From: an uncultured Clostridia bacterium
Lineage (GTDB): Bacteria; Bacillota; Dehalobacteriia; UBA4068
Assembly (NCBI GenBank): GCA_944393575.1
Contig: CALYAP010000053.1
Span: forward strand, 1 to 62,726
Direction of reading: 5' to 3'
DNA length: 62,726 nucleotides
The position numbers and the translations under genes are program-made. Below are positions 1 to 62,726 of the stretch, piece after piece. The notes under the pieces are model-generated. The model ran no database searches. It saw only the letters and a list, made by a program, of their open reading frames with translations, and was not told where the DNA came from. How positions within the stretch are numbered: the stretch's first letter is position 1; each line of letters starts with the position of its first letter.

Positions 1-8
1 TCATAAGT

Positions 9-128
9 TTCCCGGTGGTTTTAGCGGAGAGGCCACACCTGTTCCCATCCCGAACACAGAAGTTAAGCTCTCCTACGCCGATGGTACTTGGGACGCCGGT
101 CCCTGGAAGAGTAGGGCACTGCCGGGAT
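9..128 (+). rRNA. rrf: 5S ribosomal RNA
   Basis: This is the full 5S rRNA of the large ribosomal subunit. The terminal helix is visible: TCCCGGTGG near the 5' end pairs with CACTGCCGGGA at the 3' end. The conserved central stretch CCGAACACAGAAGTTAAG lies at about 51-68. It is followed six bases later by tRNA-Asn, so it is probably the last rRNA gene of an rrn operon whose 16S and 23S genes lie to the left of the window. The ends are placed from the helix and may be off by one or two bases. Confidence 0.96.
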
Positions 129-133
129 TTTAA

Positions 134-208
134 TCCTCGATAGCTCAACGGTAGAGTACGCGGCTGTTAACCGCGGTGTTGTTGGTTCGAATCCAACTCG
201 GGGAGCCA
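134..208 (+). tRNA. tRNA-Asn (GTT)
   Basis: The cloverleaf folds with acceptor TCCTCGA pairing with TCGGGGA, anticodon loop CTGTTAA (anticodon GTT, Asn), T-arm GGTTCGAATCC and an encoded CCA at 206-208. It follows the 5S gene directly and is probably cut from the same rRNA precursor. A strong hairpin follows at once. Confidence 0.97.
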
Positions 209-243
209 AAGAGCAAGTCAACTAATTGACTTGCTCTTTTATT
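209..243 (+). terminator. rho-independent terminator of the rRNA/tRNA-Asn transcript
   Basis: AAAGAGCAAGTCAA and TTGACTTGCTCTTT form a long perfect stem with a short CTAA loop, followed by a T-rich stretch. It closes the 5S-tRNA-Asn transcript. Confidence 0.9.
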
Positions 244-330
244 TTGATATTCAATTAAAGAAGGCAAATTTAGTTATGGAATAAAAGGAAATGATAGTTG
301 TTATGGTGTAAAAAGTAAGTGGTGATCTGC

Positions 331-693
331 ATGCAAACGATAGACGAGGCTTTGGATAAGCTGCAAGCTTCTAAATTTAGAAGCAAATTTAAATTGACTG
401 ATCATGATAAGGTATATGTCAGGGTAAAGGGGCTGGATGTTATTCGTTCTCATGCTGCTGATTTTGTCCACAAGCGCTTAGCCCCGGCATTTATCCCTAA
501 TGATGGCAAACAAACGCCAATGAAAGGACATCCAGTTTTTATTGCTCAGCATGCTACAGCTTGTTGTTGCCGTCAATGTCTGAATAGGTGGTACCATCTA
601 CCTTTGGGAGTGCAATTAACAGACGCTCAGCAAGACAAGATTGTAAACTTGATTATGGCATGGATTGAACGACAAATGGATAATGATAAATAA
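331..693 (+). CDS. DUF4186 family protein
   Basis: This 120-residue protein carries the pattern I recognise as DUF4186: SKFRSKFKL near the N-terminus, IRSHAADFV, KRLAPAFIPNDGKQTPM, GHPVFIAQHATACCC and a CxxC-W segment. The clustered Cys and His residues (CCCRQC, HATA) suggest metal binding, but no function is known to me. Two GTG codons lie upstream at 319 and 322; I prefer the ATG at 331 because a GGTGAT stretch sits just before it and homologues begin near MxTIxE. It stands alone between the tRNA terminator and a convergent lipoprotein gene. Confidence 0.8.
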   Translation: MQTIDEALDKLQASKFRSKFKLTDHDKVYVRVKGLDVIRSHAADFVHKRLAPAFIPNDGKQTPMKGHPVFIAQHATACCCRQCLNRWYHLPLGVQLTDAQQDKIVNLIMAWIERQMDNDK

Positions 694-846
694 TAGTGGA
701 TAGATTGATAAGCAATAGTTAATTAGTAATAAAGATTAACTGATGGATAATAAATGATAGTTAATAAGTATTGAGTTAATATTTTTATTCATTACCTAAT
801 TGGACTATTTACGATATTAAATAATGGCATTGACAAACGGAATGGT

Positions 847-1440
847 CTATTCGGTAGGCGGTATATCTATTTCAATGGTTAGAGTATTTGTGCCAATGAT
901 GGCGCTGTCATTTTGCATGTCTGAACCAACTGTTACCATTAACGTAAAAGAATCGGCATCGCTATTGTTTTCATTGTTTACCAGCTCCAAAAGCACCGTA
1001 CCTTTACCCCCTCCTGTAGGTTGTTGATTATAGTCGTGGCCAATTTCGATATAACTATCCCAGAGGTAATCTGCATCTTCAGTACTCCATACAACAGCTT
1101 CACTTTTCTCGCTTGCCATATTGTCATCAGGGTAGCTGGATAAAATATTGCTAATCTCCCAGCCTTTAGGAATGTAGAAGCTAACTCCACCCCAATCATT
1201 TGCTCCTATGTTAATTGAGGCAAGGATAGTGACGGTAATATGGTCAGCGCTTTTTTGAAAATAAATATCACCGACAGCGCTAGTGTTGTCTGTGGCTAAG
1301 TCAGTACTGATATTGAAATTTTTCACTTGTAAGAGATTTTGGTTAATAGGGGTATTTGTTGTTGCCATATCTTGTATACATCCAGCTAACAGGAGAGCTA
1401 TCAATAATAGCATGCAGCAAATAAAGCAGAATTTTTTCAT
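847..1440 (-). CDS. predicted lipoprotein of unknown function
   Basis: This 197-residue exported protein has a clear lipoprotein signal: MKK, a hydrophobic run, then the lipobox LLAG-Cys with the lipidated Cys at residue 21. The remainder is polar and probably beta-rich, and ends in a stretch resembling a small surface domain. I recognise no family. A longer frame reaches 1470, but GGAGAG lies just ahead of the ATG at 1440, which also gives a normal signal peptide. It is transcribed towards the DUF4186 gene and divergently from the MarR gene. Confidence 0.72.
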   Translation of the reverse strand: MKKFCFICCMLLLIALLLAGCIQDMATTNTPINQNLLQVKNFNISTDLATDNTSAVGDIYFQKSADHITVTILASINIGANDWGGVSFYIPKGWEISNILSSYPDDNMASEKSEAVVWSTEDADYLWDSYIEIGHDYNQQPTGGGKGTVLLELVNNENNSDADSFTLMVTVGSDMQNDSAIIGTNTLTIEIDIPPTE

Positions 1441-1563
1441 CCTTTTCACTCTCCAAAATATTTTTGCCAAACTTGAGTTAATTTTATCATATTTAGCAAG
1501 TATTGGCTATTTATACTGAAAGAGGTGATATGATTTTACCTCAAGAGGGGATATTGTTGAAAT

Positions 1564-1594
1564 AGTTGACAAAATCAACTGTTTGCGGTATAGT
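1564..1594 (+). promoter_or_regulatory. sigma-A promoter with overlapping inverted repeat (probable MarR operator)
   Basis: TTGACA (1566-1571) and TATAGT (1589-1594) are separated by exactly 17 bases, a near-perfect vegetative promoter. A perfect inverted repeat AGTTGA-N5-TCAACT (1564-1580) covers the -35 box. Its size and position fit an operator at which the MarR protein encoded next would block RNA polymerase. The promoter is read directly; its use by this regulator is inferred. Confidence 0.7.
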
Positions 1595-1625
1595 ATTAGT
1601 GCTATGGAAGAAAGGATGTGCAAGG

Positions 1626-2078
1626 ATGGCGGACGCTATAAATGAAAGAATACTTAATCTATGGCTAGATGTCGCTTCATTGATCAATAATCAACGCTTG
1701 GTAAGTTATTTATCATTCAATGAAGCTAATATTTGTAATCGTTTATGGCGTCAGAGAGGACAAGAAAAAGATTATCTGACCCAGAGTGAGTTATGTAATG
1801 AAACGGGCATTGAAAAATCATTGATGAATAGAACGCTGCGTTCTCTAGAGGAAAAGGGAATTATTGAAAGAACTAAAGCAGTTGTTGATAGACGTATCGT
1901 CCAAGTAAAATTAAAAGAGAATAATGATATTTATTTGCTAGAGGTACATCGCAAAAGTTTGGCTATAGTTGATGAGATGATTGCCTATTGGGGGCCGGAG
2001 AATACCCAGAAAATCGTTGATTCCTTGCAGCTGATTACGCAGGCAGCCAGATATGTGGTAAGCAATATTTATAAATAA
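1626..2078 (+). CDS. MarR family transcriptional regulator
   Basis: This 150-residue regulator has a winged-helix core with the MarR pattern: a helix-turn-helix around LTQSELCNETGIEKSLMNRTLRSLEEKG, then a wing IIERTKAVVDRRIVQVKLKE, with helices either side for dimerisation. The frame opens earlier at 1566, but that codon lies inside the -35 box; the ATG at 1626 has AAAGGATG ahead of it. It is the first gene of a three-gene set with a cupin and a DegV protein, and likely represses its own promoter through the palindrome there. The ligand is unknown. Confidence 0.88.
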   Translation: MADAINERILNLWLDVASLINNQRLVSYLSFNEANICNRLWRQRGQEKDYLTQSELCNETGIEKSLMNRTLRSLEEKGIIERTKAVVDRRIVQVKLKENNDIYLLEVHRKSLAIVDEMIAYWGPENTQKIVDSLQLITQAARYVVSNIYK

Positions 2079-2116
2079 ACAATGTTATTAAAAGTAATTA
2101 ATAGCGGAGGTTTAAT

Positions 2117-2446
2117 ATGCTGATTGACTTTGATAAAATCGAAGAAACGATTATTGCCAATTTTTATGGAGGGGAGAAAAATACAGTAGCCAAAATGTTT
2201 GTTGATGATATGAACCGTATTATGTGTTCTAAGCTCGAGCCTGGGGCCTCTATTGGTTATCATCAGCATGAAAACGGCAGTGAGGTTATTTATATTTTAG
2301 CTGGTAACGGCATTTGTCTCTATGATGATGCTAAAGAGAAAATTAAGGCAGGTCAGTGTCACTATTGCCCTAAAGGTCATTCTCATAGTTTGATCAATGA
2401 TGGAGATACTGACTTAATCTTTTTTGCCGTAGTACCCCAGCAATAA
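2117..2446 (+). CDS. small cupin domain protein
   Basis: This 109-residue single-domain cupin has motif 1 as GYHQHENGSEVIYILAG (His-x-His and Glu as metal ligands) and motif 2 as GQCHYCPKGHSHSLIN with the last His ligand. Such proteins bind a metal and may be enzymes or sensors; nothing here tells the substrate. GGAGG precedes the ATG. It lies 38 bases after the MarR gene and 31 bases before degV, so the three are very likely one transcript. Confidence 0.85.
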   Translation: MLIDFDKIEETIIANFYGGEKNTVAKMFVDDMNRIMCSKLEPGASIGYHQHENGSEVIYILAGNGICLYDDAKEKIKAGQCHYCPKGHSHSLINDGDTDLIFFAVVPQQ

Positions 2447-2477
2447 TAAAATAAATATCTTATGGAAGGAATATGTT

Positions 2478-3326
2478 ATGAGTGTACAAATTATTGTTGA
2501 TTCTGCAGCTGATATGCCACAAAAGGTGATTGAGCAAGAGAAATTGACGGTTGTTCCTTTGCGTACTATTTTTGGTAATGAGGAATATTTGGATGGTGTA
2601 ACCATAACCGCACAGCAGTTTTATGAAAAATTAATCGAAGATACCACTCATCCATCAACGAGCCAGCCATCTCCCTATGAATTTCAACAGATTTTTGAGC
2701 AGGTGGTAAGTGCGGGGGATAGTGCTGTGGTCATTACGCTTTCCAGTAAACTATCTGGCACTTATCAAAGCGCCTCAATCGCTGCCAGTGAGTTTGCTGA
2801 CCAAATCTATGTCGTGGATAGTGAAAATGTCACTATCGGCGAACAAATATTGGTACAGCAGGCCTTACAATTAAGAGCTCAGGGGTTAAGCGCGGGAGAG
2901 ATTGCTGCTGAGCTTGATCAGAAGAAAAAGGAAATCTGTTTGATCGCGCTGCTCAATACCTTAGAGTATTTAAAACGCGGCGGCCGTATCTCTAGCACCG
3001 TAGCTTTTGCTGGCAGCTTGCTGTCTATTAAGCCGGTCATTTCTATTGAAAACGGTGAAGTGAATGTTATTGGCAAAGCTCGTGGCTCGAAAAACGGCTA
3101 TAATATGTTGACAGAGTTCATCGACAAAAAAGGCGGTATCGATTTTAATATGCCGCTAAGCCTAGGTTATACTGGACATAGCGATACCTTACTGCAAAAA
3201 TATATTACTGACAGTGGCCATCTATGGAAAGGCCAGATTAATGAACTGCCAATAACCTTGATCGGCAGTACTATTGGCACTCATGCCGGTCCCGGTGCAG
3301 TAGCGGTAGCATTCTATCATAAATAA
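2478..3326 (+). CDS. DegV family fatty-acid-binding protein
   Basis: This 282-residue protein has the family pattern from end to end: IIVDSAADMP at the N-terminus, ITLSSKLSGTYQSA, LKRGGRISS and the C-terminal GSTIGTHAGPGAVAVAF. DegV (FakB) proteins hold a fatty acid for phosphorylation by the FakA kinase, which is not in this window. Length is normal. It is the last gene of the MarR-cupin-DegV set; GGAAGG precedes the ATG and a strong hairpin follows. A second DegV lies at 27907, also beside its own regulator. Confidence 0.92.
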   Translation: MSVQIIVDSAADMPQKVIEQEKLTVVPLRTIFGNEEYLDGVTITAQQFYEKLIEDTTHPSTSQPSPYEFQQIFEQVVSAGDSAVVITLSSKLSGTYQSASIAASEFADQIYVVDSENVTIGEQILVQQALQLRAQGLSAGEIAAELDQKKKEICLIALLNTLEYLKRGGRISSTVAFAGSLLSIKPVISIENGEVNVIGKARGSKNGYNMLTEFIDKKGGIDFNMPLSLGYTGHSDTLLQKYITDSGHLWKGQINELPITLIGSTIGTHAGPGAVAVAFYHK

Positions 3327-3347
3327 CAAGGTGAAAATGAGCTAATA

Positions 3348-3379
3348 ATGCCCCAGTCACTTAAAGACTGGGGCATTTA
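3348..3379. terminator. bidirectional terminator between degV and the cotH operon
   Basis: GCCCCAGTC (3350-3358) pairs with GACTGGGGC (3366-3374), followed by ATTTATTTATT on the plus side and A-rich sequence on the other. It lies between two convergent genes and can serve both. Confidence 0.85.
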
Positions 3380-3403
3380 TTTATTGGTAGCTACTGATGT
3401 TGT

Positions 3404-5398
3404 TTAATGGTGTTTAGCTTTGATGGCGATACCAAGCCCTAATATTAATACTACAATACATATCCCTAACCAGAGCCATTGATTGTTAGCAGTGGCAGCT
3501 GTTGGCGAGGTATTGTTAGGAGCAGTTCGACTGAATTCTTCCGGTCGGTTATCGGCTTGCTGTTCTTCTGTAGTATTATCTGTACTATTTGCCGACTGGC
3601 CATTGTTCGTGCTCATATTATCTGTATTCATCGACGAGGCGGAAAGCTCAGGCGGTTGGTTGTTATTGTTGCCAGCAGGATTTATCCCTCCACCATTTGA
3701 GAATTCTCCCATAGCTGTTAGAGAAAGATGAGAAGCATCGATTAAGCTGGAGCTATCTGCCAGCTGTCCCTCTTCGGTAGATGGTATCGTTCCCTCTAGT
3801 TGGCCGGTGATGCTTTCTGCACGTAGCAGGCAGAATTCCCGCAGCGTTTCTACAGCAGTAGTAAATTCCTCATAAGAGCAGAAAGCAGTAGGATCTTGCT
3901 CTACATATGAGGCAATCAATTCATAAGTGCTATCTAGCAAGTTAGCAAAATAGCCGCTATCAAAAAATTCACTAATAAACTGTTGATAATACTGATGATA
4001 TAGCTCAGTGTATTCCTCGCTATTAAAGATCCATGCTATCATCGGCCGGGAAGCGATATCACCGTCACTAACAGGAGAATCTATCGGTGAGTTGACTTCC
4101 GTGGTGGCACTATCGCTTTGGCCTCCCATGCCCATTGTTCCCATGCCGCCAAAGGCAAGATTATAATCCCAGGGAATCATTGACAGCATACCGTCTTCTT
4201 CATAGAGATAGTAATTATGAACCATTGAGCCAGTATAACTATCGTCATTACAGACAAAGGTGTGCACTACAAAGTATTTGATCACTGTTTCAATATCTAC
4301 TACTTCTTCGATATCCTCTCCAGCACTGAGCTTACGTAGCGATTCAATCAGCCTATTTTTATCAGCGGTAGTGATGTCGGTTTTAGCATTATCAAAGATA
4401 TTGGCGTAGCTATCCGGATCATCATCAATATACTGAAGCTTGACGTCTTCACTACCCATACCGTTAAATCCACCACCATTTCCTCCCGCAGCATTATCCG
4501 GAGGCATTATGGTGCTATTGCCATTTTCCGTTGGCGGAGTAAAGCCGTCTGGTGGAGCTGACAACTCCTCTGGAAGCACGGCGTCTTCAGTTGTTTCTGG
4601 TGGAATATTGGACTGATCTGGGAAAGAGACTTCATCATTTAGCATGCTGTCGTCTTGCTGCCAACTCTCAGAAGTGTTAGCTGGCAAGTCCTCAAGGGGG
4701 CTGCTGCCGGAAGTATCATTGAAAATATTGTTGATATCGAACTCAGCGCCATTACCACGTCCGCCACCAAAATCCATGCTGTCCGGCTTATAGAGTTCGC
4801 CATAATCTTTGCCGTAATTGCGTTGTAAGAATGCTTCTTCAATACCCTCCACTGCCAGATAAAGTCCCCACTCTTCGCCATTGACCGTGATATAAACAAA
4901 ACTGGTTAGGGGAGAGGGAACACCCATATAGGCCATCATTTGATAGCACAAATAATCTTTCATATAGGTGTTATCAGAAATCAGATTATTGAGGCTGAGT
5001 TTATCTAATCCATAATAGGTATTGGCAGAGTTATAATGGTCAAACTCAATTTTGAAGCTATAGCGGTCATTGCCATAGCTGGCCACAGAAGTTAAGGAAG
5101 TATTCCCTTTGGCACGTATCGCGACATTACTATAAGTTTCTCCATCTATTACTATATCACAGGTCACATATTCCTCATCGGTACAGGTGGCAAGAAATCC
5201 TTCCCAATCTTCCATAAGGATATCGATGCTATGCACTGTTGAAGTATCGAATAATTTGTTTTCATAACCCAGAGAGGTGTCTTCATCTATCCATCCTTGG
5301 CTTGCCGCGATGATGAATACTGCAGCGATAATGATGGTAAGAATGATGACAATCAGACATATTTTATTGGTGTGCTTATTTTTGAGCACAGGCGTCAC
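3404..5398 (-). CDS. membrane-anchored CotH kinase family protein
   Basis: This 664-residue protein has an N-terminal membrane segment (about residues 10-32) and a second at the extreme C-terminus (about 637-658). Between them is the CotH protein-kinase-like domain: RAKGNTSL, YSFKIEFD, the LSLNNLISDNTYMKDYL stretch and the catalytic-type motif IPWDYNLAFGG. CotH of Bacillus phosphorylates spore-coat proteins; other members act at the cell surface. A long Pro/Asn/Gly-rich insertion (about 215-315) splits the domain, and a Ser/Asn/Thr-rich linker precedes the last membrane segment. It starts at a GTG two bases beyond the DUF4956 stop and is the last gene of the VTC-DUF4956-CotH operon. Confidence 0.88.
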   Translation of the reverse strand: MTPVLKNKHTNKICLIVIILTIIIAAVFIIAASQGWIDEDTSLGYENKLFDTSTVHSIDILMEDWEGFLATCTDEEYVTCDIVIDGETYSNVAIRAKGNTSLTSVASYGNDRYSFKIEFDHYNSANTYYGLDKLSLNNLISDNTYMKDYLCYQMMAYMGVPSPLTSFVYITVNGEEWGLYLAVEGIEEAFLQRNYGKDYGELYKPDSMDFGGGRGNGAEFDINNIFNDTSGSSPLEDLPANTSESWQQDDSMLNDEVSFPDQSNIPPETTEDAVLPEELSAPPDGFTPPTENGNSTIMPPDNAAGGNGGGFNGMGSEDVKLQYIDDDPDSYANIFDNAKTDITTADKNRLIESLRKLSAGEDIEEVVDIETVIKYFVVHTFVCNDDSYTGSMVHNYYLYEEDGMLSMIPWDYNLAFGGMGTMGMGGQSDSATTEVNSPIDSPVSDGDIASRPMIAWIFNSEEYTELYHQYYQQFISEFFDSGYFANLLDSTYELIASYVEQDPTAFCSYEEFTTAVETLREFCLLRAESITGQLEGTIPSTEEGQLADSSSLIDASHLSLTAMGEFSNGGGINPAGNNNNQPPELSASSMNTDNMSTNNGQSANSTDNTTEEQQADNRPEEFSRTAPNNTSPTAATANNQWLWLGICIVVLILGLGIAIKAKHH

Positions 5399-5399
5399 C

Positions 5400-6080
5400 T
5401 CATCCTAAATAATCTCCATTATAGCTGACTAGGACAGCACTATTGATGCCAGGCATTTCTGCCAGTGTATTGATGAAATCAGTATCGTCATCCTTGAGGC
5501 GAATTTCATAATTCAGTTCAATAGCGCCTTTTTGCGCGCTTTTACTTTTGATCACAGCCCTGCTGACCTGTTGATTGATAAATTCTTTGGCACGGAGCTC
5601 ACTGTCGTGATCAGCGCAGCTGATGACGATGATATAGGGGTTATCCGAAGTCTTTTTATTGGCGAAAATGAGAATGATAAGACCGATAATGACGCTGCCG
5701 ATAATAGCCAGCGGTATCATTCCTGCTGCGAGCACAATGCCAACGGCAATTGCCCAGAAGAGAAAAGCGATGTCTGACGGTTCTTTGATAGCCGTTCTGA
5801 AACGGACGATCGATAAGGCGCCGACCATACCTAGGGACAACACTACATTAGAAGAAACCGCCAGAATGACTACGGTAGTTATCATCGTTAAAGCGATTAG
5901 CGTCAGTGCAAAGCTGGAAGAATACATCACCCCGGAAAAAGTCTTTTTATAGATGAAGAAAATAAATACCCCCAGGCCAAAAGCTAACACTAGGGAAATA
6001 GCAATATCTAATATGGAAATGCTGGTAATATTCTCTAAGAAACTGGATTGAAAAATATCGGAAAAGGTGGTTGTATCCAT
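5400..6080 (-). CDS. DUF4956 integral membrane protein
   Basis: This 226-residue protein has four or five membrane spans in its first two thirds and a soluble tail of about 80 residues. The motif LSLGMVGALSIVRFRTAIKEP after the third span is the DUF4956 hallmark I recall. The family is usually found with VTC-domain and CotH proteins, as here, and may form a channel or scaffold; its function is not established. The ATG at 6080 has GGAGG in front and is preferred over the longer frame to 6134, which would overlap the VTC gene. Confidence 0.85.
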   Translation of the reverse strand: MDTTTFSDIFQSSFLENITSISILDIAISLVLAFGLGVFIFFIYKKTFSGVMYSSSFALTLIALTMITTVVILAVSSNVVLSLGMVGALSIVRFRTAIKEPSDIAFLFWAIAVGIVLAAGMIPLAIIGSVIIGLIILIFANKKTSDNPYIIVISCADHDSELRAKEFINQQVSRAVIKSKSAQKGAIELNYEIRLKDDDTDFINTLAEMPGINSAVLVSYNGDYLG

Positions 6081-6115
6081 TAATAATATCCTCCCGAGAA
6101 AAATTTTTATAAAAG

Positions 6116-6790
6116 TTATCCATAAAGACGGCAAAAACGATATTTAGAAAAGGCCGCACTGCGTCTGCTTCTTAACTGCACTGCATCCCTGATTAAGGAG
6201 GGGAGAAAATTATCCCATTTTACCTCGAGTACAATTACCGGCTCTCCAGCAGGGATCATTATACAATCGGGGTTCAAAAAATCAGTGCAGCCCAAACCAG
6301 TACGGATATTAGAATCCAGAGTTACGCGTACATTACCAGGCGGATAAACAAAAGGTTCCCTGATATAGTCAACGATAGTTTTAGGCTGCAGACCTTCTGA
6401 TTTCATTTTGCTATACAGCTCCACGACTAAGGCCCTGTTACTGGTTGGCATCCAGTCAGTATTGCCGTCTACGATCGCTTGTGCCTCTTCTGGACTTAGA
6501 TAAGCTCCCTGTTTATTACCCAGACAGTTGCGTTTACTCTTTTTCTCTAGACGAATCAGCGAGATGTCGTTGTTATAATACCTGATGCGGAATTTTTCTC
6601 TGATATTGACGCCATTGATCTTTTCCAGCAAGGCTTTATCCTTAGGAGTATCAAAGTAAAGGCTCCGGACAAGATAATTCCCCTGCGGGGTACAATAGCT
6701 GTCTGGTTTGGCGATAGCCCGCATGCGTTGTCGGACGACTAACATATCTGCATAGGATATCACGTGTTTCCATTCGTTGCGGTAGTCCAT
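6116..6790 (-). CDS. VTC-domain protein (polyphosphate polymerase type)
   Basis: This 224-residue protein is a stand-alone VTC domain, the tunnel-fold catalytic unit of yeast polyphosphate polymerase, without an SPX domain. Characteristic strands are visible: NYLVRSLYFDT, REKFRIRYYN, IRLEKKSKRN, a Glu-rich VLEVKWD near the end, and VDYIREPF. The Arg, Lys and Glu residues on those strands line the phosphate tunnel in the family. The ATG at 6790 has AAAGGAG ahead of it. It is the first gene of the operon, 35 bases before DUF4956. Synthesis of polyphosphate or a related chain is inferred from the family. Confidence 0.85.
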   Translation of the reverse strand: MDYRNEWKHVISYADMLVVRQRMRAIAKPDSYCTPQGNYLVRSLYFDTPKDKALLEKINGVNIREKFRIRYYNNDISLIRLEKKSKRNCLGNKQGAYLSPEEAQAIVDGNTDWMPTSNRALVVELYSKMKSEGLQPKTIVDYIREPFVYPPGNVRVTLDSNIRTGLGCTDFLNPDCIMIPAGEPVIVLEVKWDNFLPSLIRDAVQLRSRRSAAFSKYRFCRLYG

Positions 6791-6852
6791 GGCTAACTCC
6801 TTTCTGCTGTGTTTTGTAAAGTATAAAAATTTAACCTTAGCCATAGTTTAGA

Positions 6853-6888
6853 AAAAGACCGCTGATAGTGAACTATCAGCGGTCTTTA
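6853..6888 (-). terminator. terminator of the response regulator / kinase operon
   Basis: AAAGACCGCTGATAGT (6854-6869) and ACTATCAGCGGTCTTT (6872-6887) form a 16-bp stem. On the minus strand it ends in a run of Ts. It separates the histidine kinase from the VTC operon, so the latter probably has its own promoter in 6791-6853. Confidence 0.88.
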
Positions 6889-6909
6889 GGTGAATTAATA
6901 GTGAAGGGC

Positions 6910-8142
6910 TTATATTTCTACTTGAAAACAGATTGATGCTGGATCAATGTAAAAGGCTTCTATTTTACCTTGATGCATTGCTACAATGGCTTGCGCTATG
7001 GAGAGGCCGATGCCATAGCCGCCATTTTTTTGGGTACGGGCGGCATCGGAGCGGTAAAAGCGGTCAAAGAGTGTTGATGGTTGAACTCCCGGCAGGGTCT
7101 CGCAAGTATTTTGGATCTTCCAGATAGTTTTGTTATTTTTAGCATTTAAGCTCACCGTAATATCTCCGCCAGTGTTAGCATATTTAGTAGCGTTATCCAG
7201 TAAAATGGTCAGCAGCTGTATTAGGCTCTCCCTGTTACCTGAGCATTTTATTGCAGGAGCGATCTCAGCTATTACCGTTAATTGTCTCCGTTCGATTATT
7301 TCATTAAATGCAGCTAAACAGTCATGGAATAAACTGCTGAGATCGATTTCTTCCATCGGCAGAGAAGCAATATCTTCATCAAACCTGGCCAGGGTCAAAA
7401 GGTTTTTCATCAGACCGTTTAAGCGGATAGACTGGCCACGAATATTGCGGCTCCATTTGCTTTCACCTAAATGCAGCTCCAGTGCATCAGTATTGGCCAT
7501 GATGATCGCCAAGGGAGTTTTGATCTCATGCCCGGCATCAGTAACGAAACGGCGCTGCTTGGCAATATTTTCGGCGATGGGACGAATAGCACGCTTAGAG
7601 ATGATGAGCACGATAATAAACATCAACGCCATACAGCCTAATGCTACTACACCGGAGATGATTAGCACATTGAGTAAAGTTTGTGCTTGGATTGAATTAT
7701 CAAGGAAAACGATTTGAGTTCCGCCATTTTCCAAGGTTGTGCTTAGATATTTATAGGACGCTATTTTACCACGCTCATTTTGCTGCGCTAGGGCTGCCTC
7801 TGCATATACGCTTATTTCCTCCTCGCTAACAGTCTGGGGTAAATGGATATCAGTCGCTGTGATCTGCCCCTCTGCATTTATTAGCACGGTGAAATAATTG
7901 AGCGCATTCGGTCCATCAGGAGCGATTTGATAGCCAAAGGCAGGTAGACGCTCATCTCTTTGATCAAGGGGAACTGCTGGTTGAGCAGGTACGGATGATA
8001 ACATCTCTAGCGTATCGTTGGCAGAGTGTTCCATCATAATATAACTAATAGTAGTGATACCAGCAATGAGAATGATCAAGAGGACAAGCAAGGAGATCAT
8101 GGCAGTGAAGATGAATCTGCGTTGCAGTGCTTTGATCATCAT
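6910..8142 (-). CDS. sensor histidine kinase
   Basis: This 410-residue kinase has an N-terminal span (about 12-35), an extracytoplasmic sensor of about 115 residues, a second span (about 157-182), then HisKA with DAGHEIKTPLA (phospho-acceptor His205) and an HATPase domain with the N box at DNATKY (Asn317) and GGYGIGLSIA. No HAMP domain of normal length is seen between span two and HisKA. The start overlaps the response-regulator stop by four bases, so the two are translationally coupled. The VTC-DUF4956-CotH operon directly downstream is the obvious candidate target. Confidence 0.93.
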   Translation of the reverse strand: MMIKALQRRFIFTAMISLLVLLIILIAGITTISYIMMEHSANDTLEMLSSVPAQPAVPLDQRDERLPAFGYQIAPDGPNALNYFTVLINAEGQITATDIHLPQTVSEEEISVYAEAALAQQNERGKIASYKYLSTTLENGGTQIVFLDNSIQAQTLLNVLIISGVVALGCMALMFIIVLIISKRAIRPIAENIAKQRRFVTDAGHEIKTPLAIIMANTDALELHLGESKWSRNIRGQSIRLNGLMKNLLTLARFDEDIASLPMEEIDLSSLFHDCLAAFNEIIERRQLTVIAEIAPAIKCSGNRESLIQLLTILLDNATKYANTGGDITVSLNAKNNKTIWKIQNTCETLPGVQPSTLFDRFYRSDAARTQKNGGYGIGLSIAQAIVAMHQGKIEAFYIDPASICFQVEI

Positions 8143-8810
8143 TTGACCTCCAGTGTATAGCCAACACCACGTCTGGACTTGATTTCAGCATCTGCCTTGA
8201 GTTCGGATAGTTTTTTTCGCAGATAAGAGATATAGACCCATACTACCCCCAGCTCAGCCTCTGTATCATAGCCCCAGACCCGTTCAAGGATTTTTTCTGA
8301 GGAGAAATATTGACCCTGGTTGAGCATTAACAGCTCCATCAGTTGATATTCCAGTTTGCTGAGGAGCAAAGATTTCTCTGGTCCGCTTAATGTCTTATTA
8401 GCTAATGATAAAGAAATATTGCCGCAGCGGAGTACATCCGGGGTATATTCTTCGCGCCTCCTCAGCATAGCCCGCACGCGTGCCAATAATTCTTCCATCA
8501 CGAAGGGTTTTGGTAAATAATCGTCTGCACCTAGGTCCAAGCCTTCGATGCGGTCAGCAACATCACTTTTGGCTGTAAGCAACAGTACCGGAGTATGGAT
8601 CCCCAGATGCCGCAGTTCCTTTAACACTGTCAATCCATCTTTACCCGGCATCATAATATCGAGAATGATCCCATCATAATGCTCAGAGCGGGCGTAGTGC
8701 AACGCATCAATCCCATTATCAACACTATCGATGATGTAGTTGTGATAAGTAAGGATATCTTCTACTGCATCGGCCATCGCAAACTCATCTTCTGCTAAGA
8801 GCAATTTCAT
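8139..8810 (-). CDS. OmpR/PhoB family response regulator
   Basis: This 223-residue regulator has a receiver domain with the acidic pocket AEDE, phospho-acceptor Asp51 in DIMMPGKDG, Thr/Ala and Lys in LLLTAKS and DYLPKPF, then a winged-helix output domain ending RRGVGYTLE. The ATG at 8810 has GAGGTGG seven bases ahead; a GTG three codons further out is less likely. It pairs with the kinase that overlaps its end. It follows the M24 peptidase gene by 46 bases without a visible terminator, so some read-through from that gene is likely. Confidence 0.93.
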   Translation of the reverse strand: MKLLLAEDEFAMADAVEDILTYHNYIIDSVDNGIDALHYARSEHYDGIILDIMMPGKDGLTVLKELRHLGIHTPVLLLTAKSDVADRIEGLDLGADDYLPKPFVMEELLARVRAMLRRREEYTPDVLRCGNISLSLANKTLSGPEKSLLLSKLEYQLMELLMLNQGQYFSSEKILERVWGYDTEAELGVVWVYISYLRKKLSELKADAEIKSRRGVGYTLEVK

Positions 8811-8856
8811 CTCTACCACCTCAACAATATCCTACGATGGCCACCTTAATTTTAGT

Positions 8857-9939
8857 TTAGAGACAGAGTAGCTCCAGGGGAGAGGAGAAGAGGCTCTCAT
8901 AACCATTGTCGGTGATGAGTACTGTATCCTCGATACGGATTCCTCCCCAGCCGGGGAGATAGATGCCTGGCTCTACTGTTACTAAACAATTGCTTTGCAA
9001 AACCTGCTCGCTAATACGGTTCAAAGACGGGTTTTCATGAATATCCAGCCCTACACCATGCCCTAGCCCATGACAAAAGTATTCGCCATAGCCACCATGT
9101 TGGGTAAGAAAATCACGGGCAGCAGCATCGACTGTTTTGCATACCACTCCGCTTTTAAGGGCTGATTCAGCTTGTTGTTTGGCGGCTAATACCAGTTCAT
9201 ACCGTTCTTTTTGCTCATTAGTGGGGATGCCGACAAAAACCGTTCTGGTTATATCCGCATGATATCCTTCATAACAGCAGCCAAAGTCCATGGTGATAAA
9301 TTCGCCACTGGTGATTATTTTATCGCTAGGGATAGCATGGGGCAGCGAGCCATTGATACCAGATGCAACAATGATCTGGAAGCTGCTATCACAGCCCTGG
9401 CAGAGAATGGCGTAAAGCAGCTCCCGGGCAATATCTTTTTCCGTGACACCCGGGCGGATATATTTGCAGATCTGGGCAAACGCTTTGTCGGTAGCTGCAC
9501 AGGCCTGCCGCATTAGTGCGATCTCTTCGGGTGATTTGCGATAACGCAAAGTTTCGGTTAATTCTCCTACGGGAAGGAGAGATGCTGTGCCAGCTAAGGC
9601 CTCTTGCAGTTTTGCGAAAAAGAGGTAGGAGAGATGATTGCGCTCAAAAGCCAGTTGTTTGGCCCGCACATCCAGACAAAGCTGTTTAACCACTTTCATC
9701 AATGATGCTTCAGGATTGTGATGAGTGATGATTTCATAGTCCGGGCATTCACGTCCGGCCTGTTCGGTATAGCGGGAGTCTGTTATTAAGGCTCTTCTCT
9801 GTGGTGATATAAAGAGAAAGGCATCGTCTCCGGTATAGCCGCTCAAATAGCGGATATTGGCTTTGTTGACGATAAACATGGCTTCGATATCGTGCTTTTT
9901 TAATAACTCATTAAAGCTCTTAAGCCTCTCTTGAATCAT
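8857..9939 (-). CDS. M24 family aminopeptidase (Xaa-Pro type)
   Basis: This 360-residue cytosolic peptidase removes N-terminal residues, often ahead of proline. The N-terminal creatinase-like domain covers about 1-130. The pita-bread catalytic domain has all five metal ligands: Asp218 and Asp229 (MDFG and HADITRT), His294 in GLGHGVG, Glu323 in VEPG and Glu337 in RIEDT. Length and order are normal for PepP/PepQ-like proteins; the exact specificity is not readable. GGAGG precedes the ATG. It lies 45 bases behind the HAD gene and ahead of the two-component genes. Confidence 0.93.
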   Translation of the reverse strand: MIQERLKSFNELLKKHDIEAMFIVNKANIRYLSGYTGDDAFLFISPQRRALITDSRYTEQAGRECPDYEIITHHNPEASLMKVVKQLCLDVRAKQLAFERNHLSYLFFAKLQEALAGTASLLPVGELTETLRYRKSPEEIALMRQACAATDKAFAQICKYIRPGVTEKDIARELLYAILCQGCDSSFQIIVASGINGSLPHAIPSDKIITSGEFITMDFGCCYEGYHADITRTVFVGIPTNEQKERYELVLAAKQQAESALKSGVVCKTVDAAARDFLTQHGGYGEYFCHGLGHGVGLDIHENPSLNRISEQVLQSNCLVTVEPGIYLPGWGGIRIEDTVLITDNGYESLFSSPLELLCL

Positions 9940-9984
9940 AGTCTCATCCTCCTTGAGCTATTATTGTGCTTTAATTGCCTATTT

Positions 9985-10878
9985 TCATAAGCTATTGATA
10001 GCTTCTTTTTGATTATTGATGGAGATTTCTTCTAACCGCTCATAGGCAGCCGTTTTATTGATAATCGTTTTTATCAGGGTATCCATCGGACTCTTAGCTG
10101 TATAATCTGCGGGAACAAAGTATCTTATTCTGTTCTCGCGAATCATTTGATACACGGCCTGTTTGTTGGCGCTAGCAGGGTCATAAACACCTATAGAATG
10201 GCCACCATAAGAGTTGACCAGTTTCATACAGGGGATATCAGTACTGCTGTCGCCAATATATACCATATTGCGGAAGGGTACTCTGATATCCTCTGGAGCA
10301 AAGTATTCATTGACTCCAGGGTCATTGATATCGAGAACTCCTTTGCTAATACGGAAAAGAAATTGGGTTTTATTAGTGAAATTAACTGCTTGTGCAGGCC
10401 ATTCGGCAACACCGCGCTCATTGAAATAGAATGAACTGGCATAAATTTTTTCGAATTGATTCGCTACTGGAGTACCCTCGATCATTTCCTTTAAACCAGA
10501 AGAGATGATATAGTGCTCAACGATCACACCCTGCTGGGCACCATATTGGCGGATACGGCTAAACCATTGTTCGACCCCGGGAAAGAGCTGGATACGCGCC
10601 CCATATTGTTGCAGGGCCTGCCTGTTGGGGATAATATAACCTTGGGCCTCTTTAACCATCATGTACATATAAGCAAGGTTGCTATCCATAGCATTATCAT
10701 TGGCCAGCTTAGTAGCGTCTTGCCAGAATTTTTCTACATCATAGCCAACCGCTTGAATATATCCCTGTGCCTGCATATCGTTTGGCGAGAGCGTTTTATC
10801 GAAGTCATAACAAATAGCTAACACCGGCTGGCTTTCTTTGCTGCGTCTTGGTTCCATAGGCCCTCCTTTGCTTGACAT
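9985..10878 (-). CDS. HAD family phosphatase-like hydrolase
   Basis: This 297-residue protein has the HAD motifs in order: DFDKTLSPND (motif I, nucleophile Asp and second Asp replaced by Lys-Thr in the usual DxDxT spacing), IISSGLKEMIEG (motif II Ser), a Lys region NKTQF, and IGDSSTDIPCM (motif III). The DFDKT form is close to phosphoserine-phosphatase-like hydrolases, but the cap between motifs I and II is large and the substrate is unknown. An in-frame ATG at 10857 has AAAGGAGGG in front and could be the true start; the ATG at 10878 has AAAGGAAA. Confidence 0.86.
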   Translation of the reverse strand: MSSKGGPMEPRRSKESQPVLAICYDFDKTLSPNDMQAQGYIQAVGYDVEKFWQDATKLANDNAMDSNLAYMYMMVKEAQGYIIPNRQALQQYGARIQLFPGVEQWFSRIRQYGAQQGVIVEHYIISSGLKEMIEGTPVANQFEKIYASSFYFNERGVAEWPAQAVNFTNKTQFLFRISKGVLDINDPGVNEYFAPEDIRVPFRNMVYIGDSSTDIPCMKLVNSYGGHSIGVYDPASANKQAVYQMIRENRIRYFVPADYTAKSPMDTLIKTIINKTAAYERLEEISINNQKEAINSL

Positions 10879-10948
10879 TATTTTCCTTTATTATACTATT
10901 TTTCCATAATCCGCTCAAGGAAAAGCCCCCACCAACCGCATAAAGAAA

Positions 10949-10971
10949 ATCCTCCGGAATATCCGGAGGAA
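10949..10971 (-). terminator. terminator behind tRNA-Thr
   Basis: CCTCCGGA and TCCGGAGG form an 8-bp stem with an ATA loop; on the minus strand it is followed by a T-rich run. It ends the tRNA-Thr transcript. Confidence 0.8.
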
Positions 10972-10972
10972 G

Positions 10973-11047
10973 TGGAGCCGATGAGCGGAGTCGAACCGCT
11001 AACCTGCGCATTACGAATGCGCTGCTCTGCCATTGAGCCACATCGGC
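10973..11047 (-). tRNA. tRNA-Thr (CGT)
   Basis: Read on the minus strand, acceptor GCCGATG pairs with CATCGGC; the anticodon loop ATTCGTAA gives CGT (Thr, ACG codons), the T-arm is GGTTCGACTCC, and CCA is encoded. It lies 59 bases after birA, reading the same way. Confidence 0.97.
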
Positions 11048-11106
11048 ATTATGATTGGAGATTGAGCCTAAATTATTATAAAGACTTTTAGCTGCTTTGT
11101 CAATAA

Positions 11107-12072
11107 TCAACCAGAGATACGCAGCGATATTTCCCCGCTTTTGAGGATATCGATTGAGCCATCATCCTTTTTGATGATCAATCCACCATCATCATCGATT
11201 TCCAAGGCCTTGGCAGTAAAAGCCTCCCCCCTGATATAATAAGTAATTCTTTGGCCGATTACCAGCGAATGACTGCGGTAGCTATCCAGATAAGCTTTAT
11301 CCTCAGGGTGCATCACTAGGGGAATAAGGTGATTAGTGATTCTAGCTATCAGTTCATTGCGTTTGAAGGTAGCGCTGGGCAGGGAGCCGGCAATATTCTG
11401 CAGCTCGTCAGGCAGGTGGTCAATACCGATATTGACACCTATACCGATAATGATGCTTTGAACCTGGCCGCTTTCAAAATCAGTCTCAGCTTCGGTGAGA
11501 ATGCCGCAGATCTTTTTTCCGTCAACATAGACATCATTGACCCATTTGATTTGCGGAGAAATAGTTGTTGTTTCTTCGATGGCCTCGGTAACAGCTACTG
11601 CAGCCATCGTTGTAGTAGCTATTGCCTGAGATAGATCAGCTTTGGGTTGGAGAATCAGACTCATATAGACGCCACTACCTGGCGGTGAGTAGAAGGAGCG
11701 CCCTTGTCTGCCTTTGCCATGAGTTTGGCTATTGGCTACTATCAACGCTTTGTCTTTTAACCCATTGGCCAGCAGCCTTTTTGCTTCATCATTGGTTGAA
11801 TCAACATTGGCATATACTTTGATTTGGATATCTTGATATGTTGGAGCAAGATGGGTACGAATACCATCAGCAGAGAGGATATCACAGTTAGTGGCTAATT
11901 GATAACCGGCGTTGGTAACAGCTTTGATCTGATACCCTTCTTCTCTCAGAGCACAGATAGCCTTCCAGACTGCATTACGCGATACCCCTAAAGCATCTGC
12001 TAATTTTTGTCCGGAGAGAAAAGTATCCCTGTGTTGCTCCAGTGCAGTTAATAGTTGTTGTTTTAAAGACAT
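11107..12072 (-). CDS. birA: biotin--protein ligase / biotin operon repressor
   Basis: This 321-residue bifunctional protein attaches biotin to carboxylase subunits and can repress biotin genes. Residues 1-60 form a winged helix (SGQKLADALGVSRNAVWKAICALREEG). The ligase domain has the biotinyl-AMP loop GKGRQGR (119-125), the IKWVNDVYVDGKKICGIL stretch with the catalytic-type lysine near 187, and a C-terminal SH3-like cap. AGGAG precedes the ATG. No biotin biosynthesis gene is close. Confidence 0.95.
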   Translation of the reverse strand: MSLKQQLLTALEQHRDTFLSGQKLADALGVSRNAVWKAICALREEGYQIKAVTNAGYQLATNCDILSADGIRTHLAPTYQDIQIKVYANVDSTNDEAKRLLANGLKDKALIVANSQTHGKGRQGRSFYSPPGSGVYMSLILQPKADLSQAIATTTMAAVAVTEAIEETTTISPQIKWVNDVYVDGKKICGILTEAETDFESGQVQSIIIGIGVNIGIDHLPDELQNIAGSLPSATFKRNELIARITNHLIPLVMHPEDKAYLDSYRSHSLVIGQRITYYIRGEAFTAKALEIDDDGGLIIKKDDGSIDILKSGEISLRISG

Positions 12073-12190
12073 ATGTTACTCCTGATAATTCCTTATTTTC
12101 AAGTGTATCACATGCGATTGTTTCTTGCAAATCATTATAGCAGGGGAAATTTTTTTCCTTTATATTGCCTGTTATCCCCTTAATTTACTC

Positions 12191-12219
12191 TTTACAATTA
12201 CATTCTTATTAGGTATAAT
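12191..12219 (+). promoter_or_regulatory. sigma-A promoter of tRNA-Leu (TAG)
   Basis: TTTACA (12191-12196) and a perfect TATAAT (12214-12219) are 17 bases apart. Transcription would begin near 12226, about 29 bases ahead of the tRNA. Confidence 0.8.
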
Positions 12220-12254
12220 TAATCGGAAGGTCAAAGATATTCTTTATATGATAT

Positions 12255-12339
12255 GCGGGTGTGGCGGAATTGGCAGACGTGCTAGACTTAGGATCTAGTG
12301 CCGCAAGGCGTGCAGGTTCGACCCCTGTCACCCGCACCA
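12255..12339 (+). tRNA. tRNA-Leu (TAG)
   Basis: A class II tRNA: acceptor GCGGGTG pairs with CACCCGC, the anticodon loop ACTTAGGA gives TAG (Leu, CTA codons), there is a variable arm TGCCGCAAGGCGT, the T-arm is GGTTCGACCCC, and CCA is encoded at 12337-12339. It has its own promoter and terminator. Confidence 0.97.
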
Positions 12340-12340
12340 C

Positions 12341-12381
12341 ACAAAGCCCCTGTTATCTGAAATGGTAACAGGGGCTTTGTA
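12341..12381 (+). terminator. terminator of tRNA-Leu
   Basis: ACAAAGCCCCTGTTA and TAACAGGGGCTTTGT form a 15-bp stem; the T tract is short, but the position fits the end of the tRNA transcript. Confidence 0.78.
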
Positions 12382-12567
12382 TAGAACAATATATTTTTCA
12401 TAAAAAATTATTAGGTCAATAAATATAATGATTTGATGTTAATATTTCTTTATTATTAAGAATTTTAATAAATAGTGTAGATGATCTGCTAATGATTGCG
12501 CTGTTGATAAAAAGCCGTTATAATAAATCCGTTATCAAATGCCAATCAATCACCTTTAAGGAGCAGT

Positions 12568-13491
12568 ATGGACAAGCGGCGGGTAGTAACAGATATAATG
12601 ACTATAGCTTTAGTCGCAGCTATGGTTGGGGTAGCGGAGCTTCTTGGAGAGAAAGAGATTATTTTCCCGGAGATAACGGCGCTAGCTATTGGTGCATGGA
12701 TCGCCCCTCAGCAAGTATGGCGTACTAACCGGCTACGCATCGTGTTGATGATCGCTATCTTTGCTGTTTTGGGTGTTTGCCTGGTGCGCTATTTACCGCT
12801 TACACTCTATCTTCAGGTGATAATAGCTTTTGCTATTGTTTCTGTCGGCTTCTTGCTATCAGGTACAACTTTTGCCCCGGTGATCTCGGCAATGGTATTG
12901 CCGGTATTGCTAGGTACTACCTCTTGGGTATATCCACTTGCGGCTACTGCGATGGCGCTTATTATTGTTATTGGCCAATGGTTTTTGGAGCGGTTGGGGC
13001 TTTATCCGCATGGTGAGTTTACCCCTTTGCCGTTACCGGATCAAGCTAAATGGTGGTCTTTGCTTAAAAGGATAATTATAGTAGCGGTTATCGCTGCCTT
13101 GGCGTTAGGGTTGGATAGCAGGTTTTGCATCGCCCCACCACTGCTAGTGGCTTTCACTGAATTTTCATCTCCCCAGTGTCCAGGGCGCAAGCATCCCCTA
13201 AAAGCCATCTTATTGATAACTGGCTGTGCTTTGGCAGGATCTTTATGTCGGTTGCTTTTTAGCGTGACCTGGGGATTGCCTTTAACTATCGCAGCCATCC
13301 TTGCTACTGCCATCATCATTTATGCTAAGCGGACATTGAAAATGTATCTGCCTCCGGCAGGTGCGATCGGTATTTTAGCGATGCTGATACCTCCAGGCGA
13401 GCTATGGTGGTATCCAGTAGAGATTCTGGTAGGCTGTACCTTATTGGTATTAGCTGCCTTACTCTTTTTCCGAGAACCTAAAAATAGATAA
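12568..13491 (+). CDS. multi-pass membrane protein with internal duplication, HPP-like
   Basis: This 307-residue protein has about ten membrane spans. The two halves look alike: the first has FPEITALAIGAWIAPQQVWRTNR and the second has IAPPLLVAFTEFSSPQC followed by LPPAGAIGILAMLIPPG, with a polar linker near residue 155. The Pro-rich re-entrant motifs resemble HPP-family membrane proteins, but the resemblance is weak and the substrate is unknown. AAGGAG precedes the ATG. It stands alone between tRNA-Leu and the convergent metNIQ operon. Confidence 0.65.
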   Translation: MDKRRVVTDIMTIALVAAMVGVAELLGEKEIIFPEITALAIGAWIAPQQVWRTNRLRIVLMIAIFAVLGVCLVRYLPLTLYLQVIIAFAIVSVGFLLSGTTFAPVISAMVLPVLLGTTSWVYPLAATAMALIIVIGQWFLERLGLYPHGEFTPLPLPDQAKWWSLLKRIIIVAVIAALALGLDSRFCIAPPLLVAFTEFSSPQCPGRKHPLKAILLITGCALAGSLCRLLFSVTWGLPLTIAAILATAIIIYAKRTLKMYLPPAGAIGILAMLIPPGELWWYPVEILVGCTLLVLAALLFFREPKNR

Positions 13492-13533
13492 AAATGACTC
13501 AATGCTAACTGAATGATTTTAGATAAAATAATT

Positions 13534-13562
13534 AAAGGGACTTACCTAAGGTAAGTCCCTTT
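13534..13562. terminator. bidirectional terminator between the HPP-like gene and metQ
   Basis: AAAGGGACTTACC (13534-13546) pairs with GGTAAGTCCCTTT (13550-13562), flanked by AT-rich runs on both sides. Confidence 0.87.
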
Positions 13563-13598
13563 GCTATCGCAGCGTGTTTTAGAGAGGAATATTATAAA

Positions 13599-14447
13599 TT
13601 AGAAAAGCGGTACTACTGCTCCGCCATAAGTCTCTTCCATGAACGTTCTGACGGTATCGCTCTGTAATGCTTCAGCTAATGCCTGAACGGCAGGATTATC
13701 TTCATTACCTTCTTTGACAACCAAAACATTTACATAGGTTTGGGCTACATCAGAGAAATCATCTTCTTGAACCAGACCATCGGTATTAGCGTTCAGACCA
13801 GCCTGAAGGGCATAGTTGCCATTGATAACAGCAAAATCAACATCAGGCAGAGCGATAGTAATCTGAGCGGCTTCCATCTCTTCGATCTGCAGGTTCATGG
13901 GATTATCAACAATATCCAATACGGTGGCAGTATGGCCTACGCCATCAGCTAAGGTGATCCAACCGAGATTCTGTAATAACAGCAGAGCGCGGCCTTCATT
14001 AGTACCGTCGTTAGGTACAGCGATAGTAGCACCGTCGTATACTTCTTCTAAAGTAGCAGTTTTACCAGGATAGATAGCATATGGCTCATAGTGGATTGAG
14101 GCTACAGAAACCAGATGAGTTCCTTGCTCTTCATTGAATTGATCCAAATAGGCTTGATGCTGGAAATAGTTGGCGTCCAGACTGCCATCTTCTACTGCGG
14201 TGTTCGGGATAACATAATCGTTGAATTCTTCAATAACAAGGTCAATACCCTGTTCTGCCAAGATATCTTTGGTAGCAGCTAGGATCTCAGCATGAGGCGT
14301 AGGGCTGGCGCCAACGGTCAAGGTTACTCTTTCGGTATCAGCGTTGGTGTTTTCATCATCAGGATTATCAGCTGGTTCCTGAGCACAACCAGCGGCAAAG
14401 GTGAGTACCAATGCCAAAGCCAATAAAATCAATAATGCCTTTTTCAT
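13599..14447 (-). CDS. metQ: methionine-binding lipoprotein of the MetNIQ importer
   Basis: This 282-residue substrate-binding lipoprotein has a lipobox FAAGC with the lipidated Cys at residue 21, then an acidic linker and the NlpA domain: LTVGASPTPHAEIL, NYFQHQAYLDQFN and the C-terminal VRTFMEETYGGAVVPLF. It catches methionine outside the membrane for MetI/MetN. AAAGGAG precedes the ATG. It is the last gene of the operon, 74 bases after metI; the Met T-box ahead of metN confirms the substrate. Confidence 0.95.
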   Translation of the reverse strand: MKKALLILLALALVLTFAAGCAQEPADNPDDENTNADTERVTLTVGASPTPHAEILAATKDILAEQGIDLVIEEFNDYVIPNTAVEDGSLDANYFQHQAYLDQFNEEQGTHLVSVASIHYEPYAIYPGKTATLEEVYDGATIAVPNDGTNEGRALLLLQNLGWITLADGVGHTATVLDIVDNPMNLQIEEMEAAQITIALPDVDFAVINGNYALQAGLNANTDGLVQEDDFSDVAQTYVNVLVVKEGNEDNPAVQALAEALQSDTVRTFMEETYGGAVVPLF

Positions 14448-14521
14448 CTGTCTTTCTCCTTTTGTAGTAAAATATTTTATTTATAAATAAAACCAAAAAT
14501 AAAACCAAATGAAAGATCTTT

Positions 14522-15184
14522 TTAACGGATCCTCTTATCAGCACGGCGGGCTATCCAGTTGCCGATGCCTTGGAAAACCTGGACAATAATTACTAGGATA
14601 ATAACCATTAAAAGCATGATATCTGTTTCCTTGCGGTAATATCCGTAGTTGATGGCAATGGCGCCGAGACCGCCGCCAGCTACGAAACCGGCCATGGCGG
14701 AATAGCTGAGGATCGTGGTCAGAGAAAGCGCTAAGCCGGTCAGTAGGGAAGGCATTGCTTCCGGAACCAGCACTTTGCGCACGACCTGCATTGTGGAGGC
14801 GCCCATAGAAAGGGACGCTTCAATTACGCCCCGGTCTACCTCCTTAATCGAACTCTCTACTACACGCGCTACAAAAGGCGCTGCTGCGATAACCAACGGT
14901 ACTACGGTAGCAGTTGAACCGATGCTGGTTCCGGTGATTAAACGGGTAAAGGGAATGACTGCTACCAACAAGATGAGGAACGGCACCGAACGCAGAATAT
15001 TAACGATAGCGCCCAGAATATGATTGACTGGTGCATTAGGCCGGATACCGTTTTTATCGGTGACAACTAAAATTAATCCTAAAGGAAGACCAATAATGTA
15101 GGAGACTAGGGTAGAGAGCAGAGTCATATATAAGCTTTCACCCAGACCTTGCAAAGTAACTAAAATCATTTGCTCACTGAACAT
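14522..15184 (-). CDS. metI: methionine ABC transporter permease
   Basis: This 220-residue membrane permease has five spans and the ABC-coupling stretch with EASLSMGASTMQVVRKVLVPEAMPSL. It forms the membrane channel of MetNIQ. The ATG at 15184 has AGGAGGG in front and lies inside the end of metN (11-base overlap), which fits coupled translation; the longer frame to 15220 has no such signal. Confidence 0.94.
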   Translation of the reverse strand: MFSEQMILVTLQGLGESLYMTLLSTLVSYIIGLPLGLILVVTDKNGIRPNAPVNHILGAIVNILRSVPFLILLVAVIPFTRLITGTSIGSTATVVPLVIAAAPFVARVVESSIKEVDRGVIEASLSMGASTMQVVRKVLVPEAMPSLLTGLALSLTTILSYSAMAGFVAGGGLGAIAINYGYYRKETDIMLLMVIILVIIVQVFQGIGNWIARRADKRIR

Positions 15185-16205
15185 AGCTCTCTCCCTCCTC
15201 TGTATAAGTAATACCTTCATCGTCCAGGTAATTCAACATTCGTTGATAAGTCACCGGATTCTCCGGCATTTGTAGGATCATCTGACCATAGGTCATGCCA
15301 TCGATTTCTTTGGTATCGGCAAAAGCGATACTAACCGGAGCCCCACAAGTCAGAACCATATCAGCCACTATTGGTCGGGCGGTGATATCGCCATTAAATA
15401 CCAGACGAATAAAATTACCCTTACCGGTAAAGGTCTCTACCTGTTGTCCCATCGGATAGATGAGTTTTTTCGCAGCTGCGGTTTTAGGATGGCGGAAAAC
15501 TTCTTCTACCATCCCCATTTCTACGATGCGGCTCTCAGCGATAATTGCTACCCGAGAACAAACCTGTTCGATAACTTTCATCTCATGGGTAATGATGACT
15601 ACAGTAACGCCCAGCTGTTGGTTAAGCTGTTTGAGCAATGCCAGGATTGACTGGGTAGTAGTCGGATCCAGGGCACTGGTTGCCTCATCACATAATAAGA
15701 CTTTGGGATTATTGGCTAAAGCTCGGGCGATAGCAATGCGTTGCTTTTGACCACCGGATAGTTGAGATGGATAAGCCTTAGCTTTGTCGCTCAGCCCAAC
15801 AGTATCCAGTAATTTTTCAGCCCGCTTGATCGCCTCTTTACGGGGAACCCCTGCTAATTCTAGCGGGAAGCAGATATTATCCAAAGCCGTCCGTTGCATC
15901 AGCAGATTAAATCCTTGAAAAATCATGCCAATGTTCTGTCTAGCCCGGCGCAATTGTTTTTCTGAAAGCAGAGTCATCTCCTGACCATCAACGATAACTT
16001 GTCCGGCAGTAGGCCGTTCCAGAAGGTTGATGCAGCGCACCAGTGTGCTTTTGCCCGCTCCAGAGAGGCCAATGACGCCAAAGATCTCTCCGCGCATGAT
16101 ATCGATAGTAATATCATTGAGAGCGACTACTGTATTGCTATCAGAGCTAAAGGTCTTATTAAGGCCTTTAATTTGGATAATCGGGGTTTCGTTTGAGTTA
16201 AGCAT
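15174..16205 (-). CDS. metN: methionine ABC transporter ATP-binding protein
   Basis: This 343-residue ATPase has Walker A GLSGAGKST, the Q-loop at FQGFNLL, signature LSGGQKQR, Walker B LLCDEATSALD and the switch His in ITHEMKV. The C-terminal extension of about 90 residues is the NIL/ACT-like domain that senses methionine in MetN. AAAGGA precedes the ATG. It is the first gene after the T-box leader and drives the MetI/MetQ importer. Confidence 0.95.
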   Translation of the reverse strand: MLNSNETPIIQIKGLNKTFSSDSNTVVALNDITIDIMRGEIFGVIGLSGAGKSTLVRCINLLERPTAGQVIVDGQEMTLLSEKQLRRARQNIGMIFQGFNLLMQRTALDNICFPLELAGVPRKEAIKRAEKLLDTVGLSDKAKAYPSQLSGGQKQRIAIARALANNPKVLLCDEATSALDPTTTQSILALLKQLNQQLGVTVVIITHEMKVIEQVCSRVAIIAESRIVEMGMVEEVFRHPKTAAAKKLIYPMGQQVETFTGKGNFIRLVFNGDITARPIVADMVLTCGAPVSIAFADTKEIDGMTYGQMILQMPENPVTYQRMLNYLDDEGITYTEEGESYVQ

Positions 16206-16244
16206 AAAAAATCCTTTCGGTTATTAGCGACTTGCCATAAAAAA

Positions 16245-16506
16245 ACGTCCATGATGAAAATTCATCAAGGACGATAGCGAATGCTTCGTGGTACCACCTT
16301 GGTTCACCCATACCTCGCGGTATAGGCCTTATTGAGTATGCCAATACTCCAACGCGATAACGGGCGTCTCCCGTCGCAGCCTATGGTCACCCATTCGGTG
16401 CGCAGCTCCAAGACCATCTTCAGCATGGCACGACACACCCGTTTCCAGCATCCGGGCTCTCTGGTAGCGCAATTACCAAGCTTACTCTTCTCTTCATCGC
16501 CTTTTT
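16245..16506 (-). promoter_or_regulatory. Met T-box leader of metNIQ
   Basis: On the minus strand a long structured leader ends in the T-box AAGGTGGTACCACGAAGC (16283-16300) and a terminator hairpin, CGTCC...GGACG, followed by seven Ts (16238-16273). The 5' part has the stem I start GAAGAGAAGAGTAAGC, and the sequence GAAGATGGTCTTGG holds an ATG at 16415-16417 in the position of the specifier codon, that is methionine. Uncharged tRNA-Met would open the terminator and turn on the importer. The T-box is read directly; the exact specifier loop is inferred. Confidence 0.9.
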
Positions 16507-16528
16507 AGCGGCCATTCAATTATTTGTT

Positions 16529-16558
16529 ATGATAACATAGTCAAAAAGAGAAAGTCAA
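16529..16558 (-). promoter_or_regulatory. promoter of the metNIQ T-box transcript
   Basis: On the minus strand TTGACT is followed 18 bases on by TATCAT, about 20 bases ahead of the T-box leader. The -10 is a fair match only. Confidence 0.55.
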
Positions 16559-16592
16559 GAGCCTATTTATGATAATGTAAAATCTCCCTGCC

Positions 16593-16621
16593 TTGTAGTC
16601 TGATTTTGTATCATGTATAAT
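16593..16621 (+). promoter_or_regulatory. promoter of the GNAT gene
   Basis: TTGTAG (16593-16598) and perfect TATAAT (16616-16621) are 17 bases apart, 30 bases ahead of the GNAT start codon. Confidence 0.72.
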
Positions 16622-16650
16622 TTATATTGAAATTTCGGGAGGTGTTCCGA

Positions 16651-17085
16651 ATGGAAATCAAAAGAATAGACAGTACTCAGATTGATCTTGCCATTGACCT
16701 AATTTGGACAACATTTTTACAGTTTGAGGCCCCAGATTATTCTGAGGAAGGAGTACAGTCATTTAAAAATTTTCTTGGAAATAAAGAGATTATTAAAACA
16801 TTGGAGTTTTGGGGGGCTTATGACCATAAAGAGTTAAAGGGGGTTATTGCTACAAACGAAAACCGAAAGCATATTTGCTGTTTCTTTGTTAAAGCCCAGT
16901 ATCATAACCAAGGTATTGGTAGAAAATTATGGGAATACCTTCAGAAAAACAGCCATAGTAAAATTATCACAGTTAATTCGTCTCCATATGCTGTTCCTAT
17001 CTATCGTAAACTTGGTTTTGTAGATATATCTGCTGAACAATTATCTGATGGTATGAGATACACTCCTATGAAATTTGAGCGATAA
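16651..17085 (+). CDS. GNAT family N-acetyltransferase
   Basis: This 144-residue acetyltransferase has the acetyl-CoA loop FFVKAQYHNQGIGRKLWEYL (the QxxGxG/A form) and the C-terminal VPIYRKLGFVDIS strand-helix. The ATG at 16651 has GGGAGGTG in front, preferred over the longer frame from 16627. It is a single-gene unit with its own promoter; the substrate cannot be told. Confidence 0.88.
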   Translation: MEIKRIDSTQIDLAIDLIWTTFLQFEAPDYSEEGVQSFKNFLGNKEIIKTLEFWGAYDHKELKGVIATNENRKHICCFFVKAQYHNQGIGRKLWEYLQKNSHSKIITVNSSPYAVPIYRKLGFVDISAEQLSDGMRYTPMKFER

Positions 17086-17093
17086 AATATAAT

Positions 17094-17249
17094 TTGACGC
17101 ATTGTAATTTTCCTCAACAGGCCATTCCAGCGATGGAAGCTTGCGGTATTGATGTTTTCGCTACTGTGCGGGCTAACGGATTAGAGATTCATACTCTGCG
17201 GGATAAAAATGAAGAAAAAAATTTCTTTGGCCTTATTCTTGTGGAATAG
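17094..17249 (+). pseudogene. C-terminal remnant of a DUF2284-type metal-binding protein
   Basis: In one frame the sequence reads a Cys, then QQAIPAMEACGIDVFATVR, ANGLEIHTLRDK and FFGLILVE followed by TAG. This matches the C-terminal end of DUF2284 predicted metal-binding proteins as I recall it. Only about 50 codons survive; there is no start codon or ribosome site and the rest of the gene is missing, so it is a decayed fragment. The rest of the gap to purC (17250-17426) is AT-rich with nothing else recognisable. Confidence 0.6.
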
Positions 17250-17426
17250 TTTGCCCATACATATACAGATAGAATTTTTTATTATGCTATAGAATTATTG
17301 TTTTTGCCCATTTATGAATGAATAAGATTAGCAAAATCTGATTTTTCAGCGTAAAGATATTGCGTATTACTACAAAAAATTTTATAATAATTAAGTTAAT
17401 AAATTTTTCAATAAGCGAGGTCTACC

Positions 17427-18113
17427 ATGAAAAAAATTTATCAAGGAAAAACCAAAGATGTCTTTGAACTCGATAATGGCAATGTTTTGCTTAAATTCAA
17501 GGACGATTGCACTGGTAAAGACGGCGTTTTTGATCCAGGAGAGAATTCCGTTGGCCTAACTATTGAAGGTATCGGTAAGGCCAATCTGGAAACTTCGATC
17601 CATTTCTTTGAGATTTTGAAAAAAGCTGGTATCAAGACACATTATATCAGTGCTGATGTTGATAATGCTACGATGGAGGTCGTACCAGCTAAAGTGTTTG
17701 GCAAGGGCTTAGAAGTCATTTGCCGCTTAGTGGCTACTGGCAGCTTTATTCGCCGTTATGGCGATTATATCGCTGATGGCACGCCTTTGCCTGGCGGATA
17801 TGTAGAATGTACTTTTAAAGACGATGCTAAAGGCGACCCGCTAGTTACTAGCGAGGGTTTGGTTGCCCTGGGTGTGATGAGCATTGAGCAGTTCAACAGC
17901 CTGAAGGAACAAACGCTCAAAATTACCAAAATTGTTGCTGATGATCTCAAGACCAAAGGCCTCGATCTCTGGGATATCAAATTTGAGTTCGGTTACGATA
18001 ATAATGGCGAAGTTATTCTTATCGATGAGATCGCCAGTGGTAATATGCGTGTCTATCAGGGGAATAAGATTGTTGATCCTGTTGATTTGACCAATATCAT
18101 CCTTGGTAAATAG
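17427..18113 (+). CDS. purC: phosphoribosylaminoimidazole-succinocarboxamide synthase
   Basis: This 228-residue enzyme joins aspartate to CAIR in purine synthesis, using ATP. The N-terminal [11 protein letters not shown] nucleotide loop, [17 protein letters not shown], the DPLVTSEG stretch, [10 protein letters not shown] and [14 protein letters not shown] are all present. The protein is slightly short (usual length about 235-240). GCGAGG precedes the ATG. It stands alone: no other pur biosynthesis genes adjoin it, and no purine riboswitch is visible ahead of it. Confidence 0.95.
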
Positions 18114-18146
18114 CAGCTATATATAACAAGGCGCAACATAATAAAA

Positions 18147-18180
18147 CATAAATACCGCTCCACAAGGAGCGGTATTTATG
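18147..18180. terminator. bidirectional terminator between purC and argB
   Basis: ATAAATACCGCTCC (18148-18161) pairs with GGAGCGGTATTTAT (18166-18179) around an ACAA loop, between two convergent genes. Confidence 0.88.
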
Positions 18181-18222
18181 TTTTATTGTATTTTCTTATT
18201 ATTAAGTGATAATATTGGCGTT

Positions 18223-19098
18223 TTACTTATGGATCATCGTGCCAATACCTTCATCAGAGAACATTTCGATCAAAATGGCATGGGGGATACGTCCGTCAAT
18301 CATAAAAGCCTTCTGCACACCTCCGTCTACAGCATAAGCGCAGCAACGGACTTTGGGGATCATGCCGCCGGTAACGACACCGTCTTGGATCATTGCCTCC
18401 AGCTCGCAGACTTTGGCCTCAGAGATAAAAGAAGACGGATCTTCAGGATCGAGCATCAGCCCCCTGATATCAGTCATCAAAATGATATTCTCTGCCTTAA
18501 GCGAGGTAGCGATAGCTGCAGCAGCGGTATCGGCGTTGATATTATATACTTGGCCGCTATCATCCACGCCTACTGCAGCGATAACAGGGATATATCCCGC
18601 ATTCATGATATCCAAAATCGGGGTCGGGTCAATCGCTGTGATATCGCCGACAAAGCCTAGGTCATCTTGGCCTTCCAGTTTCTTAGTGCTGATCATAGCT
18701 CCGTCCAGTCCGCAAAGCCCGATCGCCCTTCCGCCGGATTTACAGATTAGTTTGACGAGATCCTTATTGGTTTTCCCGCACAGCACCATTTGCACTACTT
18801 TAACTGCTTCCTCGCTGGTATAACGTAGCCCGTTGATAAACTTGCTTTCTATTCCCATGGCCTGCATGGTGCCGGTGATTTCCGGTCCGCCGCCATGAAC
18901 AAGAACTACCTTGATACCAACTTGATTGAGCAAAATGATATCACTCATCACATCTTGTTTGAGCTCATCATTAGTCATGGCATTACCGCCGTATTTGATG
19001 ACCACGATCTTGCCGGCATATTTTTGGATATATGGCAGGGCAGCGGTGAGGATATTGGCTTTCATCGATTGTTCTGCCATATTTAATCTTTTCTTCAT
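18223..19098 (-). CDS. argB: acetylglutamate kinase
   Basis: This 291-residue kinase phosphorylates N-acetylglutamate, the second step of arginine synthesis. The ATP site VVIKYGGNAM, the substrate loop VLVHGGGPEI, the NINADTAAAAIA stretch and GGMIPKV near the end are typical. AAAGGAG precedes the ATG. It is the third gene of argC-argJ-argB, 26 bases after argJ. The N-terminal extension of about 15 residues ahead of the core could form the helix seen in arginine-inhibited kinases, but this is uncertain. Confidence 0.95.
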   Translation of the reverse strand: MKKRLNMAEQSMKANILTAALPYIQKYAGKIVVIKYGGNAMTNDELKQDVMSDIILLNQVGIKVVLVHGGGPEITGTMQAMGIESKFINGLRYTSEEAVKVVQMVLCGKTNKDLVKLICKSGGRAIGLCGLDGAMISTKKLEGQDDLGFVGDITAIDPTPILDIMNAGYIPVIAAVGVDDSGQVYNINADTAAAAIATSLKAENIILMTDIRGLMLDPEDPSSFISEAKVCELEAMIQDGVVTGGMIPKVRCCAYAVDGGVQKAFMIDGRIPHAILIEMFSDEGIGTMIHK

Positions 19099-19124
19099 TG
19101 GTAATACTCCTTTTAGTCTGGTGT

Positions 19125-20345
19125 TTAGGTCCGGTAATCACCGTTGATCTTGACATAATCATAAGTCAGATCACAGCCCCAGGCAGTAGCACTGCTTGAG
19201 CCCAATCCCATATCGATATTGATATGAATTTCGTCCTCTAGCAATATCTCCTTGGCTTTTTCCTCAGAAAAATCAATGCCTGCACCGTTGCGGCAAACAT
19301 CGATAGTACCTTTGGCCGAGCTAAAAGATACCGCTATCCGGTCAACAGCAAAATCACCTTCAGTGTAGCCAATAGCGCATAATACCCGCCCCCAGTTAGC
19401 GTCTGCGCCAAAGATGGCTGCTTTGGTGAGAGAAGACGTGATCACTGATTTGGCGATATTACGGGCGGTTTGTTGATCGGGCGCACCGGTAACAATACAT
19501 TCCATCAGGCGGGTAGCGCCCTCGCCATCACTGGCAATTTTTTTAGCCATTACCGTGGCTATCTGCCGTAGCGCTGCCGTAAAAGTTTGATAGTCCGCAT
19601 CAGTAGTTGTTATTTCTTTATTGCCGGCTAATCCGTTAGCCATGATAGCTACCATATCATTGGTGGAGGTATCACCGTCTACACTGATCATATTATAGGT
19701 ATCCTTGACCACTTCTTTGAGGCTTTGTTCCAGCATTGCTGGACTGATTGCTGCATCTGTGGTGATAAAGCTGAGCATAGTGGCCATATTGGGATGAATC
19801 ATCCCAGAACCTTTTGCGATGGCGCCGATACGGCATTGGCAGCCGCCAATTTCGAATTCGACAGCGATCTCTTTGGGCACAGTATCAGTGGTCATAATCG
19901 CTGTAGCTGCTGCATGTGCACCATCAATGCTTAAAGATGCCGCTAACTGATCGATATTATCAGCGATAGGCTGGATATCAAAGGGCATGCCAATAACACC
20001 GGTAGAAGCGACGATGATATCTTCACGTTGCAGCCCTAATGAGCGAGCTGCTAGATCGCACATCTCAGTGGCGATCTCTACACCATTGGCTAGACAAGTA
20101 TTAGCGTTGCCACTATTGCAAATGATAGCCTGCGCATGATGATCCTGCAGGTTGTTTCTGGTTACGGTGATCGGTGCGCCATAAACCTTGTTCTGCGTAT
20201 AGACAGCTGCTGCGATGCAAGGCACGCTGCTTTTGATCATCGCCAGATCTTTACGGTCTTTGTTTTTGCGTATTCCCGCATGGATACCAGCTGCAGTAAA
20301 TCCTTGAGGAGCGCAGATGCCACCAGCAATTTGTTTTGCTTCCAT
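19125..20345 (-). CDS. argJ: bifunctional ornithine acetyltransferase / N-acetylglutamate synthase
   Basis: This 406-residue enzyme moves the acetyl group from acetylornithine to glutamate and so recycles it in arginine synthesis. The autocleavage site is clear in GSGMIHPNMATMLSF, with the nucleophile Thr189 (chosen start), giving alpha and beta chains. The C-terminal SSSATAWGCDLTYDYVKINGDYRT end is typical. The ATG at 20345 has GAAGGAG in front; a start five codons out is less likely. It lies 45 bases after argC. Confidence 0.95.
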   Translation of the reverse strand: MEAKQIAGGICAPQGFTAAGIHAGIRKNKDRKDLAMIKSSVPCIAAAVYTQNKVYGAPITVTRNNLQDHHAQAIICNSGNANTCLANGVEIATEMCDLAARSLGLQREDIIVASTGVIGMPFDIQPIADNIDQLAASLSIDGAHAAATAIMTTDTVPKEIAVEFEIGGCQCRIGAIAKGSGMIHPNMATMLSFITTDAAISPAMLEQSLKEVVKDTYNMISVDGDTSTNDMVAIMANGLAGNKEITTTDADYQTFTAALRQIATVMAKKIASDGEGATRLMECIVTGAPDQQTARNIAKSVITSSLTKAAIFGADANWGRVLCAIGYTEGDFAVDRIAVSFSSAKGTIDVCRNGAGIDFSEEKAKEILLEDEIHINIDMGLGSSSATAWGCDLTYDYVKINGDYRT

Positions 20346-20390
20346 GACGATCTCCTTCATATATATATTATCAATTTCGCTTAAAAAGTC

Positions 20391-21323
20391 TTAAATTAAG
20401 GAAAGTTCTTCATTGAGCCCCAGCGCAATATTCATATTCTGCACTGCAGCGCCAGAAGCGCCTTTACCGAGGTTATCTAACACACTGGTAATTGTTATCT
20501 GCTGGTCATTACCGCAGACATAGATGGTAAGAAAATTGCTGCCAGTGTTTTCACCTGCTGAGAGAAAGCCACTTTCAGGCGGTTCTTTGACAGTAATAAA
20601 CTTTTCTCCTTTATAATGCTCCATTAAGGCCGCAAAAACCTCTTTTTGACCAGGATGATTATATAACAAATGGGAATATAGCGGTATGCTGACCGTCATC
20701 CCGGCATAAAAATCACCTACCTGAGGATTAAAGATTGGTGGCTGGGCTAATCCGCTAACCTTTTGAATCTCCGGTAAATGCTTATGCTTCAGACCTAGGG
20801 CATAGGGGCGGGTATAGATTAAGTCTTTATTAGGCGATTCTGTCTCATAGTCGTGAATCATCGTTTTACCCCCACCGCTATACCCGCTGACTGCATGGAT
20901 AGTTACCGGATAATCTGCCGGCAAAATCCCTGCCTGGCGCAGGGGAAAGAGGATACAGTTAGCGCCTGTGGCATAGCAGCCGGGATTAGCTATTCTTTTA
21001 GCGGTAGCGATCTGTTGCCGGTAAGCAGGTGATAATTCTGGGAGGCCATAGACCCATTGGTCATTAGTCCTGTGGGCGGTGCTGGCGTCAATAATGATGG
21101 TTTTTTCATTATTACAAAGCTTTACTGCCTCGATAGCAGCGGCATCTGGTAAGCAGAGAAAAACAATATCAGCTGCATTAATCAGCTCCTGGCGTCGGTG
21201 GATGTCCTTCCGCTCTGCTTCTGCAATATGCAGGAGAGTAATATCTTTTCTATTAGCCAGACGCTCCTGTAAATGCAGACCAGTAGTGCCTGACTGTCCA
21301 TCGATAAAAACTTGATAGGTCAT
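20391..21323 (-). CDS. argC: N-acetyl-gamma-glutamyl-phosphate reductase, short type
   Basis: This 310-residue NADPH-dependent reductase makes acetylglutamate semialdehyde. It has the short (type 2) form: GQSGTTGLHLQERL nucleotide loop, FLCLPD, DASTAHR and the catalytic Cys116 in NPGCYATG. The partner glycine-rich SGYSGGGK loop follows. GGAGG precedes the ATG. It is the first gene of the operon, directly behind a promoter with an ArgR-type box. Confidence 0.95.
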   Translation of the reverse strand: MTYQVFIDGQSGTTGLHLQERLANRKDITLLHIAEAERKDIHRRQELINAADIVFLCLPDAAAIEAVKLCNNEKTIIIDASTAHRTNDQWVYGLPELSPAYRQQIATAKRIANPGCYATGANCILFPLRQAGILPADYPVTIHAVSGYSGGGKTMIHDYETESPNKDLIYTRPYALGLKHKHLPEIQKVSGLAQPPIFNPQVGDFYAGMTVSIPLYSHLLYNHPGQKEVFAALMEHYKGEKFITVKEPPESGFLSAGENTGSNFLTIYVCGNDQQITITSVLDNLGKGASGAAVQNMNIALGLNEELSLI

Positions 21324-21354
21324 ATTACTTCACCTCCGCCAGTGTAATATTATT

Positions 21355-21383
21355 AATTATGCATATATCTGCATAAAAGTCAA
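21355..21383 (-). promoter_or_regulatory. argCJB promoter with ArgR-type box in the spacer
   Basis: On the minus strand TTGACT (21378-21383) and ATAATT (21355-21360) are 17 bases apart. Between and over them lies a perfect 18-bp palindrome TATGCA-N6-TGCATA (21358-21375), the length of an ARG box half-site pair. Binding of an arginine repressor here would block the promoter. The match to ArgR sites is by size and core only; no argR gene is in the window. Confidence 0.65.
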
Positions 21384-21439
21384 GTGGTTTCCATGAATTT
21401 ATTATAAATTATTTTTCTTTTAGCAGGAACTAAAGCAAA

Positions 21440-21478
21440 ATAATTTGGCCCCACTGTGGAGTGGAACCAAATTATTCT
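21440..21478 (-). terminator. terminator of tyrS
   Basis: AATAATTTGG and CCAAATTATT form the outer stem with a smaller inner hairpin; it lies 45 bases downstream of the tyrS stop. Confidence 0.75.
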
Positions 21479-21522
21479 TACTTAATAGCTTATCAATGCC
21501 GTGCATGATTATCAAAAACTAT

Positions 21523-22755
21523 TTATTTTAGGACAGCCTTATGATAGACTTTTTTCCCTTTGCGCAGGAGTGCTTCGCCATCATGAAAATCATTTTTACT
21601 GATAGCATAATCATGAGCAGTAATACGTTCATTATTCAGATAAATGCCGCCGTCTTTAATTAAACGCCGTCCCTCGCTATTGCTGGAAATCAACCCACAT
21701 TCGGTTAGCAGGTCGATAATAGTTAACCCTTTGCTTAAGGACTCTGCGCTGATTTCGGTGGTAGGCATATTAGCTGTATCCCCGCCACCCCCAAAGAGTG
21801 CTTTGGCAGCGCTTTGGGCCTTATTAGCTTCTTCCTCGCTATGCACCAGCTTGGTCACTTCATAGGCTAATGTTTCTTTGGCCTTATTGATATCAGCACC
21901 ATGTTCCATATCGGTCATGGCTCTAACCTCGTCCATCGGAATAAAAGTTAAAAGGGAAAGGCAATTGCGGACATCAGCATCATCAATATTCCGCCAATAT
22001 TGATAAAACTCATAAGGACTGGTCTTTTCTGGATCCAGCCAGACTGCTCCGCTTTCTGTTTTGCCCATCTTTTTACCGGCAGCAGTAGTTAACAGCTTGA
22101 AGGTCAGGGCATGTGCCTGAGCACCTTCTACCCGGCGAATTAGATCAGCGCCAGCTAAGATATTAGACCACTGGTCATTACCGCCCATCTCCAATAATGC
22201 CCCATAGCGGCGATATAATTCCAGGAAGTCATAGGACTGCATCAGCATATAGTTAAATTCGAGGAAGGTGAGACCTTTTTCCAGACGAATCTTGAAACAT
22301 TCTGCGGTCAGCATTCTATTGACGGAGAAAAAGCGCCCATAGTCGCGAATAAATTCAATATACTTCAGATCTAGTAGCCAATCAGCATTGTTAACCATGA
22401 TTGCACCGTCTTTATCATCAAAACGGAGGAAGCGGGAGAAGGTTTTCTTGAATTTCTCTGCATTAGCCGCAATCTCTTCTTTAGTCAGCATCTTCCGCAT
22501 ATCAGTGCGCCCGGAGGGATCACCAACCAATGTAGTGCCGCCGCCGATCAGTGCGATAGGACGATGGCCGGACTTTTGCATATGCATCATGACCATGATT
22601 TGGATAAAGTGGCCGACGTGCAGGCTGTCAGCAGTAGGGTCAAAACCGATATAAAAGGTGACGGGGCCACTGCCAAGTAGTTCCCGTACCTCTTCCATAT
22701 TAGTAGATTGCTCTACAAAACCACGTTCCTGTAATATATCGAAAACATTATCCAT
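21523..22755 (-). CDS. tyrS: tyrosyl-tRNA synthetase
   Basis: This 410-residue enzyme charges tRNA-Tyr. The class I motifs are HVGH (46-49) and KMGKT (229-233); the tyrosine pocket shows in [14 protein letters not shown] and GGNDQWSNI. The C-terminal S4-like RNA-binding domain begins near 345. The KMGKT form is that of the TyrZ-like branch rather than KFGKT. AAGGAAC precedes the ATG. No T-box is seen ahead of it, only a normal promoter. Confidence 0.96.
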
Positions 22756-22787
22756 TTATCTGTTCCTTTCTATATATATTACATATA

Positions 22788-22816
22788 ATAATAATTTTTT
22801 GTGTATGCTTTGTCAA
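22788..22816 (-). promoter_or_regulatory. sigma-A promoter of tyrS
   Basis: On the minus strand a perfect TTGACA (22811-22816) and TATTAT (22788-22793) are 17 bases apart, with a leader of about 25 bases before the start codon. Confidence 0.78.
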
Positions 22817-22931
22817 GTTATTGGCTTTAATCTTAAATAGTGATATAATCTAAAATAATTTATTTTTCCGCATTATTTTTGAGCGCCAAAACCTTGCCGA
22901 AACAGGCATTGGCTTGGGGAAAGGAGCAACA

Positions 22932-23882
22932 ATGAAATATAATATCTTGGGCAGAACCGGGATCAAAGTAAGTGAGTTGTGTTTTGGCATTTTACCTATG
23001 GGGCCCCTTCAGGCGGATATGCCGGCAGATGAGGGTGGAGAACTGCTCTTATCAGCTATGGAGCAGGGGATAACTTTTTTTGATACTGCACAGATGTATG
23101 GTTCATATCCGCATTTGCGTTATGCGCTGGATCGTTATCACGGTGATGTGGTTATCACCGGTAAATCAGTGGCAGATACTTATGAGAAGATGTCCCAGGC
23201 TATTGAAGAAGGTCTGCAGGCTCTTGGCCGGGATCATTTTGATGTTTTTCTTTTACATGCAGCTAGAGTAGGGGAGGATATTTTGCAGCAACGCGCTGGA
23301 GCTTGGGAATGTCTCCAGGATTATAAAAAGAAGGGCTACCTGCGCGCTATCGGCGTTTCCACTCATAATGCTAAGGCAGTTGATATGCTGGCAGATAATG
23401 AGGAGGCGGATGTTATCTTCTGCCTTTATAATAAAAATGGCCTAGGTATTATTTCTGGCGGACCGGCAGAAATGTTGGCAGCTGCCCAGCATGCCTATCG
23501 GAATGGCAAAGGTGTATATTCCATGAAATTACTTGGTGGAGGCAATTTACTCACCGATATTATCGATGCTTTTGCTTTTGGCCGTCGGGAGTCATGTTTT
23601 GCAGCTCATGCTGTCGGCATGGTAAAACCCCAAGAGCTGGAGATGAATCTACGCTTTTTCAACGATCAGCCTGTGACCGCTGAAGAAGTGGCTGGCATCA
23701 AGAACAATAAGCGTTGGCAGCTGATGTATGCCTTATGTAAAGGATGCGGCAATTGTGTCGCTAATTGCCATAGCCAGGCATTGAAGATGGTGGACGCCCA
23801 TCCACAGGTTGTCCTGGAAAACTGTGTTCTCTGCGGCTATTGCGCAGCTGATTGTCCTGAGTTTGCTATCAGGGTCAGATAG
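22932..23882 (+). CDS. aldo/keto reductase with C-terminal 2x[4Fe-4S] ferredoxin domain
   Basis: This 316-residue protein has an aldo/keto reductase barrel with the catalytic tetrad Asp51, Tyr56, Lys78 and His109, and a C-terminal ferredoxin domain with two clusters: Cys269, 272, 275, 279 and Cys298, 301, 304, 308. The family is common in anaerobes and probably passes electrons between an iron-sulphur partner and a substrate. The ATG at 22932 has AAAGGAG in front. The next gene begins 55 bases on, so it may share a transcript with the permease. Confidence 0.9.
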   Translation: MKYNILGRTGIKVSELCFGILPMGPLQADMPADEGGELLLSAMEQGITFFDTAQMYGSYPHLRYALDRYHGDVVITGKSVADTYEKMSQAIEEGLQALGRDHFDVFLLHAARVGEDILQQRAGAWECLQDYKKKGYLRAIGVSTHNAKAVDMLADNEEADVIFCLYNKNGLGIISGGPAEMLAAAQHAYRNGKGVYSMKLLGGGNLLTDIIDAFAFGRRESCFAAHAVGMVKPQELEMNLRFFNDQPVTAEEVAGIKNNKRWQLMYALCKGCGNCVANCHSQALKMVDAHPQVVLENCVLCGYCAADCPEFAIRVR

Positions 23883-23937
23883 CCCTGTTTAGTGATATAA
23901 TACATCATTATTAAAGAAATAGAGGAGGAATGATAGG

Positions 23938-25752
23938 TTGGAAAATGAAGGAATAAAGTCCGCTCCCGGGGGGGCGTCCGGTTCTCCCGGGTTGAAGAAG
24001 CATAATATTAGTACGTTAACCGTCTTTTTTATGATCTTCTGCATGGTCAGCGCAGGTGCTTACGGAATCGAGGATATGATTCCGGCGGCAGGCCCGGGGT
24101 TGACTTTAGTGTTGTTGGCTGTGTTGCCTTTTTTTTGGAGCATTCCCCAGGGATTAGTTGCCGCTGAGCTAGGTAGCGCCATTCCTGAGGAAGGTGGCTA
24201 TTATAAATGGATTCAGCGCGGTCTAGGTGAGTTCTGGGGATTCCAGGGCGGCTGGTGGCGCACCTTATCTATTTATATCGATTCCACTCTTTATATCGTT
24301 CTAGCGGTAGGCTATCTTTCTGCTTTAATAGAGATGAGCGATACGATGGTCTTTATCATCAAAGCGGCTTTAATTCTCATTTTTACCTATATTAATATCC
24401 GCGGTATTTCTGATGTGGGACGTCTTTCGTCATATTTTTCCATTTTTGTGATGGCGGCCTTTTTAATAATGACGGTGCTCGGATTTGTCAATTGGAATAC
24501 CAATCCTTTTGTACCGTTTATTCCTGAAGGACAGTCCTTGGTGAGCTCTATCGGCCTTGGTATTGCCATTTGTATGTGGATGTATGCTGGCTATGAATCA
24601 ATGTCCACTATGGCTGGCGAGATGAAGAATCCACAGGTTATTCCTAAAGCTACTATTCTGTCTGTTCCCGCGATTATGCTCTTGTATATTCTGCCGACTA
24701 TGGCTGGTTTGGCCTCGGTAGGCAATTGGGACCAGTGGTCTACAGAGGGTGGTATCAGTTTTGCTACCGTTGCCTCTTCATTGGGTATCCCTGCTTTTGG
24801 TATTATCTTTGGTATCGCTGCTATTGTTTCTAATATGTCATTATACAGCACTTATTTGGCTTCTGGTTCACGCGGCTTTTATTCGATGGCAGAAGATAAG
24901 CTCTGCCCAAAATTTTTCGCTGATATTCATCCTAAGCATGGCACACCCTATAAAGCTATCATCAGTATGGCCATTATTAATATTATTTTGTGTAATTATG
25001 GTTTTGATGTTTTAGTGGTGATTGATGTCTTTTTGCTGATGTTCGCTTATATATTGATCTACATTGCTGCCATCGCTTTAAGGATCAAAGAACCAAATCT
25101 TAAACGTCCTTTTAAAGTTCCTTTTGGCACCAAAGGCCTGATTGTTTTTTGCGCTGCTCCAATCATCCTTGCTGCAGTAGCACTTTTCACTAATGGCATC
25201 ATCTATTTTATTGGCGGTTGTCTTGGGGTTCTCTCCGGTCCGATTGCTTATTTCATTTTTAAGCATAAATATGGCGGCATGGATCACAATAAAGCTATTC
25301 CTAAAGAGGCCAAGACAGCAGGGATAATTCTTTGCGGAGTAATGGCTATCTGTATAGCTGTTTCTGGAGTTATGTTAGTTGGCGATCGTAATGAAGCGCA
25401 TAGTGCGTTGAACGATTTTAATAACCAATATTTAAGCAGTGCGGTAGAAACAGATATTTATTTCGACTGGGGCGATGAGCTCTATGCACTGTCAGTTGTG
25501 GATCAAAACGGCGTGGAATATAGCATTTATTATGATGATGATTTTTATGGTTCAGTAGAGTTAGCTGATTATTATGAGTCTCCAGAGGCTTTTGCTGCTG
25601 ACGCCTATGCTGAACTTAGCTATTTGGCTAATAGCGGAGTGCCGTTGGCTTGGGTTGATATATCTTCCGGCCAGTACCTTTGCTATGGCGCTGAATATGA
25701 CAGCTATCATTCTGCTGCTGATATGGTTGAGGATGTACGGAAGTCCTATTGA
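23938..25752 (+). CDS. APC superfamily amino acid permease with extra C-terminal domain
   Basis: This 604-residue transporter has about twelve membrane spans with APC motifs: GAYGIEDMIPAAGPG in span 1 and AAELGSAIPEEGGYYKW in span 2. A further hydrophobic segment (about 461-482) is followed by about 120 acidic, Tyr-rich residues that would lie outside the cell and are not part of a normal APC permease. The start is a TTG at 23938 with AGGAGG in front. It reads into the lyase gene 41 bases downstream. The substrate is unknown. Confidence 0.85.
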   Translation: MENEGIKSAPGGASGSPGLKKHNISTLTVFFMIFCMVSAGAYGIEDMIPAAGPGLTLVLLAVLPFFWSIPQGLVAAELGSAIPEEGGYYKWIQRGLGEFWGFQGGWWRTLSIYIDSTLYIVLAVGYLSALIEMSDTMVFIIKAALILIFTYINIRGISDVGRLSSYFSIFVMAAFLIMTVLGFVNWNTNPFVPFIPEGQSLVSSIGLGIAICMWMYAGYESMSTMAGEMKNPQVIPKATILSVPAIMLLYILPTMAGLASVGNWDQWSTEGGISFATVASSLGIPAFGIIFGIAAIVSNMSLYSTYLASGSRGFYSMAEDKLCPKFFADIHPKHGTPYKAIISMAIINIILCNYGFDVLVVIDVFLLMFAYILIYIAAIALRIKEPNLKRPFKVPFGTKGLIVFCAAPIILAAVALFTNGIIYFIGGCLGVLSGPIAYFIFKHKYGGMDHNKAIPKEAKTAGIILCGVMAICIAVSGVMLVGDRNEAHSALNDFNNQYLSSAVETDIYFDWGDELYALSVVDQNGVEYSIYYDDDFYGSVELADYYESPEAFAADAYAELSYLANSGVPLAWVDISSGQYLCYGAEYDSYHSAADMVEDVRKSY

Positions 25753-25793
25753 TTGATGAGTTGTGTTTGGTAGATATGAGGGGAGGAGCTATC

Positions 25794-27086
25794 GTGATTG
25801 AAAAGTACGCTCTACCGGAAATGAGCAAGATTTTTAGCGAAGACAATCGTTACCAGTTGATGACGGATGTGGCGGTGACTGCCTGTGAAGCGATGGCTGA
25901 TATCGGTCAGATCCCAGTTGAAGCTTATCAAGAGATCAAAGCGAAGGCGGGCTACGATATTCAGCGTATCAAGGAAATAGAGAACGAAACTAAGCATAAT
26001 GCAGCTGCCTTTCTTGCTTGCATGAAAGAGCGGATTGGCCCTGCTGGCAATTATCTCCACTGGGGAATGGCTTCTGCTGACTTGGTCGATACCACAGTGG
26101 CTTTGCAGGTCTGCCAGGCCTCGGATCTGCTTTTGGGTAAGCTCAGTGTGCTTCGTTCCGTGTTGGCTGATATTGCTAATAAGTATAAATATACTTTGAT
26201 GATGGGGCGAACTCACGGGACGGAAGAGGAGCCGATAACCTTTGGGCTAAAGATGGCTGTCTGGGTGAGAGAGGTAGAGCGTTCGATCAACCGCCTTACT
26301 AACGCTAGAAATGTGATGGCCGTTGGTAAGATTTCTGGCGTGGTGGGTACCTTTTCTACCATTGATCCGCATGTGGAGACCTTTGTATGCCGTCGTCTGG
26401 GTTTGCATCCTGCTTATGTTACTACGCAGATTCTTCAGCGTGACCGTTATGCAGAGTTTATCTCTACTTTGGCTATTATTGGCAGCTCATTGGATAAGTT
26501 TGCTACAGAGATCCGCAATTTATCCCGTACTGATATTCATGAAGTAGAGGAGTCAATGGCCGAAGGACAAGCTGGCTCTACCGCTATACCTTATAAACTG
26601 CGTCCTTTTAATTGTGAATTGATTTCCGGTTTGGCTCGGATGTTGCGCGGCTTTTGTGTGCCGGCAATGGAGGATATTGTTATCTGGCACGAGCGCGATA
26701 CCACTCATTCACCAGTAGAAAAATTTATTATTCCCGATAGCTGCTTACTGCTGGACTATATGATTTATTTGTTTACTGATGTGATGAAGAATTTAAAGGT
26801 TTTTCCTGAACGGATGAGCTATAATATTGAAATAAGTCATGGGGTCATTTTTTCCCAGCGGCTGCTATTAGCTTTACTAAGAAAAGGGGTAATGAGGGAT
26901 AAAGCTCGGGCGATGATTTCCACTAATGCCAAGATTGCCTCTGAGCAGGAAATCGATTTTCAGTATCTGGTCTTAGAAGACCCTAATATTAATTCTATTT
27001 TAACTCGCTCGGAGATTATGGATATCTTTGATTTTGATTGCTTCCGGAAAAATATCGATTTTATCTTTGAGCATGCAGGATTATAA
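25794..27086 (+). CDS. adenylosuccinate lyase family protein, altered active site
   Basis: This 430-residue protein is clearly of the PurB branch of the fumarase/aspartase superfamily: LHWGMASADLVDT, MMGRTHG, the long helical core, and WHERDTTHSP. Several positions differ from normal PurB: the signature loop is GSTAIPYKLRP instead of GSSAMPHKRNP, TSSD is ASAD, and HAEP is EEEP. It may use a different substrate. The start is GTG 25794 with GGGGAGGAG in front; an in-frame start at 25749 would overlap the permease. Purine synthesis cannot be excluded. Confidence 0.8.
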   Translation: MIEKYALPEMSKIFSEDNRYQLMTDVAVTACEAMADIGQIPVEAYQEIKAKAGYDIQRIKEIENETKHNAAAFLACMKERIGPAGNYLHWGMASADLVDTTVALQVCQASDLLLGKLSVLRSVLADIANKYKYTLMMGRTHGTEEEPITFGLKMAVWVREVERSINRLTNARNVMAVGKISGVVGTFSTIDPHVETFVCRRLGLHPAYVTTQILQRDRYAEFISTLAIIGSSLDKFATEIRNLSRTDIHEVEESMAEGQAGSTAIPYKLRPFNCELISGLARMLRGFCVPAMEDIVIWHERDTTHSPVEKFIIPDSCLLLDYMIYLFTDVMKNLKVFPERMSYNIEISHGVIFSQRLLLALLRKGVMRDKARAMISTNAKIASEQEIDFQYLVLEDPNINSILTRSEIMDIFDFDCFRKNIDFIFEHAGL

Positions 27087-27109
27087 TTTTTCTGATAATA
27101 TTTTAAATA

Positions 27110-27152
27110 AGAAAGCCGCAATACGCCTTTACAGACATATTGCGGCTTTCTT
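27110..27152. terminator. bidirectional terminator between the lyase and the TetR gene
   Basis: GAAAGCCGCAATA (27111-27123) pairs with TATTGCGGCTTTC (27138-27150), between convergent genes. Confidence 0.88.
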
Positions 27153-27167
27153 ATTTAGTGGTTATCT

Positions 27168-27758
27168 CTATTTTAGATTAATGGTCAAAATATTCGATTT
27201 GAGAATATTAGCCAGTAAGATGCGTGTTTCTGCTTTCACTTCTTCAAGAGGGCACTGTTCTGCATGACATTCGCTGATAAAGCCCCATAGACCATTGCAG
27301 AGAAAATTAGTGACCTTTTTTAGTGAATATTTAGGCGCTAATGATTTGCTTTCTCTTTTGATATGCTGCTCCACCCTTTGGGAAAAATAGCGGCAAAAAG
27401 AGAAATACAGATATGGACTTTCACCAGGGACTGCATGAATAAAAAACGGCGCCGCGCCATAATAGAGGTCTAAGATACTATCCAAAACATTACAATAGCT
27501 TGTTACCGGATCACTGTTGGGATTATTGGTTGCTTGAAGATGATAGTAAGTATCTTCAGCAATTGCCAGCATATCTTGGAATATTTCATCGGCCAACTCA
27601 TATTTATCATTATAATGTGTATAAAAAGTAATCCTACTGGTTTCAGCTGCCTGACATAGCTCAGTGACAGTGATTTGCTCAAATGGTTTTTTATCCAGTA
27701 GGCTGATTAGCGTATTTTTTAAATTCTTTTTAGTCTTGATGATTCGTTTATCTTCCAT
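27168..27758 (-). CDS. TetR family transcriptional regulator
   Basis: This 196-residue regulator has an N-terminal TetR helix-turn-helix: LDKKPFEQITVTELCQAAETSRITFYTHYNDKYEL (split across residues about 21-56), then a helical ligand domain. It faces the DegV gene across 148 bases and probably controls it and itself. No ribosome binding site is visible ahead of the ATG, so the message may be leaderless or the start may differ. The ligand is unknown; a fatty acid is possible from its neighbour, by inference only. Confidence 0.87.
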   Translation of the reverse strand: MEDKRIIKTKKNLKNTLISLLDKKPFEQITVTELCQAAETSRITFYTHYNDKYELADEIFQDMLAIAEDTYYHLQATNNPNSDPVTSYCNVLDSILDLYYGAAPFFIHAVPGESPYLYFSFCRYFSQRVEQHIKRESKSLAPKYSLKKVTNFLCNGLWGFISECHAEQCPLEEVKAETRILLANILKSNILTINLK

Positions 27759-27827
27759 AGTATTGATACATTTTTTTGATATTGTGCAATTAAATAAACA
27801 GATTAATTACTTTGTCATTGCTTGCGG

Positions 27828-27857
27828 TTGATTTATTTATTATAACTACTGTATAAG
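27828..27857 (+). promoter_or_regulatory. probable promoter of degV
   Basis: TTGATT (27828-27833) and TATAAG (27852-27857) are 18 bases apart in the divergent region between the TetR and DegV genes. No clear palindromic operator could be picked out by eye. Confidence 0.45.
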
Positions 27858-27906
27858 TAACTGTCAATAGGCAAACTAAAAAGCATAATAAGGGAGGAAA
27901 TACAAG

Positions 27907-28794
27907 ATGAGTGAATATATCATCAGTTGTTGTTCTACTGCTGACCTGACCGAAGAGCATTTCTTAAAGCGGGATATCCATTATATTTGCTTCCATTTTT
28001 TGCTCAATGGTGTCCAATATCCTGATGATCTTGGTAAATCTATCTCTTTTAAAGATTTCTATCAGGCGATGGTCGATGGGGCAGATACTAAAACCTCTCA
28101 GGTAAATGTTGATGAGTTTGTCGACTATTTTACTCCCTTTCTTGAAGAAGGGAAGGATATTATCCATGTTTGCCTCTCATCCGGCATCTCTGGCGTATAT
28201 AATTCAGCAACAGTTGCCAGAGATCTGCTGACAGAAAAGTTCCCGGAGCGTAAGATCTATATTATCGATTCCTTGGGGGCTTCCTCTGGCTATGGCCTAC
28301 TCATGGATAAATTAGCTGATCTTCGTGACCAAGGCCTTACTGTAGATGAGGCGGCTGCTTGGATAGAAGAACATAAGCTGGAATTGCACCATTGGTTTTT
28401 CTCTACTGATTTGACCTTTTATATAAAAGGCGGGCGTATTTCTAAAGCAGCCGGTTTCGTGGGTACGATGCTCAATATTTGTCCTTTGCTGAATATGGAT
28501 AATTTAGGCCGCTTGATCCCTAGAGAAAAAATTCGTTCCAAGAAAAAGGTTATTCATGCTATTGTTGATAGAATGGAAGCTAATGCTTTTGATGGCTTGG
28601 ATTATTCAGGAAAATGTTATATCTCGCAGTCTGCCTGCTATGATGATGCACGGGCTGTCGCTGATCTGATAGAAGCCCGCTTCCCTAAGCTTGATGGTAA
28701 AGTTGAGATCAACAGCGTGGGAACCACTATTGGTAGTCATACCGGTCCCGGAACCGTCGCTCTGTTCTTCTGGGGTAAGAAACGGGAAAATTAA
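27907..28794 (+). CDS. DegV family fatty-acid-binding protein
   Basis: This 295-residue DegV/FakB-type protein has the N-terminal SCCSTADLTEEH, VCLSSGISGVYNSA, IKGGRISKAAG and C-terminal GTTIGSHTGPGTVALFF. It would present a fatty acid to a FakA kinase outside this window. GGGAGG precedes the ATG. It is a paralogue of the DegV at 2478; this one has a TetR regulator beside it, the other a MarR regulator, which suggests the two carry different lipids or serve different conditions. Confidence 0.92.
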   Translation: MSEYIISCCSTADLTEEHFLKRDIHYICFHFLLNGVQYPDDLGKSISFKDFYQAMVDGADTKTSQVNVDEFVDYFTPFLEEGKDIIHVCLSSGISGVYNSATVARDLLTEKFPERKIYIIDSLGASSGYGLLMDKLADLRDQGLTVDEAAAWIEEHKLELHHWFFSTDLTFYIKGGRISKAAGFVGTMLNICPLLNMDNLGRLIPREKIRSKKKVIHAIVDRMEANAFDGLDYSGKCYISQSACYDDARAVADLIEARFPKLDGKVEINSVGTTIGSHTGPGTVALFFWGKKREN

Positions 28795-28835
28795 CGATTA
28801 TTTTAGCTGGTAGAAAAAGATATTTTATTGAATTT

Positions 28836-28863
28836 GAGGCCTCTCGTAATGAGAGGCCTCTTT
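28836..28863 (+). terminator. terminator of degV
   Basis: GAGGCCTCTC (28836-28845) pairs with GAGAGGCCTC (28851-28860), followed by TTTGTG. Confidence 0.85.
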
Positions 28864-28990
28864 GTGTATAAACTAATTTTAGTTGGTATTTGATATCGTT
28901 TTTTATTAATTTATTGATCTAGGTACATGATCAATTTTTTTCAAAAATTAAGATAGTTTACTGATTTCAGCCCAACATATTTGCTAAAGA

Positions 28991-29024
28991 CTAAAAGCGC
29001 TTCTCGAAGAGGAGGCGCTTTTAG
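28991..29024 (+). other. hairpin in the leader of the germination operon
   Basis: CTAAAAGCGC (28991-29000) pairs with GCGCTTTTAG (29015-29024), with an inner TTCTC-GAA-GAGGA stem. It looks like a terminator but lies 127 bases behind the terminator of degV and 49 bases ahead of the GerA gene, with no gene in between. It could be an attenuator, a 5' stabilising structure, or an extra stop for read-through. No sporulation sigma promoter is clear in 28864-29060. Confidence 0.5.
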
Positions 29025-29072
29025 TATAGATATTGCTAAAAATGGCAAGAATATCCTTCAGGAGGTGAGATG

Positions 29073-30563
29073 ATGTCTGGTTCTAAAATTAATTTCCGAA
29101 CGATGATTTCTCCTTCAGCACATGAAAACGTGGAATATATCCGCAGTGCGTTGGAGGGTAGTATAGATATTGTGATCAAGGAGTTTCGTTTAGGCAATGG
29201 CCAGCAGGCCGCCTCTTTTTATATTAATGGTTTTATCAATAATGATATGATGGGCCGTGATTTTTTCGAGCCCTTATTTCAAGCTAATAAGGAAAAAATA
29301 TATACTGCGGACGATATTGTTGCCAAAGTTTTGAAAGCTGGTAATCTTTCTGTGCAGGATAACATGTCTGTTTTGATTGACAATGTCTTGCAAGGGCTGA
29401 CAGCGCTGTTTCTCGATGGCTCGACCATTGCCGTGATGATGGAGGCCATTACTTGGCCGCAGCGTTCGATTAATGAGCCGTCGACTGATGTGGTTATTCG
29501 TGGACCCCGCGAAGGGTTCATTGAAAATATGCGTAATAATGTTACGCTTTTACGCCGTAAGATCCATCACCCTGATTTTCATGTTGATACCGTGCGCCTG
29601 GGAAGATATACCAGGACAGATATTGCTCTGGTATATATCAGCAGCATCGTCAATAAAGACGTTCTGCAAAAACTACGTAAGCGTTTAGAGTCCATTGATA
29701 TTGATTCTGTCCTTGATAGTGGTTATATAGAACAGTTTATTCAGGACACGCCATACTCGCTTTTTCCGACGATAGGTACTGCCGAAAAGCCGGATATTGC
29801 CGCGGCCAAAATACTGGAAGGACGGATCGCTATTATTGTTGACGGTTCACCGGTAGCCTTAACTGTGCCGATGCTTTTTGTTGAAGGCATGCAAAGTCCG
29901 GAAGATTATTATACCCGTTTCTCTTATGCCTCATGGATTAGACTTATCCGCTCTATTGCACTGTTTATCAGCGTTTTTCTGCCAGGACTTTTTGTCGCAG
30001 TATGTTGCTTTCACCAGCAGGTCATTCCTTTCCGGCTTTTTCTCTCAATTGCCGCCGCCGAGTCTAATACTCCTTTTTCCGTAGGATTCTCTTTGTTGAT
30101 AATCGGCTTGGCCTATGAGATCCTGCGCGAGGCAGGAGTGCGTTTGCCCAAACCAGCCGGACAGGCGATTAGCATTGTCGGCGCTATCGTGATGGGTGAT
30201 GCAGCTGTATCAGCTGGCTTGATCTCTGCTCCGGTATTGATTGTTTTGGCCATTACTGTTGTGGCTTCTTTTGTAACGGTAGCTTTTGTTGACGCTGCGA
30301 CTTTGCTACGGCTAATCTTTCTCTTTTTGGGCTGGTTTTTCGGATTCTTTGGCATCATGGTAGGGGGAATTTTTCTGTTGGTTTATCTTTGCTCTCTGGA
30401 GACGTTTGGCGTAGCCTATTTTTCACCTTTTGCTCCAGTTGATCTCAGTGGCTTGAAAGATAGCGTTATGCGGCTGCCTTTGTGGAAATTGCGTTTTCGT
30501 CCGCGTAGTCTCAGCTTGAACCATAGAAGAATGGCTAGACATGATAAAGGAGGAGAAAAGTAA
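29073..30563 (+). CDS. spore germination receptor, GerA family A subunit
   Basis: This 496-residue protein is the A subunit of a germinant receptor in the inner spore membrane. A soluble N-terminal part (about 1-285) with DIVIKEFRLGN, PQRSINEPSTDVVIRGPREGF and RLGRYTRT is followed by about five membrane spans, with the conserved PAGQAISIVGAIVMGDAAVSAGL stretch. GGAGG precedes two adjacent ATGs; the second, at 29073, has better spacing. Its stop overlaps the next start by one base, so translation is coupled. Confidence 0.93.
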   Translation: MSGSKINFRTMISPSAHENVEYIRSALEGSIDIVIKEFRLGNGQQAASFYINGFINNDMMGRDFFEPLFQANKEKIYTADDIVAKVLKAGNLSVQDNMSVLIDNVLQGLTALFLDGSTIAVMMEAITWPQRSINEPSTDVVIRGPREGFIENMRNNVTLLRRKIHHPDFHVDTVRLGRYTRTDIALVYISSIVNKDVLQKLRKRLESIDIDSVLDSGYIEQFIQDTPYSLFPTIGTAEKPDIAAAKILEGRIAIIVDGSPVALTVPMLFVEGMQSPEDYYTRFSYASWIRLIRSIALFISVFLPGLFVAVCCFHQQVIPFRLFLSIAAAESNTPFSVGFSLLIIGLAYEILREAGVRLPKPAGQAISIVGAIVMGDAAVSAGLISAPVLIVLAITVVASFVTVAFVDAATLLRLIFLFLGWFFGFFGIMVGGIFLLVYLCSLETFGVAYFSPFAPVDLSGLKDSVMRLPLWKLRFRPRSLSLNHRRMARHDKGGEK

Positions 30564-31198
30564 TGGAATCCGCTTTGTTGAAATCATGTGCCATGATCGC
30601 CATGTTGCTAATGAGCTGCTGTTGTTTGATGGGCTGCCAGGAACGTGATGAGATCGGCGATTTAGCTGTAGTTTTAGGCACAGCCTTAGAGCTTGAAGAT
30701 GATGGGAATTTGCAGGTCAGCGTGGAGTTGGCGCATAAGACCAGTATTGATGGCGAAGACGAAAGCCTGGTTTTTACGGTATCAGCTCCCGACTGGCAGA
30801 CTGCAGAAGAAGAATTGTCGGCAGAGCTTGATAAAACAATTTATTGGGGGCATATGGTATTGATCGTCCTTGGTACTGGCTTTACTGAAGAACAAATCTA
30901 TGACTATATGGAAATGTTCTATCGCGATCAACGCTTATCGCCAATTATCTATACTGCCTTATCGCATATGGATACAGAGGATTTACTCTCCGCTACTTTT
31001 GGCGAGGCCACTTATTTATCGCAAGGGGTTGCTGAGCGCCTCTCCGCAGAAAGTAAAGAAAATAAAGAAGATAGCTTGACTGTAGGTAAATATATGCAAA
31101 ATATTTATTATCAGGGAAGCGGTACCCAAATGGCGCTATTGTCCCAAGTAGGTGATAATATCCAGTTAAGCGGGATGGTGGCTGTCAATGAATTTTAA
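30563..31198 (+). CDS. spore germination receptor lipoprotein, GerC type, short
   Basis: This 211-residue lipoprotein has a signal peptide with lipobox LMGC (Cys25) and the start of a GerC protein: ERDEIGDLAVVLGTALE, then HMVLIVLGTGF and a YRDQRLSPIIYTALS stretch. Normal GerC proteins have about 370-400 residues in three domains. This one ends after roughly the first two and overlaps the GerB start by 11 bases, so the third domain is truly absent, not hidden in another frame. It lies between the A and B subunits (order A-C-B). Confidence 0.86.
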   Translation: MESALLKSCAMIAMLLMSCCCLMGCQERDEIGDLAVVLGTALELEDDGNLQVSVELAHKTSIDGEDESLVFTVSAPDWQTAEEELSAELDKTIYWGHMVLIVLGTGFTEEQIYDYMEMFYRDQRLSPIIYTALSHMDTEDLLSATFGEATYLSQGVAERLSAESKENKEDSLTVGKYMQNIYYQGSGTQMALLSQVGDNIQLSGMVAVNEF

Positions 31199-32237
31199 AG
31201 ATAGCACGAGTTTGCAAAAAATAAGTAGTTGCGGAATCTCCCTTTTTGGCGGGTTAGGGATCTATCTGGCTGCTGCTAACCATTTGGGAATAGCCCGATT
31301 ACCGGCATTGCTGATCGCTTTGGCTGCGACATTTATTTTATTGTTTGTTTACCGCCTGCTGCTTAAAAGTGCATCTAATTCGCCAGAAGGTAGCTGGATT
31401 TATCTCCTGCCAGCCGTAGCTATTGTGTTTATTATTTCGATCAATTACAGTGGTCTGATTAATTTATGGCGGGATATGGCCGTAAACGAAACTCCGTTTA
31501 TTATTTATTCGCTTTTGGCTGCTAGTTTATTATTGCTAGCTGGCTGGAAGGGAGAACGGGCGCTTTGGCGTGCTTGCCCGATAATTTGCGCGATAGTGAT
31601 TGCCGCGATCATCTTTGACACTATTTTCGTCCTACCTAAGGCTGATCCAGCATTGCTACTATCTAAGGTGGACCATTCGTTTAATGAAGTTTTGCTGGGT
31701 GGAGGAGAGATGGCTATTTTTCTTCTTGCGCCGCTATTAATTTTTTGTATAGGCATTTATCTTGATGATAATCACAGCGAAAACCGTTTTCCCGGACGTT
31801 ATCTGGCCATTGGCTTGATCTTTCCGGCCATCTATCTGCTAGTGGAATTATTGCGCAATCTGTTGCTCTTTGGCGATTTGATCACTCTTGACCAGTATCC
31901 TATCTTACGCGCACTGAAATCGGTGGATTTCGGCGTAGGGGTATCCAGATTAGAGTTTTTGGGGGTCACGGCTTTAAGCGCGGGGCTCATTATTGCTTTG
32001 ATGCTTGAATTTGCTATTTTAGTGCGGATCAGCCAGAAAGTTTTTGCTTATCAAGAGAAGGGGAGAAAAATTTCTGTAGTTGTTTTGACAGCATTGATTG
32101 TTGTATTGAGTTCAATTGCGTATTTATATGGTACAGAAAAAAGCTTTTGCATTATTGGTATGGCAGCCGTGGTAGTATTATTTGCTTACCCGTTAATAAT
32201 GATGATAAAAAATAAATACAACCAGCGTTCCGTATAG
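31188..32237 (+). CDS. spore germination receptor, GerB family B subunit
   Basis: This 349-residue protein has about ten membrane spans and belongs to the APC-like GerAB/Spore_permease family. The sequence is more diverged than the A subunit, but the position, length and spacing fit: LPAVAIVFIISINYSGLINLWRD and FDTIFVLPKADPALLLS are typical positions of the family. It would hold the germinant and act with the A and C subunits in the spore inner membrane. The ATG overlaps the end of the GerC gene. Confidence 0.85.
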   Translation: MNFKDSTSLQKISSCGISLFGGLGIYLAAANHLGIARLPALLIALAATFILLFVYRLLLKSASNSPEGSWIYLLPAVAIVFIISINYSGLINLWRDMAVNETPFIIYSLLAASLLLLAGWKGERALWRACPIICAIVIAAIIFDTIFVLPKADPALLLSKVDHSFNEVLLGGGEMAIFLLAPLLIFCIGIYLDDNHSENRFPGRYLAIGLIFPAIYLLVELLRNLLLFGDLITLDQYPILRALKSVDFGVGVSRLEFLGVTALSAGLIIALMLEFAILVRISQKVFAYQEKGRKISVVVLTALIVVLSSIAYLYGTEKSFCIIGMAAVVVLFAYPLIMMIKNKYNQRSV

Positions 32238-32258
32238 GTTTAGCCGGTTGTTTCGCAG

Positions 32259-32300
32259 AAGTCAAGGGCTGTTCCTGTTGGTACAGCCCTTGACTTTATT
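32259..32300 (+). terminator. terminator of the germination operon
   Basis: AAGTCAAGGGCTGT (32259-32272) pairs with ACAGCCCTTGACTT (32283-32296), followed by TATTTATTT. Confidence 0.9.
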
Positions 32301-32374
32301 TATTTGCGGTATATAATCTTTAGTATAGTGGTATGACAATAGGTTAATACTCGATTATGATAGGAGGCGAAACG

Positions 32375-32671
32375 ATGTCAGTAAATAGCAAATTAAAGAG
32401 TGAAAGCATTGACGAGCTTTTTCAAGCTATCCTTTCTTTAGAAAATATTGAGGAGTGCTACCGTTTTTTTGAGGATTTAGCTACGGTCCCTGAAATTAAG
32501 TCCCTGGCACAGCGTTTGCAGGTGGCTAAAATGTTAATGCAAAATGAAACTTATACGCTTATTTCTAAGACTACCGGCGCCTCTACTGCTACTATTAGCA
32601 GGGTTAAAAATGCTCTTTTTTATGGAGAAGATGGATATAAACTGGTGATCGAAAGACTAAATGATAAATAA
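32375..32671 (+). CDS. YerC/TrpR-like DNA-binding regulator
   Basis: This 98-residue protein is all helical, of the YerC/TrpR repressor family: LENIEECYRFFEDLATVPEIKSLAQRLQVAKML with the helix-turn-helix TYTLISKTTGASTATISRVKNAL. The ATG at 32375 has AGGAGG in front. It lies 33 bases before a HisA-like gene. YerC-type proteins have been linked to control of histidine genes in Firmicutes (from memory, not checked here), which fits that neighbour. Confidence 0.88.
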   Translation: MSVNSKLKSESIDELFQAILSLENIEECYRFFEDLATVPEIKSLAQRLQVAKMLMQNETYTLISKTTGASTATISRVKNALFYGEDGYKLVIERLNDK

Positions 32672-32704
32672 GCTTTAGTATCTTTAGCGAAGGGATGGAT
32701 AACA

Positions 32705-33418
32705 ATGGAAATTATTCCTGCCATAGATTTGCGTGAAGGTGCTTGCGCACGTATTTTTTCTGATGTATCTCCTGCTGAGATCTATTCTGATGACCCCCTT
32801 GAACAGGCGGTTATTTTCAAACATTTAGGAGTTAAAAGTGTACATATTACCGACTTGGATGGTTCTTTTTGCGGACATTTATGCAATCTGCGAGTAATTC
32901 AGGAGATGCTGGAATTATCCGGATTAGCCATCGAATTAGTCGGCGGGATCCGTAGCATGGAAAATATCGATACCCTCATCGACTTAGGCGTTAGCCGTGT
33001 TGTGGTTGGCGTCCAGGTGCTACGGGATAAAGAACTGACTAAGAAAGCTTTTGAGAAATATGGCGAGAAAATATTACCAGGCATCGATGCCCGTGACGGT
33101 ATGGTGGCTATTGAAGGCTTTGAAACTTCTTTAGGCAAGACCGCTGCAATGGTGCTTAAGGAGATCAAAGCCATGGGGATCAACAAGATTATTTATACTG
33201 ACCTGCGCCGTTATGGCAGCATGAAGGGTCCTAATTTCCAGGGTATTGAGGAAATGGTTGAGACTAGTGGTATGGAGATCGTTGTAGCTGGCGGTATTTC
33301 TGACTATCAAGCGCTACGCCGGCTAAAGGATATTGGGGTAGCTGGCGCTGTGATTGGTAAGGCGATCTATTCTGGCAATATAGAGCTTCCGCGGGCATTA
33401 GAGATAGCGGCGTCTTAG
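32705..33418 (+). CDS. HisA-like phosphoribosyl isomerase paralogue
   Basis: This 237-residue TIM barrel resembles HisA (ProFAR isomerase of histidine synthesis). The two catalytic acids are in place, in IPAIDLREG and GIDARDG, as is the Thr in IIYTDL. Other active-site loops differ from normal HisA: RDGTLxGPN is RYGSMKGPN, the VRLxQG loop is ARIFSDVSP, and GGGIR is VGGIR. No other his genes lie near. It may be a true but diverged HisA, or a related isomerase. It probably shares a transcript with the YerC gene. Confidence 0.78.
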   Translation: MEIIPAIDLREGACARIFSDVSPAEIYSDDPLEQAVIFKHLGVKSVHITDLDGSFCGHLCNLRVIQEMLELSGLAIELVGGIRSMENIDTLIDLGVSRVVVGVQVLRDKELTKKAFEKYGEKILPGIDARDGMVAIEGFETSLGKTAAMVLKEIKAMGINKIIYTDLRRYGSMKGPNFQGIEEMVETSGMEIVVAGGISDYQALRRLKDIGVAGAVIGKAIYSGNIELPRALEIAAS

Positions 33419-33454
33419 TTTAGCCAGTCTAATAAGCAATTATAGGATAATTAG

Positions 33455-33487
33455 CAATAGTCCGAGCAATAAAACTCGGACTATTCT
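33455..33487. terminator. terminator between the HisA-like gene and mgtC
   Basis: AATAGTCCGAG (33456-33466) pairs with CTCGGACTATT (33475-33485), between convergent genes. Confidence 0.87.
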
Positions 33488-33512
33488 TGTATTATTGTAT
33501 AGAGAAAAGCTT

Positions 33513-34070
33513 TTATGGTTGTTCGTCCGCCTGCTTGTCTGTAAATGGTGGTGTTGTCTCGTCACTATTTATCGGTTCTGTCTGAACTATCTCTGGCCCA
33601 GTGGTTTTTAGTTCTTTTTTAGCAGTACGCTTTTTGCACCAGTTCGCCCAAAGATCATCAGCGATCATATCAATAATAGCAATGACTGTAGTAACGGCGC
33701 AAAGAAAATAGAAGCCCAGACCAATGCAGATGCCTAGTGCTGCCAGAAGAAAAATTTCTGCTGCTGTGGTAATGCCTTGAACGCCGGCAGGCGTTTTCCA
33801 GATGATACCTGCGCCAATAAAGCCAATGCCGGTCAATATACCGACAACCAAGCGGGCGGGGTCAGAGGTTGTATTATGCGGATAGGCTGCTGATAGCTGA
33901 GCCAGCCCATATGAGGATATGATCGCTACCAGGCAAGATGCTAATGCTATCAGAACATGGGTGCGGATACCTACCGGTTTATTACTACGCTTCCTTTCAA
34001 AACCAAAGATAATACCGATAGCAGTAGCCAAGAGCAGCCGCGAAATGATTTCCCCATAGCTGATATTCAT
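33513..34070 (-). CDS. MgtC/SapB family membrane protein
   Basis: This 185-residue protein has four or five membrane spans with the MgtC pattern: LATAIGIIFGFERKR, PVGIRTHVLIALASCL, DPARLVVGILTGIGFIGAG and VQGITTAAEIFLLAALG. A hydrophilic C-terminal tail of about 45 residues replaces the longer ACT-like domain of some relatives. The ATG at 34070 has AGAGG in front. The role is not settled in this family (magnesium and acid stress in pathogens). It faces away from the sigma-factor gene. Confidence 0.9.
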   Translation of the reverse strand: MNISYGEIISRLLLATAIGIIFGFERKRSNKPVGIRTHVLIALASCLVAIISSYGLAQLSAAYPHNTTSDPARLVVGILTGIGFIGAGIIWKTPAGVQGITTAAEIFLLAALGICIGLGFYFLCAVTTVIAIIDMIADDLWANWCKKRTAKKELKTTGPEIVQTEPINSDETTPPFTDKQADEQP

Positions 34071-34134
34071 TAATTTACCTCTTTTGCTGGAGAATGCCTG
34101 AACCATGTTAATTATTGGTTGAGGGGCATTTTAT

Positions 34135-34163
34135 TTGTTCATCCAGACGGTCTGTGATAAAAT
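34135..34163 (+). promoter_or_regulatory. candidate promoter of the ECF sigma operon
   Basis: TTGTTC (34135-34140) and TAAAAT (34158-34163) are 17 bases apart, about 50 bases ahead of the sigma gene. No separate ECF-type self-promoter was recognised. Confidence 0.45.
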
Positions 34164-34212
34164 AATGTATACGCAGAATCTGTCGCAATATATTACTTTT
34201 GAGGATATGATT

Positions 34213-34869
34213 ATGGTTGCTAATAATATTCCACCGCCAGAAAATGAGCTGATTCAACGTGCCAAGTCCGGTGATGAAGCTGCATTTACTGCCTTGGTGG
34301 AAGCTTATAGTAAGCGTATTTTCAATATCGGCTTACGGATGTTGGGCAGCAGAGAGGATGCTGCGGATATGACCCAGGATGCATTGCTTAAGATCTATCG
34401 TTATCTAGATAGTTTTCGTGGCGATGCTGCTTTTTCCACCTGGGTATACCGGATTAGCGTTAATTGCTGCCGGGATTATTTGCGTATTGCTTATCGTAGC
34501 CGTGAACTGCCTTTTAGCGATTTTGCGGAAGATGATGACAATGGCTCTGCTTTTGAGGTGGCTGATCGAAGCGCTATTCCGGAGGATGTTTATCTCAGTG
34601 GGGAGGGGCGGGATTATCTTATCGCTTTGATCTCTCAGCTTGCTCCCAAATACCGCATTATTGTCGTATTGCGTGAGATATGTGGTCTGAGCTATCAAGA
34701 GATAGCTGATACTGTCGATATTTCTATTGGCACTGTCAAATCGCGCCTTTCCCGTGCCAGAATGGCTTTAGTGCAGAAAATCACCGCCGATCGGGAACAA
34801 TATTCGCATCTTGGTAGTCTTATTGAATGTAATGAGGATGAAAGGAGGCGGTCTGATGAACTGTGCTGA
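34213..34869 (+). CDS. ECF RNA polymerase sigma factor
   Basis: This 218-residue sigma factor has region 2 (AFTALVEAYSKRIFNIGLRML, DAADMTQDALLKIYRYLDSFRG, STWVYRISVNCCRDYLR) and region 4 (YRIIVVLREICGLSYQEIADTVDISIGTVKSRLSRAR) in the SigW/RpoE style. GAGG stands eight bases ahead of the ATG at 34213; frames further out lack support. The end overlaps the anti-sigma start by 14 bases, so the two are made together. Confidence 0.92.
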   Translation: MVANNIPPPENELIQRAKSGDEAAFTALVEAYSKRIFNIGLRMLGSREDAADMTQDALLKIYRYLDSFRGDAAFSTWVYRISVNCCRDYLRIAYRSRELPFSDFAEDDDNGSAFEVADRSAIPEDVYLSGEGRDYLIALISQLAPKYRIIVVLREICGLSYQEIADTVDISIGTVKSRLSRARMALVQKITADREQYSHLGSLIECNEDERRRSDELC

Positions 34870-35548
34870 AGTAGAAAAACATTTGAGCGAATATCTCGAT
34901 AATGAGACCGCTTCTGACATGAGACAGCAGATTGCTGAGCATTTGGAAGTATGTGAATCTTGCCGGAAAAAATTGGCAGAATTGCAGTCCCTTTCTTTTT
35001 CCTTGTCCTCTTTAGCGGAAGACTTACCGGAAGATTTTCATTTTTCCGTGACAGAGCAATTATCTAAGCAGAAAACCATGCCAGATAAAGTGATTCCCTT
35101 GCGTAAAAGGGCATGGTTTAAGATGGCTTCAGTCGCCGCCTGCCTAGTGATTTGTTTGGGCGCAGTTGGTGTGATTGTGAATCACGGCGGGAGTGTTTAT
35201 CAAGAAGCACAGGAAAACTCAGCAGCTCCCCAAAGCGCAGAATATATTCTTGACAAAACTATTGGCTCTGATGAAGCTGCCGTCGATGAGCAAGCATATG
35301 GTAGTCAGAATATGGCATCAGAAGACGCTGCTGCAAATGATATCAGCGGTGAAAGTGCTGATGAAGCACGCGATAATGCGGTTAATGATATTGATAGCAC
35401 AGCTGATGCTGCAGATGCTGCAGAGGAACTATCAGCTAGTGAAGCAGAATGGGGATATGGGACTATTCTCTTAGTGGTTGGTATCATAGCCCTAATATTT
35501 ATTATTGCCATAGTCTTGCTTCACCATAAGAAAAAGAGTAAAATATAA
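34856..35548 (+). CDS. zinc-binding anti-sigma factor, membrane-anchored
   Basis: This 230-residue protein has an N-terminal zinc anti-sigma motif His29-x3-Cys33-x2-Cys36, then a membrane span at about 84-104, an Ala/Asp/Glu/Ser-rich external stretch of about 90 residues, and a second span at about 203-222 ending in a basic tail. It should hold the ECF sigma factor until an envelope signal frees it. AAAGGAGG precedes the ATG at 34856. Two spans are unusual; most relatives have one. Confidence 0.86.
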   Translation: MNCAEVEKHLSEYLDNETASDMRQQIAEHLEVCESCRKKLAELQSLSFSLSSLAEDLPEDFHFSVTEQLSKQKTMPDKVIPLRKRAWFKMASVAACLVICLGAVGVIVNHGGSVYQEAQENSAAPQSAEYILDKTIGSDEAAVDEQAYGSQNMASEDAAANDISGESADEARDNAVNDIDSTADAADAAEELSASEAEWGYGTILLVVGIIALIFIIAIVLLHHKKKSKI

Positions 35549-35562
35549 TTACTGCAAGATAG

Positions 35563-35600
35563 CTAATACGCCGCTGTCATAATGGCAGGGGCGTATTTTT
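35563..35600 (+). terminator. terminator of the sigma/anti-sigma operon
   Basis: AATACGCC and GGCGTATT form the outer stem, with CTGTCAT/ATGGCAG inside, followed by five Ts. Confidence 0.85.
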
Positions 35601-35661
35601 GCTATTATCCTTGATCACAGCTTTTATCATGATCTTATTTATTAAAGGAGTTAGGTATCGT

Positions 35662-36213
35662 ATGAAAGCTTTATCAATAATATTAGGTGTTTTGATGGTG
35701 ATTGGTGGTGTTTTCTGCGTTGCCGATTCAGCGATGACCTTTGCTGTTTTAGGATGGATCATTGGTTTTGCTGCTTTTATTGGCGGTATTGGCCTTATTT
35801 GTGCTTATAGTAGAACCCATAAATATGGTACCGCTAGCGGCTGGACGCTTTTTGGCGGTATTGTCTCGACCGCGATTGGTTTGTTTATCCTTTTTTCCGG
35901 CAGAGCGCTATTTTTCACCGATACCGTTCTCGCATATATGATTAGCTTTTGGACAGTCATTTTTGGCATAGGCAATATTGTTGTGGCCTTCAAGATGAAA
36001 CAGCTGCGTAAGGATTTACCGCTGGAGAAACGTGGACATATTTGGCTTTGGGCTTTGATCATCGGTATCCTGACAACAATTTTAGGTGTTTATGCCTGCA
36101 TTCATCCGCTGGTTACCATAGTAACTGTTGGTTGGCTGGTTGGCCTGAGCATTATTTTTACCGGTATCGATACGATTTGCCTGGGGATCATGATGCCTGG
36201 TAAAAGAGACTAG
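35662..36213 (+). CDS. DUF308 (HdeD-like) membrane protein
   Basis: This 183-residue protein has six membrane spans in the HdeD/DUF308 pattern of three repeated pairs, each with a GxxxxxxG-type turn (LGVLMVIGGVFCV, FGGIVSTAIGLFI, IGILTTILGVYA). The family is implicated in acid and envelope stress in enterobacteria; its role here is open. The ATG at 35662 follows AAAGGAG by about 11 bases. An upstream frame from 35599 begins inside the terminator and is rejected. Confidence 0.86.
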   Translation: MKALSIILGVLMVIGGVFCVADSAMTFAVLGWIIGFAAFIGGIGLICAYSRTHKYGTASGWTLFGGIVSTAIGLFILFSGRALFFTDTVLAYMISFWTVIFGIGNIVVAFKMKQLRKDLPLEKRGHIWLWALIIGILTTILGVYACIHPLVTIVTVGWLVGLSIIFTGIDTICLGIMMPGKRD

Positions 36214-36245
36214 CTTTTAGCAAATAAATCTATCAATAAAGCCTG

Positions 36246-36280
36246 CTGCAGCCGTAGTTTATTCTACGGCTGCTTTTTAT
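36246..36280 (+). terminator. terminator of the DUF308 gene
   Basis: GCAGCCGTAG (36248-36257) pairs with CTACGGCTGC (36264-36273), followed by TTTTTAT. Confidence 0.9.
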
Positions 36281-36377
36281 AGTAGGACTATTTATTAGTA
36301 GTCTGCTGGAGTTGATGAAAAGGCGGTTTTTTTATTGGCTGATAAATGGTATAATAATAAACGGAGGATATTGATAG

Positions 36378-39065
36378 ATGAAAAAACTTTTACTGATCGA
36401 TGGTAGCAGCTTGTTACACCGAGCATTTTATGCTTTGCCTTTGCTCAGCAATAAGGACGGCATTTTTACCAATGCAGTACATGGTTTTATGATGATGTTC
36501 AACCGTCTGGTTGAGCAGCAGAAGCCAGATTATATTATGGTGGCTTTTGACAAAAGCAGGGTTACCTTCCGCAATCAGATCGACCCTGATTATAAAGGCA
36601 ACCGTTCTGAGACACCGGTAGAGCTCAAAGGCCAATTCGAGCTGATCAAAGAAGTGCTTGATGCTGCCCATATCCATTGGCAGGAAATAGAAGGATATGA
36701 GGCAGATGATATTTTGGGCACCTTTTCCCGCCGCGGCACAGAGTCAGGTTTTACAGTAGAGATTTTCTCCGGAGATCGTGATGTTTTTCAGTTGATAGAT
36801 GAAAATACCGTTGTTTTCATGACTAAAAAAGGCATCAGCGATATCGAGCGTTATGATATTGCCGCTATTCAACAGCGTTATGGCGTCCTACCATCTCAAC
36901 TGATCGAGATCAAGGGGCTGATGGGGGATAGCTCTGATAATATTCCCGGAGTGCCTGGCGTAGGGGAGAAAACAGCTATCAAATTGATCAGTCAATACGG
37001 TACTATCGATAACCTCTATTCTCATCTGGACGAGCTTAAAGGAAAGATTGTCGAGAAGCTGGCTGAGAATAGAGATTCTGCTTACCGCTCCCGAGAACTG
37101 GCAACTATTTGTTGCAATATGGATTTACCGATCAATTGGGAGGAATATAGCTATGATCCCCATGCTGATAATACTCCTTTAGCAGAAATTTATCGCCGCT
37201 TAGGAATGAATCAGCTATTGCGTGGCTTATCTGAACGGGGGACTAAGATGGGCAAAGGTGACAAGCCTTTTAGTCAGGAGCAGCCCCTATCTCCCCTAGA
37301 GGATGAAGAACTACCCTGGGATACTGATGCTGGTTCTGCTTCTGCTCGGCTGGCTGAAAATGCTGATAATAGTTCAGCGCCAACTGTAGGGTTGATCGAT
37401 GTTTTGGAACTAGTGGCCAAAATACAGAAAAGCGGCTCATTTGCCCTTTATGCACAGTGGTTGCATCCGGTAATCAGCGGCAAGTTTACGGAAATTGGTA
37501 TCGCTATCCCGGGAGAACCCGGCGTTTTAGTAGCTCCAGAATGCCTTGAAGCTTTGCGCGGTGTGTTGGAGGATAAGCATATCACCAAGCAAGTCGCTCA
37601 TAGTAAGGAGCTCCGTTTGTTACTCTTGGCCCATGATATCGATATCGCTGGAATTACCGATGATATTATTCTCGCAGCCTATCTGCTTGATCCCGCTGCT
37701 GGCAGCTATGAGATTGGAACTATTGCGCCGCAATACGGCTTTAGTATTCCCGCTCAGGCTTCTGCTGGAGATTATTCCCAGCTTATTCCTGCACTAGCTG
37801 AAGAGCTGCGGAAGCGGTTATCAGACCAAGAAATGATGAAGCTCTATTTGGATATGGAGCTGCCCTTGGCCGCAGTCTTGGCTGATATGGAAAAGGAAGG
37901 AGTACGCGTTGAAGGGGATAAATTAGCTGATATGTCGCAGGCTCTCGCTAAGGCTATTGACGACTGCCAAGCAGACATTTATGCTATTGCCGGACATGAA
38001 TTTAATCTTAATTCTCCTAAACAGTTGGGCACAGTACTCTTTGATGAGTTAGGTATCCCGCCGATCAAAAAGACCAAGACTGGCTATTCAACCGATGCTG
38101 AGGTCTTGGAAACATTAGCTGGGCAATGGCAGATCGCAGCGAGAATTCTTGATTACCGTTTGGTATCCAAGCTAAGATCCACCTATACTGATGGGCTTAG
38201 ACCATTGATCAATTCCCAAACAGGAAAGATCCATACCACCTATATGCAGACTGTAACTGCTACTGGGAGGCTCTCTTCAGTGGAGCCTAATTTGCAGAAT
38301 ATCCCGGTTCGCCATGAGCTTGGCCGCCGTATTCGTGAGGTTTTTGTCGCGGACCGTCCTGAGGATATGCTGATCTCTGCTGATTATAATCAGATTGAAC
38401 TACGGGTTTTGGCGCACATCTCTGGCGATGCTAAACTGATCGAGGCTTTCCGTAAAGGTGAGGATATTCATAGCCGTACTGCTTCAGAGGTTCTGGGGAT
38501 AGCGCCAGAGGATATCACTCCTTTTCAGCGGCGGCAGGCCAAGGCGGTTAATTTTGGTATTGTTTATGGAATTTCTGACTATGGCCTTTCGCGTGATTTG
38601 GGTATCTCCCGTGCTGAGGCTGCAGATTATATCGCCCGGTATTTTCAGCGTTATCCAGGAGTTGCGGATTATCAGCGGCAAACCATCCTTGAGGCACGTA
38701 CCAAGGGATATGTAAGCACTTTGTGCGGCCGGCGGCGTTATCTGCCGGATCTGCTCAACCGCAATTATAATCTGCGTTCTTTAGCTGAAAGAATGGCTAT
38801 TAATACGCCAATCCAGGGCAGTGCTGCGGATATCATCAAAATAGCTATGATCGAAATCGCCAATGAACTTAAACTGAATTCCTGGCATTCTAAGATGATT
38901 CTGCAGGTTCATGACGAATTAATTTTTAATGTTATTTCCAAAGAACAAAAAGAGCTAATTTATTTGATTAAAGATAAAATGGAACATGCTTTGCCATTAG
39001 CAGTGCCACTAACTGTTGATATAAAGGCAGGCAAAAATTGGTATGATATGGAGAAGGTGAGATAA
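36378..39065 (+). CDS. polA: DNA polymerase I
   Basis: This 895-residue polymerase fills gaps in DNA repair and removes RNA primers. The N-terminal 5'-3' exonuclease (about 1-290) has MVAFDKSR, GYEADD and the GLMGDSSDNIPGVPGVG helix-hairpin-helix. The polymerase domain has motif A DYNQIELR (Asp669), motif B RRQAKAVNFGIVYG and motif C QVHDEL (Asp846). The middle 3'-5' exonuclease domain lacks the DxE motif (FALYAQWL stands where FDTET is expected), so proofreading is probably lost. The stop overlaps mutM by one base. Confidence 0.96.
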   Translation: MKKLLLIDGSSLLHRAFYALPLLSNKDGIFTNAVHGFMMMFNRLVEQQKPDYIMVAFDKSRVTFRNQIDPDYKGNRSETPVELKGQFELIKEVLDAAHIHWQEIEGYEADDILGTFSRRGTESGFTVEIFSGDRDVFQLIDENTVVFMTKKGISDIERYDIAAIQQRYGVLPSQLIEIKGLMGDSSDNIPGVPGVGEKTAIKLISQYGTIDNLYSHLDELKGKIVEKLAENRDSAYRSRELATICCNMDLPINWEEYSYDPHADNTPLAEIYRRLGMNQLLRGLSERGTKMGKGDKPFSQEQPLSPLEDEELPWDTDAGSASARLAENADNSSAPTVGLIDVLELVAKIQKSGSFALYAQWLHPVISGKFTEIGIAIPGEPGVLVAPECLEALRGVLEDKHITKQVAHSKELRLLLLAHDIDIAGITDDIILAAYLLDPAAGSYEIGTIAPQYGFSIPAQASAGDYSQLIPALAEELRKRLSDQEMMKLYLDMELPLAAVLADMEKEGVRVEGDKLADMSQALAKAIDDCQADIYAIAGHEFNLNSPKQLGTVLFDELGIPPIKKTKTGYSTDAEVLETLAGQWQIAARILDYRLVSKLRSTYTDGLRPLINSQTGKIHTTYMQTVTATGRLSSVEPNLQNIPVRHELGRRIREVFVADRPEDMLISADYNQIELRVLAHISGDAKLIEAFRKGEDIHSRTASEVLGIAPEDITPFQRRQAKAVNFGIVYGISDYGLSRDLGISRAEAADYIARYFQRYPGVADYQRQTILEARTKGYVSTLCGRRRYLPDLLNRNYNLRSLAERMAINTPIQGSAADIIKIAMIEIANELKLNSWHSKMILQVHDELIFNVISKEQKELIYLIKDKMEHALPLAVPLTVDIKAGKNWYDMEKVR

Positions 39066-39889
39066 TGCCTGAATTACCAGAGATAGAAACGGTTAAAAGG
39101 ACTTTAGCCCCATTGATTAGCGGTGCATCAATAACAGCTTGCCGTATTGAGCGTCCTCAGCTGATCAAGCATCCTTCACCAGAAGATTTTTCTGCACATA
39201 TTGTCGGTCAGAAAATAGTAGATACTGGTAGACGGGGAAAATTTTTACTGATCAATCTGCAAAGCCAGGATACCTTGATCGCTCATTTGCGGATGACCGG
39301 ACGGATGTTATGCACGCCGCGCGAGTATCCTTTGTTGCCGCATACTCATGTTATTTTTGAACTGGATAATGATAGGGAACTCCGCTTTGCCGATGCCCGC
39401 CGCTTTGGTTGCCTGTGGCTCAAACGGGCTGATGAAGAAGATGATTTTACCGGTATCAGCCGTTTGGGGATAGAGCCTTTTGATGACCGCTTTGGCCCGG
39501 AATATCTCAAGGAAAAATTATCCTCGCGTAAAGTCACGATTAAGCAGGGTATACTGGATCAATCAGTGCTTGCTGGTTTGGGAAATATTTATGCGGATGA
39601 AGTGTTGTTCGCTGCTGGAGTCGATCCAACCCGTAAGACCGATACCATTACGAACGAAGAGTGGCAAAAGATCGCAGAGGCTATTCCGCCGATCCTGCTT
39701 TCATCTATCGCTAATAATGGCACTACATTCTCCGATTATCTTGACGGAGAAGGGCATAAGGGCAATAATATGCCATTCTTGCAGGTCTATAAACGTACTG
39801 GCATGCCATGCAACCGTTGCGGTACTACGATTATGAAAATTAAGGTAGGCGGGCGGGGTACTCATTTTTGCCCGAATTGTCAGAAGTAG
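39065..39889 (+). CDS. mutM: formamidopyrimidine-DNA glycosylase
   Basis: This 274-residue repair enzyme cuts out 8-oxoguanine. After removal of Met the catalytic proline and Glu are exposed (PELPEIETV). The lysine loop, the VLAGLGNIYADEVLF helix-two-turn-helix and the zinc finger with Cys249, 252, 269 and 272 are all present. The start overlaps the polA stop and the gene runs on into coaE, giving a tight repair operon. Confidence 0.96.
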   Translation: MPELPEIETVKRTLAPLISGASITACRIERPQLIKHPSPEDFSAHIVGQKIVDTGRRGKFLLINLQSQDTLIAHLRMTGRMLCTPREYPLLPHTHVIFELDNDRELRFADARRFGCLWLKRADEEDDFTGISRLGIEPFDDRFGPEYLKEKLSSRKVTIKQGILDQSVLAGLGNIYADEVLFAAGVDPTRKTDTITNEEWQKIAEAIPPILLSSIANNGTTFSDYLDGEGHKGNNMPFLQVYKRTGMPCNRCGTTIMKIKVGGRGTHFCPNCQK

Positions 39890-39897
39890 GGATACAT

Positions 39898-40506
39898 ATG
39901 ATTACTATTGGGTTAACAGGAAATATGGGCAGCGGCAAGAGTACAGCTGCTGCTTATTTAGCTCAACTAGGTGCGGCGGTGATCGATGCAGATGTCATTG
40001 GCCATCAGATTATTGCCAAAGGCGGCAGGGCCTATCGTCCGCTATTGGCGGCTTTTGGCGATAGTTTTCTTGACCGTGACGGTGAGTTTGACCGGCGCGC
40101 TCTGGGTAAATATATTTTTAGTGATGCTAGCGGCCAACGTACTGCATTGCTCAATTCAATAACGCATCCATTGATCCGGGATGAGATTCGTCGCCAGATA
40201 GCTGATCTGGACCAACAAGGCTATCCTGCAGCAGTGATTGAAGCTGCGGTTCTTTTCGAGAGTGAGATGGCCCCTTTGATGGATAAAATTTGGTTGATCT
40301 CAGCCCCGCAAAATGAACTTTTGACCCGAATTCGCCAACGTGATTCTTTGGCAGATGATGATATCTTGGCGAGGCTTAACCGCCAGATGGCTCCTGCCCA
40401 GATAGCGAAGTTGGCTGATATAGTGATCGTTAATGACGGTAATTTGGACCAATTTCGCGAACAGCTCGCGTATCAATATAATAAACTGCTCAAGGAGAGA
40501 GCATGA
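39898..40506 (+). CDS. coaE: dephospho-CoA kinase
   Basis: This 202-residue kinase makes the last step of coenzyme A synthesis. P-loop GNMGSGKST lies at residues 8-16, followed by DADVIGHQI, and the CoA-binding stretch with HPLIRDEI and EAAVLFE. The ATG at 39898 fits the normal N-terminus MxxIGLTG; an earlier frame from 39868 overlaps mutM. The ribosome site is weak, so coupling to mutM is likely. It ends over the next start (ATGA). Confidence 0.95.
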   Translation: MITIGLTGNMGSGKSTAAAYLAQLGAAVIDADVIGHQIIAKGGRAYRPLLAAFGDSFLDRDGEFDRRALGKYIFSDASGQRTALLNSITHPLIRDEIRRQIADLDQQGYPAAVIEAAVLFESEMAPLMDKIWLISAPQNELLTRIRQRDSLADDDILARLNRQMAPAQIAKLADIVIVNDGNLDQFREQLAYQYNKLLKERA

Positions 40507-41102
40507 CAAGAAGAAAAGGTTGTGGCTGCTTTAGCCTAATAATAATTATATTGATAATTGCTCTTTTGGTAGGTATAGGAATTAAAAATAAAGATAAGAT
40601 TCTAGCCTTTTTCTACCCCACAGAGTATGAGAGCATTATCAGTGAATATTGTGATCAATATGGAGTGGATAAATGGTTGGTGTTCGCGCTGATCAAAGCA
40701 GAAAGCGGCTTTGACGCTGATGCTGTATCAGCAGCAGGAGCTTATGGTTTGATGCAATTGATGCCAGATACAGCACAGTGGTTGATTGATCGTGGCGAAT
40801 TTGCTATGGAGGCTACTGCTGCTTTGGAAAATCCGAGAGAAAATCTGCAATTAGGAATTTATTATTTATCAGTGCTGTTTGAAAATTATCAAGATGAGCA
40901 AGGATATACTGACCCTGCTATTGTTATCGCCGCTTATAATGCCGGCATGGGATCGGTTAGTGAGTGGCTGAATGACGGCACTTGGGATGGTTCTTTGAGC
41001 AATGTATCTGATATTCCATATCCGGAAACGGAGCGCCATGTGAAAAGCGTATTGCGTAATTATCAGACATACACCAGACTTTATGCCGAATTGTCTGATT
41101 AA
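40503..41102 (+). CDS. lytic transglycosylase, Slt family, membrane-anchored
   Basis: This 199-residue protein has an N-terminal membrane anchor (about 9-27) and an Slt-type catalytic domain: LIKAESGFDADAVSAAGAYGLMQLMP with the catalytic Glu67, then NLQLGIYYLS and VIAAYNAGMGSVSEWL. It cuts glycan strands in the wall. It overlaps coaE by four bases; the same order polA-mutM-coaE-lytic enzyme is known in several Clostridia as I recall. Confidence 0.92.
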   Translation: MTRRKGCGCFSLIIIILIIALLVGIGIKNKDKILAFFYPTEYESIISEYCDQYGVDKWLVFALIKAESGFDADAVSAAGAYGLMQLMPDTAQWLIDRGEFAMEATAALENPRENLQLGIYYLSVLFENYQDEQGYTDPAIVIAAYNAGMGSVSEWLNDGTWDGSLSNVSDIPYPETERHVKSVLRNYQTYTRLYAELSD

Positions 41103-41143
41103 AAACAGCAGGGAAAAAAGCTTTTATAAAAGTGAAAAAGTAC

Positions 41144-41172
41144 TTGCATGACCCAGCAAAATATGATAAAAT
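41144..41172 (+). promoter_or_regulatory. promoter of tRNA-Leu (GAG)
   Basis: TTGCAT (41144-41149) and TAAAAT (41167-41172) are 17 bases apart, with the tRNA 18 bases downstream. Confidence 0.68.
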
Positions 41173-41189
41173 CAAGTTCGCTGGATCGA

Positions 41190-41274
41190 GCGGTAGTGCT
41201 GGAATTGGCAGACAGGTACGTTTGAGGGGCGTATGTCGCAAGGCGTATGGGTTCAAGTCCCATCTACCGCACCA
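41190..41274 (+). tRNA. tRNA-Leu (GAG)
   Basis: A class II tRNA: acceptor GCGGTAG pairs with CTACCGC, anticodon stem TACGT/GCGTA with loop TTGAGGG gives anticodon GAG (Leu, CTC/CTT codons), the variable arm is TGTCGCAAGGCGT, and CCA is encoded at 41272-41274. Confidence 0.96.
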
Positions 41275-41276
41275 GA

Positions 41277-41316
41277 AAAGACCTCTCTTGTCTAATAAGA
41301 CAAGAGAGGTCTTTAC
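41277..41316 (+). terminator. terminator of tRNA-Leu (GAG)
   Basis: AAAGACCTCTCTTGTCT (41277-41293) and AGACAAGAGAGGTCTTT (41298-41314) form a 17-bp perfect stem with an AATA loop. Confidence 0.9.
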
Positions 41317-41447
41317 GTTTTCAGAAAAAGGGAAAGACAATCATTCAAAGACATTATTATTTTGATGAAATCGGCTGCGGTATGTGCTAGGGTTGATAAA
41401 TCCTACAGTTTGGTAGCATATTATTACGGAAAGAGGGGCCATACACG

Positions 41448-41990
41448 ATGCTCTGGCTGGATGAGGTGAAAATAAGGATTAAAAATAAAAATCAAATACT
41501 TTTTACAAAAGACTCGGAGTACCTTCAGGATTTGATTATACTGTTTCAAAAGCAGAATCGCAAAACCATGATTTTATGGGCACATGATTTAGCTGCGGAG
41601 TCAATTGTACAACTGACAGAGAAATATCCCGAAGAGATGCGTCCGAGAGAGGCATTGGCTGCTTCAAAAGATTGGGCTGCCGGCAAAATCAAAATGCGGT
41701 TAGCGCAAAGGAAGATTTTGGATTGCCATGCTTTTGCAACGGAAATTTCCAGTAAAGAAGATATTGCTATCTGCCATGCTATCGGGCAGGCTTGTGCAGT
41801 TGTTCATACTGCCAGCCATGCGTTGGGCTATCCAATATATGACCTGACATCGATAATATACAGATTGGGTATTCATCACTGCATAGATACGGTGGAACGC
41901 AGAAAACAAGAGTATATCGATAAGGTGTTTTACTGGAGTGAACATTTTGCAGAATATTCAAGAGAATGGGCAGATTTTTTGAATAAGTAA
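41448..41990 (+). CDS. Imm-5-like putative immunity protein
   Basis: This 180-residue helical protein resembles the putative immunity proteins with an Imm-5-like domain: RPREALAASKDWAAGKIKM, then CHAIGQACAVVHTASHALGYPIYDL, with conserved His residues. The family is predicted to protect against toxins, but no toxin gene lies nearby, so the assignment of role is open. AAGAGGGG stands nine bases ahead of the ATG. A terminator follows and it forms its own unit. Confidence 0.62.
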   Translation: MLWLDEVKIRIKNKNQILFTKDSEYLQDLIILFQKQNRKTMILWAHDLAAESIVQLTEKYPEEMRPREALAASKDWAAGKIKMRLAQRKILDCHAFATEISSKEDIAICHAIGQACAVVHTASHALGYPIYDLTSIIYRLGIHHCIDTVERRKQEYIDKVFYWSEHFAEYSREWADFLNK

Positions 41991-42023
41991 GACGTGTGCT
42001 AGTGAACAGCCTTTAGTAAGAGA

Positions 42024-42056
42024 AACCACCATTCAGGTGGCTTTTGCCTTTTTATA
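42024..42056 (+). terminator. terminator of the Imm-5-like gene
   Basis: CCACC and GGTGG form a short stem with an ATTCA loop, followed by CTTTTGCCTTTTT. Confidence 0.7.
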
Positions 42057-42149
42057 TGGATTGATTATATTTTATTTCCTTTGGCATTTTTTGAGGGCAT
42101 GAAAAAGCTGGAAATGAATAAAATGAAAGAGACTTTGCTTTAATGATAG

Positions 42150-42434
42150 CCATTGTTACATGGGGATTATCATAAATTTAACTTTGTGATAATAATCAGA
42201 ACCTTAGCTGATAATAATGAGATGAGAAAAGGATTTGCTGCCTTGGCAGCGAAAAATATTATCGGCAGAAGGGTGCTCGAGCAGATAGCAAGGACTTTTG
42301 CTTATCGCTTACCCGGATGAAGATTCGGCCATTGCCTGGACAACAATGACCGGATGAGCACTCCTTTCTGCCGTAGCAACATTAGTGAAAGAAAAGGGCT
42401 ACCCAAAACTGATGAATAAAATAAAGGAGAAATA
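42150..42434 (+). pseudogene. decayed gene of unknown family
   Basis: One frame reads DNNEMRKGFAALAAKNIIG and VLEQIARTFAYRLPG up to TGA at 42318. Shifting one base from about 42300 continues a protein-like reading AYPDEDSAIAWTTMTG, a TGA, then ALLSAVATLVKEKGYPKLM and TAG at 42432. The pattern fits the C-terminal end of a gene with a frameshift and an in-frame stop. I do not recognise the family. This stretch fills most of the 447-base gap between the Imm-5-like gene and the DUF4911 gene. Confidence 0.45.
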
Positions 42435-42437
42435 GCT

Positions 42438-42653
42438 ATGAATAACGAGGGCGAATGCATTATGGTAAAAGTAGAGCCTTCGGATATTGATTTATTCAAT
42501 AAACTTATCGAAGGTTACGATAATTTAGCTTTGGTCACAACAGTAGATGCAGGCTTAGGCAAATTGGTTTTGCGTGTAGCACGTAATGCCAAAAAGGATC
42601 TGATGGCGGTTTTACATTGCCTGCCAATACCTGTGTCTATCGATTCAGTTTAA
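42438..42653 (+). CDS. DUF4911 family small protein
   Basis: This 71-residue protein matches DUF4911 as I recall it: VKVEPSDIDLFNKLIEGYDNLALVTTVD and GLGKLVLRVARNAKKDLMAVLHCL. The fold looks like a small alpha/beta unit; no function is known. AAGGAG precedes the ATG and lies inside the end of the decayed gene upstream, so the two may once have been one operon. Confidence 0.68.
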   Translation: MNNEGECIMVKVEPSDIDLFNKLIEGYDNLALVTTVDAGLGKLVLRVARNAKKDLMAVLHCLPIPVSIDSV

Positions 42654-42678
42654 GCAGTACTATTCAGTTTAAACAGTA

Positions 42679-42912
42679 TTATTGATACTGTTGGATTTCT
42701 TCGATTAATTTTTGGCATTCCTGGTAATTGCCAATTCCCATATAATACTTTTGTAATTCATCAGCCAGCTGCTCTTGCAGCTCGGCTTTTTTTTCTGCGG
42801 GAGAGATTGCGACAACATTCGTAGCACCAGTGTCATGAAAAATAATTACGCAAACTAAAGCTACGGTAATTATTGCTCCGGCTATGATGCTGAGCTTTTT
42901 TTTCAATGTCAT
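42679..42912 (-). CDS. small membrane-anchored protein
   Basis: This 77-residue protein has a basic N-terminus, one membrane span (about 7-25) and an external helical part rich in Glu, Gln and Lys (PAEKKAELQEQLADELQKYY), likely a short coiled coil. AGGGAC precedes the ATG. No family is recognised. It faces away from the SPFH gene across 151 bases. Confidence 0.6.
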   Translation of the reverse strand: MTLKKKLSIIAGAIITVALVCVIIFHDTGATNVVAISPAEKKAELQEQLADELQKYYMGIGNYQECQKLIEEIQQYQ

Positions 42913-43063
42913 GCTTGTCCCTACTTTTAATTAGGATAATGATGCTAGTATTCCTTTCCCTAGTAGGAAAAACCTGCCTTTTTTGTACCGCAAATTAACC
43001 TAAATTTCCCTTGTATTTTACATATCAATATGATATCATTTTGATATAAAAGGAGGTATTGCT

Positions 43064-43960
43064 ATGAATGAAAATGTTTCTCAGAATGTTGACGCTATCG
43101 TAGAGAGGCCGGCTAAGAAAATTAACGGCTTTATCGCACTTTTACTATCCTTAGTTTTACTGGTAATCGCTATTTTGTCTTTAGTGAATTTTTTCCAAAC
43201 GGGGCAAGGGCTGAAATTGTTTTTCTTCTTCTTTGCTTTAGTGGTTAGTTTTATTATCCTTTGTGGATTGGTCATTGTCCATCCTAATAATTCAGCGGTG
43301 ATCACCTTCTTTGGTAAATATACCGGCGTGATTCGCGAAAGCGGCATCTGGATGGTCACACCCTTTTCTTCAGCAAAAAAAGTCTCACTCCGTGTACGCA
43401 ATTTTAATTCCGAAAAGCTAAAAGTCAATGATACTAATGGTAATCCAATCGAAATAGCTGCCGTAATCGTTTTCCGGGTGGTGGATTCGGCTAAGGCAAT
43501 ATTGGATGTTAATAATTATGAGCAGTTCGTCGAGATCCAGTCAGAGACTTCCCTGCGTCATGTTGCGGCCCAGTACCCTTATGATGATTTTGATGATGGT
43601 CATTTTTCGCTCCGCTCCAATTCGGATGAGGTCAGCCAGGAACTGCTGTCTGAACTGCAAGAACGGTTGAAAATCGCTGGAGTGGAAATAATGGAAGCAC
43701 GCTTGACTCATTTGGCTTATGCTACAGAAATCGCTTCTGCGATGCTGCAGCGGCAGCAAGCCACCGCTATTTTAGCTGCCCGGCAGATTATTGTTGACGG
43801 TGCAGTCGGTATGGCCCAGATGGCATTGGCTAAGCTAGAGCAAGACGGTGACCTGGAGCTGGATGAAGAACGTAAGGTCAATATGATCAATAATATCCTG
43901 GTCTCCATCATAACAGACCGCTCTTCTCAGCCGGTCATCAATGTCGGGAGCATGTATTAA
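43064..43960 (+). CDS. SPFH/Band 7 (prohibitin-like) membrane protein
   Basis: This 298-residue protein has two N-terminal membrane spans (about 22-43 and 49-70), an SPFH domain with VIVHPNNSAVITFFGKYTGVIRESGIWMV and VNNYEQFVEIQSETSLRHVAAQYPYD, and a helical C-terminal part rich in Ala and Gln that should drive oligomers. Such proteins order membrane domains or hold proteases. AAAGGAGG precedes the ATG. It is followed two bases on by a ribbon-helix-helix protein. Confidence 0.9.
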   Translation: MNENVSQNVDAIVERPAKKINGFIALLLSLVLLVIAILSLVNFFQTGQGLKLFFFFFALVVSFIILCGLVIVHPNNSAVITFFGKYTGVIRESGIWMVTPFSSAKKVSLRVRNFNSEKLKVNDTNGNPIEIAAVIVFRVVDSAKAILDVNNYEQFVEIQSETSLRHVAAQYPYDDFDDGHFSLRSNSDEVSQELLSELQERLKIAGVEIMEARLTHLAYATEIASAMLQRQQATAILAARQIIVDGAVGMAQMALAKLEQDGDLELDEERKVNMINNILVSIITDRSSQPVINVGSMY

Positions 43961-43962
43961 CA

Positions 43963-44145
43963 ATGGCTGGCAAAAAAAGCTTCCCGCTCCGGATTAATGC
44001 CGATATTTATCAAGCTATCGAGATGTGGGCTAATGATGAATTGCGCAGTGTCAATGGGCATATTGAGTTTTTGCTGCGGGAAGCGCTCAAAAAAGCCGGG
44101 CGCTTGCCAAAAAATGAGTCTAAGCGGCAGACAAATAAGGGTTGA
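43963..44145 (+). CDS. ribbon-helix-helix (Arc-like) protein
   Basis: This 60-residue protein has the ribbon-helix-helix pattern: a beta strand KKSFPLRINADIYQAIEMWA, then a helix DELRSVNGHIEFLLREAL, as in Arc. GGGAGC precedes the ATG. It lies two bases after the SPFH gene and very likely shares its transcript, an arrangement I recall as common beside such SPFH genes. It may bind DNA or act as a small partner of the SPFH protein. Confidence 0.82.
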   Translation: MAGKKSFPLRINADIYQAIEMWANDELRSVNGHIEFLLREALKKAGRLPKNESKRQTNKG

Positions 44146-44171
44146 TTGTGCTATAATTAAGGAGGAATAAA

Positions 44172-44366
44172 ATGGTATCCCAAGATAAATGCCCGGAATG
44201 CGGCAGTCGCTATATTGGTGAAGGAGTATTGTCTGGTTATGCAGACCTGACTGTCAAAGGTAAATTCTTTTCTTCCAGTAAAGTATTGGCAAAAGTATGC
44301 AGTAACTGTGGTTTGATTTTAGAGCTGCGAGTCGCTGATCCGGAGAAATTTGTCCCTAATGAGTAG
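44172..44366 (+). CDS. small zinc-ribbon protein
   Basis: This 64-residue protein has two Cys pairs: CPECGS near the N-terminus and CSNCG at about 42-46, the pattern of a zinc ribbon. The middle is beta-rich (GYADLTVKGKFFSSSKVL). AGGAGG precedes the ATG. It lies 26 bases after the ribbon-helix-helix gene and 19 bases ahead of map, so the four genes look like one operon. Confidence 0.75.
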   Translation: MVSQDKCPECGSRYIGEGVLSGYADLTVKGKFFSSSKVLAKVCSNCGLILELRVADPEKFVPNE

Positions 44367-44385
44367 AGGTGAAACAGGAGGAACT

Positions 44386-45138
44386 ATGATAATCAAAACG
44401 GCGGAAGAACTTTCTGCCATGCAGGAGATTGGTAAAATTTGCGCTATCACCTTGAAAAAAATGGCGGAAGCGCTGACCCCTGGCATGACAACTAAAGAAC
44501 TTGACTTGTATGGAGCAGAAATTTTAGCCTCCTATGGCGCAAAATCAGCGCCGATCGCTTGTTATAATTTTCCGGGGCATAATTGTATCAGTGTTAATGA
44601 TGTTGTAGCCCACGGTATCCCTGATGATACTGTTATCAAGGAAGGCGATATTGTCAATATCGATGTATCAGCTGTCAAAGACGGCTTTTTTGGCGATAAT
44701 AGCGGCAGCTTCGCTGTCCCACCGATCAAACATATCTATGAAAAATTAATGGCTGTAGGCAAGGAAGCGCTAAATGAAGCCATCGCAGCAGCAGTGGCGG
44801 GATATCCCCTTAACGGTATCGGCCGAGCAGCAGAGAAATGCGCTAAGCGTCACGGTTATAAAACGATTCGCAATCTGTGCGGACATGGCGTCGGCCATAC
44901 GCTGCATGATGACCCGGAAACCGTTTACAATTACTACGAGAAAAGAGAAAAGAGGATCATGGAGCCTGGTTTAGTATTAGCTATAGAGCCTTTTGTCTCG
45001 ATCGGTGATAATTATGTGGTGGATATGGACGATGGCTGGACGCTGAAAACTCCGCACCGTCATCAAGTAGTGCAGTATGAGCATACTGTTATGGTAAGGG
45101 AAGACCAGCCGCCGCTTATTCTTACCTTGCCTGATTAA
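44386..45138 (+). CDS. map: methionine aminopeptidase, type I
   Basis: This 250-residue enzyme removes the first Met from new proteins. All five metal ligands are visible: Asp93 and Asp104, His167 in CGHGVGH, Glu201 in AIEPF and Glu232 in QYEHTV, with His76 of VAHGIP nearby. The ATG at 44386 has AGGAGG in front; an earlier frame from 44350 overlaps the zinc-ribbon gene. It may be a second copy, since the usual map gene of Firmicutes lies in the ribosomal-protein region, outside this window. Confidence 0.94.
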   Translation: MIIKTAEELSAMQEIGKICAITLKKMAEALTPGMTTKELDLYGAEILASYGAKSAPIACYNFPGHNCISVNDVVAHGIPDDTVIKEGDIVNIDVSAVKDGFFGDNSGSFAVPPIKHIYEKLMAVGKEALNEAIAAAVAGYPLNGIGRAAEKCAKRHGYKTIRNLCGHGVGHTLHDDPETVYNYYEKREKRIMEPGLVLAIEPFVSIGDNYVVDMDDGWTLKTPHRHQVVQYEHTVMVREDQPPLILTLPD

Positions 45139-45187
45139 GCAAGCCTATTTACTAAATAATATTTTAAGCACATTAAGGAGGCTAATT

Positions 45188-45757
45188 ATGCACAAAGTCA
45201 TTATCATTAGCGGTAGTCCGCGTAAGGATGGTAATACGATGGATCTGCTACATATTGCTGCCGAGGAGATCAAGCAGGCTGGCTGTGACGCCGAAGTGAT
45301 TAGCTTGGCTGGCAAAGAGATTAAGGGTTGTATTGCTTGCCCTAATTGCTGCGCTAATCAGGGAAGATGTATTTTGGATGATGGCGCAAATGAAATTTTT
45401 GACAAAATCGCCCATGCAGATGGCCTAATTATCGGAGCCCCAGTATATTTTGGTACTGCCCGCGGGGATATAATGAATTTCGTTCAACGCTTAGGCATGT
45501 ATTCCGCCCGGCATGATGGCTTCTTAAAAGGAATGGTTGGCGGTCCAGTAGTAGTTGGCCGGCGGGGTGGCCATACTGCTACTATCCAGGAGTTATTGAT
45601 GTTTTCTTTCATTTGCGGCATGACGGTTTGTGGTTCTAATTATTGGAATATCGTCTATGGACGCAATAAAGGAGATGCTCTCCAGGATGAAGAAGGCGTA
45701 GCCACTATTCGCCAGTTTGCCCGTAATGTTGCAGACACCATTAAAAAGACTAGATAA
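45188..45757 (+). CDS. flavodoxin-fold NAD(P)H-dependent oxidoreductase
   Basis: This 189-residue flavoprotein has the FMN loop ISGSPRKDGNTMDLL, then IKGCIACPNCCANQGRC (Cys cluster) and GAPVYFGTARGDIMNFVQRL. The Cys-rich segment resembles iron-sulphur flavoproteins but is compact, so cluster binding is uncertain. AAGGAGG precedes the ATG; it follows map by 49 bases. Confidence 0.88.
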   Translation: MHKVIIISGSPRKDGNTMDLLHIAAEEIKQAGCDAEVISLAGKEIKGCIACPNCCANQGRCILDDGANEIFDKIAHADGLIIGAPVYFGTARGDIMNFVQRLGMYSARHDGFLKGMVGGPVVVGRRGGHTATIQELLMFSFICGMTVCGSNYWNIVYGRNKGDALQDEEGVATIRQFARNVADTIKKTR

Positions 45758-45795
45758 ATATCAGTCATAAGAATGTTGGGTCATTATAGTTATTA

Positions 45796-45829
45796 AAAAG
45801 GACTGCCTTGGTCAAGGCAGTCCTTTTGC
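45796..45829. terminator. bidirectional terminator between the flavoprotein and the MFS gene
   Basis: AAAAGGACTGCCTTG (45796-45810) pairs with CAAGGCAGTCCTTTT (45813-45827), between convergent genes. Confidence 0.9.
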
Positions 45830-45839
45830 TAAAAGTCGC

Positions 45840-47006
45840 TTATTTTTCTTGATTAGGAATGCGTATTGACCACAGGCAAAAAATAGCAGCTAACACTAAG
45901 GCAAAATAATAAGGTAAATGAGCGATACTATCGCCGCAGACGGCGGTAACTGCTCCTAATAGGATAGGCGAGAGGAATTGAGCCAGATAGAGTGCTGCTG
46001 AGATTAGCGGCATTACTGTAATTGCGGCGGCTCTGCCTGCTTTCAGTGATGCCTCAGAAATAATAAACGGGATACCTGCACCATTGGCAAAGCCGATGAG
46101 CGCTGAGCCTATCAGAGTGCCGATCCAGCCTCCTGGGAAGAGTAATAACAGATAGCCAACAAAGAACAGGAGAGGCGCCAAAAATTTGATCCTGCTGCCT
46201 AATAAATTTTTGCAGCGGACAAATAGCAGGCCGCCAATAAAGGCAATAAAATCCATCATCGCCATGATTATGGCAATATATTGTTGGGGAATGATATCAT
46301 CGGTTACTGTTTCCAGGGCAAAATTAGCTGGGTAGACAAAAAAGGTGGACATCAATAAAAACATAGCGATAATATATGCATAATTATTACGCCAGATGTC
46401 GAGAGTTTTGGGTCGTTTTTCTGTTTCTTGCTTAACAGTAATTAAATCATTGGGCAGGAAAATGAGGCATAAAACAATGCTGATAAGCCCCATTAGATAA
46501 ACTAAAAAACTAGCGCGCCAGCTAAGATTGGCCAGAATGCCTGCCAATAAGGTAGCGATTACTCCTCCTAATTGGTTCATGGCTGATGAATAACCCATAA
46601 GCCTGGCCTGTCTATCTGGCTGATAATAGTAAGCTAATAACCCGGTGGACAGAGGCATGATAATGCCTACGCCAATGCCAACCAAAGCCCGCATGAGCAG
46701 AACAAGCCAGATTTGATCGAAAATGCCGGCAGCGCAGCCGCCCACCGTGTAAAGGAGTAATCCGATCAATACTAATGTTTTAGCACCGAGATGTTTACAT
46801 AGTCGTGGAAAAATCAAGTTAGTCAGAACTATAAAGATCGCCGGTATGCTGATGATCATCTGCACCAACATCTGGCTGCTATCGGCAAAATGTTCCTGGA
46901 TTACACCCAGGGCCGGCGCTACGGCAGCTCCTGCCATCACTGTCAAAAACGATAGGGAAAGAATACTTACAGTCAATGATTTTTTCGGTGTTTGCTGCTC
47001 TACCAC
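45840..47006 (-). CDS. MFS transporter
   Basis: This 388-residue protein has twelve membrane spans and the MFS loop pattern GIGVGIIMPLSTGLLAYYYQPDRQARLMGYSSAMNQLGG. It is of the drug/solute exporter kind; the substrate is unknown. The start is a GTG at 47006 with TAGGAGGT in front. It is a single-gene unit. Confidence 0.9.
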   Translation of the reverse strand: MVEQQTPKKSLTVSILSLSFLTVMAGAAVAPALGVIQEHFADSSQMLVQMIISIPAIFIVLTNLIFPRLCKHLGAKTLVLIGLLLYTVGGCAAGIFDQIWLVLLMRALVGIGVGIIMPLSTGLLAYYYQPDRQARLMGYSSAMNQLGGVIATLLAGILANLSWRASFLVYLMGLISIVLCLIFLPNDLITVKQETEKRPKTLDIWRNNYAYIIAMFLLMSTFFVYPANFALETVTDDIIPQQYIAIIMAMMDFIAFIGGLLFVRCKNLLGSRIKFLAPLLFFVGYLLLLFPGGWIGTLIGSALIGFANGAGIPFIISEASLKAGRAAAITVMPLISAALYLAQFLSPILLGAVTAVCGDSIAHLPYYFALVLAAIFCLWSIRIPNQEK

Positions 47007-47058
47007 AAAGTTACCTCCTAATAAAAAGCAGAAATAAAAGCATAGCTTGCCGCACTAA

Positions 47059-47097
47059 AAAACTGCGTAAGTCCTTGTTTGGACTTACGCAGTTTCT
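47059..47097 (-). terminator. terminator of the TIGR04086-like gene
   Basis: AAACTGCGTAAGTCC (47060-47074) pairs with GGACTTACGCAGTTT (47081-47095); on the minus strand it ends in six Ts. It lies 155 bases after the stop of the gene at 47250-47753 and ahead of the MFS start, so it isolates the two. Confidence 0.85.
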
Positions 47098-47249
47098 GCA
47101 ACACAACATTTATATTTTAGCATTAGAAAAGACAAAAGTCAATCAAAAATCATCATAAAATTTTTCATATTAATCCTTATAGCAGGAAGAATCATCTAAT
47201 TATAGATCTTTTTACCCATGCAGATAAAAGATTTGTATTGGCTTATCCT

Positions 47250-47753
47250 TTAACCTTTATATTCGATAAATCCTGGATCATCTTCATCGTTGAAATCATT
47301 GAAAAGCTGTGGCGCAATCTGTTGTTGTTTCTTTTTAGGTGGGCGTTTTAGTCTTCCGGAAAACATTAATAATAATTTGACTACAGTAAACCCTAAACCA
47401 GCCGCCAGGATAGATACCAGCAGTTTGAGAATAAATCCCCCTGCACTGACTGCTCCATCGCTGGCCAGCAGTGCGCTGAGAATCACCGTGATACCAGAGA
47501 GGAAGAGAGCGGGGATAACCGTACCTCCTTTAGTGAGGAAGGTCATTAGGCCAGAGGAGATAAAGAGCGCAATGATCCAGACGATAGCTGGTATGGCGCT
47601 AGTTTCGCTGACCTCAGTCTTATTGGCAAAGACGATAATGCTCCAGATGAGAATAACTAAAGCGCATAATATAACGAAGATTATTAAGCTGCTGATAATT
47701 ATAGGAATGATCCGGTATTTACTGGAAGAGCGTCGCCTGCTTCTAATACTCAT
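47250..47753 (-). CDS. small integral membrane protein, TIGR04086-like
   Basis: This 167-residue protein has a basic N-terminus (RSRRRSSSKYR), then four membrane spans ending near residue 130, and an acidic tail. The size and span pattern suggest the TIGR04086/YrzE group, but I am not sure. The ATG at 47753 has AGGGGGT in front; a longer frame to 47828 lacks a site. It is divergent from the pseudouridine synthase gene. Confidence 0.65.
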   Translation of the reverse strand: MSIRSRRRSSSKYRIIPIIISSLIIFVILCALVILIWSIIVFANKTEVSETSAIPAIVWIIALFISSGLMTFLTKGGTVIPALFLSGITVILSALLASDGAVSAGGFILKLLVSILAAGLGFTVVKLLLMFSGRLKRPPKKKQQQIAPQLFNDFNDEDDPGFIEYKG

Positions 47754-47836
47754 CTTTACCCCCTGTCGAAAAATCACGAAATAATTACTATTTAAATTTC
47801 TGCACAGGAAACCTTTCTCCTGCCTCATTATTCGTG

Positions 47837-47842
47837 TATAAT
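47837..47842 (+). promoter_or_regulatory. -10 box right ahead of the pseudouridine synthase start
   Basis: A perfect TATAAT lies only six bases ahead of the ATG at 47849, so transcription would begin on or next to the start codon. The -35 is weak (TTTCTC at 17 bases). This suggests a leaderless message. Confidence 0.5.
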
Positions 47843-47848
47843 AGCTTT

Positions 47849-48571
47849 ATGGATAGAGAAAAAGTACGTCTGCAGAAATATTTATCTGAATATGGGGTCG
47901 CTTCCCGCCGTGCTGCAGAGCGGATGATTGCCGAGGGGCGGGTAATGGTCAATGGCAGCGTTGTTGATGCTATGGGGGTAAAGGTTGACCCTGCTCAGGA
48001 TCAGATTTTTGTCGATGGCAAGAGAATTGAGACGCGTCCACAGCTACGCTATCTGCTGCTATTTAAGCCTGTTGGCTATATCTGTTCTGTTCATGATGAT
48101 CGTCGCCGGCGGACAGTGCTTGACCTCTTAGAAGGGATAAATGAGCGAGTTTATCCGGTAGGACGGTTGGATTATGATACCTCTGGACTACTATTGTTGA
48201 CGAATGACGGTGAAATGACTAATCAATTGCTCCACCCGTCTCATCAGGTAGAGAAGACTTATCTGGCACAGGTGACAGGTATTCCCGCTAGCCATGATCT
48301 ACAACGTTTACGGGAGGGTATAATGTTGGCTGACGGCATGACAGCTCCGGCTAAAGCCCGTATTCAGTCGGTTCGTCAGGGGAATGCGGTAATAGAATTA
48401 CAGATCCATGAAGGGCGTAATCGCCAAGTGCGGCGGATGATGGATGCTATCGGACATCCGGTACAGCGTTTGCGTCGTACAGCAGTAGCTTTTCTCAGAT
48501 TGGAGGGGTTGCAGCCAGGTCAATGGCGGGACTTGACTGCTGAAGAAGTCGCCCGTTTAAAACAGCTGTGA
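47849..48571 (+). CDS. RNA pseudouridine synthase, RsuA/RluB type
   Basis: This 240-residue enzyme has an N-terminal S4 domain (VRLQKYLSEYGVASRRAAERMI) and the catalytic domain with VGRLDYDTSGLLLLTNDG (catalytic Asp in RLDYDT), then EKTYLAQVTG and IHEGRNRQVRRM. The mix fits RluB, which acts on 23S rRNA, though RsuA is close. No ribosome site lies ahead of the ATG. It leads a group with cobO and a flavoprotein. Confidence 0.92.
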   Translation: MDREKVRLQKYLSEYGVASRRAAERMIAEGRVMVNGSVVDAMGVKVDPAQDQIFVDGKRIETRPQLRYLLLFKPVGYICSVHDDRRRRTVLDLLEGINERVYPVGRLDYDTSGLLLLTNDGEMTNQLLHPSHQVEKTYLAQVTGIPASHDLQRLREGIMLADGMTAPAKARIQSVRQGNAVIELQIHEGRNRQVRRMMDAIGHPVQRLRRTAVAFLRLEGLQPGQWRDLTAEEVARLKQL

Positions 48572-48595
48572 TTGCGCAACAAAAGAGGTGTTGAT

Positions 48596-49123
48596 ATGGA
48601 AAGACAAGGGTTGATCGAGGTCTATACCGGCGATGGGAAAGGAAAAAGCACGGCAGCTTTTGGCTTGGCGTTAAGGGCCTCCGGCTGGGGCATGCATACC
48701 GCTATCGTTCAATTTATGAAGCCGGGAGAGGGCTATGGTGAGACTGAGGCTATTGCCCAAATACCCTATATCCACCTCTATTCTTTTGGCATTAAAGGCT
48801 TTTTACGTAAGGGCGAACAGCCCGATCAAGAGAGTTTAAAAGCGGCGTCAGCTGCTATGCAAAAAGCTGTGCAAATGATGAACGACCCGAATATTGATAT
48901 CCTTATTCTTGATGAGATCAATAATGCTATCTATTTTGACTTGGTTAGCGAAGAAGAAGTTTTATCATTGCTCGATCAAAAACGGCCAGACCAAGAACTG
49001 ATACTAACCGGCCGTTCTGCTACTGCAGTTATTATCGCCAGAGCTGATCTGGTGACAGAGATGAAAGAGATTAAACACCCCTATCAAAAGGGGATTTCAG
49101 CAAGGCGGGGTATTGAGTATTGA
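48596..49123 (+). CDS. cobO: cob(I)alamin adenosyltransferase, CobO type
   Basis: This 175-residue enzyme attaches the adenosyl group to cobalamin. The N-terminal P-loop YTGDGKGKSTAAFG, the IVQFMKPGEGYGE stretch, LILDEIN and the end HPYQKGISARRGIEY are typical of CobO/BtuR. The ATG at 48596 has AGAGGTG in front. It overlaps the next gene by four bases. No other cobalamin genes are near, so it may serve B12 taken up from outside. Confidence 0.93.
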   Translation: MERQGLIEVYTGDGKGKSTAAFGLALRASGWGMHTAIVQFMKPGEGYGETEAIAQIPYIHLYSFGIKGFLRKGEQPDQESLKAASAAMQKAVQMMNDPNIDILILDEINNAIYFDLVSEEEVLSLLDQKRPDQELILTGRSATAVIIARADLVTEMKEIKHPYQKGISARRGIEY

Positions 49124-50358
49124 AGAAGATTATTGTCATTGGTGGTGGGCCTGCAGGCATTATGGCTGCATTAACTGCGGCTAACGGCGGAGCAGAGGTT
49201 GCCTTATGGGAACGCAATAAAAGTTTGGGTAGAAAACTAGCCATTACCGGCAAAGGACGCTGCAATATTACTAATATGGCGGATACGAAGGATTTAGTCA
49301 AAAATATGCCAGGCAATGGTTCTTTTCTCTATAGTGCATTTACTCGTTTTTCTGCAGAGGACACTTGGGATTTTTTTGAGCAGCATGGATTACAGCTTAA
49401 AGTTGAGCGGGGCAGACGGGTTTTTCCACTCTCTGATAATGCCCATGAAGTCGTTGAAGTCCTTATGCAGGCTCTTCATGAGGCTGGTGTGAAGATTGAA
49501 TACAATCTGCGGGCTAAAGAACTGGCGCTACAAAATAAACAAATCATAGGGGTCTATGATTCTCCTGGTCGTTTGTATCCGGCTGATGCCGTGATTATCG
49601 CTACCGGCGGAGTCACCTATCCAGCTACCGGTTCCACTGGTGATGGTTATGCTTTGGCTGCTCAGGCTGGACACACGATCATCCCGCCTAAGCCATCATT
49701 AGTACCACTGGAAACAGTGGAGAGCTGGCCCAGTGAAGTAAGCGGCTTAGCGCTCAAAAATGTGGAGATGACTATCCGGGATCAGGATAAGGTGTTGGAT
49801 AAGGCCTTTGGTGAGATGCTTTTTACTCATTTTGGCCTTTCCGGGCCAATCGTACTTAGCCTATCTAAAGTGGTTACCGCTGCTGCTGAGATGGGGAGGG
49901 GATTGACGGCCTTGATTGACCTCAAACCGGCCCTAAGCGAAGAGAAGTTGGATGAAAGATTGCTGCGTAATAATCAGAAGTTTTCCCGCAAACATTTTAT
50001 TAATAGTCTGGACGAGCTTTTACCCGCATCTTTGATCCCTGTTTTTGTCCGGTTGGTCGGCATCGACCCTCATAAACCAGTTAATCAGTTGACCAAAGAA
50101 GAACGGCGGGAGATGGTCTATATGCTTAAATCTTTGCCCTTGACCATTAAAGGCCCTCGCCCGATCAGTGAAGCTATTGTGACTTCCGGAGGAGTGCAGG
50201 TCAAGGAAATTAATCCCAAAAGTATGGCCTCTAATTTAATTTCCGGATTATATTTCTCCGGTGAGGTGATCGATATCGATGGCTATACTGGCGGCTATAA
50301 TTTGCAGGCAGCATGGAGCAGTGGCTATGTTGCTGGCTGCAGTGTATTTGAAGAATAG
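49120..50358 (+). CDS. NAD(P)/FAD-dependent oxidoreductase, HI0933 type
   Basis: This 412-residue flavoprotein has the FAD-binding GGGPAGIMAALTAANGG, then KSLGRKLAITGKGRCNITN, GGVTYPATGSTGDGY and the end SGEVIDIDGYTGGYNLQAAWSSG, all hallmarks of the HI0933/YtfP family. The reaction is not known. The start is a TTG at 49120 that overlaps the cobO stop, so it relies on coupled translation. Confidence 0.92.
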   Translation: MKKIIVIGGGPAGIMAALTAANGGAEVALWERNKSLGRKLAITGKGRCNITNMADTKDLVKNMPGNGSFLYSAFTRFSAEDTWDFFEQHGLQLKVERGRRVFPLSDNAHEVVEVLMQALHEAGVKIEYNLRAKELALQNKQIIGVYDSPGRLYPADAVIIATGGVTYPATGSTGDGYALAAQAGHTIIPPKPSLVPLETVESWPSEVSGLALKNVEMTIRDQDKVLDKAFGEMLFTHFGLSGPIVLSLSKVVTAAAEMGRGLTALIDLKPALSEEKLDERLLRNNQKFSRKHFINSLDELLPASLIPVFVRLVGIDPHKPVNQLTKEERREMVYMLKSLPLTIKGPRPISEAIVTSGGVQVKEINPKSMASNLISGLYFSGEVIDIDGYTGGYNLQAAWSSGYVAGCSVFEE

Positions 50359-50537
50359 CGGCAATAATACAAAAGCTGTTGCTAGGAAAAATATTCCTGT
50401 TTGTAGAAATCTTTATAGAGTAATATATTCGTAAAAACAGTGCGAATAATAGCAATATTTTTATTTGTGGTCAAGAACACTATGGTTGATAAAGCTATTT
50501 AGCTAAGATGGTCACTTTATTAAGGAGGGTGATAGGG

Positions 50538-51974
50538 ATGAAGATGATTATAGATGGGAAGAAGGTAGAAGCTTCCAGCGGTGAAGTGATGAAAATCATT
50601 GCTCCGGCAACCAATAAGCTGCTTGATACTGTACCTAATGCCAGTAAAGAAGATGTTGATACCGCAGTCGAGGCCGCATTGAAAGGGCAGAAAGTATGGG
50701 CTGCTTGTCCTCCGTATCAGAGGGCAGAGATCCTCTATACATTCTTGAATTTAGTCGAGGCGGATAAGGAACATTTGGCCCAGACTCTTTCTCAGGAGAC
50801 TGGTAAGACCATTACCGAGGCCAGACGTGAGATTGGTAATATTCCAGTAGCTTTTAAATCGTTTATTGAACGCGGTAAGCATTTGCATGGGCAAACGATC
50901 TCTCCGGGAATGGAATCTGGCTATGATAAGCATTTGCAGCTTATTGTCAGAGAACCGTTGGGCGTTATCGTGGCGATTATTCCCTTTAATGTACCGGGAA
51001 ATCTCTTTTGCCAGAAAGTTGCCCCTTCACTGATGGCTGGTAATGCCGTTATCGTCAAGCCGCCGCATCAGAACCCACTAACAGTCTGCATGCTGGTAGA
51101 GCTGTTGGTCGAGGCCGGAGTACCGGCTGGCGTTATCCAAGCAGTTACTGGTTGGGGCCCTGAAGCAGGCAGCTATTTAACTAATCACCCAGATGTCCAT
51201 GCCATCACTTTTACCGGCTCTACCACGGTCGGTATTAAAGCTGCTGAGGCTGCTGCGAAAAATTTGACCCATATTACCTTAGAGCTGGGTGGCAATGATC
51301 CCTTTATTGTTTGCGAAGATGCTGATATGGACTTAGCTATCGAAGAGATCATCAATGGACGGATGTTCAATACTGGTCAGATTTGTTGTGCCTCTAAGCG
51401 TTTTATCGTCCAAAATAGCATTAAAGAAGAATTTACCCAAAAGGCTGTAGCCAGAATTCAAAAGCTTAAACTGGGACCTATCGATGATCCGGAAACCCAG
51501 TTAGGATGCTTGATTTCTGAAGAGGCGGCCAAAAGAGTTGAAATGCAGGTGCGCAAGACTGTTGACCAGGGAGGCAAAATCGTGCTCGGCGGTATCAGAG
51601 ATGGAGCCTTTTATCAGCCAACAGTGATCGCTGATGTGCCGCGTACTGCTGATATTGCTTTAGATATGGAAGTCTTTGGACCGGTGGTGCCGATTATTGG
51701 CTTTGATACGATAGAAGAAGCGATTGAAATTGCCAATGCCTCTAAATATGGCCTCAGCGGATGTGTTTTTAGCCGTGATTTTAAAAAGGCTTACAAGGTG
51801 GTTTCTCAGTTGGATTGCGGCAGTGTAGTTATCAATGGATCTGGCTTTTTGCGCAGCTTTGAGATGCCTTTTGGAGGCAATAAGCAATCGGGTATCGGCA
51901 GGGAAGGAGCCCTCTCTACCTTTGATGAAGTTACCAAAACAAAAGTTATTTTGCTGAAAAACCTGCTTGATTAG
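50538..51974 (+). CDS. aldehyde dehydrogenase family protein
   Basis: This 478-residue enzyme oxidises an aldehyde with NAD(P). The cofactor loop VAIIPFNVPGNLF and TFTGSTTVG, the general base Glu249 in LELGGNDP, and the catalytic Cys283 in GQICCASKR are present; the end IGREGALSTFDEVTKTK is typical of the family. The substrate is not readable. TAAGGAGG precedes the ATG at 50538. It stands alone with a terminator behind. Confidence 0.93.
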   Translation: MKMIIDGKKVEASSGEVMKIIAPATNKLLDTVPNASKEDVDTAVEAALKGQKVWAACPPYQRAEILYTFLNLVEADKEHLAQTLSQETGKTITEARREIGNIPVAFKSFIERGKHLHGQTISPGMESGYDKHLQLIVREPLGVIVAIIPFNVPGNLFCQKVAPSLMAGNAVIVKPPHQNPLTVCMLVELLVEAGVPAGVIQAVTGWGPEAGSYLTNHPDVHAITFTGSTTVGIKAAEAAAKNLTHITLELGGNDPFIVCEDADMDLAIEEIINGRMFNTGQICCASKRFIVQNSIKEEFTQKAVARIQKLKLGPIDDPETQLGCLISEEAAKRVEMQVRKTVDQGGKIVLGGIRDGAFYQPTVIADVPRTADIALDMEVFGPVVPIIGFDTIEEAIEIANASKYGLSGCVFSRDFKKAYKVVSQLDCGSVVINGSGFLRSFEMPFGGNKQSGIGREGALSTFDEVTKTKVILLKNLLD

Positions 51975-52026
51975 TAGCTACTTCTTTTCGATATGGAGAA
52001 AATTGTTTTCTGCTATTGGTACAATT

Positions 52027-52056
52027 AAGCGCCCTTTATTGAGGGCGCTTTTGTTT
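52027..52056 (+). terminator. terminator of the aldehyde dehydrogenase gene
   Basis: AAGCGCCCT (52027-52035) pairs with AGGGCGCTT (52042-52050), followed by TTGTTTTT. The rest of the 320-base gap, to 52294, is AT-rich and shows no further gene or site. Confidence 0.88.
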
Positions 52057-52294
52057 TTGATGAACTGATTGCTGTGGCTGCCTGTAAAAACTAATATATT
52101 TTCCAGCTAAATATAAAGATAATATTCATATGTAAAAGCGTCGAAGCAACCGCTAGGTTATTTTAATGTTATAAGCACGTAAAAAACAGAGAAATATATG
52201 GAAAACAGTGATTGCTTGTATTATAATAGCCAGGATTAAGCCGACTTGGCTCTGGATTCATTGCGTTGGGTTTTGGGCGGAGGCATGTAGTAGC

Positions 52295-53131
52295 ATGGAG
52301 CAGAACGAAAAATTTTTAGGTAGTGTACAGATATTGTTAGCAGCACTGTTGTGGAGTAGTGTCGGTTTGGTGATCCGCGGTGTCAATTGCGATCTCTTCT
52401 GGCTCTTGACACTCCGTAGTAGTGCGGCATGTATTATTCTCGCTCCGAGCCTGCTGGCATTACGCGGCAAATATCGTGATCCTAACATTTGGCTGGCAGC
52501 ACTGTTTTATGCATTATTTATGGTGGTATTTGCCTTATCTACCCGCTTAGTCGGCTCAGCACAAACTATGGCAGGACAGTATACTGCGCCATTGTTTGTC
52601 TATTTGGCTTTAGTGCTGCGGAAAAAGCTACAGCTAACTTTGGCAAATGCTTTTCCGATGGCATTGATTACTTTGGGCTGTGTGGTAGCTTTGGCTGGTG
52701 ATGGGATATCTTTTTTATCACTGTTTCCTTTGCTCAACGGGGTACTGTTTCCCTTATATGCTACTTTTTTTCGCCGTGCTCAGGATATACCTGCCGGTAC
52801 AGTGATGTGGGTTGGCAATTTGTTATGTATAGTGTTATCATTGCCGTTTGCTTTAGGACAGCCTCTTCCTGATTGGGGCAGCACAGGACTTATCGTTCTC
52901 ACTGGAGTGATGGTAAATGGATTCGCCTATACCTTATACGGTAAAGGAGCCCAGCGCGTTGATGCCTTGTCTAGTGTGATGTTATGTTTAATCGAGCCTA
53001 TTTTGAATCCGGTATGGGTCTGGCTGTTTTTGGGGGAAGCCCCCAGTGCTACTACTTTAGCCTCGCTATTATTGATTTTAGCTGGTGGTGCTCTGGATGC
53101 GATTTTACCATTGGTACGCCGTCGTCCATAA
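52295..53131 (+). CDS. EamA/DMT family transporter
   Basis: This 278-residue protein has ten membrane spans in two EamA repeats: first half LLAALLWSSVGLVIRG, second half with VNGFAYTLYGKGAQRVDALSSVMLCLIEPILNPVWVWLFLGE. The family exports amino acids or other metabolites. The ATG at 52295 fits the usual N-terminus and has GGAGG twelve bases ahead; an earlier frame from 52208 adds about 29 unlikely residues. Confidence 0.88.
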   Translation: MEQNEKFLGSVQILLAALLWSSVGLVIRGVNCDLFWLLTLRSSAACIILAPSLLALRGKYRDPNIWLAALFYALFMVVFALSTRLVGSAQTMAGQYTAPLFVYLALVLRKKLQLTLANAFPMALITLGCVVALAGDGISFLSLFPLLNGVLFPLYATFFRRAQDIPAGTVMWVGNLLCIVLSLPFALGQPLPDWGSTGLIVLTGVMVNGFAYTLYGKGAQRVDALSSVMLCLIEPILNPVWVWLFLGEAPSATTLASLLLILAGGALDAILPLVRRRP

Positions 53132-53200
53132 GTATAGTTGGAACAGATAGGTCTGTTTAGGCGCTGGGAGTAAGACTCTCTTGTTTGGAGTATCCGCTAT

Positions 53201-53236
53201 AAAACCCGGCAACAATACTAGTTGCCGGGTTTTATA
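53201..53236. terminator. bidirectional terminator between the EamA gene and murI
   Basis: AAAACCCGGCAAC (53201-53213) pairs with GTTGCCGGGTTTT (53221-53233), followed by ATAATAT on one side. Confidence 0.9.
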
Positions 53237-53310
53237 ATATATTTGGTTTTACCTATATTTAAAAGATAGCCGTGATAAGATAGCCATTTACATCATCATG
53301 GCTTTTGCCC

Positions 53311-54096
53311 TTAAAGAACTTGTTGCTTTTTACTATTGAGCAGTTGTTGACATAAGCTTAAAATTTTGGGGTTATCATTGCTGTTGAAAAAGGTAATATT
53401 GCCCGGCTGGGTGCTATCGGTTTCCAGACCATTATTATGCAGTTGACGCTGGGTCTCTTTAGCAGTTCCCTCTGCTCCGTCAAAAAACTCTACTTCATAC
53501 CCCAGGGCTTTAGTAATACTGTCCTTAACAAAAGGGAAGTGGGTGCAGCCCAAAACGATTCCGGATACTTTAGGGGTGTGGAATGGCGCCATGATTTCAT
53601 TTAGATAGGCTTCTAATTCTGGTCCTTGGGTAATTCCTTGCTCAACAAAATTGACTATTCCCGATGCCGGCAGGGATATTATTTCTGCTTCTGCCCGGTA
53701 ACGATCTAGCAGCGTAGCGAATTTTTGCTCTCGCAGTGTCACCTCGGTTGCCATGACAACGATACGTCCGTGCAGTTTATTGATAGCTGGTTTTAATGCA
53801 GGCTCCATCCCAATAATGGGTATCTGATGGTATTTTTCTCTTAATACTGTTACTGCTGCTGACGTAGCAGTATTGCAGGCCAATACAATGGCTTTAGCCT
53901 GTCGGGAAAGCAAAAAATCAATGTTTTTTAAAGTGAGGGCCAAAACCTCATCAGTAGATTTTATCCCATATGGGGCGTTGAGCGAATCGCCAAAATACAA
54001 ATAATTTTCTTGGGGCATCAGCCGTATCAGCTCTTGTAAAACGCTGATCCCACCAAGGCCGGAGTCAAATACGGCTACTGGTTTGGGCTGTTTCAT
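53311..54096 (-). CDS. murI: glutamate racemase
   Basis: This 261-residue racemase makes D-glutamate for peptidoglycan. The two catalytic Cys are Cys74 in LACNTATS and Cys183 in LGCTHFP; Asp11 in FDSGLGG and the YFGDSLNAPYG stretch are typical. AAAGGAAA precedes the ATG. It stands divergent from pnp across 293 bases. Confidence 0.96.
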   Translation of the reverse strand: MKQPKPVAVFDSGLGGISVLQELIRLMPQENYLYFGDSLNAPYGIKSTDEVLALTLKNIDFLLSRQAKAIVLACNTATSAAVTVLREKYHQIPIIGMEPALKPAINKLHGRIVVMATEVTLREQKFATLLDRYRAEAEIISLPASGIVNFVEQGITQGPELEAYLNEIMAPFHTPKVSGIVLGCTHFPFVKDSITKALGYEVEFFDGAEGTAKETQRQLHNNGLETDSTQPGNITFFNSNDNPKILSLCQQLLNSKKQQVL

Positions 54097-54389
54097 AATT
54101 ATTTCCTTTATCTCAATATCAGTTGATATAGTTCAAATAGTCAAATTCATTTATTACTTTATTATACCACAAGATCTGTTTTTTTAAAGGGCGAAAAAGA
54201 AAAATCTTACAATATATGGTAATTAGCTGTATAGAGATAACTAATTATGGAAAATTTTTTAAAATGAACAAAAAACTATCATTACTCCTTCTCTATAGTG
54301 AGCTAAATGACAAGATAAAAGGATAATTGATAATTATACCGAAATAATAAAAGTTGAATAAAAGAGAAGAGAAAAATGGAGGTAAAAAG

Positions 54390-56540
54390 ATGTCCAATAT
54401 TTTGCGAAAGAGCATCGAAGTTGGAGGACGTACTCTGACTCTTGAGACCGGACGTATGGCCAAGCAGGCAGGAGGTGCTGTGTTTGCTACTTATGGCGAT
54501 ACCATGGTTCTTGCCTGTGCCACGATGAGCGCTGAGCCACGCCAGGGGATTGATTTTTTCCCCTTACAAGTAGAATATGAAGAGAAAATGTATTCCGTGG
54601 GTAAAATACCCGGCGGGTTTATTAAAAGAGAGGGACGGCCTAGTGAAAAAGCCATTCTTTCCTCCCGTATTATCGACCGCCCCTTGCGTCCACTGTTCCC
54701 TAAAGGATTTCGTAATGATGTACAGGTGATAACTACTGTTATGAGTGTAGATCAGGATAATCCTCCGGATATGACGGCAATGATCGGCGCTTCTGCCGCA
54801 GTAACGATCTCAAATATTCCTTTTAATGGCCCAATCGCTGGCGTCACCATCGGTCTGATCGATGGTGAGTATATCATCAATCCTACGGTAGAGCAGGAAG
54901 AGCTTTCGGAGATGCATTTAAGCGTAGCTGGTACAGCTGATGCCGTAATGATGGTCGAGGCTGGCGCTAATGAAATTTCTGAAGAAGTTATCTTGGAAGG
55001 CATTATGTTTGCCCATGAAGAGATCAAAAAGATCGTTGCGATGATCAATGATTTCCGTACCGAGGCATTAGAGATGGGTTTAGCTAAAGAGAAATTTCCT
55101 TTTGTTAAACCTGAGCCTGATCCGGAATTGGATGCTGCTGTCCGCGCGGAAGCTGGTGATGCTTTCCGTGAGGCGATGAAGAAGTGCTCTGCAGAGCGGA
55201 TAGATAAAAATACCCGTGAAAGTATGTTTGCCGAAATCAATAATTCCGTTCAGGAGAAGCTGGCGGAGCAGTTCCCAGAACAGGAAGCCGAAATCGGCGA
55301 GATTCTTTATACTATTGAGAAAGAGACAATGCGTTCCCTGATCGCTAAAGACAAGATCAGGATCGATGGCCGTACTACTACGGAAATCCGTCCTATCACC
55401 TGCGAGGTTGGCATTTTGGCCCGTACCCACGGTTCGTCGCTCTTTACCAGGGGCCAGACCCAGATTCTTAATGCCCTCACTATGGGGATGATCTCCCAGG
55501 AACAGATCCTTGATGGCATAGCTCCGGAAACCTCTAAACGTTATATGCATCAGTATAATTTCCCACCATATTCTGTGGGCGAGACTCGTCCGGTGCGTAG
55601 CCCAGGACGCAGAGAGATCGGTCATGGTGCTTTGGCAGAAAGAGCTCTTCTACCAGTGATCCCAGATGAAGAGACCTTCCCCTATGCTCTGCGTTTAGTC
55701 TCTGAAGCCATTGAATCGAATGGTTCTACCTCTATGGGTAGTGTGTGCGCTTCCACCCTTTCTTTGATGGATGCCGGAGTACCGATCACTGCTCCAGTAG
55801 CAGGTTGTGCTATGGGGCTCATCAAAGACGGCGATGATATCACTATCCTGACCGATATTCAGGGAATGGAAGATTTCTTAGGCGATATGGACTTTAAAGT
55901 CGCTGGCACAGAGAAGGGTGTTACTGCCATTCAGATGGATATCAAGATCCCGGGTATCGATCGGGAGATCCTTACCCGTGCTTTGGCGCAGGCCAGAGAG
56001 GGCAGAATGTTTATTATGGGTAAAATGTTGGAATGCATCAAAGAGCCTCGTGAACATCTTAGCCCCTATGCTCCACGGATTATCACCATGCAGATCAATC
56101 CAGATAAGATCCGTGACGTTATTGGCAGCGGTGGGAAAATCATCAAAAAGATCATCGAAGCCACTGGCGCAGAGATCGATATCGAGGATGATGGTCGTAT
56201 CTTTATCTCTAGTGTTGATGGCACCAAAGGTGAGAAGGCACAGCAAATCATCGAGACTATTGTTGCTGAGCCCGTAGTTGGTCAGATTTATAAGGGTACA
56301 GTAGTTAAGATTATGGAATTTGGTGCCTTTGTCGAGATCATCCCAGGTGTCTTTGGCAGCCCAGGCAAGGATGGCATGGTTCATATTAGTCAGCTGTCCA
56401 ATAAGCGGGTCAACAAAGTCGAGGATGTCTGCTCTGAAGGCGATATGATGTATGTTAAGTGCATTGCTGTTGATCCAGCTACTGGTAAGGTCAAACTTTC
56501 CCGCCGCGAAGCTTTTGAAGATCTGGGCTTAGAATTGTAA
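54390..56540 (+). CDS. pnp: polyribonucleotide nucleotidyltransferase (PNPase)
   Basis: This 716-residue enzyme degrades RNA from the 3' end with phosphate. Two RNase PH domains (about 1-230 and 320-540), with [23 protein letters not shown] and [20 protein letters not shown] in the second, are followed by a KH domain ([18 protein letters not shown]) and an S1 domain ([15 protein letters not shown]). The S1 loop has an extra FGSPGKDG stretch. AATGGAGG precedes the ATG at 54390. The usual neighbour rpsO is not directly ahead. A leader of about 200 bases holds no recognised structure. Confidence 0.96.
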
Positions 56541-56632
56541 TTATCATTAGCAATGCCCTGTTAATTAGATAAACTATTTACCTGTATCGTATAAAATCAA
56601 TTAAATAAGATTTCGTATGGATCGAATAGGAT

Positions 56633-56667
56633 AAAAAACAGCGCTATTTGAGCGCTGTTTTTTTATC
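56633..56667 (+). terminator. terminator of pnp
   Basis: AAAAACAGCGCT (56634-56645) pairs with AGCGCTGTTTTT (56651-56662), followed by TTT. Confidence 0.9.
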
Positions 56668-56694
56668 CTATTTTTTTCTACTATTGCATATCAT
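56666..56694 (+). promoter_or_regulatory. candidate sigma-E promoter of yabPQ
   Basis: TCCTATT (56666-56672) and CATATCAT (56687-56694) are 14 bases apart. They match the sigma-E consensus as I recall it (KMATATT and CATACAHT) at six of seven and six of eight positions. This sits right behind the pnp terminator and about 22 bases ahead of yabP. In Bacillus yabP is made in the mother cell under sigma-E. Confidence 0.42.
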
Positions 56695-56715
56695 GATAAA
56701 AAAGGAGGTGGCACT

Positions 56716-56997
56716 ATGGCCGAAAACAAACATCGGGTAATTCTTGATGAAAGATCCTCTTTGATGCTTAATGGAGTGAATAATGTTGATAGCTTTGCAG
56801 ATGAGCATATTGAACTATCTGGTTCTTTCGGTGGGCTTGATATAGAAGGCTCTGAGCTTAAAATCGCTTCTTTAGATTTAGATGCAGGCAAGGTAACCAT
56901 CAGCGGCAGGATAGATTCCCTTGCTTATTGCCAAAGTCGGGAGGAAAAGAAAATCAAACATAAGAGCAAAAAAGCTCTTTCGCGGTTGTTGAAATAG
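56716..56997 (+). CDS. yabP: sporulation protein YabP
   Basis: This 93-residue protein is of the YabP/YqfC family: HRVILDERSSLMLNGVNNVDSFADEHIEL, then LKIASLDLDAGKVTISGRIDSLAY. It is needed for spore formation in Bacillus, probably in the forespore membrane or cortex step. A basic tail (KKIKHKSKKALSR) follows. AAAGGAGG precedes the ATG. It runs directly into yabQ. Confidence 0.93.
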   Translation: MAENKHRVILDERSSLMLNGVNNVDSFADEHIELSGSFGGLDIEGSELKIASLDLDAGKVTISGRIDSLAYCQSREEKKIKHKSKKALSRLLK

Positions 56998-56998
56998 C

Positions 56999-57505
56999 AT
57001 GCAGGACGATATTTTACTCCTCTCTCAACTAAGTCAGATGGCCGCTGCTTTGTTGGCTGGTGTTGCAGGTGGGGTTGCTTTTGATATCTATCAACGGCTT
57101 TGTTATGGCTCGATTAAAAGACGGCAACGCCCAGCAGCATATATCAAAGGAGATTTGCTTTTCGGCGTTATTCTTATCAGCCTATGGCTGCTTTTTTGGT
57201 TTTCCTGTACTGATGGTTCGCTGCGTTTTTCCGTTCTTATCTGGTTGATTATTGGTTTTAGCATTTATTTTGGCCTTTTTCGTCAGCGGTTGATAACTTT
57301 ATTTCATAAATTGCCCCATCACCGTAAGCGTCATCATCGTCAAGAATCCCCATCATCAAAGAGACTGCAATCTAAAAACATACATCTGGTTGATAAAGGA
57401 TCACATTTATTATTAGATTTTTATCAGCACAGTCATCATGTCTGCGGCAGCATAAGGCAGAAACTTTCATCTTTTAGAGCTCACAAAGAAGAAAAAAAGC
57501 AATAA
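56999..57505 (+). CDS. yabQ: sporulation protein YabQ
   Basis: This 168-residue protein has an N-terminal set of membrane spans with the YabQ pattern QMAAALLAGVAGGVAFDIYQRL, then two more spans, and a long basic C-terminal part rich in His and Arg (HHRKRHHRQ). In Bacillus it is needed for spore cortex formation. The start lies one base after the yabP stop, so the two are coupled. The His-rich tail is longer than I expect. Confidence 0.9.
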   Translation: MQDDILLLSQLSQMAAALLAGVAGGVAFDIYQRLCYGSIKRRQRPAAYIKGDLLFGVILISLWLLFWFSCTDGSLRFSVLIWLIIGFSIYFGLFRQRLITLFHKLPHHRKRHHRQESPSSKRLQSKNIHLVDKGSHLLLDFYQHSHHVCGSIRQKLSSFRAHKEEKKQ

Positions 57506-57531
57506 TTTATAAATTTGTAGCAAATTTGTAC

Positions 57532-57560
57532 TTGATTTGTCCACAGGTTGTTGATATAAT
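57532..57560 (+). promoter_or_regulatory. sigma-A promoter of the HTH-FtsB operon
   Basis: TTGATT (57532-57537) and perfect TATAAT (57555-57560) are 17 bases apart. The next gene starts 50 bases on. Two DnaA-box-like sites cover the spacer and the region behind the -10 (see the next entry). Confidence 0.75.
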
Positions 57561-57568
57561 GTGGATAA
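57537..57568. promoter_or_regulatory. pair of DnaA-box-like sites over the promoter
   Basis: TTGTCCACA (57537-57545, one mismatch to TTATCCACA) and, on the other strand, a perfect TTATCCACA (57560-57568) face each other across 14 bases, with the -10 box in between. If DnaA binds here it would act on the promoter. The sites are read directly; function is inferred. Confidence 0.5.
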
Positions 57569-57609
57569 ACTCACGATTCAGTAAGTAGATTCTACGCAAG
57601 GACATGCCA

Positions 57610-57843
57610 ATGAAGATAGAAATTCACAATGCTCAAAATCTCAGTTTTCGAGAAAAGCAAGTGGTTGTCTTGAAGGAAAGCGGGATGTCCGCGTCGAAAA
57701 TTGCGAAAAAGCTCAAAATAGCTGAAAGTACAGTAGCTACTCTTTATAATAGAGCCCGAGGAAAAGGATACGAAGCGGTTATTGTTATCCCTGGCGATGT
57801 TTTAGCGCTTTATGACGGCGATGAGGATGAAGATGAGAGCTAA
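57610..57843 (+). CDS. small helix-turn-helix protein
   Basis: This 77-residue protein is mostly one helix-turn-helix of the LuxR / sigma region 4 style: LSFREKQVVVLKESGMSASKIAKKLKIAESTVATLYNRAR, then a short strand and an acidic tail (DGDEDEDES). The ATG at 57610 has AAGGAC eight bases ahead; one at 57604 is too close. The acidic tail is coded by the same bases as the start of the FtsB gene, which overlaps it by 11 bases. A role in control of that gene is possible. Confidence 0.75.
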   Translation: MKIEIHNAQNLSFREKQVVVLKESGMSASKIAKKLKIAESTVATLYNRARGKGYEAVIVIPGDVLALYDGDEDEDES

Positions 57844-58219
57844 AAAAACGCAGACAACTAAGAGAAAAAGATCCTTTCGGTGGTGGAATATCTTGGTAGT
57901 TGGCTTAGCCTTGTTCTTTTGTGTCAGGCTAGGTATGCAGGTCAAGCAATACCATGATTTGCAGGAAGAAAAAGCTTATTATCAAGAAGTTCTTGCCGAA
58001 ACCGAAGCAGCTTATCAGGAACAATTAGATAAGCAAGAACTGCTTTATAATGATTCTTATCTGGAGCGAATGGCTAGAGAACGTCTGGGTATGGTCAAGG
58101 ACGGAGAAACTGTCATTTCTACTGTAGAAACGGATTTGCCTGAATCTGATGTCGATGAATCTCAGGATAACGAAAAAGACGAACAAGATAATTCTTCTGC
58201 GGATAACACAGAAGAGTAA
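57833..58219 (+). CDS. FtsB/DivIC family cell division protein
   Basis: This 128-residue protein has a basic N-terminus, one membrane span (about 17-35) and an external coiled coil (about 40-70) with QLDKQELLYNDSYLERMARERLGMVKDGE, which is the FtsB/DivIC signature. A long acidic tail (DESQDNEKDEQDN) follows. It should bridge divisome parts. The ATG at 57833 has GAGGATGAAG in front, and its start lies within the end of the HTH gene. Confidence 0.9.
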   Translation: MRAKKTQTTKRKRSFRWWNILVVGLALFFCVRLGMQVKQYHDLQEEKAYYQEVLAETEAAYQEQLDKQELLYNDSYLERMARERLGMVKDGETVISTVETDLPESDVDESQDNEKDEQDNSSADNTEE

Positions 58220-58276
58220 GTAATTATGATTTCATCTCATATAGTAAATATAGTGCTCTTTTTATCCGTCTTACCC

Positions 58277-58313
58277 AAAGAAAAAACCTCCTTTTAAAGG
58301 AGGTTTTTTCTTT
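58277..58313. terminator. bidirectional terminator between ftsB-like and GNAT genes
   Basis: AAAGAAAAAACCTCCTTT and AAAGGAGGTTTTTTCTTT form an 18-bp stem around a single T, with T-runs both ways. Confidence 0.9.
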
Positions 58314-58341
58314 GAGATATTCTTATCTATTCCTGTTTTGT

Positions 58342-59241
58342 CTAGGTCATTTCATTGACCCATAGCTTGGTGCTAGTTCCAAAGAGATTTTTGGTGTATT
58401 GGGCTAAATCGTCAGGCGGGTTTATCTCCGCTGTACTCACTGCCATTACGTATGGGATAGGCAGTGCCGAATATGTGGGCAGCAGGACGTTGGCTGGCGC
58501 ATCCCAGGAGATTTCTGCATATCCCTCTCTGGCTGCAATATGCTGGGCCAGGTTTAATGCTGCTATTAAGGACTGTTGATCCCGATAGCCGATTTCTTTG
58601 ATTTTGCATTGCTGATTATCGATCATCCATAGCAGATAAGCGTTATTATTAAAATAGAGGGAACCTCCGTCGCAGAGAAAATCTGCGATAAATTCCCGCC
58701 AGTTAATAATATTGCGAACGATATAGCCATCCATATTAGCTGTCATTTGTTGATAAATATTGTTATAGACCGCAACATTTTGCTCGGACAATGTGCCAAG
58801 CTGCCAGCCTGTAGGAAGAGTAGCCTCTGTCTGCGCAGGAAAATGATAGCGGTTGAGCTGATAGCAATGAGTAAAGCCTAAGGGTCGGTAGAAATCAGGA
58901 ATATCCGTATAAAGCATTAATAACTGGTAGTTCTTTTGTAGCTCCTTGCGGATATGCCTGAGCAATTTTCTAGCATAACCATGCCCCTGATGAACTTTGC
59001 TGGTGCAAACTCCTACCAGATAAGCTACTGGCAGTTCTTGGTGGTGAAGGCGAAGCCGCTTTGGCGCATATTGCAGTGAGGAGACTAAACGCTGCCCGTC
59101 AAAAAGGCATAAAGTACGCTCTGGCCGGTAAACCGTTTGGAAGTACCAACTGAAATATGGCTCGTCAGCACCGAAAGCTTCAGCCCATAGCTGCATTACC
59201 GCCTCTTTATCATTGGTTGTGGCATACCGGATACTAATCAT
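58342..59241 (-). CDS. GNAT family N-acetyltransferase, Eis-like
   Basis: This 299-residue protein has an N-terminal GNAT domain (YLVGVCTSKVHQGHGYARKLLRHI as the acetyl-CoA loop, DFYRPLGFTHCY) and a second domain of about 130 residues, as in Eis-type acetyltransferases. The substrate is unknown. TGAGGC precedes the ATG. The start lies within the end of the DUF2156 gene (8-base overlap). Confidence 0.86.
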   Translation of the reverse strand: MISIRYATTNDKEAVMQLWAEAFGADEPYFSWYFQTVYRPERTLCLFDGQRLVSSLQYAPKRLRLHHQELPVAYLVGVCTSKVHQGHGYARKLLRHIRKELQKNYQLLMLYTDIPDFYRPLGFTHCYQLNRYHFPAQTEATLPTGWQLGTLSEQNVAVYNNIYQQMTANMDGYIVRNIINWREFIADFLCDGGSLYFNNNAYLLWMIDNQQCKIKEIGYRDQQSLIAALNLAQHIAAREGYAEISWDAPANVLLPTYSALPIPYVMAVSTAEINPPDDLAQYTKNLFGTSTKLWVNEMT

Positions 59242-60130
59242 GGCTAAGCCTCAGATAGTATTTATGTTCCAGCCGGCAGGGATTATAGCTTGTCTTAGCC
59301 TTACGCAGACCGGCTGATCCCATATCCTCCGCACGGTTGATATATTGATATCCTTCTGTGTATTCCCGAGCATAAAAACAGTTGATGGCCTGATAGACAC
59401 CAGGAATATTGATATCTCCCTTTTCGATATGGATACAATAGGTATCCGCATTAAGCGGTTCGCCGATCGTAAAAGCGCATACCTTATCACCAATAAGTAA
59501 AGCTGCTCCTTCGCAATCAAGCTCATCTAAATGGTCAAGAGCGTCAAGAGAGCCCTGATATTCTTGCTGCAGCTCGAAATCATTGGCATCATGGCGGCCC
59601 ATCCAGATATTTAGCTCTTCTTTACAGTCATTAACTAGATCTTTGGTTATAGGCAATAGTTTGTATTCTGGATAGTTGCGTTTAAAGCGGTTGATCTGGT
59701 TCCTTTTGCCATCGAATTTTTTGCCTGGCAGATGCGCCAGATCGCTTTGCAGATAGATATAATTAGCCCCATCCAGATAATCTTCCGCTACGAATCTTCC
59801 TGGCCAATACTTCTCGTAGAAAAGCAGATCATCAGCTGAGACCTCGCTGATGATGAATTCTTTATTTTCTTGCTGATAAGCTTTGATCATCGCTTCTGTG
59901 GCGCGCAGAACAGCTTGATCATCTGCTGATATCGGTACGCAAATAGTATCCAGGTTTTTATAATTGCTTTTTACCACTAATGCATCTTCGACTATGGCCC
60001 AGCTATATGGATCCCATTCCCGCCAAAGATAAAAGCTGGAAAAGCAGTAGGTGATCAGATTACGTTTTCTGCCTTGAAGATAGCTATTAAATAAAGCTTT
60101 ATCGTTTAAGGTAACCTCATTGAACTGCAT
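59234..60130 (-). CDS. DUF2156 family protein (GNAT fold, aminoacyl-transferase-like)
   Basis: This 298-residue protein matches DUF2156: TYCFSSFYLWREWDPYSWAIVED, the DGKRNQINRFKRNYPEYKLLP stretch and INRAEDMGSAGLRKAKTSYNPC near the end. The fold is shared with the catalytic part of phosphatidylglycerol lysyltransferase (MprF), but no membrane part is present, so the acceptor is open. GAGGAG precedes the ATG. It is the first of a two-gene set with the Eis-like acetyltransferase. Confidence 0.9.
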   Translation of the reverse strand: MQFNEVTLNDKALFNSYLQGRKRNLITYCFSSFYLWREWDPYSWAIVEDALVVKSNYKNLDTICVPISADDQAVLRATEAMIKAYQQENKEFIISEVSADDLLFYEKYWPGRFVAEDYLDGANYIYLQSDLAHLPGKKFDGKRNQINRFKRNYPEYKLLPITKDLVNDCKEELNIWMGRHDANDFELQQEYQGSLDALDHLDELDCEGAALLIGDKVCAFTIGEPLNADTYCIHIEKGDINIPGVYQAINCFYAREYTEGYQYINRAEDMGSAGLRKAKTSYNPCRLEHKYYLRLSHD

Positions 60131-60243
60131 TTATCCCACTCCTCTATGTTTGTAAAAATTATAGCAGAAATTATTTGTCATGTCATGGACTTTTTTGTAC
60201 TATATGGTATAATACACCTAAGCTTTCATAAAGGGGAGGCACA

Positions 60244-61104
60244 ATGGATACTTCATTTATATCGATTACAGCTGTTGCTTTTCAAATCGGCTCGCTGTCT
60301 GTGCGCTGGTACGGGATTATTATCAGCCTGGGGATGGCTTTAGGAATCTATTTAGCTTACCGTGAGGTCAAGAGAGAACACCAAGACCCAGACCATCTAC
60401 TCAATATGCTGTTGATTTTGATCCCTGCGGCTATCATTGGTGCTAGGATTTATTATGTGATTTTCCGTTGGGATTTTTATGCCCTCAATCCAGAAAAGAT
60501 TTTCGCTATCTGGGAGGGTGGTTTGGCTATCCATGGCGGGGTTATCGCCGGGATTTTGGTGGTTATCCTATATTGTTATTTCAAGAAGCTTGATTTTTTC
60601 CGCTGGGCAGATATGCTGGCGCCATCATTGATTCTGGGGCAGGCTATCGGCCGTTGGGGTAATTTTGCCAACCAGGAAGCCTTTGGACCGGTCATTGAGG
60701 AAGGTTCCTTTTGGAGCTGGGTACCACTACAGGTTTATGCAGATGGCGCTTATCACCACCCAACATTTTTATACGAATCACTTTGCGATCTGGCTATCTT
60801 TATTTTCTTATTTATTTTGATTCGTAAGAAGCATCGTGCGGGGACGATCTTCTCTTGGTATTTGATTTTGTATTCTATTGCCCGTTTCTTTATCGAAGGC
60901 TTGCGCATGGATAGCCTGATGATGGGAGGCTTGCGTACGGCTCAAGTCGTTTCTTTAATTTGTATCGTCGCGGGTATTGTTATTCTTTATTGTATCCGTA
61001 AACGACCGTTGATTGATGTGGCCGCACCTCCTGCCACGACACCTCCATTAAAAGAGAAGCACACTAAAAGTGTCAAGAAAAATGGTAAGCAAGAAAAACG
61101 GTAA
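60244..61104 (+). CDS. lgt: prolipoprotein diacylglyceryl transferase
   Basis: This 286-residue membrane enzyme lipidates the Cys of lipoproteins, such as MetQ and the GerC protein here. Seven spans are seen with the Lgt signature GGLAIHGGVIAG and GQAIGRWGNFANQEAFG. A basic tail of about 30 residues, rich in Lys and Pro, ends the protein. GGGGAGG precedes the ATG. It forms its own unit, with a terminator behind. Confidence 0.96.
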   Translation: MDTSFISITAVAFQIGSLSVRWYGIIISLGMALGIYLAYREVKREHQDPDHLLNMLLILIPAAIIGARIYYVIFRWDFYALNPEKIFAIWEGGLAIHGGVIAGILVVILYCYFKKLDFFRWADMLAPSLILGQAIGRWGNFANQEAFGPVIEEGSFWSWVPLQVYADGAYHHPTFLYESLCDLAIFIFLFILIRKKHRAGTIFSWYLILYSIARFFIEGLRMDSLMMGGLRTAQVVSLICIVAGIVILYCIRKRPLIDVAAPPATTPPLKEKHTKSVKKNGKQEKR

Positions 61105-61117
61105 TGATAAATAAAAC

Positions 61118-61153
61118 GATCCCCCGTTGGTTAATACCAATACGGGGGATTGT
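61118..61153 (+). terminator. terminator of lgt
   Basis: ATCCCCCGT (61119-61127) pairs with ACGGGGGAT (61142-61150), followed by TGTTTCTT. Confidence 0.85.
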
Positions 61154-61289
61154 TTCTTCATGGAGCAATAATTAGTGGTTGCTAACAGCTGGTTCTGCAT
61201 TTATCTAACAGATATTTAATAATTTCTTAATATTTTACCGCCTTTTTTCTTAAAGAAGTCAATGATAGAATAATCACGGAGGGTGAGAC

Positions 61290-61988
61290 ATGGCTAATAT
61301 TTTGATTTGTGATGATGAGAAAGATATCGTTAACGCTTTAAAAATTTATTTAACTGCTGAAGGCTATCAGACCTTTGAAGCTTACAATGGCGAAGAGGCG
61401 CTAGCTATTTTAGCCCAAGAAGAAATCCATTTGGTGATTATGGACATCATGATGCCCTTGCTGGATGGTATTAGTGCAGTAGCTAAAATCAGGGAGGAGA
61501 ATAATACTATCCCTGTCATTCTGCTCACAGCTAAAAGTGAAGATACCGATAAGGTTTTGGGTTTGAACATTGGAGCAGACGATTATGTTACCAAGCCATT
61601 TAATCCCATAGAGTTGTTGGCTAGAGTGAAAGCGCAGCTGCGCCGGTATTTCAACTTTGGCGGAACTAATATTAGCCCGTCTGTATTAACTGTTGGCGGT
61701 ATCCAGCTTGATGATAATGCTAAAACTGTCAAACTGGATGGAGAGCCAGTCAATCTCACCCCCACTGAATATGATATTCTCAAGCTGCTGATGGAAAATA
61801 GAGGCAAGGTGTTTTCATCCTCCGAAATATACGCTAAAGTATGGAAGGCCGAAGCTTACGGTGCCGATGGTACAGTGGCGGTGCATATTCGCCATTTACG
61901 GGAAAAGCTGGAGATTAACCCCGCAGAACCACGTTATTTGAAAGTCGTTTGGGGCAAAGGATATTTGATTGAAAGAGGAGATAAATAA
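61290..61988 (+). CDS. OmpR/PhoB family response regulator
   Basis: This 232-residue regulator has a receiver domain with CDDEKD, phospho-acceptor Asp52 in MDIMMPLLDG, LLTAKS and YVTKPF, and a winged-helix output (LTPTEYDILKLLMENRGKVFSS, VAVHIRHLREK, KVVWGKGYLIE). It is close to the VanR kind. ACGGAGG precedes the ATG. The kinase starts on the last base of its stop codon. Confidence 0.94.
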   Translation: MANILICDDEKDIVNALKIYLTAEGYQTFEAYNGEEALAILAQEEIHLVIMDIMMPLLDGISAVAKIREENNTIPVILLTAKSEDTDKVLGLNIGADDYVTKPFNPIELLARVKAQLRRYFNFGGTNISPSVLTVGGIQLDDNAKTVKLDGEPVNLTPTEYDILKLLMENRGKVFSSSEIYAKVWKAEAYGADGTVAVHIRHLREKLEINPAEPRYLKVVWGKGYLIERGDK

Positions 61989-62726
61989 TGCGCGAGCTGT
62001 TGTCAAATGTGGCAGCTAAAATATGTGCTATTGTTCTCTTTGCTATTGCGATGGGAATAGGATTTTTAGTCCTTGTTAGTATGGATATTATCTACGATGG
62101 TTCTAATGGAATTATTTATGCTGATGGTACCATCCAGGACTCCTTATATCAAGCAGTTGTTCGGTATGAGGATGCTTTAGTCCCTTTGCTGATTATTTGC
62201 TTAGCAGTGGTAGTCGCAACTATTGTTTTCTTGTTATGTGCTGCTGGTAAACGTAAAGACAGCGAAGATATTACTTTAAATTTTTTAGATAAGGTGCCGT
62301 TAGATCTGTATTTGCTTATTGATATCCTCCTCTTTGTCCTATGTATAAATGTAGTTTTTAGTGTTTTATCTTTAAGTGAATATAATCCTACTATTCTGCC
62401 ATTATCAGCTGTTCTTGTGGCTCTATTAGGTATCTTGGTTTTGGCCTTTTTGATGACTTGTTCCACTCGTTTCAAAATTGGTAAGTGGTGGCGGAATTCA
62501 ATTATTTATATGTGGCTGGCAAAGCCTATCGCCAAATTTTTATCTTGGTTAGGCAGACAACTAAAAGAAATTTTCAATAATATAAACTTATTATGGAAGG
62601 GCATTTTGCTTTATTGTGCCTTTATCCTGCTATCAATAATTTTCTTTTTTAATTCTATATCAGGTGCTGGATTGGCTTCTTTATTGTTGGTTGTGCTTGG
62701 TATCGCTTCATTTCTGTTCGTCTGCA
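61988..62726 (+). CDS. sensor histidine kinase, N-terminal part (cut by the window edge)
   Basis: The frame opens at the ATG overlapping the response-regulator stop and stays open to the window end (246 codons). It shows a multi-span membrane part: a first span (about 9-31), an external loop of about 35 residues, then further spans in pairs (about 64-86, 104-124, 134-155, 202-221 and on). Such a multi-span sensor is usual for VanS-like kinases of Clostridia. The HisKA and ATPase domains would lie outside the window, so kinase identity is inferred from the pairing. Confidence 0.82.
   Translation, partial: MRELLSNVAAKICAIVLFAIAMGIGFLVLVSMDIIYDGSNGIIYADGTIQDSLYQAVVRYEDALVPLLIICLAVVVATIVFLLCAAGKRKDSEDITLNFLDKVPLDLYLLIDILLFVLCINVVFSVLSLSEYNPTILPLSAVLVALLGILVLAFLMTCSTRFKIGKWWRNSIIYMWLAKPIAKFLSWLGRQLKEIFNNINLLWKGILLYCAFILLSIIFFFNSISGAGLASLLLVVLGIASFLFVC

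Follow-up and report, generated by a model that had tools for sequence, protein, structure and literature searches.

The window, by which we mean the whole stretch of 62,726 nucleotides analysed (contig CALYAP010000053.1 of assembly GCA_944393575.1, from an uncultured Clostridia bacterium), carries a purB gene that stands outside any pur operon and encodes a protein with an altered substrate pocket. PurB is a highly conserved enzyme of purine synthesis. We think it somewhat more probable than otherwise (roughly 0.55) that this displaced PurB, hereafter PurBL, has been repurposed and now acts on another substrate as a fumarate-type lyase. Gene content, synteny and the tree identify it as the Bacillus-type purB that its lineage inherited vertically from its ancestors, the other pur genes of the old locus having been lost. 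Strong purifying selection has preserved the stranded gene while the shell of residues that binds the substrate has changed.

Identity and descent of the displaced PurB

Translation of PurBL starts at a GTG codon at position 25794, with a good Shine-Dalgarno sequence, GGGAGGAG, upstream. In a profile search the protein scored 432 bits over its full length with the PurB model TIGR00928 (cut-off 326.2), and the domains Lyase_1 and ADSL_C were matched as well. The closest solved structure was PurB of B. subtilis (1F1O, E = 1.5e-126, query residues 17-445), with an alignment ungapped from query residue 17 onward, and the top structural relatives were the PurBs of B. subtilis, S. aureus, B. anthracis and T. 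maritima. The motifs read GSTAIPYKLRP, HWGMASAD, MGRTHGTEEEP and WHERD. The PurB homology, the altered loops GSTAIPYKLRP, ASAD and EEEP and the retained MGRTHG and WHERD, all claimed in the preliminary description, were thus confirmed by sequence, profile and 1F1O. Since two congeners, 92% and 77% identical to PurBL, carry the same loop changes with small differences, these are not sequencing errors; the two were the only close relatives found in a scan of genome contigs, the six other loci being distant lyases of 24-27% identity.

Two other assignments were rejected: argininosuccinate lyase (TIGR00838, 55.6 bits against a cut-off of 279.5; the argH of the genome lies at L011:3847-5226) and XcbD, 3-sulfopropionylcysteine synthase (NF052536, 269.7 bits against a cut-off of 600), PurBL being nearer to PurB. 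It should be borne in mind that all 11 altered PurB genes described below exceed the cut-off of the PurB model and would therefore be annotated as purB. A structure predicted from three admissible sequences had a mean pLDDT of 48.6 and was set aside.

Table 1. Coordinates within the window of PurBL, of its residues discussed in the text and of neighbouring genes
Feature	Position	Strand	Basis
PurB-like lyase (PurBL), 430 aa, displaced Bacillus-type PurB	25794..27086	+	TIGR00928, 1F1O, Shine-Dalgarno, tree
D69N; D69 in PurB contacts ribose and orients R310; changed in 11/11 altered PurBs	25998..26000	+	residue table
HWGMASAD: T93A, S94 kept, T/S95A	26070..26078	+	residue tables
H141 (catalytic acid) kept, then GTEEE: H144E, A145E	26214..26231	+	residue tables
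Signature loop GSTAIPYKLRP, residues 261-271: S262, K268 kept; S263T, H267Y, N270R	26574..26606	+	residue tables
R310K; phosphate contact in PurB	26721..26723	+	residue table
APC-type amino acid permease, 604 aa, C-terminal extension, TTG start	23938..25752	+	PF13520, TIGR00909
Aldo-keto reductase with C-terminal 4Fe-4S ferredoxin domain	22932..23882	+	PF00248, Fer4
tyrS, syntenic anchor common to altered loci and canonical pur operon loci	21523..22755	-	synteny

Besides PurBL, the genome that contains the window (G000; 1.67 Mb, 97% complete) encodes five proteins of the lyase superfamily, namely ArgH, one human-type PurB and three XcbD/PRK08937-like lyases. The latter are encoded at L007:146-1597, L008:9462-10835 and L009:6295-7671, and two of them have ABC transporter genes close by, with binding proteins that are NMT1/ThiY-like. 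The human-type PurB (L010:6503-7918; 357 bits with TIGR00928; loop GSSAMAYKRNP) is the last gene of a complete operon on contig C47, purE-purC-purF-purM-purN-IMP cyclohydrolase (purO-like)-AICAR formyltransferase-purD-purL-guaB-purB. A second, normal purB, which had been proposed as a thing to look for, is consequently present, and PurBL is neither part of a pur operon nor the sole purB of its genome. Judged by gene content, purine synthesis in G000 does not need PurBL. No other pur operon gene was found at the PurBL locus, in agreement with what had been stated before; the gene 8 kb away taken then for purC is a PurC-like paralogue (window 17427-18113, + strand) that scores 125 bits against the purC cut-off of 189.9, the real purC being in the pur operon on the other contig. 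The idea that the PurC-like protein and PurBL form an aspartate-dependent amidation pair was rejected: the PurC-like gene is patchy in the class and does not track altered PurB.

Comparison with related genomes, in which neighbouring genes were named by BLAST against named loci and by reading of the sequences, places PurBL at the former site of a pur operon. In the canonical family members G009 and G013 the Bacillus-type purB is part of the gene series purE-purB-purC-purM-purN-purH-purD, adjoining tyrS, and purE of G009 adjoins the same aldo-keto reductase (AKR) as is found near PurBL. PurBL still lies by tyrS in 11 genomes of the GTDB family, G000 among them, and by the AKR in 10 of these, but purE and the genes from purC to purD have disappeared from the locus; several of these genomes share downstream germination and hisA genes with canonical loci. 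The 11 altered PurBs group in a single clade (support 99/98), nested among canonical PurBs and sister to the canonical genus g8. All 11 altered genomes carry the second kind of pur operon; purM of this second type, with 65-100% identity to the G000 copy, is confined to them and to G006, which yielded no PurBL. Those canonical genomes that have a full-length purM carry the other purM (about 55%). The simplest history is replacement of the pur operon and then survival of one gene of the old one.

Four genomes of the altered clade, G002, G005, G012 and G018, yielded no human-type PurB. In G002 the contig ends within guaB of the second pur operon, at the point where purB would be expected next, and the other three are MAGs of 83-90% completeness. 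Separately, no PurB above argH-level scores was found in G006, G007 and G010, all with purE, which points to either MAG gaps or an unrecognised PurB.

In a wider sample of the phylum none of the eight genomes with human-type PurB also had a Bacillus-type match, so that outside this class the two types normally exclude each other. Within the class both types are present in 16 genomes, and all 15 tabulated Bacillus-type copies are altered, the sixteenth genome, G032, being absent from the residue table.

Substrate pocket and selection

In S. aureus PurB, with the same numbering as PurBL, the phosphate is contacted by R4, Y5, N276, S306 and R310, the ribose by R67 and D69, the base by T95, N6 by H141 and Q212, and the succinyl group by S94, Q259, K268, N270 and possibly T93/T140 (PMC2917274). 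Among 17 contact residues that are invariant in 21 canonical PurBs, PurBL changes six (R4K, D69N, T93A, S263T, N270R and R310K), and at position 276 it has L, where most canonical relatives have R and B. subtilis has N. It retains Y5, H68, S94, H141, Q212, S262, K268, E275, R301 and S306. The catalytic set of the PurB class, H141, Q212, S262, K268 and E275, is present in PurBL and in all 10 relatives, D69 and S263 being changed in all 11; the contacts R4, D69, T93, N270 and R310 are all replaced in PurBL. According to Segall and Colman, mutation of N270 in B. subtilis PurB reportedly almost abolishes activity. N270R is common to the genera g1, g2 and g11, which group together in the tree (91/87). 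Elsewhere in the altered clade H68, H89, S94 or R301 is lost, the g11 relatives lacking all four, and the pockets vary between genera. Some phosphate binding by PurBL may remain, because the exchanges R4K and R310K are conservative ones and the protein retains S306, Y5 and R301.

PurBL is therefore likely not the purine enzyme: a normal purB lies in the pur operon, and the binding contacts are changed with the catalytic set kept. That earlier suggestion thus stands as likely, on the grounds of the second purB and the changed phosphate, ribose and succinyl contacts, and the proposed tree and residue mapping gave the supported clade and the pattern just described; however, the changes are not significantly concentrated at the contacts. 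PurBL differs at 6/17 contacts versus 20/96 other canonical-invariant residues (Fisher p = 0.22), for which reason active-site concentration was rejected for the window protein, and its loop changes belong to a general acceleration. In g11, G015 and G005 the contact changes are concentrated (p about 0.01); these tests treat sites as independent while relatives share history, and hence are indicative only.

It is unlikely, in our estimate, that PurBL still acts as adenylosuccinate or SAICAR lyase, whether held in reserve or serving one of the two reactions of PurB, its pocket having become looser. Its score above the PurB cut-off, the ten retained residues listed above and the apparent lack of any other PurB in G005, G012 and G018 would fit such a role, but N270 and D69, both invariant in the canonical PurBs, are replaced, the full pur operon has its own PurB, and the losses in g11 are hard to square with service as sole PurB.

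The altered pocket is under selection. Between G000 and G002 PurBL shows 197 synonymous and 33 non-synonymous codon changes, and its dN (0.0425) is close to that of tyrS (0.0405), dS being saturated. Within genus g1, contact positions are identical to those of G000 at 20/20 in G002 and 18/20 in G001, against 92% and 76% for the rest of the protein. Near fixation of the contacts together with codon constraint argues that the altered pocket is maintained, and speaks against decay. A decaying relic without function, which the long branches in the tree might suggest, is accordingly contradicted by the codon data, by constraint like that of tyrS and by a reading frame open in all 11 genomes, and we regard it as most improbable.

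Family f2 (L098-L107) has a second altered PurB, separate in the tree, with the copy beside purE, purF and purM in most loci read and human-type PurB elsewhere in nearly all genomes. This copy has S262A in four genomes and further contact changes, its sequence still being conserved; loss of activity would be more likely here than in the clade of the window. Both this sister case and the variation of pockets between genera could speak for PurBL as a non-catalytic protein with a structural or regulatory role, for instance in ligand sensing or partner binding. Retention of the five core catalytic residues throughout the clade of the window stands against it, making such a role quite improbable.

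Gene neighbourhood

The neighbours of PurBL are tyrS, the AKR, the permease, TetR, DegV and germination genes. The AKR is the steadier partner: it is near PurBL in 10/11 altered genomes, with short gaps (next but one where the permease intervenes), versus 3/11 for the permease, which adjoins PurBL in G000, G002 and G008 and was not found elsewhere in the remaining eight. In the window the permease stop ends at 25752 and 41 bases separate it from the PurBL start, exactly as described previously. The permease is probably co-transcribed with PurBL; a scan for terminators in the AKR-permease-PurBL stretch found no more than shuffles do, none of them standing out. An Rfam search of the PurBL locus yielded neither a riboswitch nor any other RNA family. 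Further away, a T-box leader at 16264-16506 (- strand) precedes an operon for an ABC transporter of the methionine type (13599-16205, minus strand).

From this arrangement and the altered loops it had been proposed that PurBL is a lyase for an amino-acid-like succinyl compound imported by the permease. The short gaps, the arrangement preserved in G002 and G008 and the constraint on the permease are compatible with this. However, the permease was rejected as a constant partner given its presence in only 3/11, which also makes import of the substrate a weak inference, and the same permease stands beside riboflavin genes in the three loci of family f7 with enough context; we consider this proposal rather unlikely. 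It should be added that the C-terminal extension of about 125 residues that follows the transporter domain (window 25375-25752, + strand) is missing from the f7 permeases, which are otherwise 63-68% identical.

Proposed function and comparison with known lyases

As gene content, synteny and the tree show, a second complete pur operon with human-type PurB took over purine synthesis and the other pur genes of the old locus were lost; the stranded PurBL was retained under selection with an altered substrate shell. Since H141, S262, Q212, K268 and E275 are intact, the reaction of the superfamily is most likely retained: Ser262 would take the C-beta proton, His141 would protonate the leaving group, fumarate would leave or be added, and K268 and perhaps R270 would hold carboxylates. 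The compound paired with fumarate has probably ceased to be a ribotide, because ribose-phosphate positions (R4, D69, 276, R310) and succinyl positions (T93, N270) are replaced; our best guess is a non-nucleotide N- or S-succinyl compound. More tentatively, and with rather less than even confidence, we suggest that operon replacement freed the resident PurB to give rise to one or more new non-nucleotide fumarate lyases, each genus with a pocket of its own. If true, this would be a natural before-and-after series of an essential enzyme gaining a new substrate once relieved of its old job. Among the papers that could be searched, none dealt with PurB repurposing or pur operon replacement. Displaced PurBLs in 11 related genomes, beside unaltered sisters with purB in the pur operon, represent a phylogenetically resolved, likely case of repurposing that is testable with a handful of purified proteins.

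PurBL resembles PurB of the Bacillus/Thermotoga type (1F1O, 2X75, 1C3U) in fold family, full-length alignment and H141/Q212/S262/K268/E275, its identity being 44% with the B. subtilis enzyme and 61% with that of G009, a canonical sister. Unlike these, it has R4K, D69N, T93A, H144E, A145E, H267Y, N270R, 276L and R310K, and lies outside the pur operon in a genome with a second PurB. The S-(2-succino) lyase 2SL belongs, as does PurBL, to the lyase class I family and releases fumarate from a non-nucleotide adduct; it is encoded in yxe loci together with genes for an acetyltransferase, a deacetylase and an ABC transporter (PMC9706529), none of which adjoins PurBL, and the PurBL locus is not of the yxe type. 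The XcbD/PRK08937-type lyases belong to the same superfamily as PurBL; the three paralogues in G000 (L007, L008 and L009) are 27-28% identical to it, and XcbD itself acts on a non-nucleotide.
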